Origin: a virus
DNA: 36,365 nt
Strand: one strand, 5' to 3'
IMG/VR virus record: IMGVR_UViG_3300042312_000111
Location: 1-36,365 of that record
The position numbers and the translations under genes were made by a program. Below are positions 1-36,365 of the stretch, piece after piece. Within the stretch, counting starts at the first letter, position 1. The number at the start of each line of letters is the position of its first letter. The notes under the pieces are model-generated. The model saw only the letters and a list, made by a program, of their open reading frames with translations, was not told the origin of the DNA and ran no database searches.

Positions 1-123
1 GAGGTCTTCGCCAAGTTGGGAGAGGTCGCTAAGTTTTAGATTCCTCTCCCGTAAAAATGTACCTAACACGAACATACCAAACTTAACTGGTATGTCCGCA
101 TTAGCTATTTTTATTGTTTTCAT
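1..123 (-). CDS. 5' part of tail assembly chaperone G (redundant copy)
   Basis: The first 41 codons (starting MKTIKIANADIP) of the gene found complete at 36032-36361 reappear here because of the terminal overlap. The gene runs off the left edge of the window. It is not a second gene. On the circular genome it lies directly downstream of the tail tube gene at 142-567. Confidence 0.85.
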   Translation of the reverse strand, partial: MKTIKIANADIPVKFGMFVLGTFLRERNLKLSDLSQLGEDL

Positions 124-127
124 GTTA
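1..127. repeat. Terminal direct repeat, left copy (assembly circularity)
   Basis: Bases 1-127 are identical to 36239-36365, and the reading frame of the tail assembly chaperone crosses the junction. A perfect 127-base overlap equals a maximum k-mer length commonly used by de Bruijn graph assemblers, so I infer a circularly closed contig rather than physical terminal repeats. The non-redundant length is then about 36,238 bp. A real short terminal repeat cannot be excluded from the sequence alone. Confidence 0.9.
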
Positions 128-141
128 GGTAATTTTTAAAA

Positions 142-567
142 TTATTTTGTAGTCTTAACAATAGCACCTGTGACTTCAAAAGAAGCTGAGTAGCTTGTAT
201 TTTCTTCTACGGCTGCGTTTAAATCCAATGATGTACAGATGGCTTGCATTGTAAACACATTATCTCCGCTGACATCGGTAGTAAATTTAATAGTTAGTGC
301 TGTACCACTAATTAAATCGGTAAAAAGATCATCAAACAAATAATTTGTAGATGAATCACCAGGACCGGCATACAATGCCTCTGTGGAAAGTGTGCCAGAT
401 AACTGACCCTTTTTTACTTCTCTCCATCCTCCAGCTGCTGAATCCTTTGTTAAGATTTCACGCATGGCTGCGGAGATGTTCATTTGGCAGGATGTCGCGT
501 AACCGATTGCAGTTGAATCTTTATACAAGCGCATCAACGTACCATTAATAATTCCAGTTGTTGCCAT
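142..567 (-). CDS. Major tail tube protein
   Basis: A 141-residue protein beginning MATTGIINGTLMRLYKDS. The polar, beta-rich sequence, the lack of hydrophobic segments and the pattern of an N-terminal strand pair followed by a long loop and a C-terminal strand (SYSASFEVTGAIV) fit tail tube proteins of the TP901-1/phage_tail_2 type. This class polymerises as hexameric rings around the tape measure. Position supports the call: on the circular map it sits between the tail completion cluster (844-1814) and the tail assembly chaperone (36032-36361). Assignment is from residue pattern and synteny. Confidence 0.75.
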   Translation of the reverse strand: MATTGIINGTLMRLYKDSTAIGYATSCQMNISAAMREILTKDSAAGGWREVKKGQLSGTLSTEALYAGPGDSSTNYLFDDLFTDLISGTALTIKFTTDVSGDNVFTMQAICTSLDLNAAVEENTSYSASFEVTGAIVKTTK

Positions 568-571
568 AATA

Positions 572-841
572 TTATTTTTTAGCTTTTGACAAATCTATAT
601 TAACATCTATTTTTTCCAATTCATTCTCATGCTCAAAATACTCCATAGGCATTGGCACCGGAATATAAATAGGTTGAGGTGCCTCTTGCACTTGTTTTTC
701 TGGCATCTGCTCCACCACAAAGTCATCATCAAGATGCTCCGCAATGCCATCGGCAACAAGTTGCTTGCCAAAGTCGGAAAGGAATACTCCTGTTGCTCCG
801 ATTGGCTTTCCGTTCCAAGTTTTTATTAATCTTAGTTTCAT
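572..841 (-). CDS. Small conserved phage protein of the head-tail region
   Basis: An 89-residue protein, MKLRLIKTWNGKPIGATGVF at the start, with an N-terminal segment (about 1-40) that looks folded and a proline-rich middle (PQPIYIPVPMPMEY, about 56-69) before an acidic/basic tail ending DLSKAKK. It lies 4 bases upstream of the tail tube gene and 2 bases after the tail completion gene, so it is co-transcribed with them. The N-terminal pattern resembles small proteins found beside tail tube genes in other phages, but I know no function. It may be a minor virion or assembly protein. Confidence 0.6.
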   Translation of the reverse strand: MKLRLIKTWNGKPIGATGVFLSDFGKQLVADGIAEHLDDDFVVEQMPEKQVQEAPQPIYIPVPMPMEYFEHENELEKIDVNIDLSKAKK

Positions 842-843
842 AA

Positions 844-1239
844 TTATCGTTTCATTCTTGCCATAAAATCAACTGATGTCCAATAAACATTTAATGTAGG
901 ATTGTAAACATTTGATTCGCTGGACATATATTTAATAGTTTGAACACTTATACCGTTTACTGTGCCTACAAATCTATCTAAGCTATTTCTGATGTTGTTT
1001 GCAAGCTCTTGCGTACTATCATAACTTTGAGTGTAACAGTCTATTTGTATTTGTACTTCTTCCAAATTACTTTGACCATCTTTAAAATCAATGGCAGTAG
1101 AGTTAATGATAGTGTAAACACAGAAGGGATATTGAACATCTTGAGGAGTTAAATCTGGATATATCTTTTGCCCAACAATCGCTATGACTGATGGCTCTGC
1201 GCTTAACCTTCCGTATATTACCTTTCCTATCATTCCCAA
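844..1239 (-). CDS. Tail completion/terminator protein (DUF3168-like)
   Basis: A 131-residue protein starting MGMIGKVIYGRLSAEPSV. The order of an N-terminal helix, a short 'YPxCVY' strand (QYPFCVYTIIN), a second strand region with a VQIQIDCYTQ core and a terminal strand before a basic end is typical of DUF3168/tail terminator proteins, which cap the tail tube at the neck. It overlaps the preceding gp10-like gene by 10 bases, and this gene pair normally precedes the tail tube gene, as here. The family call is from pattern and gene order. Confidence 0.7.
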   Translation of the reverse strand: MGMIGKVIYGRLSAEPSVIAIVGQKIYPDLTPQDVQYPFCVYTIINSTAIDFKDGQSNLEEVQIQIDCYTQSYDSTQELANNIRNSLDRFVGTVNGISVQTIKYMSSESNVYNPTLNVYWTSVDFMARMKR

Positions 1240-1814
1240 AACTTTTTAGGGTACATCATAACTAATTCTTTTGCCTCTGCTACCATCTTTGGATAAACAA
1301 CAGATGCAGACATAGTTTTTGCTTTTAAGACTATTTTTTGCCTCCATGCTTTGGCAGAGCCGTAAACCATGTGAGCGTAAAAGCCATCGTATTTTTGTTC
1401 ACTGTTTAAAGTAGAACCTATTGGCTGTGGAATGTAATGAGGCCCTATTGCTCCATTGTTCCACTTGTATTTTTTTAGTAATTGGCTTAAACCTTTAACA
1501 GACCTTTGGAGATTGCCAGGTTTAACTATATACCTATACTTACTATTACCATCAGACTTACCTACACCTTTAGCAAACGTACTTATTTTGTGTTCTTTTT
1601 TAGACACAGGAATAAGCGACTTATATATATTTATCGCAGCAGGCATTGCGGCATTGATAACATCCATTCTTTTATCAACTGTTATCTTTGATAAGATGTC
1701 ATCTAATTCAAGTACGCATTCTGCCAAGCCATTAGCAAACAAGCCTCTTCTTTTAGCGCCTGTTCCGCTTGCTCTTCTTAACCTTGATATTTGGCTCTGC
1801 GTAATGTAAGTCAT
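1230..1814 (-). CDS. HK97 gp10-like neck/head-tail protein
   Basis: A 194-residue basic protein. An N-terminal basic patch (RLRRASGTGAKRRG, about 11-24) is followed by a helix and a central segment with the KPGNLQRSVKG motif (about 97-107) and 'YAHMVYGS' (about 146-153). These 'gnLr.Si' and 'yA..ve.Gt' elements are characteristic of HK97 gp10 family minor tail or neck proteins. Position directly before the DUF3168-like gene agrees. A 10-bp stem-loop lies in the leader just upstream (1827-1856). Confidence 0.75.
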   Translation of the reverse strand: MTYITQSQISRLRRASGTGAKRRGLFANGLAECVLELDDILSKITVDKRMDVINAAMPAAINIYKSLIPVSKKEHKISTFAKGVGKSDGNSKYRYIVKPGNLQRSVKGLSQLLKKYKWNNGAIGPHYIPQPIGSTLNSEQKYDGFYAHMVYGSAKAWRQKIVLKAKTMSASVVYPKMVAEAKELVMMYPKKFWE

Positions 1815-1826
1815 TGTAAAATTTTA

Positions 1827-1856
1827 ATTAGGAGAACACCTAAGCATTCTCCTAAT
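1827..1856 (-). promoter_or_regulatory. 10-bp intergenic stem-loop in the late transcript
   Basis: ATTAGGAGAA (1827-1836) and TTCTCCTAAT (1847-1856) are perfect reverse complements around a 10-base loop. On the minus strand the hairpin follows the stop of the gene at 1859-2263 and precedes the gp10-like start. The downstream run is AT-rich but not a clean U tract, so it may be an RNA processing or stability element, or a leaky terminator that lowers expression of the downstream genes. Confidence 0.6.
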
Positions 1857-1858
1857 AT

Positions 1859-2263
1859 TTATGCAACTGTTAAGGTTAATGCAGATATATTAAATTTCAC
1901 CTCATCACCTACTGCAATCGCTTTACCAGCCGTTGGAGTTAATGCACCATAGAATAGTAAATCTCCTCCTGTTGCAGATGAAAACACCGCTACAAAAGTG
2001 GCAGTAGCCGCAGCCGTTGCACTTGATGTAATAGTAAATGCAGATGCATTTGTAATAGTACCGTTACCTCCAGTTCCTCTTGTCCATGACCCTGTGCCAG
2101 ATGCAACAGTATATCTTGAATATAAGGCACCAGTTCCCGAACCTGCATCGGTTGGATCTTGTGAATACAACTGTACAAAAGTTGCAGTAGGAGCAGCTGC
2201 AAAGGTTGTACCTGCAATCCATCCTGTTATTTGGTCTTCCAAATAATTTGAAAAAGCACTCAT
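1859..2263 (-). CDS. Small Thr/Ala/Gly-rich virion-type protein
   Basis: A 134-residue protein beginning MSAFSNYLEDQITGWIAG. The start (a short helix with NYLED) followed by ATFVQLYSQDPTDAG and a beta-rich, low-complexity body matches a widespread group of small phage virion proteins in which 'NYLEdkildhl.gg....pa.lyvgL' opens the chain. They are often annotated as tail-fibre-like or left hypothetical. It is the last gene of the accessory adhesin/glycosyltransferase block between head closure and gp10-like genes. A decoration or fibre role is inferred. Confidence 0.55.
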   Translation of the reverse strand: MSAFSNYLEDQITGWIAGTTFAAAPTATFVQLYSQDPTDAGSGTGALYSRYTVASGTGSWTRGTGGNGTITNASAFTITSSATAAATATFVAVFSSATGGDLLFYGALTPTAGKAIAVGDEVKFNISALTLTVA

Positions 2264-2269
2264 AGTTTA

Positions 2270-3244
2270 TTAGTTTAAATTATTTAAAATTAGTTCTCTC
2301 TTTTTGTTTGTCTTATCCACTCTAAGCACATCGTTTAAATACTCCCTTCCCTCCTTCACTATCGCCTCTCTGTCAAAGTCCTTGTTTTTTACTGCCTCCA
2401 TGACATCGCCAAAGTTGTTATACTTTATCACACCTGGAATGTTATACTCTGGTATGCCCTTTGGCGCAATAGTTACACCGCCAGCGACTAACATCTCAAT
2501 GGCAAATATATTACTCTTTGCAAAGTTGAAATCGTTTTTGAGTAACGGAAATAAACCATAGTGACATTGGCTATTGTTTAATGTTTCAAAGTAGCCAAAC
2601 AAAGAACTATTCCATTCCTTTGTTTTTACCTTCGGGAACAAGTGAGCCATGATAAAATCCTGTATGCCAAGCATGGCAACATCGCAGCTCTCATCTTCCG
2701 CTAACTCATTTATATAACTTGCTATGCTGCCAATGTCATCCAAGTGATGCATTGAACCGCGCCAAATAAATCTTATCTTATCTTCTATTTTAGGTACTGG
2801 CATAAATGGCTGAATGATTGGATTCCATCCATTATTTATAACTGTGCTTGCAATGCCTTCGTGATATGGCATATAATACTTTTGCAAGGCATCAGTAGAA
2901 TAAATAATATGGTCAGCAAAACCAAAGCAATCTTCCACCGTTTTACGCATTGCCTCATGGCTTAGTCCAACGTGTGCAGGATTAGTCCTTGTTGTTTCAT
3001 GTAGATTATCGTCATGGTCAATGATAATCTTTTTGCCCATTCTCTTACACTCCCTTAGCATTTCAAAGTAAGCCATGCCATTAGGAGACTTAGCCACTAC
3101 AACATCAACATCCATTAAATCATACCACTTTGCCGATTCAATAGCAAGGTATCTAATATCATGCCCCATGTAGGCATAGCAGCCAACAGTTCTGTAAAAG
3201 TCGGTAGCAGGAGAGTTGATGTTTGTAAAAATGGCTATTTTCAT
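2270..3244 (-). CDS. Glycosyltransferase-like protein (GT-B, GT4-type), copy 1
   Basis: A 324-residue protein with a two-domain GT-B pattern. The N-terminal half has strand-helix repeats ending in KKIIIDHDDNLH (about 91-102). The C-terminal half has NNGWNP, RFIWRGS (about 158-164) and SNIFAIEMLVAGG (about 244-256), the last matching the donor-nucleotide-binding glutamate region of group 1 glycosyltransferases. It is clearly paralogous to 13926-14912: ATDFYRT/ATDYYRT, the WRG motif and SNIFAIE are shared. The gene sits among adhesin genes and overlaps the upstream gene by 4 bases. The acceptor (virion protein, DNA or host glycan) cannot be read from sequence. Confidence 0.75.
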   Translation of the reverse strand: MKIAIFTNINSPATDFYRTVGCYAYMGHDIRYLAIESAKWYDLMDVDVVVAKSPNGMAYFEMLRECKRMGKKIIIDHDDNLHETTRTNPAHVGLSHEAMRKTVEDCFGFADHIIYSTDALQKYYMPYHEGIASTVINNGWNPIIQPFMPVPKIEDKIRFIWRGSMHHLDDIGSIASYINELAEDESCDVAMLGIQDFIMAHLFPKVKTKEWNSSLFGYFETLNNSQCHYGLFPLLKNDFNFAKSNIFAIEMLVAGGVTIAPKGIPEYNIPGVIKYNNFGDVMEAVKNKDFDREAIVKEGREYLNDVLRVDKTNKKRELILNNLN

Positions 3245-3678
3245 TGTGTTAGGTTTATTTCTTCCCAGTTGCCTGTTTCCTCATTCCATGTGTATATTTT
3301 ACCATCGTTTGGATAAGGAATTGGCGATTGCCAAAGGCAACTAAATTCATCTAATACCCATGAAGGAAAAGGTTTAGGTGGGATAAAAGCATCCCTTATA
3401 CTATCGTAATAATAGCCTATTCCTGCATAGTTTTTTCTAAATGCCTTGCTTTGGTCAAGGCTTGGTGTATTATTGTTGGCTTGATAATGGATGCCGCCAC
3501 GCGTAGAGTATGATGTTCTTTTACATTTTAATCCTTTAAATTGTGAATACCAATTTTCCCAATTTTCAGAAGAACCTCCAACCATTATACCATTATCATT
3601 TTGATATATGCCTTCATCAACACCAGATATTACTGATATTACAAAATTATTTTCATTAAGAAATGCGTAATAAGCCAT
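3241..3678 (-). CDS. Conserved phage protein, tail-fibre-associated type
   Basis: A 145-residue protein, MAYYAFLNENNFVISVISGV. The pattern is that of a family I recognise from T4-like cyanophages and other aquatic phages: an N-terminal 'A.ld.nn.V..Vi' strand pair, an invariant-looking FRKNYAGIGYYYDSIRDAFI block (about 81-100), then PPKPFPSWVLDE...PYPNDGKIYTWNEETGNW (about 101-138). The family has no established activity but is usually found with fibre or structural genes. It lies 6 bases downstream of the head-closure/adhesin fusion and overlaps the glycosyltransferase start, so the three are co-expressed. Confidence 0.65.
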   Translation of the reverse strand: MAYYAFLNENNFVISVISGVDEGIYQNDNGIMVGGSSENWENWYSQFKGLKCKRTSYSTRGGIHYQANNNTPSLDQSKAFRKNYAGIGYYYDSIRDAFIPPKPFPSWVLDEFSCLWQSPIPYPNDGKIYTWNEETGNWEEINLTQ

Positions 3679-3684
3679 ATAATT

Positions 3685-5793
3685 TTAGCTAAATGATATA
3701 TTTCCAGTGCCATTAGTTATAACTTTATAACTATAACTTCCATCAGTACCTGTCGTATCTGCAGTTAATCCAGCTCCAACGGTAATAGTTGCGCTTGATG
3801 TTAACCATCTTACTATTACAACGCCTCTACCTCCTTGACCACCAGAAGCATTATCTGCAGTGGAATTTCCTCCACCTCCTCCACCTGTGTTTACACTTCC
3901 ACTTGTACCATTACCTGCACCTCCACCACCTGTTCCTCCAGAACCAAAATTAGAAGATGATACGCCTCCGCTTGTACCACCTCCTCCACCGCCACCAGCT
4001 CTTGTAACTGAATTTCCAGTAATTGATGAACTTAAACCATTTCCACCATTTCCGCCTTGAGAATTAGCATAAACTCCAGATGCTCCACTTCCAACAGCAG
4101 AAGCACCGCCACCGCCCGAACCACCAGCGTTAAGTACATTTGCTTCTGTGCCACCATTATTACCTTGACCAGATGTCGCAGTTCCTCCACCTGCGGAAGA
4201 ATTACCTCCATCTCCACCGCCACTTCCTCCATTGCCACCACCATTACCATACGCTGCACCAAAACCACCTCCATCAGATATTATTGTATCTAATTTTGAT
4301 AAAACTCCAACAGAACCATTATTGTTTGAATTTCCTGAACCGTTTCCACCCGAACCACCGCCGCCAATTTCAACAGTATAATTTGTACTTTTTGTTAATG
4401 TAGTTGTACCTGTTAAATAACCACCTGCACCTCCACCGCCACCGTGTTGTCTACTACCTCCTCCACCGCCACCAGCAATAACAAGGTAATCAACAGATAC
4501 AGTATTTGACACTACATCCAATGTCGCACTCGTCACCGTTGCCGCTCCCGTGACGCTTGCCGCTACATTGTCAACTGTGGTTATGGTTGCAGCCGTTGTG
4601 CCGTTTGCAGTTAAAGAACTTTCAAGCGTTGCTGTTCTAAACAATTCAGCATTTGTTACAGAGCCAGCAGCCATTAATGAAGATACAAATGTAACTCCGA
4701 TACCTGCCTCAACACTTGTCTGTGCTGTTGCAGTCATTTCTGCAGAGATAATCCTTGTTATTTGTGCCTCAACTGTTGTTTGAGCCGTAGCATTTAATTC
4801 CGCATTGACTGTATAGGATAATGTAGCATCTGCCGTAGTGTTAGCCGTAGCAGTTGCAGCTGCGTTTACTGGTATGGTTAACTGTGCTGTACTTTGTGTG
4901 TTAGCCGTAGCAGTTGCACTTGCCTCAATTACTTTGGTAAGCGTAGCGTTTAATTCTGTGGTTGCACTTGTGCTTGAACTACTTTCTAATGTAACTGTAC
5001 GTTTAATTTCAGCCGAAACAGTGCCTAATCCACTTAATGCAGCATCCACACTAACCAAACCTTGCGTTACTACATCAACATCAGCCGATGTAGTAGCATT
5101 GGCATTTAATGTACTTATTAAAGTTTTGCTCACTAAAGCATCGCTTACTAAAGTAGCATTTGCATTTAGTGTACTATCTATATTTATAGCTTTAGTTACT
5201 GCAGCAGCTAAAGTGCCGTTTGCCGTAACATCGCTATTAATTGGTATCACTTTTGTAGCATCAGCAGAAAGATTGCCAGATGCAGAGAGAGAAGCCTCCA
5301 CCAAGACTTGACCTTGTTGGCTCACTGTTAATTCAGCGTTCGTCGTTGCTATGGCATTCATAGCAGCAAGCACATTGTGTATCACTTTAATATTAGATGA
5401 TAGACTGGCATTAGCTGAAAGGATGGCAGCAACGGAAACACCGGTAAGAATATAAGAGTCGTAAAACTCACCTTGAAAACTTATAAATCTTCTATCGTGA
5501 CTTACCTTTATATTTCTTACTTGATATAACTTCTCATTCCAAATAATACGACTTTCTTCGTCTATGCCTGTCGTATATCTTATAGTAAAGTCGCTTATAT
5601 TTTTAGCAGTATTCTTTCCATCAATCACAGTTTCATTGGATGGAGGTAACTTGCTTTCGGCATTTGCCCAAACGGTAGTTAAATCTGCCCATGACTCGGA
5701 GGCATAGCCTGTGTCTGATTTTGAACGTGTGACATTTTGGATAGTAATCCTGTCACGCATTCGACCAATAATTTCATTTTTGTTATACTTCAT
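3685..5793 (-). CDS. Head-closure protein fused to a repeat-rich and glycine-rich adhesin
   Basis: A 702-residue protein in three parts. Residues 1-112 (MKYNKNEIIGRMRDRITIQN, then Y.S.SW.DL.TVWA and a terminal FQGEFYD) look like an SPP1 gp16/HK97-type head-tail joining domain, normally a complete protein of about 110 residues. Residues about 118-432 are imperfect Ala/Thr/Val/Asn-rich repeats of roughly 25 residues (such as STLNANATTSADVDV), probably a beta-rich stalk. Residues about 434-663 begin VDYLVIAGGGGGG and continue as a glycine-rich domain like those of phage tip adhesins. A 39-residue cap follows. The fusion would place an adhesin at the phage neck. No stop codon or frameshift separates the parts. 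Confidence 0.8.
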   Translation of the reverse strand: MKYNKNEIIGRMRDRITIQNVTRSKSDTGYASESWADLTTVWANAESKLPPSNETVIDGKNTAKNISDFTIRYTTGIDEESRIIWNEKLYQVRNIKVSHDRRFISFQGEFYDSYILTGVSVAAILSANASLSSNIKVIHNVLAAMNAIATTNAELTVSQQGQVLVEASLSASGNLSADATKVIPINSDVTANGTLAAAVTKAINIDSTLNANATLVSDALVSKTLISTLNANATTSADVDVVTQGLVSVDAALSGLGTVSAEIKRTVTLESSSSTSATTELNATLTKVIEASATATANTQSTAQLTIPVNAAATATANTTADATLSYTVNAELNATAQTTVEAQITRIISAEMTATAQTSVEAGIGVTFVSSLMAAGSVTNAELFRTATLESSLTANGTTAATITTVDNVAASVTGAATVTSATLDVVSNTVSVDYLVIAGGGGGGSRQHGGGGGAGGYLTGTTTLTKSTNYTVEIGGGGSGGNGSGNSNNNGSVGVLSKLDTIISDGGGFGAAYGNGGGNGGSGGGDGGNSSAGGGTATSGQGNNGGTEANVLNAGGSGGGGASAVGSGASGVYANSQGGNGGNGLSSSITGNSVTRAGGGGGGGTSGGVSSSNFGSGGTGGGGAGNGTSGSVNTGGGGGGNSTADNASGGQGGRGVVIVRWLTSSATITVGAGLTADTTGTDGSYSYKVITNGTGNISFS

Positions 5794-6354
5794 TTAGAAA
5801 TATTGAACGCGATATTGGTCAAGTAAATATTGAGATGCAGTAGGTAATTTTCTAACGTAATCTTGCCTATTCTCGTAGGTATCGGCTATCATTAATAAGA
5901 TAGCTTGTCTTATCTGAAATGGCACACCGCTACTTTCTGTGTCGTAGCCTGCCGTATAAGTAATCGTTACATCGTTTATATTACCGTAAAGTGTAGGCCA
6001 TGTTTTCCCGTAAGCAAGAGAAAGCCGTGCTGGTTTACTAAATGTGTCAACGACATAGTCTGTCGCTGCAAAGGTTTGCGTAGTATTTTGGCTATCTGCG
6101 TACTGGAAATTAGTAACAGCAATAACTGGAGATACACTAAGGTAAAGAGTTGGATTAGATAACCTATCAAACTTCTCCGTTATTGTTTGTGTGATTAATG
6201 CTTGGTTTAAATAACTCTCTGCCACCATCCTTGCACCTTTTATAAGAGTATTTAACATTGAATCTTCGTTAGAATCATCAATCTTTAAATAGCTTTTTAC
6301 CTCGGCAAGTGTCCAAGGTTCATTAACAGGTGCGGTAGTTACTTTCCAAGCCAT
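5794..6354 (-). CDS. Head-tail connector (gp6-like) protein
   Basis: A 186-residue protein. WKVTTAPVNEPWTLAEVKSY followed by LKIDDSNEDSMLNTLIKGAR and AESYLNQALITQTITEKFD is the classic opening of the phage gp6-like/YqbG head-tail connector family, whose dodecameric ring extends the portal. The central YLSVSPVIAV and VTITYTAGYDT and the final helix (PFQIRQAILLMIADTYENR) complete the pattern. It lies between the major capsid protein and the head-closure gene, the usual order, and abuts the latter by one base. Confidence 0.85.
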   Translation of the reverse strand: MAWKVTTAPVNEPWTLAEVKSYLKIDDSNEDSMLNTLIKGARMVAESYLNQALITQTITEKFDRLSNPTLYLSVSPVIAVTNFQYADSQNTTQTFAATDYVVDTFSKPARLSLAYGKTWPTLYGNINDVTITYTAGYDTESSGVPFQIRQAILLMIADTYENRQDYVRKLPTASQYLLDQYRVQYF

Positions 6355-6371
6355 TTGTTTATATTTTAAAA

Positions 6372-6397
6372 TGGAGGACTATATTTCAAGTCCTCCA
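6372..6397 (-). terminator. Stem-loop after the capsid gene (partial terminator or stabiliser)
   Basis: TGGAGGACT (6372-6380) and AGTCCTCCA (6389-6397) form a perfect 9-bp stem with an 8-base loop. On the minus strand it stands just downstream of the capsid gene stop and is followed by TTTTAAAATAT, a short U tract. It could terminate part of the transcripts so that capsid mRNA exceeds connector mRNA, or protect the 3' end of the capsid message. Confidence 0.65.
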
Positions 6398-6416
6398 GAT
6401 TAGATCCCCAATGAAA

Positions 6417-7643
6417 TTACAGATTCTTTAGGTGCTTAATTGCAGCCGTATTAAGCAATTTGCCATCATAACGAGCATACATTAAAAAACCTATTTCCAT
6501 CTCATCCATGAAACGCTCACGCAATGGCACAAGGACATTGTTGGCAACGGCACGGATTATATACTTGCTCCAATCTCCAAAGTAAATAATTTTTGCATCA
6601 GCAGCCTGTGCAGATGGTAAATCATTGTTCACAAAGAAATTGTAACCAAGCAATCTGTCTGGTGTACCTTCTCTCAATGATGGTTGGAATAATGGATTAT
6701 TTGCAGTATCAAAGTTTAGCTTTCTAACCGCGCTCAAAATTTGGTCATGCATCATAAATGCAGCAGATGGTGAGTTACGGTAAGCAATATCAACAGAGTG
6801 AACAAGGTCAACAAGATTAGCAGCAGTAAACGCGCCAGTAGATGCAGATTCTACACCGGAAGGTGCAACATCTTTAAATCCTGTTGGTTTACCTGATCCA
6901 TCACCGGTAGTAAATGCAGTGTTTAATGCTCTACCTAATCTCTCGCCTAACATAATTGGTAACTCACTGTTTAATAGACCAAACTCGTCATTTGCCCATT
7001 CAACAGATACTTTAACCAATGTGTTACAAACGTGAGCTGCAAAAGTTTCACGAGTAAATGTCATATCTTGAACAGTTACCGCTCCACCTTCTGTGTGCCA
7101 GTTTGCAGATGTACCAGTATCATTTACCTTTGGCCAGTACAAAGTACCTGCTTGAGGAGTCGTTATAATACGGCTAACCTGTAACATTGGGCCGTAGTAA
7201 GCCATTGTTCTTTCCAACTCATTTGAGAATTGGTAGGGAATAACATAACCACCAGCCAAGCCAGTCTCGGCAGTTGTAATAGTAGCAGTACCACGCATTT
7301 CACGAAGCAAGTTACTTTCTTTGTTATTCAACTCTCTCTTTGCAATAGCCTTCATGAATGCAGAGTGATACTCTGGAGATTTAACAATCTCTCTTTTGTC
7401 AGTTGGCAATGCAGCAAGTGTGTCTTCAATAACACTAACTCCTCTTGTTTCAGAGTTAATTTCATTCCATCTTTCTAAACGAGAAATCTGGTCTGTATAA
7501 CTTTTAAAAGAGACATCAGCTGCATCCCATTGTGCAGACTCATCAGATGACATTAATCTACCTTCTGATGCGGCTCTTTTTTGTAGGTCTTCCATTATTG
7601 CGTAATCGGAAGCCCGCTTTTCTCTTAATTCCTTTGCAGTCAT
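6417..7643 (-). CDS. Major capsid protein (HK97 fold)
   Basis: A 408-residue protein. Residues 1-100 are a charged coiled-coil delta/scaffold segment (LREKRASDYAIMEDLQKRA at the start) typical of HK97-type capsid precursors and removed by the protease. The mature part begins near the TAETGLAGGYVIPYQFSNEL segment (about 118-137), with TPQAGTLYWPKV (about 161-172), the E-loop and spine regions, FTTGDGSGKPTGF (about 238-250) and a C-terminal P-domain segment with YFGDWSKYIIR (about 352-362). It follows the protease gene directly (shared junction at 7643), the canonical portal-protease-capsid order. Confidence 0.95.
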   Translation of the reverse strand: MTAKELREKRASDYAIMEDLQKRAASEGRLMSSDESAQWDAADVSFKSYTDQISRLERWNEINSETRGVSVIEDTLAALPTDKREIVKSPEYHSAFMKAIAKRELNNKESNLLREMRGTATITTAETGLAGGYVIPYQFSNELERTMAYYGPMLQVSRIITTPQAGTLYWPKVNDTGTSANWHTEGGAVTVQDMTFTRETFAAHVCNTLVKVSVEWANDEFGLLNSELPIMLGERLGRALNTAFTTGDGSGKPTGFKDVAPSGVESASTGAFTAANLVDLVHSVDIAYRNSPSAAFMMHDQILSAVRKLNFDTANNPLFQPSLREGTPDRLLGYNFFVNNDLPSAQAADAKIIYFGDWSKYIIRAVANNVLVPLRERFMDEMEIGFLMYARYDGKLLNTAAIKHLKNL

Positions 7644-8578
7644 TATTTTGTTTTTAAATTTAATAAGTGCAGGGCATTCCTGCGTAATTCGTTCTGTATA
7701 TTAATTTCAGATTTTACTGATATGTCAATAACACTTTGTAATTCATCATCTACCTTTCCTGCTATCTGCTCATAGCTGCGCTTTGCAACCATTGTGTCTG
7801 GATTTGCTGGATAAGTAACAGGAGAAACATCATATACTTTCTTAATGCCTTTAATTATTCTTTTTGGTTTCATACCTGCTCTTTCCTCCCAGTCTTCTGC
7901 CTCAACACTAAAAGCAAATGATGATTGATAAACATCACCACGTTTAACCATCTCTAAAAGATCATTACCTAAAGTAGTGTTTGGTGCCTCAAATTCATAT
8001 TCCATCGCATTACCAGTAACCTTTAATTTTAAGGTACCGGATTTAGTCCTTGCCAAAACCATGTTAGCATCGTGATTAAACAATGCTACTACATCTGTCA
8101 TATCTGAATTGGTAAATACATCGGAGGTCATTTCTTCATCATACCAACCCATATCGTAGGCAGAGTTAAACACTGTAGCAGTGCCTACGATGGTGCGAGA
8201 TTCTGGCATAGCCCTAAACTCATAATTTATACTTCTCTTTTCCATTGTTTCTTCTTTTGACCTTTCGTCCATTATTTTATTAGCTGTTCTTTCTGCCCAG
8301 GGCAACATCGTTGAACCACCCCAAGCGTCATACATGATTGAACCGCATATTTCATTATCGTTATCATCAAAATATTTGCCTTGGTCATATACCTTGGCTC
8401 TACTTAAAAAACTATAAGTGCGTATCACTTCATCGTCCGAAAGTTCTTGTCTGCTTGACAACTGCTTAGCTCTTGACCAGCCCACGGAAGTTCCACACTG
8501 GCTACCATTATCTTCTTTATGCTGCAATGCTTTCTTTGCGGCATTAGTTGCTGACTGTGGGTAATTACTGTACGGCAT
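7643..8578 (-). CDS. HK97-family prohead protease with an extra N-terminal domain
   Basis: A 311-residue protein. The C-terminal two-thirds (from about residue 115) is an S78/U35 prohead protease: YEFRAMPESRTIVGTATVFN, catalytic His in ALFNHDANMVLART (about 165-178), and the catalytic Ser region VYQSSFAFSV (about 216-225) followed by VYDVSPVTYPANPDT. Residues 1-110 form a separate domain (SATNAAKKALQHKEDNGSQC, WSRAKQLSSRQELS, TYSFLSRAKVYD, CGSIMYDAWGG) that occurs in other phages fused to or beside proteases. The protease matures the prohead by cleaving scaffold and capsid delta domains. It overlaps the portal gene by 14 bases. Confidence 0.9.
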   Translation of the reverse strand: MPYSNYPQSATNAAKKALQHKEDNGSQCGTSVGWSRAKQLSSRQELSDDEVIRTYSFLSRAKVYDQGKYFDDNDNEICGSIMYDAWGGSTMLPWAERTANKIMDERSKEETMEKRSINYEFRAMPESRTIVGTATVFNSAYDMGWYDEEMTSDVFTNSDMTDVVALFNHDANMVLARTKSGTLKLKVTGNAMEYEFEAPNTTLGNDLLEMVKRGDVYQSSFAFSVEAEDWEERAGMKPKRIIKGIKKVYDVSPVTYPANPDTMVAKRSYEQIAGKVDDELQSVIDISVKSEINIQNELRRNALHLLNLKTK

Positions 8579-9791
8579 CGGTTGTAGGTTCTATCTTTAT
8601 GTTAGATGCAAGAGGCAATTCATAACTATCTCCACCTGGATAAGGATTCATGTTTTCCTTAATTCTTATTTCATTAGGTGACATGGCTAACACATTGCGC
8701 ATAGTTGTGTAATAAGATGATCTTGCAGCAACATCTCCACGGAGTAATCCATCAAGATTAAAACGTGTACAATAAGTGTACTTTTCTGCCTCAAAAAATA
8801 TCTTACGATTAAACTCTGCCTCTATCGTTTCGCATAATGGCATAATGGTGTAGTTAACAAACATTTGGCTCAACTGCTCCATGTTGCTAAAAGTTGCCTT
8901 ATCCATATCTTCTAATAAAACACCTGGTACACCTGTTATACGAGCAATGTCTGATATAGTAGCCTTCTTAGTTTCATTAAAAGCTGCATCATTAGGATTA
9001 AGACCTACTTTCTGAAAGTCCATGCCTTCCTCTAAGATGGCAGTGCCTCCAGCATTTTGACTGCCTCCAAAAGCACGATTGAAAGAAGATTTTAATCTGT
9101 CGTATGCCTCATTCGTTAACTTGCCAGGATGCTTTAGCACTCCATTTAAGTGTGCGCCATTCTTATAAAAGTTCGCACCGTAATTTCTATTTGCTAAAGC
9201 TAAGCCGTAGTTATCTCTATGAAGGTCTGGCATAATAAAACCATCAATACCATTCCATGAAAGGTTAGGTATGTGTATGATGTTATCAGAACTATACTTC
9301 TTGTTATTCTTTTTATTCTTAAATAGTAACTCGCCTCTGGTATTATAGTAACTTTCCATTTGCGTAGGATCAAGTATCAAAAGACTTGTAATCCTTTGGC
9401 TATTTGCATTTCTGTTAATAGCAGCGTAAAATACACCATGGCTCAAATAGTGAAGCACTAATGTTTTATAAAAGGTGTGAGCTGTATAAAACTGTGAAGG
9501 CTCACGACTAACTATCTTATAATTAGGATGCTCTTTTGCTATTCTTATGCTCTCATCAACTCCTTTTTCAATTATATCAAAAGGTAAAGAGGCAATAACA
9601 CCGCCAAGTATTTGAGTAGCACGGTAAAAGGCAGGAAGACCTATAATTGAATATTCATCTACCGCAACACCAGCAGCAGATCCACGTTGAAACAATGCGC
9701 CTAATGTATCACCATTAATAGGTGTACTTGGATTTTCAATACTTGCGCGAGTATTAGAAAAAAAAGACCGCATGGTGTTAATTATTCCCAT
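8565..9791 (-). CDS. Portal protein (HK97 type)
   Basis: A 408-residue portal protein. It shows the typical early VAVDEYSIIGLPAFYRATQI core ('al..pavyrcv.lla..ia..p'), FYKTLVLHYLSHGVFYAAI (about 106-124), a stem region around NGAHLNGVL (about 211-219), GGTAILEEGMDFQKVGLNPND (wing) and the IARITGVPGVLLED clip-proximal motif (about 284-297). The dodecamer forms the DNA gate at the head vertex. It is followed with overlap by the protease gene and preceded by a small gene and TerL. Confidence 0.95.
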   Translation of the reverse strand: MGIINTMRSFFSNTRASIENPSTPINGDTLGALFQRGSAAGVAVDEYSIIGLPAFYRATQILGGVIASLPFDIIEKGVDESIRIAKEHPNYKIVSREPSQFYTAHTFYKTLVLHYLSHGVFYAAINRNANSQRITSLLILDPTQMESYYNTRGELLFKNKKNNKKYSSDNIIHIPNLSWNGIDGFIMPDLHRDNYGLALANRNYGANFYKNGAHLNGVLKHPGKLTNEAYDRLKSSFNRAFGGSQNAGGTAILEEGMDFQKVGLNPNDAAFNETKKATISDIARITGVPGVLLEDMDKATFSNMEQLSQMFVNYTIMPLCETIEAEFNRKIFFEAEKYTYCTRFNLDGLLRGDVAARSSYYTTMRNVLAMSPNEIRIKENMNPYPGGDSYELPLASNIKIEPTTDAVQ

Positions 9792-9795
9792 GCGG

Positions 9796-9803
9796 CAAAT
9801 ATA
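9796..9803 (-). promoter_or_regulatory. Candidate -7 element upstream of the portal gene
   Basis: On the minus strand this octamer reads TATATTTG, an exact match to the Bacteroidota -7 consensus TAnnTTTG, only 4 bases before the portal start codon at 9791. Transcription would begin at or next to the ATG, giving a leaderless or nearly leaderless message. I see no good -33 element at the expected distance, so it may be chance. Confidence 0.3.
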
Positions 9804-9842
9804 AACCAGATTAGTATGAAGTTATAAACCTTGAGTAACAGA

Positions 9843-10073
9843 CTAAACAAACTTCATGTCCATATAATTACTTTTCGCTTTGCGAAAGCTATTATACGTT
9901 GTGTACTTTTCATCAAGACCTAATTCTTCTCTTTCTTCCTCCAATTTCTGCCATGCCTCTTGATGTGTTTTACATTCTCCCGATAATTCATAAAACCTAT
10001 GAAAATATCCCGATGTTGAATTAATCTGTCTAACCTGTTGAGCGTACTCATGCTTTCTCATTAAATTCTCCAT
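9843..10073 (-). CDS. Small conserved phage protein between TerL and portal
   Basis: A 76-residue, highly charged, mostly helical protein. The segment THQEAWQKLEEEREELGL, then KYTTYNSFRKAKSNYM, resembles small proteins found in or near phage packaging and head operons. No catalytic motif or membrane segment is visible. The first ATG gives MENLMRKHEYAQQ; an internal Met at residue 5 is an alternative start. It lies 33 bases downstream of TerL and 51 bases upstream of the portal gene in the same direction. Function unknown. Confidence 0.6.
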   Translation of the reverse strand: MENLMRKHEYAQQVRQINSTSGYFHRFYELSGECKTHQEAWQKLEEEREELGLDEKYTTYNSFRKAKSNYMDMKFV

Positions 10074-10106
10074 AATTAAAAGGTTTTTATTTTAATTAGG
10101 TACATT

Positions 10107-11774
10107 TTATAACATCAATAATCCTCCTTCCCTTTCCTTTCCCTCGTATATCGTTGGTCTATCACCTTGCATTATTTGTGCGTAGGCCATAACCATCGCT
10201 ACCGCTCCATCTACCTTCTCTGTACTCTTCGCTTTATCTATCTTTATATTGCCAGCAGGATCAAGTCGCAAAATAACATTGCTCATCATCCATTCTAATA
10301 CTGGATTGCCATCGTGCGTAATTTCATGAGATAAAAACAACTTTTCTACCTCCTTGGTTGGTGCAGACATAGAAATAAAACCTTGCCCGAATGGTTTCAT
10401 AGTTGCGCCATCATTTGTTAATTGGATAACAAGTTGACTGGCATTCCATCTATCAAAACAAATACATTCTATTTTATACTTAGCCGTTATTTCTATTACT
10501 TTATTCTTTATAAAATCGTAATCAGTTACGTTACCATCTGTCATAGTTAGATGTCCATCTTGCTGCCATTGCAGATAAGGTACACCATCACTAAGCGATC
10601 GCTCTCTCACATTATCCTCTGGGCAAAAGTAATAAGATTTAATATGAGGCTTAGATAATCCTTCTTGCACCGGAAAACAAAGTACAAGTGCGCAGATGTC
10701 ACGCGTGGAGGCAAGGTCTAAACCAGCAAAGCATTTCTTATTATACAAAGTAGCATCATCAATAAATAACCTGGTTGCATCAATGTAAGACTGGGAAATC
10801 CAAACGGAGGAGGTAGATGTCCATACATTTAGATTTTTAGTCATGAATTGTATTTGCTTTGCTGCCCCTTCGTTTAATGCCTTCTGGTATTGATTGTCCA
10901 TGTAGTCCATGTAAGGAGTTACACCAAGGTTAGGATTGCTTTTTGTCCAATTATTTTTATCTTGCCAGTCATCGCCTTCATCAAGACAAAATAGTAACGG
11001 AAAAACAGACTCATCTATTTTTCTTTTCTCCAAAATGTCAACCATTACCTTTCTGTACATATAGCAGGGAGATTCTCTATTAAACCCAGCAGTAGTTGTT
11101 ATTAGAAGTAATGGTTGCAATCTTGATCCCATGCCTGTTTCCATGACTTCCAATACATCGCTTGTTTTATGCGCGTGATATTCGTCAATAATGGCACAAT
11201 GTGGATTAAGACCATCTAAGGTATCAGCATCGGCACTAACCGATTCAAATTTAGTATTTGTCGTAGGTACATTGCAGTTATACTTTAAAACATTAACCAA
11301 CTTGTTAAATGTCTTAGAATCATTCTTTAAATTCTTTAAAAATACTTTAGCAGTATCAAATGCTATCCTCGCTTGATCCCTTGTTGTTGCAGCTGTGTAC
11401 ACCTCCGCTCCAGTTTCATTGTCTAACAGAAAACAGTAAACTGCAATCGCAGCAGCTAACTCCGTTTTGCCATTCTTCCTTGCAATCTCAAGGTAAGCCT
11501 TGCGGAATCGTCTGCCACCAGTCTTTTTCTGCCATCCAAATAATACTTTTATAAAAAACTCTTGGAAAGGTTGGATGTTGAATCGCTGCCCGGCAAACTC
11601 GCCTTTCGTGTGTCGGAGAGCAGAAATAAAGGAGAAAGCCCTGGTTGCCTTCTCCTCTGAAAACACATACTCCCAATCGTTATTTTTTAAATCAGCTAAA
11701 TGCCTGTCAACTGCCAGCCTTGCATAGTTGCCTAATATTAAACGCCCCGAAACAACATCCTCAATAAATTTCAT
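10107..11774 (-). CDS. terL: Terminase large subunit
   Basis: A 555-residue HK97-type large terminase. The ATPase domain has Walker A at about 98-105 (ARKNGKTE), Walker B with catalytic Glu at 193-198 (CAIIDE) and the coupling motif ITTTAG at 225-230. The C-terminal RNase H-like nuclease has Asp353 (FAGLDLAST), Asp441 (CICFDRW) and Asp522 (EKVDGAVA). It translocates and cuts DNA at the portal. Length is normal for the family. It overlaps the preceding small membrane protein by 4 bases (stop-start coupling). Confidence 0.97.
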   Translation of the reverse strand: MKFIEDVVSGRLILGNYARLAVDRHLADLKNNDWEYVFSEEKATRAFSFISALRHTKGEFAGQRFNIQPFQEFFIKVLFGWQKKTGGRRFRKAYLEIARKNGKTELAAAIAVYCFLLDNETGAEVYTAATTRDQARIAFDTAKVFLKNLKNDSKTFNKLVNVLKYNCNVPTTNTKFESVSADADTLDGLNPHCAIIDEYHAHKTSDVLEVMETGMGSRLQPLLLITTTAGFNRESPCYMYRKVMVDILEKRKIDESVFPLLFCLDEGDDWQDKNNWTKSNPNLGVTPYMDYMDNQYQKALNEGAAKQIQFMTKNLNVWTSTSSVWISQSYIDATRLFIDDATLYNKKCFAGLDLASTRDICALVLCFPVQEGLSKPHIKSYYFCPEDNVRERSLSDGVPYLQWQQDGHLTMTDGNVTDYDFIKNKVIEITAKYKIECICFDRWNASQLVIQLTNDGATMKPFGQGFISMSAPTKEVEKLFLSHEITHDGNPVLEWMMSNVILRLDPAGNIKIDKAKSTEKVDGAVAMVMAYAQIMQGDRPTIYEGKEREGGLLML

Positions 11775-11980
11775 TTAGGTGTTTTAATTTCTATGGCAAT
11801 AAATCTAAATAAAAAAAGAAAGCTAACAAAGCCAACTGCCTCTAAGTAATCAATAAAATCAAACCAAAAGAATTTGACAAACAACCAATTCCATAAATAG
11901 TAAAATGGAACGGCTAAACCTGTTACCATTATAGTCATAACAATGATAAAGGTCAATGTTTCAAAAATACTTTGTTTCAT
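11771..11980 (-). CDS. Small membrane protein between TerS and TerL
   Basis: A 69-residue protein with two hydrophobic segments: about 7-29 (FETLTFIIVMTIMVTGLAVP plus aromatic residues) and about 45-65 (LEAVGFVSFLFLFRFIAIEI). It overlaps TerL by 4 bases and shares one base with the TerS stop region, so it is translationally coupled to both. A membrane protein between the two terminase subunits is unusual. It might be an inner-membrane effector or holin-like protein. No family recognised. Confidence 0.65.
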   Translation of the reverse strand: MKQSIFETLTFIIVMTIMVTGLAVPFYYLWNWLFVKFFWFDFIDYLEAVGFVSFLFLFRFIAIEIKTPK

Positions 11981-12429
11981 TAGTTCATTTTTAAAAGTTT
12001 AGCTATCTCATCGTCTTCATCTTCGTTACTATCTCTAAAATAGTCCAATTTTAAACGGCTGCCAGGATCAAGGCCTAAACTCTTGCTAATCTCCAAAAAC
12101 ATATCCATACTTTGCTTAAATGCAGTCCATTCTGCAGAAACTTGCCTTGCACCGTTTGGATGCACCATAACTGCACCGGCAACTGCAAGAACCTCGGCAT
12201 TGTAAAGCAAATGGCCAATAGCACGCGTAGCAATGCTCAAAAAAATGTCATCAACGTCCTTGCTTGCCTTGTGGGCTTGGAGATGGTCTTTTAATTTCTC
12301 ATAAATCTTTACCTCGTCCTCGTTCAGTTTCAGCAGCGATCTGCCGACTGGAGAACCGGAATAGGATTTAATCCTGGATGGTATCAAAGTACCTTGTAAT
12401 TCTTTTGCTTTTAACGATTTTGCTCTCAT
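11980..12429 (-). CDS. terS: Terminase small subunit (P27-like)
   Basis: A 149-residue protein. The N-terminal basic segment (RAKSLKAKELQGTLIPSRIK), a central helical region (IGHLLYNAEVLAVAGAVMVH), and the terminal MFLEISKSLGLDPGSRLKL block (about 111-129) followed by an acidic tail match P27-family small terminases, where 'lgltPssR.kl' is the signature. The subunit recognises the packaging site and stimulates TerL. It starts within an ATGA overlap with the small gene at 12426-12587. The cos or pac site itself is not identified. Confidence 0.85.
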   Translation of the reverse strand: MRAKSLKAKELQGTLIPSRIKSYSGSPVGRSLLKLNEDEVKIYEKLKDHLQAHKASKDVDDIFLSIATRAIGHLLYNAEVLAVAGAVMVHPNGARQVSAEWTAFKQSMDMFLEISKSLGLDPGSRLKLDYFRDSNEDEDDEIAKLLKMN

Positions 12430-12587
12430 TTGTTTTGCTTTTTTATGCTTTGTTTAAACCCCCCTTTTGGGCATTGATTTGATGTGCTTACATTTGCACG
12501 ACATGATAATTGGAATTTCAAGGTAATTTTGCTTATGCCCCCGTCTTTCCATGCTCTATCCTCCTTGTCAGCGCCTTGCTTACTCAT
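12426..12587 (-). CDS. Short coupled gene of 53 residues upstream of terS
   Basis: An open frame of 53 codons plus stop fills the gap between the HNH gene and terS. Its ATG (12585-12587) overlaps the HNH stop as ATGA, and its own TGA (12426-12428) overlaps the terS ATG as ATGA. Double coupling of this kind argues for a translated gene. The product begins MSKQGADKEDRAWKDGG and is basic, with two cysteines and a Lys-rich end. No family recognised. If not a gene, it may serve to carry ribosomes to terS. Confidence 0.5.
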   Translation of the reverse strand: MSKQGADKEDRAWKDGGISKITLKFQLSCRANVSTSNQCPKGGFKQSIKKQNK

Positions 12588-13489
12588 GCCAGTTGCAGTT
12601 GTAACTGTGACCCTTGCGGAATGTAACCTGTAAAGTCTATCTCTATTTGACCGTTGTTTCTTTTGTAATCCAGTAATATCTTATCGCTCTTAATAGTATT
12701 GCATGATCTACATAACAAAGTAACATTATCATAAGTATGTGAACCACCTTTTGATTTAGGTATAATATGGTCTAATGTTGCTGCATTAGATTGGTTATAG
12801 TTATCCTTATTAGGATGAATACATTTAACACCACATGATGTACATATATACTTATGTTTCATGTAAACAATCTTTCTGTTTATAGGCTCATACTTATTAC
12901 CATACTTCTTAGCCCATTGTTTATCTTCTTTAATCCTTTTATATTTATGTCTATACTTATATCTTTCTAATTTTTTATTCTTTAATATCAAATCTTTAAC
13001 ACATTTATCTGAACAATATTCATTAAATCTTGCAACAACCCCTAAGTTATTTAACTTTGTATCTATGCCATACTCTTTATTACAATGTTTACATACTGAT
13101 GTATAGTTATAAGCATCTGTATATTTTTTTATAAGTTTACATTTACTACATAATTTATCTCCATATAATCTAACATCATTGCATTCTATACAATATATAT
13201 TAGAGTATTGACCTTCTTTGTTTTTAAATTTATAATAATTAATTCTTTCTTTATACTTATCACTTTGTTCATATTTTTCCCGTGCTAATTTTAAAACATC
13301 AGGATTTTCCAACCTTTTTTTTTCTTGATATTTCCTATCTATTATCCGTTTATTTTCCTTTGCCTTTTGACTCCTTACAGTATTTCTATTTCGCTCATTA
13401 CTACATTCACGACAATGCGTTCTATCACTATTGCCACGTTGTATATAATTGCAATTATGTTTATCACAAAAAGTTTTTCTTTGACACAT
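12584..13489 (-). CDS. HNH endonuclease with multiple CxxC zinc clusters (probable homing nuclease)
   Basis: A 301-residue lysine-rich protein. CxxC pairs occur along the chain (HCREC, CIECN, CSKC, CKHC, CSDKC, CTSC), and the C-terminal third carries an HNH domain: CTSCG, LDHIIPKSKGGSHTYDN (about 242-258), LLCRSCNTIKSDK. Codon use is visibly more AT-rich than neighbouring packaging genes. It sits between the small HNH gene and terS, separating two genes normally adjacent in HK97-like phages. I infer a free-standing homing-type insertion. A packaging-associated nicking role is the alternative. Confidence 0.8.
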   Translation of the reverse strand: MCQRKTFCDKHNCNYIQRGNSDRTHCRECSNERNRNTVRSQKAKENKRIIDRKYQEKKRLENPDVLKLAREKYEQSDKYKERINYYKFKNKEGQYSNIYCIECNDVRLYGDKLCSKCKLIKKYTDAYNYTSVCKHCNKEYGIDTKLNNLGVVARFNEYCSDKCVKDLILKNKKLERYKYRHKYKRIKEDKQWAKKYGNKYEPINRKIVYMKHKYICTSCGVKCIHPNKDNYNQSNAATLDHIIPKSKGGSHTYDNVTLLCRSCNTIKSDKILLDYKRNNGQIEIDFTGYIPQGSQLQLQLA

Positions 13490-13490
13490 A

Positions 13491-13925
13491 TTATCTTAGG
13501 TTATCATTATTCAACCGCTTCCTCTGCACCATCTGTGCCAGCCATGACACCACATCAGCCTTGTCCTTAGGTAGTATCTTTGCGTCTGCATCCATGTAGA
13601 TAGGCACAGGTGCAACACCAGAGTTCTCGAATGCAGACTTGGTATCATGGCAAGACTTACATAGTGCTAAGAGGTTGCCTAAGTTATACATAGAACCACC
13701 ACGCGTGATAGGTATCATGTGATCAACACATCCCTTCCTATCACCTGGTGTTATGTCAACCATTTCACCTAATACCAAGCACACCTCACACAATGGATTG
13801 GCACGTCTATAGTTCACGCTAACCTTTGTCCATGCACTGTTATAGTTACCTTGCTCACCAGATGGCTTGCGCTGCAATTTAGCCTTATTAATAGTTGACT
13901 TTATGTACTTAGGTATGTATGGCAT
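13491..13925 (-). CDS. HNH nuclease of the packaging region
   Basis: A 144-residue protein with a compact HNH domain: CEVCLVLGEMVD (about 46-57), VDHMIPITRGGSMYNLGNL (about 67-85), LCKSCHDTKS (about 88-97). The N-terminus (PYIPKYIKSTINKAKLQRKP) and the 'W.kvs.nyRraNPLCE' lead-in are typical of small HNH proteins placed just before terminase genes, where HK97 gp74-like enzymes assist genome cutting by TerL. It is one base away from the glycosyltransferase stop and followed by the larger HNH gene. Confidence 0.85.
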   Translation of the reverse strand: MPYIPKYIKSTINKAKLQRKPSGEQGNYNSAWTKVSVNYRRANPLCEVCLVLGEMVDITPGDRKGCVDHMIPITRGGSMYNLGNLLALCKSCHDTKSAFENSGVAPVPIYMDADAKILPKDKADVVSWLAQMVQRKRLNNDNLR

Positions 13926-14912
13926 CTATAGTCCTTTAAGTATCTTGTATCTTGTTTGATTAAGTAAGTCTATGTGTAACACTTCATTAAGATACTTCCT
14001 TCCATCCTTAACGAGAGATAGCTTATTAATGTTGCCAGATATAATAGCTAAGATAAGGTCAAAGAACTGGTGTGGTGTATCGTAAGACATTACTCCAGGT
14101 ATATTAAACTCCTTAAAATATACATCAGCTAAGACTGGCATACCATTAGCAAGACATTCAATAGCAAAGATATTAGACTTACTTTCATTAAATTCATTCC
14201 TTACTAATGGATAGTAACCATAATCGCCTTCTATCCTTTGCATAAATGTAAAATAAATAAACATACTATTCCATTCCACAAAGTTAGCCTTCTTGCTAAA
14301 GTCGTACATCATGAACTTAGGCATACCAAAGAAAGTAAACTCTGTATCTAATTCCATAGCCTTGTTAAGCTGCTCCTTTATGGTATGTAAGTCAGCAAAG
14401 TGTGTGCTGCCACCACGCCAAACAAACCTTGGAGGATTGTGTTGCTCTTCCACCTTTATCATAGGTAGGTCAGTATGTGACCATCCATTAGGAATAACAA
14501 ACATAGGCTTATCATGGCTCAAAGGTTTATATAAGTCATATAACTTTTGAGTAGATACTATAATAACATCAGCAAATATAAATGTGTCTTGTATTTGCTT
14601 TTGCACTTGAGGATTGCTAAAGTATGCAGATGCAGGATTATCTTCTGGCACATTTAATAAGTGATCGTCAAAATCAATTATAACAGCCTTTCCCATTCTC
14701 TTTGCATCTGCCATGATACCAAGAGAGGCAGTTGAGTTAGGACGCTGAATAATTACTATATCAGTATTATAGATGTCATACCAGGCTGCTTTTTCTTGTT
14801 GGCAGATAACTAATTCAAATTTCTTTTGCAATGCAAGACGAGAGAAAGGGCCTATTGTCCTGTAGTAATCAGTCGCTTGACTCTTCGAAGATGTAAATAT
14901 AGTAGCCTTCAT
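13926..14912 (-). CDS. Glycosyltransferase-like protein (GT-B, GT4-type), copy 2
   Basis: A 328-residue paralogue of the protein at 2270-3244. Shared landmarks are ATDYYRTIGPF (about 13-23), AAWYDIYNTDIVII (about 42-55), GKAVIIDFDDHLL (about 92-104), IPNGWSH, RFVWRGG (about 161-167), VEWNSMF and SNIFAIECLANGMPV (about 247-261). The last is the donor-binding glutamate region of group 1 transferases. It is the second gene of the leftward late operon; its ATG overlaps the stop of the RHH-like gene (ATGA). Substrate unknown. A gene with this architecture at the head of the virion operon suggests modification of virion or host-surface components. Confidence 0.75.
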   Translation of the reverse strand: MKATIFTSSKSQATDYYRTIGPFSRLALQKKFELVICQQEKAAWYDIYNTDIVIIQRPNSTASLGIMADAKRMGKAVIIDFDDHLLNVPEDNPASAYFSNPQVQKQIQDTFIFADVIIVSTQKLYDLYKPLSHDKPMFVIPNGWSHTDLPMIKVEEQHNPPRFVWRGGSTHFADLHTIKEQLNKAMELDTEFTFFGMPKFMMYDFSKKANFVEWNSMFIYFTFMQRIEGDYGYYPLVRNEFNESKSNIFAIECLANGMPVLADVYFKEFNIPGVMSYDTPHQFFDLILAIISGNINKLSLVKDGRKYLNEVLHIDLLNQTRYKILKGL

Positions 14913-15073
14913 TTATTGTTTTTTTGCCAATCTGCACATAGATAATTAATAATCTCAACCAATGGCATCTTCTTTCCAGCTTTTGCCGATAGTTTAATTT
15001 GTGTAATAATAAGATTACGATGTGTAACCTCATCTAATAACACGCTTTTCTTTTTTTTCGTTAGTACATCCAT
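14909..15073 (-). CDS. Small ribbon-helix-helix-like DNA-binding protein
   Basis: A 54-residue open frame starting MDVLTKKKKSVLLDEVTH. The basic start, a predicted strand (KSVLLDEVTHRN), a first helix (LIITQIKLSAKAGKK) and a second helix (PLVEIINYLCADWQ) match the layout of CopG/Arc-type ribbon-helix-helix regulators ('lde.thr.L......gk....eii..l'). Its stop overlaps the glycosyltransferase start as ATGA, and it begins 19 bases from the minus-strand -7 element. It is therefore the first gene of the late operon and a candidate regulator of the divergent promoter. Short length limits certainty. Confidence 0.65.
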   Translation of the reverse strand: MDVLTKKKKSVLLDEVTHRNLIITQIKLSAKAGKKMPLVEIINYLCADWQKNNK

Positions 15074-15091
15074 TTTTTTATATTATTTATG

Positions 15092-15099
15092 CAAAGTTA
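15092..15099 (-). promoter_or_regulatory. Promoter of the leftward (virion) operon
   Basis: On the minus strand this reads TAACTTTG, an exact match to the Bacteroidota -7 consensus TAnnTTTG. A TTTG element (CAAA on the plus strand at 15120-15123) lies 20 bases upstream, as expected for the -33 box. Transcription would start about 12-14 bases before the RHH-like gene. The -33 box overlaps the -7 box of the opposite promoter. Confidence 0.65.
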
Positions 15100-15111
15100 T
15101 ACAATTTTATA

Positions 15112-15119
15112 TATATTTG
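15112..15119 (+). promoter_or_regulatory. Promoter of the rightward (early) operon
   Basis: TATATTTG matches TAnnTTTG exactly. Transcription would start near 15126, about 10 bases before the ssb ATG at 15136. The -33 region is weak (TTTA at 15086-15089, 22 bases away), which could mean the promoter needs activation or uses a host-specific variant. Confidence 0.65.
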
Positions 15120-15125
15120 CAAATA
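15114..15125. promoter_or_regulatory. 12-bp palindrome, candidate operator of the divergent promoter
   Basis: TATTTGCAAATA is a perfect palindrome that covers the end of the rightward -7 box and the leftward -33 box. A related TTTGCAtaa half-site occurs on the minus strand at about 15086-15095, across the leftward -7 box. A dimeric regulator bound here would block or switch both operons. The RHH-like protein encoded next to it is the obvious candidate, by inference only. Confidence 0.5.
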
Positions 15126-15135
15126 AAAAATAATT

Positions 15136-15519
15136 ATGATAAAATTAATCGTTTCTGGACGCGTTGGACAAGACGCAGAATTAAAGACAGTAGGAGATAC
15201 AACTGTATGCTCTTTTTCTATTGCCCACACCGAAAAGGTCTATGGACAAACACCTGGAGAAAAAACTATTTGGGTAGGTTGTTCTGTATGGGGAGAACGA
15301 GCTGTTAAACTTGCGCCATTTATTACAAAGGGAACTTACATTGTCGCAGAAGGATCTGGCACGGTAAATTCTTACATGAAAAACGGTGAGCCTGTTGGCA
15401 TGATAAACTGCAGAATCACATCTTTAGAATTTGGAGGAAAGCCAACCGCAGAAGCTACTCCTCACACCGCTACTCCGCCAGTAGGTAAATTAGACCTTGG
15501 CGAAGATTTGCCATTTTAA
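15136..15519 (+). CDS. ssb: Single-stranded DNA-binding protein
   Basis: A 127-residue SSB. The OB fold opens IKLIVSGRVGQDAELKTV and continues VCSFSIAHTEK (about 25-35), TIWVGCSVWGERAVKLAPFI (about 45-64), KGTYIVAEGSGTVNSYM (about 66-82) and CRITSLEFGG. A short linker follows and the chain ends in the acidic tip DLGEDLPF, which in this family docks partner proteins such as nucleases and helicases. First gene of the rightward operon, consistent with early expression for replication and recombination. Confidence 0.95.
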   Translation: MIKLIVSGRVGQDAELKTVGDTTVCSFSIAHTEKVYGQTPGEKTIWVGCSVWGERAVKLAPFITKGTYIVAEGSGTVNSYMKNGEPVGMINCRITSLEFGGKPTAEATPHTATPPVGKLDLGEDLPF

Positions 15520-15542
15520 ACAACATTTATAAACCAATTAGT

Positions 15543-16343
15543 ATGAAAAACAATCAATTTGAATGGGAAATATACTCTCCCATCACTCGCAGACGCAACA
15601 TCTTTAAATTTATCCTCCTCGGCATTTCCTTCTGCCTTTCCATGTACATTAGCAGTTTTGCAGGAGGAAGCTACCGCGCACAGAACTCTGCGCCTAATCC
15701 AGCAAAGGAATATCCGCAGGAGAATACTGCTATTATTAATGTTAAGAATCTTCCTGGCAATACCATTAAGAACATGGAGAAAGATGAGCTGTACGATTAC
15801 ATGGATGCAGTAGGATTCCAAAGATTGAAGGGAAAGTCATTAGTAGATTTAAGAAGGATTTACTTAGGCTTTATGTACGATGATTTCTTTTACTCCATGC
15901 ACAAGAAAACCAACCTTCCAATATCTGTTATCTATGCTTTCTTTGTTATTGAGGCTACCAATAATGGATTAGAAAGTAAGCTAATGTTAAAAGCACTTAA
16001 TCCGGGAGGAATAAAGTACACAGGTAAAGGAAGTAAGATAAAAGCAATGGATGATTGCTATAGGGGAGGAAAGAAAGTACCATGTGACTTTCAAGCGTAC
16101 AATGATTACCAGTCGATGATAGATGGATGGGCAAGCGTTATGAATCTTCCAAGGTATAAAGGTTGCAAGAAGTATATTTATAGTAAATACAACAGAGGCA
16201 TGAAGCCAAAGGAGATAGTTGATAACATCTGCAAATGCTTTTACAAGTCTGGCTACCATACAAGTAATTTATGGAAAGTCAGATCTAATTTATCAACAGA
16301 ATATTGGACAGTAAAGACATCTTTTCCTAATTTAGAATATTAG
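15543..16343 (+). CDS. Membrane-anchored glucosaminidase (GH73-like peptidoglycan hydrolase)
   Basis: A 266-residue protein. A basic N-terminus (ITRRRNIFK) and hydrophobic segment at about 20-41 (FKFILLGISFCLSMYISSFA) form a signal anchor. The catalytic part starts near 115 and has the glucosaminidase pattern: LPISVIYAFFVIEATNNG with the probable acid Glu137, ALNPGGIKYTGKGSK, DDCYRGGKK and FQAYNDYQSMIDGWASVM, then RYKGC. This class cleaves the glycan strand. Located between ssb and a glycosyltransferase in the early operon, not with the lysis genes. It might act at entry, or as a slowly released endolysin. Confidence 0.75.
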   Translation: MKNNQFEWEIYSPITRRRNIFKFILLGISFCLSMYISSFAGGSYRAQNSAPNPAKEYPQENTAIINVKNLPGNTIKNMEKDELYDYMDAVGFQRLKGKSLVDLRRIYLGFMYDDFFYSMHKKTNLPISVIYAFFVIEATNNGLESKLMLKALNPGGIKYTGKGSKIKAMDDCYRGGKKVPCDFQAYNDYQSMIDGWASVMNLPRYKGCKKYIYSKYNRGMKPKEIVDNICKCFYKSGYHTSNLWKVRSNLSTEYWTVKTSFPNLEY

Positions 16344-16346
16344 ACA

Positions 16347-17222
16347 ATGAAATTCTTAATTTATTCTTTTAATTACGATTGGAAAAGCGGAGGCAACCAA
16401 GTTTTGCACGACTTAGGTAAAATATTATCCAAAGATTACACTACTTATGTTTTTGGAACTACAACTGTTTTTGATTCAAAAGCTATTTGTGTAAATATCG
16501 ACAAAGCAAAAGAAATTGCTTTTCAAGATGATGTTATTACCATTTATCCGGAAGTTATATCTGGCAATCCATTTAATGCTAAAAATGTAGTAAGATATGT
16601 TTTATACTATCCAGGATGGCACGCTGGAGACAAGCAATATAGTAATAATGAACTTATTATTACATATAATAACGAGTATGTAAAAGATACAAAATATGAC
16701 AATGCTTTTGTTTTAACTGTCTTAAATCCTAAATTAAATATTATGAGCAATCATAATAAAAAAAGAAATAAAATAGGATTACTTGTAAGAAAGTGCAAAG
16801 ATTTTGACTATAAAATGAATTTATTAAATCAGCACAAACATTTATTAAAATTACCTGTCATTAGTATTGATGATGAAATTAATAAGTGTACAGATTTAAA
16901 TAATTTAAGTAAAATTTACAACACTATAAGTTTGTTTATTAGCTTTGATCCTCATACCTATCATAGTACAATGGCAGCCTTATGCGGTTGCACCAGCGTG
17001 GTAATTCCTTCCAAAGAAATATCAAGTGAAGAATTTTACAATGTCACAAAATACGGAGTTGCTTATGGTTTTGAAAACATTGATTTTGCAAAATTAACTT
17101 ATAGTAAAATGATTGATGATTTAAAACAGATGGAACAAAACACATTTACCCAGTGTGATAAATTTGTTGAATTGGTTAAAAGTCATTTTATAAAAAGTTA
17201 TAATCATGGGCAAGATTATTAA
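16347..17222 (+). CDS. Glycosyltransferase-like protein (GT-B), third copy, divergent
   Basis: A 291-residue protein. MKFLIYSFNYDWKSGGNQVL (SGG.q.l.dL loop) is the usual acceptor-side opening of GT-B enzymes. VVRYVLYYPGWHAGDKQYSN (about 81-100) and the later FISFDPHTYHSTMAALCGCTSVVIPSKE segment (about 197-224) match 'rw.l..Pg...gd' and the C-terminal donor site of a phage/cyanobacterial transferase group. It is not closely similar to the two late-operon copies. It starts 4 bases after the glucosaminidase stop and overlaps the HNH gene by 17 bases. Markedly AT-rich. Substrate unknown. Confidence 0.65.
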   Translation: MKFLIYSFNYDWKSGGNQVLHDLGKILSKDYTTYVFGTTTVFDSKAICVNIDKAKEIAFQDDVITIYPEVISGNPFNAKNVVRYVLYYPGWHAGDKQYSNNELIITYNNEYVKDTKYDNAFVLTVLNPKLNIMSNHNKKRNKIGLLVRKCKDFDYKMNLLNQHKHLLKLPVISIDDEINKCTDLNNLSKIYNTISLFISFDPHTYHSTMAALCGCTSVVIPSKEISSEEFYNVTKYGVAYGFENIDFAKLTYSKMIDDLKQMEQNTFTQCDKFVELVKSHFIKSYNHGQDY

Positions 17223-17895
17223 AAAAAGTGTTAAGCTCCGTTACAGAGATGAGGAAATAGACTTTCTTAAAACCTATTACCCATTTATACACAATGAAGA
17301 TTTATCCTTAATGATGGGCAGAACATCTGTTTCTATCGGAGTAGCAGCCAGTAAACTTGGTATTAAGAAGTGTAAAGGATTTTTATCTTTAAATATGCGT
17401 CGTGTATCTGGAATAGGTAGAATAAAATCACCTTTTAGAAGCACTTGTTTTAAAAAAGGCTTTACCCCTTGGAACAAAGGCAAACATCTAAGCCCAGAAC
17501 ACCGTGCAAGGTTAGTGGAATCAAGTTATGTAAAAGGTAACATCCCTTACAACTACAAGCCTATTGGTACATTAAGAAATTTAGGTCAATACATTGAGAT
17601 TAAAGTAGACCACGGCAAATGGCTTTCCCTTGCCAGGCATAACTGGGAACAAGTCCACGGACCAGTGCCCAAAGGCTACGTTGTTTTCCGCATGGATGGC
17701 AAGATAGACAATAATAACCTTGACAACCTCTGCCTTATGTCACGCGGAGAACTGGCAGTGCTTAACCGATGGACAAGCCGTGTTTCGCCAGAGTTAAGGG
17801 AGGTGCAACAATTAGTTAACCAAATTAAAAGAATAACAAATGAGACTCACAAAAGACGAAGCTCGAATATTAGCAGAAGCAATGGAGGAGTATAA
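17206..17895 (+). CDS. HNH endonuclease with N-terminal DNA-binding region
   Basis: A 229-residue basic protein. The N-terminal part (RDEEIDFLKTYYPFIHNEDL...GRTSVSIGVAASKLGI) looks like a helix-turn-helix of the NUMOD/'sigma-like' type. FKKGFTPWNKGKHLSPEH (about 83-100) is a motif common to such phage nucleases. The C-terminal LARHNWEQVHGPVPKGYVVFRMDG...DNNNLDNLCLMSR (about 142-180) is an HNH_3 domain. It overlaps both neighbours, unusually for a mobile gene. A homing or host-DNA-degrading role is likely. Confidence 0.8.
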   Translation: MGKIIKKSVKLRYRDEEIDFLKTYYPFIHNEDLSLMMGRTSVSIGVAASKLGIKKCKGFLSLNMRRVSGIGRIKSPFRSTCFKKGFTPWNKGKHLSPEHRARLVESSYVKGNIPYNYKPIGTLRNLGQYIEIKVDHGKWLSLARHNWEQVHGPVPKGYVVFRMDGKIDNNNLDNLCLMSRGELAVLNRWTSRVSPELREVQQLVNQIKRITNETHKRRSSNISRSNGGV

Positions 17896-18055
17896 GTACA
17901 AAGTAGTAGAAAATCCTCATTATAAAGAATTAGGAGTGTTCAATAAACTGCATGATTTGCAGTACAAATTAGAAATGTTTGGCGATGATAAACGCAGAAA
18001 TGGCAGAACAAGCCAAGATAATTTTAACGACTTAATTAAAAGATTAACAAAATGA
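17840..18055 (+). CDS. Small hypothetical protein, 71 residues
   Basis: A charged helical protein, MRLTKDEARILAEAMEEYKY, with a second helix around FNKLHDLQYKLEMFGDDKRR. Its first 56 bases overlap the end of the HNH gene in another frame; an internal Met at residue 15 (17882) would also lie inside the overlap. It overlaps the following gene by 4 bases (ATGA). No family recognised. The alternating charged/hydrophobic pattern suggests a small helical dimer. Confidence 0.6.
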   Translation: MRLTKDEARILAEAMEEYKYKVVENPHYKELGVFNKLHDLQYKLEMFGDDKRRNGRTSQDNFNDLIKRLTK

Positions 18056-18285
18056 AGAACAAAATCAGCGACCTCCGCAACCACCTATTCTCCGTTCTTG
18101 AAGAACTAACCGATCCAGACTCAACATACGACATTGCCAAGGCCAAGGTTGTGGCAGATGTTGCACAAGTGATTATAAACTCTGCAAGCGTTGAGAACCA
18201 GTATTTAAAAATAGTGGGAGGTAGTCATGGCAGTGGTTTCATAGAGGATAAGAATGAGGTCAAACAAATTTCGGAAAAGAATTAA
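18052..18285 (+). CDS. Small conserved phage protein, 77 residues
   Basis: KISDLRNHLFSVLEELTDPD, then AKAKVVADVAQVIINSASVENQYLKIVGG and GSGFIE near the C-terminus. I recognise this arrangement (lrdhLF..le.l.d.....d...a..va.vaq.iinsA.vE..f..) from small proteins of many temperate and lytic phages, where it remains unnamed. Possibly a small regulator, but there is no direct evidence. It is coupled to the upstream gene by an ATGA overlap and is the last gene before the small-RNA locus at 18295. Confidence 0.65.
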   Translation: MKNKISDLRNHLFSVLEELTDPDSTYDIAKAKVVADVAQVIINSASVENQYLKIVGGSHGSGFIEDKNEVKQISEKN

Positions 18286-18294
18286 ATAATGTTT

Positions 18295-18302
18295 TATATT
18301 TG
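18295..18302 (+). promoter_or_regulatory. Promoter of the small RNA/replication-initiator locus
   Basis: TATATTTG, an exact TAnnTTTG match, stands 114 bases before the replication-initiator ATG and 65 bases before the terminator hairpin. A weak -33 candidate (TTTC at 18269-18272) lies 22 bases upstream. Expected start near 18308. Confidence 0.6.
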
Positions 18303-18307
18303 TGTAT

Positions 18308-18401
18308 TCTTTTGAATGGTGTGAAGGTCACTCAAAGGAACAGAGGCAATCCGCATTGTTTCAACTAACCCAGCATACCTTCACGTGCTGGGTTTTTTTT
18401 T
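18308..18401 (+). ncRNA. Candidate small RNA or attenuator leader
   Basis: About 94 bases between a consensus promoter and an intrinsic terminator contain no plausible gene. GTGAAGGT (18321-18328) is the exact reverse complement of ACCTTCAC (18377-18384), which is the loop of the terminator hairpin. GC-richer, structured sequence between them includes CAAT/ATTG (18347 and 18355). The RNA could therefore form either the terminator alone, a loop-pseudoknotted terminator, or a competing long-range helix that opens it. Two readings: a free small RNA, or a switchable leader controlling the replication initiator that starts 15 bases later. Confidence 0.55.
18367..18401 (+). terminator. Intrinsic terminator before the replication initiator
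   Basis: AACCCAGCA (18367-18375) pairs perfectly with TGCTGGGTT (18386-18394) around a 10-base loop, followed by an unbroken T run through 18401. It is the strongest terminator in the window. It lies upstream of an essential-looking gene, so either readthrough is regulated or the gene has a further promoter. Confidence 0.85.
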
Positions 18402-18415
18402 GCTAAAAATTTATA

Positions 18416-19324
18416 ATGAATAAGGTAAACAACAAAATAAAGGAAAACTTTACAACTATTCCTAATAGCGTTATAAGGAATAAGACACTTTCCGACCGCG
18501 CCCGATTCCTCTTTTGCTACATGGCATCCATGCCCAATGATTGGCAGTTTTATCAATCTGCAATGGCAAAGGAATTAAATTACAGTAAGGATACTTTAAG
18601 AAAGTACATGGAGGAATTATTAGCAACTGGATACTTAATAAGGGAACAAAGGAGAGAAAAAGGTAAGTTTGATTCCTATGATTATACTATCAATTTTTCA
18701 CCGTGTATGGAAAATACCGACACGGTAAAAAACGGCAGCGGAAAAATACCGAATCGGGAAAAGTCGACAGTAACAAATAAAGACTTTGAACAAAGAAAGA
18801 ATAATACAAATAAAGACTTTAACAAAGGTTGTGAATTTGAAAATCCACTCCCCAAAACAAAAATTAAAAATCCTTTCTCTCGCCAGGCTTACCATGATTC
18901 TCTGAACACTGACTCTGACCCAAAAGAAAGTTGCGCTAAAGAAAAGGTAGAACGAGAGCCCTCGGAAACTTACCTCTGCTTTACCGCTTTCGCCTCCACC
19001 TATGAACGGCTTGCAGGTGTTACCTATCCTTCTGACAAGAATAATTATATTATGACTGCCAAGGATGGTGCAAACTGTAAAAAGTTAATAACATGGCTAA
19101 AGAAGGTATCTGCGAGTGAGCAGGCACCAGACGAAATGGTGACAATGTTTACAACGGCTGCATGGCAAATTAGCGATAAATGGCTTAAAGCCAATTTTAC
19201 AATAAGCAATATCTACTCCCAAGCAAATAATATCTACACTAAATTTATGTATTCCAACCCAGCCGCACAGGAGAAGCGGAGGCAGGAGGAAATTGAAAGA
19301 CTTGTAAATGAATATCAACCATGA
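18416..19324 (+). CDS. Winged-helix replication initiator/replisome organiser
   Basis: A 302-residue protein. Residues about 13-90 form a winged helix-turn-helix (FTTIPNSVIRNKTLSDRARF, then NDWQFYQSAMAKELNYSKDT and LRKYMEELLATGYL), the usual N-terminus of phage replication organisers. A polar linker (about 95-190, rich in N, K, D) separates a C-terminal helical domain (YERLAGVTYPSDK..., then ITWLKKVSASE and IYTKFM) of DnaD/conserved-phage-C-terminal type. It probably binds the phage origin and recruits the host helicase. Translation couples to the next gene (ATGA at 19321). Confidence 0.75.
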   Translation: MNKVNNKIKENFTTIPNSVIRNKTLSDRARFLFCYMASMPNDWQFYQSAMAKELNYSKDTLRKYMEELLATGYLIREQRREKGKFDSYDYTINFSPCMENTDTVKNGSGKIPNREKSTVTNKDFEQRKNNTNKDFNKGCEFENPLPKTKIKNPFSRQAYHDSLNTDSDPKESCAKEKVEREPSETYLCFTAFASTYERLAGVTYPSDKNNYIMTAKDGANCKKLITWLKKVSASEQAPDEMVTMFTTAAWQISDKWLKANFTISNIYSQANNIYTKFMYSNPAAQEKRRQEEIERLVNEYQP

Positions 19325-19530
19325 CAAATAAAGAATATTATAAATCATTAATTGGTACTAAAGTTATTGATAAGCGTAATAATAGAATAGGTTATATTAA
19401 TAATATAGCTTTTCTTAGTAAGGATTTTAAAATATGTTGGTTTAACTTTAAATATGAGAAAGGAGCTTATTTAGTACATATTGACGAACTGACAATAATA
19501 AACTCATATCAATTAACCTTAGACTTATGA
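19321..19530 (+). CDS. Small hypothetical protein, 69 residues
   Basis: MTNKEYYKSLIGTKVIDKRN, followed by beta-rich sequence (RIGYINNIAFLSKDFKICWF, then KGAYLVHIDELTII). The short strands around a glycine resemble an SH3-like small barrel, but this is a guess from pattern. It overlaps the genes before and after by 4 bases each, so it belongs to a tightly coupled run from 18416 to 20686. No family recognised. Confidence 0.6.
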   Translation: MTNKEYYKSLIGTKVIDKRNNRIGYINNIAFLSKDFKICWFNFKYEKGAYLVHIDELTIINSYQLTLDL

Positions 19531-19763
19531 AACAAACACCTCAAAAAAAAGCTAAATTTCTTTTCGTGCATTACCACAACCTTATTCAAAGCATTGGCGG
19601 TGAATTAGACAATGAAACCCTTATTTGCATTCTTGCAAAACAATGCGCCTTGTTTGAGGTAAGGCAAATACTAAAAGAAAAGTGGAACATTGACGTACCT
19701 GGTAGCGAAGATGAATATTACTATTGGGAAGAAGTTGAACACGAAATAGAAAGTTATGAATAA
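19527..19763 (+). CDS. Small hypothetical protein, 78 residues
   Basis: A mostly helical protein (KKAKFLFVHYHNLIQSIGGE, then LICILAKQCALFEVRQILKE) with a strongly acidic aromatic end (GSEDEYYYWEEVEHEIESYE, about 58-77). The acidic tail is reminiscent of nucleic-acid mimics or partner-binding tails, but no family is recognised. It overlaps the upstream gene by 4 bases and the downstream gene by 8. Confidence 0.6.
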   Translation: MKQTPQKKAKFLFVHYHNLIQSIGGELDNETLICILAKQCALFEVRQILKEKWNIDVPGSEDEYYYWEEVEHEIESYE

Positions 19764-19965
19764 TAAACAAGACCGCAATACCTATATGCGTGAATATATG
19801 AAACGCTACCGCGCGACCATGAACGAATACACTTATAAGAAGATCCGCGAACGCGAGAACCTACGCCTCCGCGCCAAGTACAGAGCCATGACCGTTGAGG
19901 AAAGGCAGAAATACATAGAGTACCAAAGAACCTATCACAAATTAAAACAATTCACTAATGAGTAA
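19756..19965 (+). CDS. Small basic protein, 69 residues
   Basis: A highly basic, helical protein with repeated YxxEYMKRYR-like segments (TYMREYMKRYRATMNEY, then KIRERENLRLRAKYRAMT). This 'YmreYmrryR' pattern occurs in short phage proteins thought to bind nucleic acid, but no activity is established. It overlaps the next gene by 8 bases. GC content is higher than in its neighbours (many CGC codons). Confidence 0.6.
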   Translation: MNNKQDRNTYMREYMKRYRATMNEYTYKKIRERENLRLRAKYRAMTVEERQKYIEYQRTYHKLKQFTNE

Positions 19966-20686
19966 TTTAACACAGTACCAACCGCGTAACTCCGACGAGC
20001 AGGCAATAATCTCTGCCCGATCAAATCGCATTGCCAACATGGAGCAAAAGGACGCGTACAAGCAAACATTAAATGTTATCAGCTCCGTGTTTCCCATGTA
20101 TGGCATTGATGGAGACCTTGCCTTTTATGCCAATATAGCCAAGGAGATTGTAAAAACATTTGGGCAAATAGCAGCCAATGAGATTGAAATAGCTTTTCGC
20201 CTCTTCTCCGCTGAAAGCCTGGAACTGGATGACGATGTTAAATTCTATGGCAAGGCAAATATGCACACTATAGGAAAGATACTAAATGGCTATATGACTT
20301 ACCGGAGGAAAATAATAGCAAGTCATGACAACGAAGTAGCAGCACTTCGACACCAGGTACAGATGGAAGAAAGAGGAAAGGCAGAAAGAGAGAAGTTGTA
20401 TGCAGAATTTCCAACTATGATTAAAGAGTTTACCGGTAAGACCTTTGAAGATGTGCCGCTATACTGGTATGATATGTGCCTAAAGTTTGACATGATAACA
20501 TACGAGGAAGGAGAGAAAAGAGCATTATGGGATGAGGCCCAGGCCATCGCACTTAAAGAGCCACCAGAGTCATTAGATCTTATGACCATCCGCAGCCATG
20601 CCAAGAAAATAGAACAGGGCAACATGAAGAGGGCTGTAGTAATCGCTCAGAAGTTGGCAGTGTGGAGGAAAGTGATAAAAAAATGA
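19958..20686 (+). CDS. Hypothetical protein of the replication cluster, 242 residues
   Basis: An all-helical protein. Residues 1-110 hold a globular region with YGIDGDLAFYANIAKEIVKTFG and IEIAFRLFSAESLELDDD; about 115-155 form a charged coiled coil (YRRKIIASHDNEVAALRHQV...EERGKAEREKLYAEF); the C-terminus is again helical. The position after the replication initiator in a coupled gene run suggests a replication partner, for instance a helicase loader, but no ATPase motif is present. Family not recognised. Confidence 0.65.
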   Translation: MSNLTQYQPRNSDEQAIISARSNRIANMEQKDAYKQTLNVISSVFPMYGIDGDLAFYANIAKEIVKTFGQIAANEIEIAFRLFSAESLELDDDVKFYGKANMHTIGKILNGYMTYRRKIIASHDNEVAALRHQVQMEERGKAEREKLYAEFPTMIKEFTGKTFEDVPLYWYDMCLKFDMITYEEGEKRALWDEAQAIALKEPPESLDLMTIRSHAKKIEQGNMKRAVVIAQKLAVWRKVIKK

Positions 20687-20718
20687 AAATAATTATATTA
20701 TAATTGTGTATATTAATT

Positions 20719-20736
20719 ATATACTTTGTATATTTA
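20719..20736 (+). promoter_or_regulatory. Internal early promoter A (repeated 17-base element)
   Basis: ATATACTTTGTATATTT (20719-20735) is identical to bases at 25638-25654. The final TATATTTA (20729-20736) differs at one base from the TAnnTTTG -7 consensus. It lies about 40 bases before the ATG at 20774 and just after the stop at 20686. The exact repeat in two intergenic positions supports promoter function. Confidence 0.55.
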
Positions 20737-20773
20737 CGAAACAAATAAATTGTTCACCTTAATAAAAACAAAC

Positions 20774-21034
20774 ATGAACGACATTAGCAAACGATTTGCA
20801 TCCTACCTTATGGATGACTACAAGATTAAAGGCACAACAGAGGAGGATGTTGACAAAGCTATTAACAAAATCTTCCGTTATGAATTACTTGACGATGCCC
20901 AGCAAGTGTTATTTAACGAAATCATGACAGAAGCACTGGATGTGCCTTGGATAGCGGAGCAGCTCACAGATGTGTGGGATAGATACGAGCAAGAAATTAT
21001 TGACTGCAAAAAAGAAGATTATGAAAATCGTTAA
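20774..21034 (+). CDS. Small acidic hypothetical protein, 86 residues
   Basis: MNDISKRFASYLMDDYKIKG, helical and acidic throughout (EEDVDKAINKIFRYELLDDA, then LTDVWDRYEQEIIDCKKED). I chose the ATG at 20774, not the TTG at 20726, because the longer reading would start inside the promoter element at 20719-20736. It overlaps the next gene by 14 bases. No family recognised. Confidence 0.65.
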   Translation: MNDISKRFASYLMDDYKIKGTTEEDVDKAINKIFRYELLDDAQQVLFNEIMTEALDVPWIAEQLTDVWDRYEQEIIDCKKEDYENR

Positions 21035-21443
21035 AGGTGTTGTAAAATATGGTGCAGGTGCGCCAAGGGAAGGACAGTATGGGCCTTCGATAAACATCCT
21101 TGTAACTCTGGAAGATCAAAGCCAAGTGCGAGTTTACGGAAAGCCTGGCGATGTGATAGAAAGGTACAAGTCTGGGCAAAACATACAGCTAATAGATGAC
21201 AAAGGCAAATACAAGGTAGTTGAAGATGAGCAGCAAACAATGCCAGCACCGACTGGAGTAGCAGTAATTGATCAGCAAAACGAAAAGCCAGACTTGGCTG
21301 CATTGGTCTTTGAGATGTCTGCTATTTACTCACAGGCATACATTGACATTTACAATAAGATAAGTGAGGCTGGCGTGCCGCATGAGAATGCAACGGCTGC
21401 GACAAGCACTATCTTTATACAAGTATTTCAGAAATTGAGGTGA
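21021..21443 (+). CDS. OB-like hypothetical protein, 140 residues
   Basis: MKIVKGVVKYGAGAPREGQY begins a beta-rich domain (INILVTLEDQSQVRVYGKPG, then IERYKSGQNIQLIDDKGKYK, about 20-72) whose strand spacing resembles an OB fold. A linker and a C-terminal helical region (AALVFEMSAIYSQAYIDIYN) follow. I prefer this ATG to the in-frame GTG at 20970, which overlaps the previous gene by 65 bases. A nucleic-acid-binding role near replication genes is plausible. A strong terminator follows. Confidence 0.6.
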   Translation: MKIVKGVVKYGAGAPREGQYGPSINILVTLEDQSQVRVYGKPGDVIERYKSGQNIQLIDDKGKYKVVEDEQQTMPAPTGVAVIDQQNEKPDLAALVFEMSAIYSQAYIDIYNKISEAGVPHENATAATSTIFIQVFQKLR

Positions 21444-21455
21444 ATGACTTATAAT

Positions 21456-21483
21456 GAGGCAGTAACTGCGCTGCCTCTTTTTT
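21456..21483 (+). terminator. Intrinsic terminator
   Basis: GAGGCAG (21456-21462) and CTGCCTC (21471-21477) form a 7-bp stem with an 8-base loop followed by six T residues. It closes the unit begun by promoter A. Confidence 0.85.
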
Positions 21484-21504
21484 AAAAACTTAAAAACAAA
21501 ACAA

Positions 21505-21753
21505 ATGGCTTTAGATAGAAAAACACCCTTCAATGTTTCATTTTATGACCATGAACAAGAAAAGATACAAAGCTGGGCATTAACTGGCAGTTCAAGATTA
21601 GCTTTATTAGTACATACTATTTCATTTCAAAAAGATAAAATAGAAGCTAACAATATAAATAAAGAAGAAATAATTAAATCAGCATTGGATTATCTTATTC
21701 ATGATTTAAAGAAATTTTTAGAAACACCTTACACAACAGAAGACAATGCTTAA
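21505..21753 (+). CDS. Small hypothetical protein, 82 residues
   Basis: MALDRKTPFNVSFYDHEQEK, then SSRLALLVHTISFQKDKIEA and EEIIKSALDYLIHDLKKFL. The helical, charged sequence shows no recognisable motif. It starts 22 bases after a terminator, so an unseen promoter or readthrough is needed. It overlaps the PD-(D/E)XK nuclease gene by 8 bases, which suggests a joint role, perhaps as a partner of that nuclease. Confidence 0.6.
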   Translation: MALDRKTPFNVSFYDHEQEKIQSWALTGSSRLALLVHTISFQKDKIEANNINKEEIIKSALDYLIHDLKKFLETPYTTEDNA

Positions 21754-22642
21754 ATTACCACGACCACACCTTTCTATCTCTCAAATTAATCTCTGGGAGT
21801 CCGATCCCTCTGCCTACATGAAAAGGTATTTCCTAAACATTCCCGATGCACCATCTCCCATGATGGAATTTGGCAAGCAGTTTGCCAGTGACATTGAGGA
21901 TTATTTTAAAGGTGAGCAAAGAGATTTTAACTTTCCACCTAACTTTTTACAAGACATTTATTTATATCCTCATGTAGAGTATAAATTGGAACATGATTTT
22001 GGAGACTTTAAATTTATTGGCTACATTGACAATGCCTCTGAAAACTTTGAGATTATCCGAGACTTTAAAACAGGCACTGCTGCCTGGACACAAGATAGAT
22101 TAGAAAATAGTTTGCAGATGCAAGCGTATAGTTTAATACTATTTAAGCAGCAAACAATACTACCTACTTGTTTTATTGACTATTACAAGACAAGAATAAA
22201 AGGTAAAACTATGGAGTGGACAGATGTGCATGAAACATATCAGCACACCTTCACCATGCAAGACTTGGCAAAGACAGAGATAAGGATAAGGAAAGCAGCG
22301 GAGGAAATAGCGGAAGCCTATGAGCTGCACTGTAATGAAGAATTATCTGCAATTATTAGCTGCTATTTAGAGTATGACAATAGTGTTAAATCCTTTACAG
22401 AAAAAAGAGATAATTATAGAAAGCAAATAGAGCAGCAGTTGCAGAATAGTAGGTACATGGTGCAAGTTGATAACAAGGTATTAAGCTACTCTACTTATCA
22501 AAAGAAATCATATACTCATAGTCCAGAACTACAAGAAAGGGAAGAGCAACTGGCAGCACAGAAGAAGCAGGAAATACTTTACGGAGTAGCTTTGGAAGAA
22601 ACTAAAACGGTGACATTGCTAACGGTAAAAGACGCAAAGTGA
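21746..22642 (+). CDS. PD-(D/E)XK nuclease (RecB/Cas4-like recombination exonuclease)
   Basis: A 298-residue protein. LSISQINLWESDPSAYMKRY (about 9-28) is the usual opening of the PDDEXK_1 family; MEFGKQFASDIEDYF gives the metal-site helix. Catalytic residues are Asp95 (FIGYIDNA), Asp106 and Lys108 (IIRDFKTG), and the Q-x-Y helix at 124-128 (QMQAY). The C-terminal third is a long charged coiled coil (about 165-290). It probably degrades or resects DNA in phage recombination with SSB. The next gene starts inside its stop codon (GTGA overlap). Confidence 0.8.
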   Translation: MLKLPRPHLSISQINLWESDPSAYMKRYFLNIPDAPSPMMEFGKQFASDIEDYFKGEQRDFNFPPNFLQDIYLYPHVEYKLEHDFGDFKFIGYIDNASENFEIIRDFKTGTAAWTQDRLENSLQMQAYSLILFKQQTILPTCFIDYYKTRIKGKTMEWTDVHETYQHTFTMQDLAKTEIRIRKAAEEIAEAYELHCNEELSAIISCYLEYDNSVKSFTEKRDNYRKQIEQQLQNSRYMVQVDNKVLSYSTYQKKSYTHSPELQEREEQLAAQKKQEILYGVALEETKTVTLLTVKDAK

Positions 22643-23049
22643 AAGAGTACAATGCTCAAATGATGGAGATTAAAGCCTTTTGTGATGAGCTAAATACTTG
22701 GATTTCGGTTGCACCAAGTGCTGAACACCTTGAGGAATGTGACCAGTACCTGCGTCAGTTATCCGCTTACTATTCTCGTTACACTGTTATCTCTGGCATG
22801 AATGAAAGTATATATAGCCAGCTACTAATGATGTGCATCCGCGACATGGCAGAGGAGGAGTATAAAAGAATAAAACACTCCTCTACTTTGACAGATTACT
22901 ATGTCAAGGGAAAATATCCCAAGGCCACTGCCATCTTTGAGCAATGTAGAGCGGTAAAGCAGTTGTTACTCATAACCAGTGATAATTACCGAACTTTATT
23001 GAGTTCGTTTCGTCAAGAAAGAATATTAGTAGGTCACATGACTACTTAA
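22639..23049 (+). CDS. Hypothetical protein coupled to the nuclease, 136 residues
   Basis: A helical protein using a GTG start that overlaps the nuclease stop (GTGA). Segments include MMEIKAFCDELNTWISVAPS, then YLRQLSAYYSRYTVISGMNE and EQCRAVKQLLLITSDNYRTL. No catalytic motif. The coupling and the frequent pairing of small helical genes with phage PD-(D/E)XK nucleases suggest a nuclease partner or single-strand annealing accessory, by inference. Alternative starts at Met 8 or 9 are possible. Confidence 0.6.
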   Translation: MKEYNAQMMEIKAFCDELNTWISVAPSAEHLEECDQYLRQLSAYYSRYTVISGMNESIYSQLLMMCIRDMAEEEYKRIKHSSTLTDYYVKGKYPKATAIFEQCRAVKQLLLITSDNYRTLLSSFRQERILVGHMTT

Positions 23050-23059
23050 AAATATTTGC

Positions 23060-23167
23060 AGACCTCGGGTTTAGGTGATTGTTATTTTCCCTTTGATTAA
23101 ACATTTCTTTACACCTAAATGCGTCAGAGGATGAATTGGCAGCCTGGAAATAGACAGGCATTTTTTT
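23060..23167 (+). ncRNA. Candidate small RNA with long-range helix and terminator
   Basis: The interval after the gene ending at 23049 has no open frame of note. CCTC (23063-23066) and GAGG (23127-23130) flank TTTAGGTG (23070-23077) and CACCTAAA (23112-23119), giving a nested two-part stem over a pyrimidine-rich loop, followed by the terminator hairpin at 23142-23159. An imperfect -7 element (AATATTTG, 23051-23058) precedes it. The layout, promoter then long helix then terminator, mirrors the locus at 18308-18401. Confidence 0.45.
23142..23167 (+). terminator. Intrinsic terminator
   Basis: GCCTG (23142-23146) and CAGGC (23155-23159) form a short 5-bp GC-rich stem with an 8-base loop, then seven T residues after one A. 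Weaker than the other terminators but well placed at the end of the candidate RNA and before the leader repeat at 23170. Confidence 0.65.
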
Positions 23168-23169
23168 AA

Positions 23170-23201
23170 CATATCGTTGAAACCAACAAAATTATAAAAT
23201 G
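23170..23201 (+). repeat. Leader repeat, copy 1
   Basis: CATATCGTTGA followed by an A-rich stretch and ATG matches 23524-23555 at 28 of 32 positions without gaps. In both copies the repeat ends in a start codon. See the second copy for interpretation. Confidence 0.7.
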
Positions 23202-23330
23202 AAAAATTTAAAATCAAAAGAATCTAAGGTTGGTACTTTGTCAACTTGTAAATGTAATTATATTTTGACAACGGAACAAGGACATAGAGTGATTAAATGT
23301 TTAAAATGTGGTGATGTAAAACCTATTTAA
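23199..23330 (+). CDS. Short zinc-ribbon-like protein, 43 residues
   Basis: MKNLKSKESKVGTLSTCKCN begins a small protein with a CKC pair (residues 17-19) and, after a short beta hairpin, a CLKCGD pair (residues 34-39). The CxC...CxxC arrangement with ILTTEQGHRVIK between is that of a zinc ribbon. The ATG sits at the end of leader repeat copy 1. Stop at 23328-23330, just before the tRNA-like element. Probably a small nucleic-acid- or protein-binding adaptor; function unknown. Confidence 0.65.
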   Translation: MKNLKSKESKVGTLSTCKCNYILTTEQGHRVIKCLKCGDVKPI

Positions 23331-23336
23331 TAAAAT

Positions 23337-23443
23337 AGTCAGGTGGCGGAATTGGTATAGCTATAATGTAGAACGTAAGCACACGACATGAGTATTCTAC
23401 ATTAGAAAGTCGCGTCGTACAGGTTCGAATCCTGTCCTTGCAC
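23337..23443 (+). ncRNA. tRNA-like RNA with enlarged anticodon domain
   Basis: GGTGGCGGAATTGGTA (23342-23357) is the D-loop/A-box of class II (leucine-type) tRNAs, and ACAGGTTCGAATCCTGT (23419-23435) is a perfect T-arm. Between them TAATGTAGAA (23364-23373) pairs with TTCTACATTA (23395-23404) as a 10-bp stem with a 21-base loop instead of a 5-bp stem and 7-base anticodon loop. ACGAC in that loop (23383-23387) can pair with GTCGT (23414-23418) before the T-arm, a pseudoknot. The acceptor ends (AGTCAGG and CCTTGCA) pair at only five of seven positions and the D-stem is two or three pairs. No CCA is encoded. It is unlikely to decode a codon normally; it may be a tRNA mimic or a decayed tRNA. Confidence 0.6.
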
Positions 23444-23523
23444 AATTAAGATAGAAATATGAGAATCCTAAATTGTACAAAAAATATCCATATTGACAGC
23501 GCGGAAAGACGGCAATTATAAAT

Positions 23524-23555
23524 CATATCGTTGACATAAACAAAATGATAAAATG
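23524..23555 (+). repeat. Leader repeat, copy 2
   Basis: CATATCGTTGACATAAACAA and the following bases to the thyX ATG match 23170-23201 at 28 of 32 positions. Two unrelated genes with almost identical 30-base leaders imply a shared control element: a translation-enhancing leader, or a binding site for a protein or small RNA. The 80 bases before it (23444-23523) hold no convincing gene. Confidence 0.7.
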
Positions 23556-24194
23556 GAAATAGAACTATTAGAAATATTTGGAAATGATGAAATGGTAGTC
23601 AATGCGGCCAGGGTAAGCTATGGCAAGGACGCAAGCAATTACACCAGTGGCAAAAACAAAAGCCTAATAAATTACCTTGCCTCACACGGTCACACTTCGC
23701 CCTTTCGCCATCCACAATTACAGTACCGGATAACTTGCCCTATCTACGTTGAGCGGCAGTTGTTCAAGCACCAGGTTGGATTAACGGCAAATAGTATTTC
23801 TGGCAGATATGTTGATTTTTCCGATACATACACTAAGGTAAATGTATGGAGGAAACAAAGCAAATCAAGTAAGCAAGGCAGCGATGGTATGTTGTTTACC
23901 GATGTGGCAGAGAAGGCAAAGTTTATAGAAGACCAAATGATTGACCATGCTAAAAGAGCGTATCACACCTTAATAGAACTTGGCGTATCAAAAGAACAAG
24001 CGCGTACTATCCTACCGTTAAATTTAAATACTACCTTTATCTGGACTGGATCGCTCTACGCGTACATAAATATGTTTAAGCTACGCATTGACGCAAATGC
24101 CCAAGCAGAAACAAGATATATAGCCATGGAGATGCTGCATGAGTTAAAACTTACAAATAAATTTATATTATCTTTAGAAGCATTTCACCTATGA
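23553..24194 (+). CDS. thyX: Flavin-dependent thymidylate synthase, variant motif
   Basis: A 213-residue ThyX-like protein that would methylate dUMP to dTMP using FADH2. HGHTSPFRHPQLQYRI (about 45-60), ERQLFKHQ (about 67-74), EQARTILPLNLNTTF (about 148-162, with the active Arg151) and RIDANAQAETRYIAMEM (about 178-194) match the family. The signature region, normally RHRxxSxNExSxRY, reads KHQVGLTANSISGRY (72-86): one residue longer, and the usual Glu is absent. This variant is reminiscent of other aquatic-phage ThyX. The start is fixed by leader repeat copy 2. It overlaps the next gene by 4 bases. Confidence 0.85.
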   Translation: MEIELLEIFGNDEMVVNAARVSYGKDASNYTSGKNKSLINYLASHGHTSPFRHPQLQYRITCPIYVERQLFKHQVGLTANSISGRYVDFSDTYTKVNVWRKQSKSSKQGSDGMLFTDVAEKAKFIEDQMIDHAKRAYHTLIELGVSKEQARTILPLNLNTTFIWTGSLYAYINMFKLRIDANAQAETRYIAMEMLHELKLTNKFILSLEAFHL

Positions 24195-24496
24195 AAGAAG
24201 CAATTCGACACAATGAAAACAAACTACGCTACGACCTTTGCCCAGCCATTGCCCAACGGGAATATGCCAAAGTATGGACACAAGGACTTGAAAAATATCC
24301 TGCTGGTAATTGGGAGAAAGGCTTTCCCTTCTCTGTTGTGATTGCCTCCGCTATGCGTCACCTGGAAGCAATGCGACTTGGTGAAATGATTGACAATGAA
24401 AGTGGATTACTGCACTCCGCACACTTAATGTGCAATGCTGCAATGTTGACAGAGTTTTATTTTACACATCCAGAATTAAATAATTTAAAAAAATGA
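24191..24496 (+). CDS. MazG-like dNTP pyrophosphohydrolase (dATP/dGTP diphosphohydrolase N-terminal family)
   Basis: A 101-residue protein. NKLRYDLCPAIAQREYAKVW, then GLEKYPAGNWEKG (about 33-45), SAMRHLEAMRLGEMIDNESG (about 53-72) and LLHSAHLMCNAAMLTEF follow the pattern 'K.r.dl.P......a.v...Ga.KY...NW..G......a..RHl.a...GE..D.eSG..H..h'. The Glu/Asp/His set is the metal site. This group hydrolyses a dNTP to dNMP and pyrophosphate in related phages. Four-base overlaps with thyX and the next gene place it in a nucleotide-metabolism cassette. Substrate not determinable. Confidence 0.75.
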   Translation: MKEAIRHNENKLRYDLCPAIAQREYAKVWTQGLEKYPAGNWEKGFPFSVVIASAMRHLEAMRLGEMIDNESGLLHSAHLMCNAAMLTEFYFTHPELNNLKK

Positions 24497-24723
24497 GCAA
24501 ACTAACCGCTGTTGAAATTTTAGAATTAAAATTACTTGGAATTGTTTCTTTTGATTCAGAAGTCCTTAGAAATAAATATAAAGAGCAGTTTAAAATTGCC
24601 AAAGAAGTCGAAATGCAACAAATAATGGATGCTGTTAATTTTGGAAATGCATTTAATGGATGGGCGTTAAAACATGAATTTAAAAAATATTACAACGAAA
24701 CTTACAAAAAAGAAGACAAATGA
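24493..24723 (+). CDS. Small conserved phage protein, 76 residues
   Basis: MSKLTAVEILELKLLGIVSF, then KIAKEVEMQQIMDAVNFGNA and EFKKYYNETYKKEDK. The 'E..qi..A...g......a..yYnetY' pattern is common in short uncharacterised phage proteins beside nucleotide-metabolism genes. Lies between the MazG-like and DCD-like genes with 4-base overlaps on both sides. Function unknown. Confidence 0.65.
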   Translation: MSKLTAVEILELKLLGIVSFDSEVLRNKYKEQFKIAKEVEMQQIMDAVNFGNAFNGWALKHEFKKYYNETYKKEDK

Positions 24724-25253
24724 TTTTAACAGACAAGACCATCTTTGATGAAATAGCAGCTGGCAACATTGTCATTGAGCCTTTAATAGAAGCAAACATT
24801 GGTACAAATAGTGTTGACTTAACACTAAGCAATACTTTGCTAATGTACACTGACAATATTCTTGACACCAGGAAGAAGAATGCTTATGCTCCTTTTATTA
24901 TTCCAGAAGAAGGAATTATTTTAAGACCAAATGTTTTATACCTTGCCTCAACTGTCGAATATACCGAAACCTTGCGCCATGTTCCAATTATACAAGGTAA
25001 ATCAAGCCTTGGAAGATTAGGATTATTTGTCCATGTAACGGCAGGCTTTGGAGATGTTAATTTCAAAGGGCACTGGACACTGGAGCTTGTGGCAGTGCAG
25101 CCAATTAGAATATATCCTTACATGAAGATTGCCCAAATTTGCTACCATGATATTTCGGAAATGCCATACACAGACTATGCCAGTAAGGCAGATGCAAAGT
25201 ATAAAGACCAGGGCAAAGATCCTGTCGCAAGTAAAAACTATTTAAACAGATAA
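24720..25253 (+). CDS. dcd: dCTP deaminase-like enzyme (possibly bifunctional DCD/DUT)
   Basis: A 177-residue member of the dCTP deaminase/dUTPase family. The N-terminal LTDKTIFDEIAAGNIVIEPL is typical of DCD. The core reads GKSSLGRLGLFVHVTAGFGD (93-112), then FKGHWTLEL with the probable catalytic Glu122, and ends YASKADAKYKDQGKDPVASK. TAG rather than TAH at positions 107-109 resembles bifunctional archaeal-type enzymes that take dCTP directly to dUMP. Product dUMP would feed ThyX. The GKS in place of GRS deserves note. Overlaps the upstream gene by 4 bases. Confidence 0.85.
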   Translation: MILTDKTIFDEIAAGNIVIEPLIEANIGTNSVDLTLSNTLLMYTDNILDTRKKNAYAPFIIPEEGIILRPNVLYLASTVEYTETLRHVPIIQGKSSLGRLGLFVHVTAGFGDVNFKGHWTLELVAVQPIRIYPYMKIAQICYHDISEMPYTDYASKADAKYKDQGKDPVASKNYLNR

Positions 25254-25255
25254 CC

Positions 25256-25384
25256 ATGCTAACAGAACAAGAAAAACAGAAATTAGGCAAAGACATTGCA
25301 GTTATTATTGTAGCCATTGGAGGTATTTTAACTTTATCTTATGCCATTTATTTTATTGTTGACACTTTAAAAAAATGGTACTAA
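25256..25384 (+). CDS. Single-pass membrane mini-protein, 42 residues
   Basis: MLTEQEKQKLGKDIAVIIVA opens a protein whose residues about 14-37 (IAVIIVAIGGILTLSYAIYF plus IVD) form one transmembrane helix, followed by LKKWY, suggesting the N-terminus is outside or the tail basic-inside. It starts 2 bases after the DCD stop and its TAA overlaps the next ATG (TAATG). The tight spacing supports expression. No family recognised. Confidence 0.6.
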   Translation: MLTEQEKQKLGKDIAVIIVAIGGILTLSYAIYFIVDTLKKWY

Positions 25385-25575
25385 TGGAGGTTATAACAAA
25401 ACGCTTTATAATAAAGTACAAAGAAGGTATCGTTAGTGTAGCTGCTAATGATGTAGCGGAGGCAATAGAAAGATTTAAAGAACTACGCATCGAAACAAGT
25501 GCAAAAGAGTTAACTATTGTGCCAGCAGATGAAATGTTTAAGCGCAGAGAAGAACTTTTTAAAGATAGTGATTAG
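25384..25575 (+). CDS. Small hypothetical protein, 63 residues
   Basis: MEVITKRFIIKYKEGIVSVA, then DVAEAIERFKELRIETSAKE and a charged end. Strand-helix-strand pattern of a small alpha/beta protein. I place the start at 25384, where TAATG couples it to the membrane mini-protein; an in-frame ATG at 25375 would add three residues. Followed by a strong terminator. Function unknown. Confidence 0.6.
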   Translation: MEVITKRFIIKYKEGIVSVAANDVAEAIERFKELRIETSAKELTIVPADEMFKRREELFKDSD

Positions 25576-25585
25576 TGGTTTTTAT

Positions 25586-25618
25586 AGTGGGAAGTATTTT
25601 ATTTCCCACTTTTTTTTT
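25586..25618 (+). terminator. Intrinsic terminator
   Basis: AGTGGGAA (25586-25593) and TTCCCACT (25603-25610) form an 8-bp stem with a 9-base loop followed by nine T residues. It separates the nucleotide-metabolism unit from the membrane-protein unit. Confidence 0.85.
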
Positions 25619-25637
25619 ATTTTATTATAATATATAA

Positions 25638-25655
25638 ATATACTTTGTATATTTG
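25638..25655 (+). promoter_or_regulatory. Internal early promoter B (repeated 17-base element)
   Basis: ATATACTTTGTATATTT recurs exactly from 20719-20735; here the last eight bases read TATATTTG (25648-25655), a full TAnnTTTG match. It lies 30 bases before the membrane-protein ATG at 25685 and 20 bases after a terminator. Confidence 0.7.
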
Positions 25656-25684
25656 CTATCATTAATTATTAAAACATCACAAAC

Positions 25685-26584
25685 ATGAAAAAGAATTTTA
25701 ACAATCAGAACTTTGAATGGCTATTCCAGGACATTACTTCCTCAATGCCTAAGATTATTTTTACAGGTATAATTCTAACATACCTTATTACCGCAGCTCT
25801 TAACGTGTACTTCCTTCCACTTCCCCTGCTGCTTTCCATCCCTGCCTCTCTTATGCTCCAGTTTGGCAGGTTTGCTGTTGTGTTTATTGATTTCCTTAAC
25901 CCATCCGACAAGCGCAGTAAATATCCTCCGCGTGTTGCTGCCATTGCTACGGTGATAGCTTTGCTTGAGTTATGGTTTAGTATTCAAGGGCAAACAACTG
26001 GCGCAGAGTTTTGGGCTATGTTTTTCTTCATTGGTGCTATTATTTGCTTTGGCTATGTTCTTGAAATACAGTTTATCGAAAAAGGCATAGAGGCATACGG
26101 AATAGGTGTGAAAGAGCCAAGGACAAGAAGGAGAGTAGTAAGGGAGGTAACTAAAACAAACATTAGCAGCACGCAGCCGATTAAGTTTACAATGGCTGTT
26201 TGTTTTATGTTAACAGTTGCCTATTTACCTGCACAGAATAATCATTTCTTTGCCTATAATACTATGAGCCTTGAAAAGATAGATAAGGGCTTATTAGAAA
26301 GAAGGTATTACAGTGAGGCTAATGAATCCTACACTATTGATACTATCACCTATGATTTACTATCTGGCATTAATTTGTGGGATGGTTATTCAAGAACTAC
26401 TTACGACAATACCATGTTCATGACCTACGGCACACAAAACTTTGAATACTTTCCATTAGCAGGTGTATGGAAGTATAAAAATAAATACTATGACTATATA
26501 GGATTACTCAAATTTGTAAGCAAATATTTTAAACGTAACTTTCTAAATAAAAAAATAACTTATGGCAAAATTCGTCGGCATTGA
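25685..26584 (+). CDS. Multi-pass membrane protein, 299 residues
   Basis: Hydrophobic segments at about 23-41, 45-69, 83-100, 107-126 and 165-182 indicate four or five transmembrane helices. A basic cytoplasmic loop (VKEPRTRRRVVREVTKTN) precedes the last one, and the C-terminal 110 residues are soluble, tyrosine-rich (ERRYYSEANESYTIDTITYD) and probably periplasmic. No family recognised. It alone is flanked by a terminator and its own consensus promoter, suggesting independent strong expression. Host-envelope remodelling or superinfection exclusion is a hypothesis. Confidence 0.7.
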   Translation: MKKNFNNQNFEWLFQDITSSMPKIIFTGIILTYLITAALNVYFLPLPLLLSIPASLMLQFGRFAVVFIDFLNPSDKRSKYPPRVAAIATVIALLELWFSIQGQTTGAEFWAMFFFIGAIICFGYVLEIQFIEKGIEAYGIGVKEPRTRRRVVREVTKTNISSTQPIKFTMAVCFMLTVAYLPAQNNHFFAYNTMSLEKIDKGLLERRYYSEANESYTIDTITYDLLSGINLWDGYSRTTYDNTMFMTYGTQNFEYFPLAGVWKYKNKYYDYIGLLKFVSKYFKRNFLNKKITYGKIRRH

Positions 26585-27020
26585 CCCATCTATGAGGATT
26601 AACGGATTTGCCGTTTGTATTATTGATGAAAATAAAGTTTATTTTGGAAAGTACAAGAAACTTGCTGACTGGGCAAAAGACGCATTGACATGGGCAACAG
26701 ACATAAAAGTAATGGTTGAAGATTCATCTTTACAAAATATTACCTTTAGAAAATATGTCGATGGAAAGGCCCGGACAAAGATCAGCCGAAATGTCGGCAT
26801 GAACCAAGGAGCCAGTAGATTTACTATTGATTGGTTGGAATTGTATGGACATACTGTAAAAGGAATATCACCACAGGACAAAGGCAGTAAATGGACATTG
26901 GATTATGCCATGTCCGTAATTAAAGGAATGAAACTCGAAGTAACAGGAAACAAAAAATTATCACAAGATGAAATTGACGCTTTCCAATTAGCGTTAATAT
27001 CAAAAGCATATTTCAAATGA
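26562..27020 (+). CDS. RuvC-like Holliday junction resolvase/RNase H-fold nuclease
   Basis: A 152-residue protein with the RuvC-type RNase H fold: FVGIDPSMRINGFAVCII with Asp8, VMVEDSSLQNITF with Glu53, and SQDEIDAFQLALI with Asp136/Asp139 near the C-terminus. The central GMNQGASRFTIDWLELYGH helix is typical of phage RuvC-like enzymes. It would resolve branched DNA before packaging. The start overlaps the end of the membrane-protein gene by 23 bases. The next gene overlaps by ATGA. Confidence 0.8.
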   Translation: MAKFVGIDPSMRINGFAVCIIDENKVYFGKYKKLADWAKDALTWATDIKVMVEDSSLQNITFRKYVDGKARTKISRNVGMNQGASRFTIDWLELYGHTVKGISPQDKGSKWTLDYAMSVIKGMKLEVTGNKKLSQDEIDAFQLALISKAYFK

Positions 27021-27193
27021 TACAGGAAAAAGTTATAAGAAAACGTCTTAACAATCTTGAAAAGATTTATATAGCTGAATCGCTAAAAGATAAAAATAGG
27101 CAAGATAAATGGTTTATGGGCATTATTGAACATCGCATGAAACAAGAGAAAACTAAACTATCACTTTTAAAAATAGGTACACATGGCTGTTAA
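27017..27193 (+). CDS. Short basic hypothetical protein, 58 residues
   Basis: MIQEKVIRKRLNNLEKIYIA, helical and strongly basic, with KDKNRQDKWFMGIIEHRMKQ in the middle. Its ATG overlaps the resolvase stop as ATGA and its end overlaps the following gene by 11 bases, so it fits exactly into a gap in the coupled run. No family recognised. Confidence 0.55.
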   Translation: MIQEKVIRKRLNNLEKIYIAESLKDKNRQDKWFMGIIEHRMKQEKTKLSLLKIGTHGC

Positions 27194-27476
27194 AACGTAT
27201 GGACTGGATAAAAAGCAAATAGCACTTTGTGATGCTATGATAGCAAAGTATCCAAAAGGAATAAGGACAAATAATGTGGTATCCTCCGCATCAACACTTG
27301 TATCTTTTTACAATTCCAAAGATGAAAGAAACAAACAATTTTACGAGTATATGAATCCAGAAAGAATGGTATCTTTGCTTTGGCAAGTAGTTAAAATAAA
27401 CAACGAGAAAGAGGATGTCAAAGAAGCTGCGGTTAGAATGTTAAATAAGTTATTGCAGGATATAGTTGTTAATTAG
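27183..27476 (+). CDS. Hypothetical protein, 97 residues
   Basis: MAVKTYGLDKKQIALCDAMI, then KYPKGIRTNNVVSSASTLVS and ERMVSLLWQVVKINNEKEDV with a helical end. Last gene of the rightward unit, directly before the convergent terminator. No motif or family recognised. Confidence 0.6.
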   Translation: MAVKTYGLDKKQIALCDAMIAKYPKGIRTNNVVSSASTLVSFYNSKDERNKQFYEYMNPERMVSLLWQVVKINNEKEDVKEAAVRMLNKLLQDIVVN

Positions 27477-27503
27477 TGTTTGTTGATGTTTAAGGTGTCT
27501 AAG

Positions 27504-27533
27504 AGGCGCAAGAGAGATACTTGCGCCTTTTTT
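27504..27533 (+). terminator. Convergent-junction terminator of the rightward operon
   Basis: AGGCGCAAG (27504-27512) and CTTGCGCCT (27520-27528) form a perfect 9-bp stem with a 7-base loop, followed by six T residues to 27533. It lies between the convergent gene ends at 27476 and 27532. On the minus strand no T tract follows, so leftward termination must depend on the hairpin alone or on Rho. Confidence 0.9.
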
Positions 27534-28191
27534 ATTCCCACACTACACCTTGCTGCACTGCGTAGTCTAAGATGCCCTTTGCGTGCGCTTTAGCAATACT
27601 CTGTTGCCAATTAACATCTATCATTAATCCAGCATCAGAATAATTAGTAAAGAATCCATTTTCCGACAATACAGCAGGCATAGATACACCGGTAAGCATT
27701 TGAAACCTTGCCTCTTTGTCTAAGTCATTGTCTGTATAATCTGCCCTATGCACCCAGCCTGGTGTACTACTCTTTACCTGCTCACCAATACACGTTGCAA
27801 GAAGATCCGACTTTGTTTGTCCTGGCGATGTAAATATCTCCCAACCTCTGGCAGTAGGTGAGGCAGCATTGCCGTGAATAGAAACAAGGATAGAGTGTTG
27901 AGCTGCTTTTGCGTAAGAATTGGCAAGTTGGCAGCGTTTATTTAATGTTGTGTCATTGATAGGCTCGTATATCTTTTTCACTTGGAAGCCATAGTCAAGG
28001 AGGTACTGCTCTAAATAATTAGCTAAAGAGCGATTAAATACTCCTTCGAAAAACCACCCATAAGAATGAAACTTGCCTGTACGATGTTGGCAGCACTTGG
28101 AAGGATAGGTAACGTATTTCTCTGGGCCCGTTCCATTCCTCATGCCACCGTGCCCAGCATCAAGGCATATTAAAAATTCATTTGCTTTCAT
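27532..28191 (-). CDS. N-acetylmuramoyl-L-alanine amidase endolysin
   Basis: A 219-residue Amidase_3 enzyme. Zinc ligands are His14 (LDAGHGG), Glu49 (FFEGVFN) and His106 (SIHGNA); catalytic Glu177 is in VLSENGFF. It cleaves the amide bond between muramic acid and the stem peptide. No signal peptide or added wall-binding domain, so release depends on the nearby holin. Last gene of the leftward operon. A stem-loop lies upstream at 28206-28233. Confidence 0.95.
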   Translation of the reverse strand: MKANEFLICLDAGHGGMRNGTGPEKYVTYPSKCCQHRTGKFHSYGWFFEGVFNRSLANYLEQYLLDYGFQVKKIYEPINDTTLNKRCQLANSYAKAAQHSILVSIHGNAASPTARGWEIFTSPGQTKSDLLATCIGEQVKSSTPGWVHRADYTDNDLDKEARFQMLTGVSMPAVLSENGFFTNYSDAGLMIDVNWQQSIAKAHAKGILDYAVQQGVVWE

Positions 28192-28205
28192 GTTTTATAT
28201 TTTTA

Positions 28206-28233
28206 AGGGGAGAAGAAATTAATCAACTCCCCT
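28206..28233 (-). promoter_or_regulatory. Stem-loop upstream of the amidase gene
   Basis: AGGGGAG (28206-28212) and CTCCCCT (28227-28233) form a 7-bp GC-rich stem with a 14-base loop, 15 bases before the amidase start codon on the minus strand. An A/U-rich stretch without a clean U tract follows. It could be a processing or stabilising hairpin or limit early endolysin expression. Confidence 0.5.
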
Positions 28234-28261
28234 CGGCACTAAGGTAGCGAATCGTCTGCGC

Positions 28262-28555
28262 CTATAATTTAAACCCGATGAGCGAAAAAGCTGCTGAGAT
28301 AATAGAAAATTTAGGAGGCAAACTCACTGAAATCTCCTTTCCTGCACATTCTCGAGATGTTTCCTTGATTTTATCCCAAATTATCTGAGCAAGTTTAATG
28401 TACTCTCTCCATGTAAATTTAACCTTGTTGCCTTCCATAAAAACGTTTACCTCTCCTGCAAGTTCAGCTACGTTCATTGAATAACAAGCAATGTCACCTA
28501 TAGGACTCTTGATTGTGTCTGCGCTTTTTAAAACCTCTTTTAAATTAGTCTGCAT
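28262..28555 (-). CDS. Hypothetical protein of the lysis cassette, 97 residues
   Basis: MQTNLKEVLKSADTIKSPIG, then NVAELAGEVNVFMEGNKVKF and WREYIKLAQIIWDKIKETSR. The C-terminus (FSIISAAFSLIGFKL) is mildly hydrophobic but probably too short and interrupted to span a membrane. Located between holin and amidase. May be an accessory lysis or spanin-like protein, but no motif supports that. Confidence 0.55.
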   Translation of the reverse strand: MQTNLKEVLKSADTIKSPIGDIACYSMNVAELAGEVNVFMEGNKVKFTWREYIKLAQIIWDKIKETSRECAGKEISVSLPPKFSIISAAFSLIGFKL

Positions 28556-28566
28556 ATTATTTGTTT

Positions 28567-28971
28567 TTAACGTCTGAAAAATCTTGATATTAATGTCCCT
28601 AATTCAACGCCAGTAATCCGCTTGATGTTTTCCGCCACGCTAAATAATTCTGTTGCAGAGATCATCATTGCCACCATGTAGGTTATTGGAAATGGAATTG
28701 AAAAGGTATTTTTTGCACCTTCAAAAATAAGGATGGCTACAAAATAAACTACAATCTTTTCTGTTGTTCGATACAATCCTTTGCTGCTTATATTTTGTTC
28801 TTCCTTCTTTGCCGCTTTTATGCCCGTGATTGTGTCCGCAAAAACAACGGCAACCGTAAACAGCAGAAAGCCCTTAATAGGTATGAAGAACGAAGCAATG
28901 AAGCCGCAGCAGAGGGAGAAGGCAATGAACTCGTAACCTTGGTAAAAAAGTTTTAGTATTATTGATTTCAT
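28567..28971 (-). CDS. Holin
   Basis: A 134-residue protein with four likely membrane segments at about 12-30, 33-52, 72-88 and 93-112. FADTITGIKAAKKEEQNISS between the second and third segments and the basic C-terminus (ISRFFRR) resemble the phage_holin_4-like family common in Bacteroidota phages and prophages ('D.itGi.aA......isSkg'). Position before the amidase supports the call. It would form the lesion that lets the endolysin reach the wall. Confidence 0.8.
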   Translation of the reverse strand: MKSIILKLFYQGYEFIAFSLCCGFIASFFIPIKGFLLFTVAVVFADTITGIKAAKKEEQNISSKGLYRTTEKIVVYFVAILIFEGAKNTFSIPFPITYMVAMMISATELFSVAENIKRITGVELGTLISRFFRR

Positions 28972-28984
28972 AGTTTTTAAATTA

Positions 28985-31087
28985 TTAATTTGTACTTCTT
29001 TGCATGATTATCCAATTTACACCATCACTAACAAGAGTAACGGCTTTATTATTTGTTGGATTTAAAATAGCTGTACCTGTACTACCAGTAGGAGCTGAAG
29101 TAAAAGGTATAACATTAGATGATGCAGATTGTAATTGCCCTGTACCTGATTGACGAATATGCAACTCTTTGCCAGGATATGTAGCTGCACTTGGAAGAGT
29201 TAAAGTTGTAAGAACACTTGTATTTATATCTAACCATGATGTATTTACACTAACGGTAAAAGAGGAGCTTGTAGAATATGTGTATTGTCTTTCAAGCCAA
29301 GGAGTATTTACTCTACCACCAAATGTTCCAGTTGATGAAACATCTATTGTTCCTGTAAATGTTTTATTTCCTCCAAATGTTTGAGTAGTTGCACTTACAA
29401 CTCCTATTGTTGAACTTCCAGCTAATGCCATTGATATAACTGGTGTAGTTGTTCCTGTTGCAACGCTTAAACCATTTGCAGGACTTCCTGCGCTAACGCT
29501 TGTCACCGTGCCACTGCCACCTGTTGCAGACAATGTGCCACTTGTCAAAGATAGACCTGTACCAATTCCAACTGTTGCAAATCTATCTGTAGAAGATAAT
29601 CCTGCTAATCTTGTTGCAGTGTAGGTATAATCTTTAAATACTGCTCTTCCGTTAAATTGTGTTATACCCTCAAATACTTTATCACCACTAAATTGCTGTG
29701 TACCTGTTGATGTAACAATTCCAGGAGTACCAAATGCTGCGTCTGCTATACTTATAACTGGAGTAGTTGTACCTGTGGCAACAGATATTGCACCAGAACC
29801 ACTAACACTTGTAACTGTGCCATTTCCTTTGCCATTAAAAGTAGTCCAATCTGTACTTGATAAAAATCCATTTACACTTCCACTTGCTTGTGTAATAGAA
29901 AATGTCCTATTTGCAGATAAATCACCTCCTCCTTGCAATGGTGCAGTTGTAGATATTGACCTTGTTAAAGGTGTGTAAGTCGAAGCTGCAACACCTGTAC
30001 GCAAATAATTTGTCAACATACTTGCCGTGTCACTGACCAACAAGGCCGCAGTTGTATCGCGCCATAATCCACTTTTATAATATAAACTTGCATTTGCAGA
30101 AGGTGAGCTAATTGCTAAATCATGGAGCTCATGCAATGCGTAACCAGAAGCCACTCTTATTGATATTGTGCCATTGTTTACATGAGAATTAATACAAAAG
30201 CCTATAGGCATATCAATGTTTGGCGCAACTGGTTCTATATCTGTCCAAACACCTGCCGTAGTTGGAGATGGGTAAAGGATTGCTCCAGTCGCAAAGGTAT
30301 CGGTGTTAACCTTTCTTATTTTTCCAAATGAAATAACGTAGCCGTCTTCACCGTTGCTTAAATCATGAGCAGTAATTCCTAATAAATATTTAGCGTCAAT
30401 ACTACCATTCGCAATAAACTTTGCAACGGTTATTCTTCCACTTGCACCAACCGTGCCATTAGCATACACGATGCTGCCTTTTGTAATAGTTGAGCCTGTT
30501 TGATTTTTAACAAGCCAAAAGTTTTTAAAGCCTAATTCGTTTGGTACATTGTCATTTAATCCAAGTACAACTGTTGCTAAATCGGAATCCCATCGCATTT
30601 TAGCCGTATCCACGTTGTTGGTAGGTACACCTACATTAAAAAACAATGAATCAACAGGCTGTGAAAAATTGTTGTTTACAATGACTGTATCGCTATTATT
30701 AAACTGCCATCCTCCTTTAGTTTTAATATAGCTAAATAAGACATTGTTAACTGTGTCAAATAGATGGTAGGCATTGTTTAAACTGCTTGGTTTTAATGCC
30801 ATTGTATCGTTTGATCTTCCTCTAAAAACCAACCCATCGCCACTCGTCTGATAACCAAGTCTCTGTTTGTTCCCTGTTGCTGGATACTGGGCAAAGGCAA
30901 TGGTGCAGGAGAGGAGGAGGAGAAAGGATAGTGTTTCTCTTTTCTTTGGAATCTTAATTTTGTTTATCATTTTACCTATGTATTTTCTTCCTAAACCAAG
31001 TGCCAGCTCTTGCACTAAAACACCTGCAACGCGCACAATGGCTTTTAAAAACTTTCTTTCTTTCTTAGGTGTAGGTATTTGTTCCAT
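28985..31087 (-). CDS. Tail fibre/adhesin with an internal signal peptide
   Basis: A 700-residue protein. Residues 1-39 are basic and amphipathic (EQIPTPKKERKFLKAIVRVA). Met40 begins a typical signal peptide: basic MINKIKIPKK, hydrophobic LSFLLLLSCTIAFA (53-66) and a probable AFA/Q cleavage site, followed by YPATGNKQRLGYQTSGDGLV, as in secreted Bacteroidota proteins. The rest is beta-rich fibre sequence with two copies of a GTVTSVS...SVATGTTTPVIS unit (from about 430 and 533) and a final globular tip ending VNWIIMQRSTN. It is last of the tail genes, usual for the receptor-binding fibre. Start overlaps the upstream gene by one base; starting at Met40 (30970) would give an exported form. Confidence 0.75.
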   Translation of the reverse strand: MEQIPTPKKERKFLKAIVRVAGVLVQELALGLGRKYIGKMINKIKIPKKRETLSFLLLLSCTIAFAQYPATGNKQRLGYQTSGDGLVFRGRSNDTMALKPSSLNNAYHLFDTVNNVLFSYIKTKGGWQFNNSDTVIVNNNFSQPVDSLFFNVGVPTNNVDTAKMRWDSDLATVVLGLNDNVPNELGFKNFWLVKNQTGSTITKGSIVYANGTVGASGRITVAKFIANGSIDAKYLLGITAHDLSNGEDGYVISFGKIRKVNTDTFATGAILYPSPTTAGVWTDIEPVAPNIDMPIGFCINSHVNNGTISIRVASGYALHELHDLAISSPSANASLYYKSGLWRDTTAALLVSDTASMLTNYLRTGVAASTYTPLTRSISTTAPLQGGGDLSANRTFSITQASGSVNGFLSSTDWTTFNGKGNGTVTSVSGSGAISVATGTTTPVISIADAAFGTPGIVTSTGTQQFSGDKVFEGITQFNGRAVFKDYTYTATRLAGLSSTDRFATVGIGTGLSLTSGTLSATGGSGTVTSVSAGSPANGLSVATGTTTPVISMALAGSSTIGVVSATTQTFGGNKTFTGTIDVSSTGTFGGRVNTPWLERQYTYSTSSSFTVSVNTSWLDINTSVLTTLTLPSAATYPGKELHIRQSGTGQLQSASSNVIPFTSAPTGSTGTAILNPTNNKAVTLVSDGVNWIIMQRSTN

Positions 31088-31461
31088 TAGTTTATATTTA
31101 TTGCAAATACAATGTAATTACTTCCATCGTAATGTGTGTTAGAATCTATGGTAATAGTAGCAGGTAGTGTAATAGAATATTGACTATCGACTAATTTCTG
31201 ACCATTCTGGTAAACATGGATAGCTGCTAATAAATTAGTTGTCGGCAACTTGCCGCTATTTTGTGTCCAGGTTAATATAGCAGATGTTGTATCAAGAAAT
31301 TCTTGATTAAAGATAGAAACGGCAGAGCCATTTACTGTAACATTATTTATTGTTTCTGTAACATTGTTGTTTACCACTCCGCCACTTCCTGCGTTATTAG
31401 CAACATCTGCAAAGTCGCGAGGTTTAGATAAAACTGTTCTTTCTGTATAATTAGGCATCAA
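31087..31461 (-). CDS. Small tail-tip or fibre-attachment protein, 124 residues
   Basis: PNYTERTVLSKPRDFADVAN at the start, then an Asn/Val-rich stretch (GGVVNNNVTETINNVTVNGS) and a beta-rich domain (ILTWTQNSGKLPTTNLLAAI, then VYQNGQKLVDSQYSITLP). 'qnGqkL....ys' is common in small beta-sandwich domains of phage tail tips. It overlaps the 740-residue protein gene by 11 bases and the fibre gene by one. Probably a connector between tail tip and fibre. Confidence 0.6.
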   Translation of the reverse strand: MMPNYTERTVLSKPRDFADVANNAGSGGVVNNNVTETINNVTVNGSAVSIFNQEFLDTTSAILTWTQNSGKLPTTNLLAAIHVYQNGQKLVDSQYSITLPATITIDSNTHYDGSNYIVFAININ

Positions 31462-33673
31462 GTTCTATTTTAAAGTAATCACCTTGCCAAATCTCTGTTT
31501 TTAAATCAAAACTACCTCTTTCAAAAACGTAATATCCAGATGAATATTCTATGACCTTGTGAGGAAGGTAAGGATTGTCAACTGATAAATTTTGGAATGG
31601 CATATCTACCATGCGTAGCTTTGGTGTGAGCTGTCCGCGTATAACTTCATTTACTAATAGCTGAGTGACATTGTTAAAGCCTGATCCGCTGCTAACATCC
31701 CATGAGCTGCTATTTTCATAGGTGCCAGATTCTAATACTTTTAATCCACCATCCGTTGTTTTACTTGGCCCATCGCCAAGGTATGTATCAAGGCTAAAGA
31801 CTGTGGAAGATTTATCGTCATTGTCAGAGCCATATTCAAGGATGTCACTTTGCCCAGAGACTGCACCAGTAGGAAGAAATTCAAGATAATTACTGCTTAA
31901 TAAATATGATATACTAAAATTACCAGACACATTTGTTCCTGCCTCATTTCTCATATTTTTTAAGCGCATCTCCCATACATACTCTGCACTCTCTGGAATG
32001 TCTAAGGTATCAAATGTAATAGTTTTATAAGCAACAAAAGCAGCATCTGCTGTTATTGTTTCCGTATTAAACTCATATTCGTAAAATGTATTTTCCCAAC
32101 TTGCAGCGTCTAATATAAAATTAAAACCATTAGTGTAAGTTACATTTCTTTTTAAATACTTATTTTCCTGCTTTACCTGTAATGATTTAATTTTGCCAGT
32201 AAAACCTGGAGATGACAAACTATCTAATTGTAATGTATCTGTGTTAGTTGATAAAATTACATAGTCATAATCACCACTTTCTGTAATTGTTTTTGTAACA
32301 CCACCTAAACGTAATCTAAGGCTACCACTATTTTCAATATCAACTTTTATTTTAACATAATACTTTCTACCAGATGTAACTGTGAAAGTAGTGTAGTATG
32401 CTACCGTTGCTATTATTGTACCTTCAAGTATTCCATTGTTTATAAACCAACCGCTGCCCAATGTCCAGTTAGCATCGGCAAAACCTTGCAATGGAAAGCT
32501 ATTAATAATAGATGCTACTTTTACGGCAAATACAAACTGAAAAGGCTCAAAGTTTACAGGATTTAAAGCTTGCGCATAAAAGCCAAGTATTCCTGTATAT
32601 GATAATCTTGCATCTGCATTTGTAGCGTCTAATGTCGGAGTGATTGTTGTTATTGGTGTGGTATTAGTAGCATAGTTATATTCTACTCCTGCTAATAAGT
32701 TTTGTTTAGCAAAGTGATTGTACCTAATAACTACATTTTTGAGTGCAGGATAGTATGTCCATTTACCTCCACTTAACCTCATTAAATCACTTCCTGGTAA
32801 ATTAGTCTGTATATTAGACATGGTAAAATCTAAAGTAAATGTACCAGATGTCTGTACTCCTAAAGCACTGTATTTAAAATATCTGTGAGCTGCAGGATTC
32901 CTTGCATATTCATTGACTTGAATAAACCAATATTGATTGCCAGAAAATATTAATCTTGCGCCAAATGTTTGACATATTTTTTTTAAGACATCATAGCAAC
33001 TTTGATAATTATAATTATTCTTTGTGTCTTTATGATAAAATGCCCTATGCTGTATAACTGTTAATAATGCGTAATCTTTACCAGCACTATAAGCAGTTGT
33101 ATTCTCATTCCAATTAAATACTGTGTGCAGCACTGGTAAGCTATTTGCCACCAGTTCACTCTGTACAAAATCAAGTTGATTAAGACAGTTTAAAATATGT
33201 TGTACTACTGTGTCCTGTCCATTGTAAGGCCCTACTGCACTTTTGTAATCCAATGTTTTCAACCATCCTAATCCATCAATGGCAGATATTTGAGCAACAT
33301 AACCAATAGACAAAGGGATGTCCTCAAATTGCACCAAATCTGTAACTATATAACCATACCAATTAAAAGATACTGTCGTATTATCATCCTCATAAGCCGT
33401 AACATCTATTGTAAACCTTCCTTCAACAGCTAATCCAATATCAAGAAGTAATGTTTGTAAATCATTATTATTTATAAGTAAAGATAAATTAAATGAAGAT
33501 CCAATAATAGGTGTAAATCTTTCTTGTCCTTGCTGGCTTTCGCTATCATATTGTAAGCCTAATGATATAGTATCAAATGTCCCAACAGCACCAGAATAAT
33601 TACTATCTTTTATTGATACAGTAATCTTTCTGCGTTTTTCGTTATATACTGTCGTTTGATACCTAACTCCCAT
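31451..33673 (-). CDS. Large tail-tip (baseplate hub-like) protein
   Basis: A 740-residue protein after the tape measure. The first 300 residues (VRYQTTVYNEKRRKITVSIK; LQTLLLDIGLAVEGRFTIDV; ALLTVIQHRAFYHKD; YDVLKKICQTFGARLIFSGN) match a tail protein found in many Bacteroidota phages and prophages, thought to act in the hub/distal-tail position. About residues 390-510 look like an inserted carbohydrate-binding beta-sandwich (ANWTLGSGWFINNGILEGTI; GSLRLRLGGVTKTITESGDY). Shares its first base with the tape measure stop. Confidence 0.7.
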   Translation of the reverse strand: MGVRYQTTVYNEKRRKITVSIKDSNYSGAVGTFDTISLGLQYDSESQQGQERFTPIIGSSFNLSLLINNNDLQTLLLDIGLAVEGRFTIDVTAYEDDNTTVSFNWYGYIVTDLVQFEDIPLSIGYVAQISAIDGLGWLKTLDYKSAVGPYNGQDTVVQHILNCLNQLDFVQSELVANSLPVLHTVFNWNENTTAYSAGKDYALLTVIQHRAFYHKDTKNNYNYQSCYDVLKKICQTFGARLIFSGNQYWFIQVNEYARNPAAHRYFKYSALGVQTSGTFTLDFTMSNIQTNLPGSDLMRLSGGKWTYYPALKNVVIRYNHFAKQNLLAGVEYNYATNTTPITTITPTLDATNADARLSYTGILGFYAQALNPVNFEPFQFVFAVKVASIINSFPLQGFADANWTLGSGWFINNGILEGTIIATVAYYTTFTVTSGRKYYVKIKVDIENSGSLRLRLGGVTKTITESGDYDYVILSTNTDTLQLDSLSSPGFTGKIKSLQVKQENKYLKRNVTYTNGFNFILDAASWENTFYEYEFNTETITADAAFVAYKTITFDTLDIPESAEYVWEMRLKNMRNEAGTNVSGNFSISYLLSSNYLEFLPTGAVSGQSDILEYGSDNDDKSSTVFSLDTYLGDGPSKTTDGGLKVLESGTYENSSSWDVSSGSGFNNVTQLLVNEVIRGQLTPKLRMVDMPFQNLSVDNPYLPHKVIEYSSGYYVFERGSFDLKTEIWQGDYFKIELDA

Positions 33674-35715
33674 TATTGTATTCTACTAAGACCTTTTTGT
33701 GATCTGTTTAGCAATATAATCAAATCATTTCCGCTTATCCTTGTTTCCAACACTCCTCCAATGCCCATGTCTCCCATCATTGACTTTAACTTTGACAAAG
33801 GTGCAATTACTTCCGGATCTACACGACTGTTCCTGTTATCTCCAACAGTTGCCATAGTAGGCCCAAATGCCAACCCGCCCTCTGCAAGTTTTGGAGCGCC
33901 AATCTTCATTATTAATGACCTTGCTACACCACCAGCAGCAGCAGCAATAGCAGGAGCAATAGCCACCATGAAAGGTGATAATGGTACAGATGCTAATGCT
34001 TTTGCTACATACATTCTAATAAAATTAGCAATTATATCAGCAATGCTTTTTCGTACAGCTGCTGCAAGTTCTTTCATACTTTCAAATCCACTTGCTGCCA
34101 ATTCACCAAAACTTAATATACTGGCAGCAATAATTTGTTGACCTTGTCCTAATGAATCATATGCACTTTTTGCCACTGGTGCAATTTTATTAAATGAATT
34201 AGCTACATCTTCATTTGTTTGTTTTAATCTTTCATTTGCGGCTGATATACTTTCTAATTTATCTGGCAGTAAATCTAAAGTCGGTAAAATTCCTATAACA
34301 CCTAAACCTGCACCCATTGAGGCAGCAGAACCTGCTCCACCACCACCTCCACCTGTTGGAGTAGTATCACTTGGTTCTGTCGGCATAGTTGGTGCAGTAA
34401 TACCACCACCGCCACCAGTTGCTTTTGCACCAGTGGTAAACAATGATGCAAGTTTGCCTTTTAAACTATCAACTGTATCTCCAATACTTTTAAACTCTGT
34501 AGCTACTATTCTTTGCTCCTTTTGATAGGATGTTAAACCATCAAGATTAAATAAATTTAACCCTAATGCTTTCTGTAGATAATCAATATTTTTTAAAACA
34601 TTAGATACTCCTTGCATTACAGAGTTTTTAATGTTTATCCATATATTTTTAAAGTTGTCGCTAAACGCCTTCCAGTTATCATAAACATACAAGGCAATAG
34701 CACCAATAGCAGCAATGGATGCAGTAACTACTAAAATCATTGGATTGGCAGCTAAATAGCTAAATGCTTTACTTATATTTCCTATTGCTTGTACTATTAA
34801 TTTTGATGCTCCGGCTAAAGCACCGTATGTGCTTATCAATTTACCTACAATAAATATAATAGGTCCAATCGATGCAGCCACTAAAGCAGCCTTTACGATA
34901 AAACCTTGTGTCTCTGGATTAAGAGCTTTAAATCCATCTACTAATCCTTGTATATATTTACTTAAACTTTCTGCAACCGCTTGTAAATTTAATGACTCAT
35001 TTATAGCCTTGCCAAATTCTGCTAAAGATGCCGTTACATTATCTTTTAAATTATCATAGGTATTGCCTAAACCACCTTGCGCTCTTTCCAATTTTGCTAA
35101 TGCAGATACAGAACGCGTTATAAATTCTTCACTACTTACACCTATTGCCCTTATGCCTTCCGCAGTCACTGTACCAAATTCCTCTTTCATTACACGCGCA
35201 AACTCTGGCAACCTTTCTTTTATCTGATTAAGATCTTCTTGCGTTACCTTACCAACTGCACTTATTTGACTTAATGCCAATGTAACTCCGCTAAACTGTT
35301 CAGCTCCTCCACCAGATCTCGCTACCGCATTACCAAACTGTGTTATAGTTTCCCTTGCTGCATCGGCAGACATTCCTACACTTTGCAAGGAGGCAGAAGC
35401 CTGCACAACTTGCGGCAAAGCAAGACCAGGATTCTCTGCAACTTTACGAAGTTTATCTAACTCCTCCTTTGCTCCTTCACTTGTACCCATGATGGCAATC
35501 AATCCATTCTCCAACTTCTCCATGTCGGCAAATGCCTTCAACGAAGCTGCACCGACACCAAGCAATGGCAGAGTAATAGACTGCGTCATTGTGCTGCCGA
35601 TGTTTTGCATCTGTGAGCCAAACTTTGTCATTCTACTTTCTACCTTGCCAAGTTCACGGGAAAGGCTCGAAACATCTATACCAAGTTTAAGATTTAACTG
35701 CGCTGCATTTGCCAT
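33673..35715 (-). CDS. Tape measure protein
   Basis: A 680-residue protein. LNLKLGIDVSSLSRELGKVE, then RMTKFGSQMQNIGSTMTQSI, then LPLLGVGAASLKAFADMEKL is the standard N-terminus of TP901-1-type tape measures. Around residues 265-340 are hydrophobic segments (IIFIVGKLISTYGALA; ILVVTASIAAIGAIALYVYD) associated with DNA ejection. A glycine-rich flexible linker (about 425-470) and a C-terminal tail end the chain. At about 0.15 nm per residue, the length suggests a tail near 100 nm, consistent with a siphovirus. It lies 2 bases downstream of the frameshifted chaperone frame. Confidence 0.9.
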   Translation of the reverse strand: MANAAQLNLKLGIDVSSLSRELGKVESRMTKFGSQMQNIGSTMTQSITLPLLGVGAASLKAFADMEKLENGLIAIMGTSEGAKEELDKLRKVAENPGLALPQVVQASASLQSVGMSADAARETITQFGNAVARSGGGAEQFSGVTLALSQISAVGKVTQEDLNQIKERLPEFARVMKEEFGTVTAEGIRAIGVSSEEFITRSVSALAKLERAQGGLGNTYDNLKDNVTASLAEFGKAINESLNLQAVAESLSKYIQGLVDGFKALNPETQGFIVKAALVAASIGPIIFIVGKLISTYGALAGASKLIVQAIGNISKAFSYLAANPMILVVTASIAAIGAIALYVYDNWKAFSDNFKNIWINIKNSVMQGVSNVLKNIDYLQKALGLNLFNLDGLTSYQKEQRIVATEFKSIGDTVDSLKGKLASLFTTGAKATGGGGGITAPTMPTEPSDTTPTGGGGGGAGSAASMGAGLGVIGILPTLDLLPDKLESISAANERLKQTNEDVANSFNKIAPVAKSAYDSLGQGQQIIAASILSFGELAASGFESMKELAAAVRKSIADIIANFIRMYVAKALASVPLSPFMVAIAPAIAAAAGGVARSLIMKIGAPKLAEGGLAFGPTMATVGDNRNSRVDPEVIAPLSKLKSMMGDMGIGGVLETRISGNDLIILLNRSQKGLSRIQ

Positions 35716-35717
35716 TA

Positions 35718-36361
35718 TTACTCTTTATCCCATTTGTCAAAAATTGACTTGTCAACTTCTGTCAAATTTCTTTTAGTTGGTTTTGGATTATCATTCTCCC
35801 AAGGAAACTCAATCAAATCTTTAGGCTTAATTGACTTTCCCTTTGCCGTATGAACATTTAATAAAAGTGTTGTTTGCCACCTGGCTCTTTCCCACTCAAA
35901 TTGCTGCTCTATTTCAAATTGGTTATTATAACCTTGCATGGCTATAATAACCTCTCTCAATGTCATTTCATAGTATTGCGGAGGATGGAATCTAAGGACT
36001 CCAAAACAAAATCTTTCGATGTAGTCAAGTGTTAACTCACCTCCTCCGCTATCTCGTTTTTTCTTTCCGGATCTTCTGGTACTGAAATCTCATTTGTTAT
36101 CAGCTCCGTTATCCTATTTATCCCTCCCTTGTCTAAATCTACTAAGTCGCAAAACTTTTCTAAGGTATATGGGCACTTCTCACCCTTTGCCTTGTAACCT
36201 GCCTGCACACCAGCAAAAGCAAGTTCAAGAGCAAATAAGAGGTCTTCGCCAAGTTGGGAGAGGTCGCTAAGTTTTAGATTCCTCTCCCGTAAAAATGTAC
36301 CTAACACGAACATACCAAACTTAACTGGTATGTCCGCATTAGCTATTTTTATTGTTTTCAT
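35718..36361 (-). CDS. Tail assembly chaperone GT, -1 frameshift product
   Basis: A -1 shift at the heptamer on 36056-36062 joins the G frame (36361 to 36056) to a second open frame (36056 to 35718), giving about 214 residues. No stop intervenes in the -1 frame from the slip site to 35718. The T part runs GELTLDYIERFCFGVLRFHP, then YEMTLREVIIAMQGY, the latter matching the 'y..mTlre....l.gy' motif of T domains. In lambda and many siphophages G and GT together chaperone the tape measure, and the order chaperone then tape measure is kept here. Confidence 0.8.
36032..36361 (-). CDS. Tail assembly chaperone G
   Basis: A 109-residue protein starting MKTIKIANADIPVKFGMFVL. The region FALELAFAGVQAGYKAKGEK and the following FCDLVDLDKGGINRITELIT resemble gp12/gpG-type chaperones of siphophages ('l..la....a...g......f.....d.ld'). 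It is the product of normal termination just past the slip site. Its 5' end is duplicated at 1-123 by the terminal overlap. Confidence 0.8.
   Translation of the reverse strand: MKTIKIANADIPVKFGMFVLGTFLRERNLKLSDLSQLGEDLLFALELAFAGVQAGYKAKGEKCPYTLEKFCDLVDLDKGGINRITELITNEISVPEDPERKNEIAEEVS
36056..36062 (-). promoter_or_regulatory. Programmed -1 frameshift site (A AAA AAC)
   Basis: On the minus strand the G frame reads AGA AAA AAC GAG, so A AAA AAC lies exactly in the X XXY YYZ register required for tandem -1 slippage. The zero-frame stop follows 8 codons later, and the -1 frame stays open for 112 codons. A purine-rich GGAGGAGGTGAG lies about 9 bases downstream and may stimulate pausing. Confidence 0.8.
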
Positions 36362-36365
36362 GTTA
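36239..36365. repeat. Terminal direct repeat, right copy
   Basis: Identical to bases 1-127. Because the frame at 36361 continues into the same sequence, this copy should be removed when circularising the genome. Confidence 0.9.

Follow-up and report, generated by a model that had tools for sequence, protein, structure and literature searches.

Few parts of a tailed phage are as constrained as its stopper, or head-closure protein, and the usual view places host recognition at the distal end of the tail. That division would be broken by a stopper serving at the same time as the foot of an adhesin with switchable tips, the case raised by the gene at 3685–5793 of the sequence analysed here, an IMG/VR virus record of 36.4 kb (the window). 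The gene order is that of an HK97-like siphophage: TerS, TerL, portal, S78 protease, capsid, gp6-like adaptor and the fused stopper-adhesin gene, followed by three further genes, a 194-aa gene at the position of HK97 gp10, tail terminator, tail tube, tape measure and tail genes (Table 1). Judged from the genes, it seems probable on balance that the fused gene encodes a neck-anchored adhesion fibre, the new element being its covalent fusion to the stopper. Neither the stopper alignment nor TerL, used as queries, found a prophage relative or a host among 85k bacterial genomes, and the only cultured relatives of the fusion were matches of 31–32% to the stopper part, in Pseudanabaena/Microcystis phages.

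One reading frame, three domains

The original prediction placed a head-closure domain and an adhesin in one frame and gave no strand; the frame lies on the minus strand and is a single uninterrupted open reading frame of 702 aa. Pfam, NCBIfam, PHROG and AlphaFold/Foldseek agree on the head-closure domain that had been proposed for residues 1–112. PF05521 (Phage_HCP) matches residues 9–103 (E 1.9e-15, 57.8 bits against a curated cut-off of 25), NCBIfam TIGR01563 (gp16_SPP1 head closure protein) scores 25.8, above its cut-off of 20.6, the PHROG match is 'head closure Hc1', and hmmsearch against the PDB matched 2kz4 (E 2e-16) as well as 2kca/7z4w gp16. The full-length AF2 model is poor in this part (pLDDT ~35) and the fold assignment therefore rests on the stopper domain modelled alone (pLDDT 76), where residues 1–119 come out as a stopper fold. 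The Foldseek matches of this model at E<=0.001 are neck/stopper proteins from phages or GTAs; SPP1 gp16 (7z4w) and the RcGTA particle 6tba (TM 0.75/0.80 for the latter) head the list, which also includes Pam3, Milano and others. The adaptor gene abuts the fused gene, which is the canonical place of a stopper, terminator and tail tube come after the cassette, and the locus is the only PF05521 locus of the record. Profiles and model confirm residues 1–112 as an SPP1 gp16-type head-closure (stopper) domain, for which a DNA-gate function is predicted. These residues share with the stoppers of SPP1 (gp16) and RcGTA the family profile, a beta-barrel fold (as predicted) and a gene lying between those of adaptor and terminator; known members, however, are complete at about 100–130 residues, whereas 590 more residues, stalk and adhesin, follow here.

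The Ala/Thr/Asn repeats noted earlier behind this domain are of low complexity and have a period of 20 residues, at which self-identity is 28% compared to 11% expected; the AF2 monomer gives no usable model of the stalk (pLDDT ~26). The glycine-rich C-terminal domain was also recovered, with a PF21722 (Gly_rich_2) match over residues 421–663 (E 1.2e-17, 65.2 bits against a cut-off of 24.3) and a compact glycine-rich fold mostly at pLDDT >90 in AF2. This fold resembles the Pam3 tail fibre (7ypx) and the Bxb1 tail tip (9d93), both with a Foldseek probability of 0.99 though at E 0.003–0.006; Pam3 was matched by hmmsearch at E about 0.008, and the 66 viral Foldseek matches to the tip are mostly glycine-rich proteins. 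In Pam3 and Bxb1 such domains sit on the tail fibre or tail tip, here the domain is attached to the head-closure protein.

Table 1. Features of the stopper-adhesin locus and of related loci; coordinates are those of the window unless a locus is named.
Feature	Coordinates	Strand	Basis or remark
Head-closure/stopper domain, residues 1–112, SPP1 gp16-like, PF05521	5458..5793	minus	profiles, PDB matches, AF2/Foldseek; median dN/dS 0.08
Stalk, residues 113–430, Ala/Thr/Asn-rich, ~16 repeats of 20 residues	4504..5457	minus	period 20; median dN/dS 0.22
Glycine-rich adhesin-like tip, residues 431–702, exchangeable module	3688..4503	minus	PF21722, AF2, Foldseek
Tip-partner gene, 145 aa, phrog_7759	3241..3678	minus	phrog_7759 E 1e-35
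Glycosyltransferase-like gene, 324 aa	2270..3244	minus	phrog_7162 E 4e-19
PF23140 virion fibre protein, 134 aa, podophage GP4 fiber I gp80 family	1859..2263	minus	Pfam E 1.8e-21; PDB 8jou_a E 7e-9
Tail terminator, PF11367, gp17-like	844..1239	minus	Pfam E 1.7e-13; phrog_347 E 8e-20; expected ring below stopper
Head-tail adaptor, gp6/gp15-like, PF05135	5794..6354	minus	Pfam E 2e-11; phrog_442 E 7e-32; expected docking ring of stopper
Prohead protease	7643–8578		
Short tail fibre, 700 aa	28985..31087	minus	separate locus; length co-varies with neck fusion (length comparison and tree test)
Tape measure	33673–35715		large repetitive ORF; assigned by position
~165-aa N-terminal domain (alignment A3)	L238:3929–5581; L240:3968–5758; L245:4022–5764		
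~240-aa N-terminal domain	L257:3747–5759		phage with tail sheath, head-tail adaptor gene nearby
Divergent stopper, short stalk and arabinofuranosidase-like tip, 514 aa	L256:4220–5764 (G041)		

Conservation of the fusion and switching of the neck state

Scanned with the stopper domain, IMG/VR yielded 71 loci, every one of which runs on into the stalk where it reaches past the junction. The same fusion, which the original prediction had proposed to look for in related phages, is common there and was found in about 70 contigs. Among the 62 distinct sequences, a frameshift or stop between the domains is absent from all, none has a stop before residue 400 while the contig continues, and no conserved internal start codon was found near the junction. 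As there is no stop, no conserved internal start and the same frame in relatives, the fusion is neither chance read-through nor an assembly error; the recurrence of the frame in about 70 contigs rules these out together with artefact and frame error. Translation of a separate adhesin from an internal start can be discarded as well, the only methionine near the junction (M145) being present in 39 of the 62. It is conceivable that the chain is made whole and then cut after the stopper domain, so that stalk and tip act elsewhere, either released or on the head or tail. Processing is common among phage structural proteins and a prohead protease is encoded in the window, yet cleavage gives no reason for the intact frame in every relative, nor why the stalk follows the stopper in every lineage with this stopper, and no cleavage motif was noticed on an unsystematic look; we consider such processing improbable.

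The three domains differ in constraint, with median dN/dS relative to the window increasing from stopper to stalk (Table 1) and reaching 0.59 in the tip. In the closest relatives the tip has a dS of about 1 (saturated) beside a stopper dS of about 0.2, which argues that the tip was replaced by recombination while the rest of the gene descends.

Sister phages of the window (e.g., G001, G002) are 99% identical to it in TerL, 95–98% in the capsid, 98–99% in the tail tube and 97% in the tape measure. Their locus holds a bare stopper of 114 aa, 41% identical to that of the window, with the next neck gene directly after, and has none of the adhesin, glycosyltransferase, phrog_7759 and PF23140 genes. 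No adhesin turned up at another place in five sister records, although these may be fragments. One could take the low identity to the sisters' stopper, together with the fact that stopper function is read from sequence and a predicted fold, as a sign that the PF05521 domain has become a mere anchor and that another protein closes the channel. This is very improbable, as the record has no other PF05521 locus, the gene follows the adaptor in the canonical order and no other part of the chain has as low a dN/dS.

A capsid (MCP) tree has 17 changes of neck state, at least seven of which are forced by well-supported branches, and on a tree of tail genes (tail tube, TAC2, tape measure) the neck state also changes at least seven times, trees of recombining phages being approximations. 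Changes in such number on two trees rule out that the fusion is a peculiarity of one lineage. They also amount to at least seven natural switches, on or off, between phages that are otherwise almost identical, and so to a ready-made comparison for the role of neck fibres, a question left open for T4 whiskers, lactococcal neck passage structures and phage A-1(L).

Some loci are unusual. At L281:5294–5773 a fused-type stopper is followed by a stalk that ends after ~45 residues (159 aa in total) and the PF23140 gene is kept; this is apparently a natural deletion of the adhesin. L022 and L227 (G025) carry a stopper-adhesin close to that of L023, of the same length and with the same tip; the glycosyltransferase match is a short remnant and the downstream tail genes are only 28–57% identical to those of the window. 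Either the contig is chimeric or a distant phage has recently acquired the gene by recombination.

Tips, partner genes and other anchors

At least five classes of lectin-like tip were found, several of them carbohydrate-binding or glycosidase-like (Laminin_G_3, ArabFuran catalytic): Gly_rich_2, Laminin_G_3, arabinofuranosidase/LamG-like, DUF6923 repeat (propeller-like) and an unnamed helical class. The protein has, in residues 1–112, a conserved anchor with exchangeable carbohydrate-binding tips, a mark of neck fibres and neck passage structures as a functional class. In 59 of 61 cases the next gene can be told from the tip class. Glycine-rich tips are followed by a phrog_7759 gene (34/36), which stands after no other class, arabinofuranosidase-like tips by a 79-aa gene (12/12), helical tips by a gene of 71–75 aa (7/7) and propeller-like tips by a 278-aa gene that is glycosyltransferase-like by sequence (2/2), and Laminin_G_3 tips have no partner gene (4/4). 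As the next gene depends on the tip class, the exchanged unit is the tip with its partner. The phrog_7759 partner is probably a tip chaperone or cap, and the tip-partner pairs provide a list of small candidate fibre chaperones or caps.

Two further genes accompany the fusion. All fused loci long enough to cover it have the PF23140 gene and all bare-stopper loci lack it; L111 and L112, which best score put among the fused loci in this count, are distant stand-alone stoppers. The family includes fibre I (gp80) of the Ralstonia podophage GP4 (PDB 8jou); in the window and its relatives, on the other hand, the gene is fixed to the stopper-adhesin cassette in a siphophage-type genome. No PF23140 gene was found in cultured phages by tblastn. 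The 324-aa glycosyltransferase-like gene is present in most fused loci and is missing from this place in bare-stopper loci. A related gene (about 38% identical) lies at 13926–14912 of the window; the former belongs to the neck cassette and the latter also occurs in bare-stopper phages.

A scan with the PF23140 gene revealed similar stalks and tips on other N-terminal domains, just upstream of PF23140 and with only the small tip-partner gene in between. Two of these anchors, of ~165 and ~240 aa, belong to phages whose terminase differs or that have a tail sheath; a third is the divergent stopper of L256 (Table 1). The A3 and L257 anchor domains gave no match in Pfam, PHROG or NCBIfam, nor did A3 in the PDB, and their position suggests that they are neck or tail-terminator proteins.

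A proposed neck fibre and the tail fibre

For the window it is proposed that the N-terminal domain forms the ring that a stopper makes between adaptor and terminator. If it behaves like SPP1 gp16, of which six copies lie between adaptor and tail (PMC9701221), a hexamer would close the DNA channel. Each copy would run on into a repetitive stalk of ~318 residues projecting from the neck, and the six stalks could form six single arms or two trimers, ending in lectin-like tips that would touch the host surface. Tip and small partner gene, here that of the phrog_7759 protein, are swapped as a cassette by recombination, and in this way the neck fibre could acquire a new specificity without any change to the conserved stopper. 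An obligate companion is the virion protein of the PF23140 family, perhaps a collar or fibre connector. A point against a neck fibre is that the C-terminus of the stopper contacts the tail terminator in models of TP901-1 (PMC10747895).

The fibre would resemble the lactococcal neck passage structures (NPS) of TP901-1 and 936 phages, long neck fibres whose N-terminus is conserved and whose carbohydrate-binding C-termini come in several exchangeable forms (PMC6669499), an arrangement shared, as far as can be inferred from genes, by the stopper-adhesin. The lactococcal NPS is, however, a separate protein with a BppU-like collar domain around portal/adaptor (PMC10747895), whereas the anchor here is the stopper itself, covalently joined, and the tail fibre changes alongside. 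With PF05521 and no BppU-like domain at its N-terminus, the protein would work like an NPS without being a member of that family. In the Anabaena myophage A-1(L), a bead chain of gp82/gp81/gp80 is docked non-covalently on the pentadecameric gp5 ring (PMC10966104); these neck fibres also carry a distal carbohydrate-binding module (CBM) but are multi-protein and non-covalent. The neck fibres in the literature compared are thus proteins of their own that dock on the neck. A stopper serving as the fibre base was not found described in an open-access subset of the literature, where absence is weak evidence.

The original prediction set the fused adhesin apart from the tail fibre, and this holds: neck gene and fibre gene lie apart in the window, with tail genes between, and fibre length co-varies with the fusion. 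Fused phages in the clade of the window have complete tail fibres of 660–852 aa, which end 4–17 nt before the holin where the holin is on the contig; complete fibres of bare-stopper phages have 1088–1391 aa, 'short' and 'long' being a comparison between phages that implies no direction. The fibre of the fused phages is shorter, not lost. Where the region is covered in bare-stopper phages, most have a second fibre with a Peptidase_S74 chaperone domain next; G035 has a 624-nt gap after the fibre and no S74 match. Since the capsid tree gave only five independent pairs (5/5, p 0.0625), the tail-gene tree of the intervening genes was built, on which fibre class tracks neck state in 6/6 phylogenetically independent pairs (p 0.031), a small sample. 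Two further fused records, with open frames of 818 and 775 aa, conform by length. The rule does not hold everywhere, as in the divergent lineage L256/G041, also fused, the fibre frame runs for at least about 1180 aa to the contig end.

These data suggest a partial shift of host binding from the tail tip to the neck. Tips that are lectin-like and exchangeable speak for binding to a surface, and the correlated tail-fibre change argues that this binding serves infection. Since fused phages in the clade of the window have a shorter tail fibre and no S74-processed second fibre, part of host adhesion was probably taken over by the neck fibre. NPS-bearing phages likewise rarely have other adhesion decorations (PMC6669499). 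It may be asked whether the fibre is instead an accessory whisker that binds particles, mucus or glycans or senses the environment, with the tail fibre still deciding the host. The window phage does retain its 700-aa tail fibre, lactococcal phages can infect without their NPS, whose CBMs show weak host binding (PMC6669499), T4 whiskers act as an environmental sensor (as cited in PMC8265664), and in A-1(L) the CBM of the neck fibre failed to bind the host (PMC10966104), which also speaks against the neck-fibre reading in general. Mere decoration would however not predict the loss of about 1.7–2 kb of tail-fibre genes in the same phages, and the exchange of tips with tip-specific partners looks like receptor-driven diversification; we regard decoration as rather unlikely, albeit a serious contender to an adhesion fibre. 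It is tempting to go further and speculate that the stopper itself is the receptor-binding protein, binding having moved from the tail tip to the DNA-gate ring, that contact at the neck could couple mechanically to channel opening, and that the stalk-tip cassette is a mobile adhesion organ on different neck/tail-ring proteins of unrelated phages; this extended reading is doubtful and offered as speculation.

The tail-fibre proteins have a peculiarity of their own. Both the fibre of the window (28985–31087) and that at L117:12315–13517 have a signal-peptide-like hydrophobic stretch near the N-terminus, ending in A-Q-Y-P, which is odd for virion proteins assembled in the cytoplasm.
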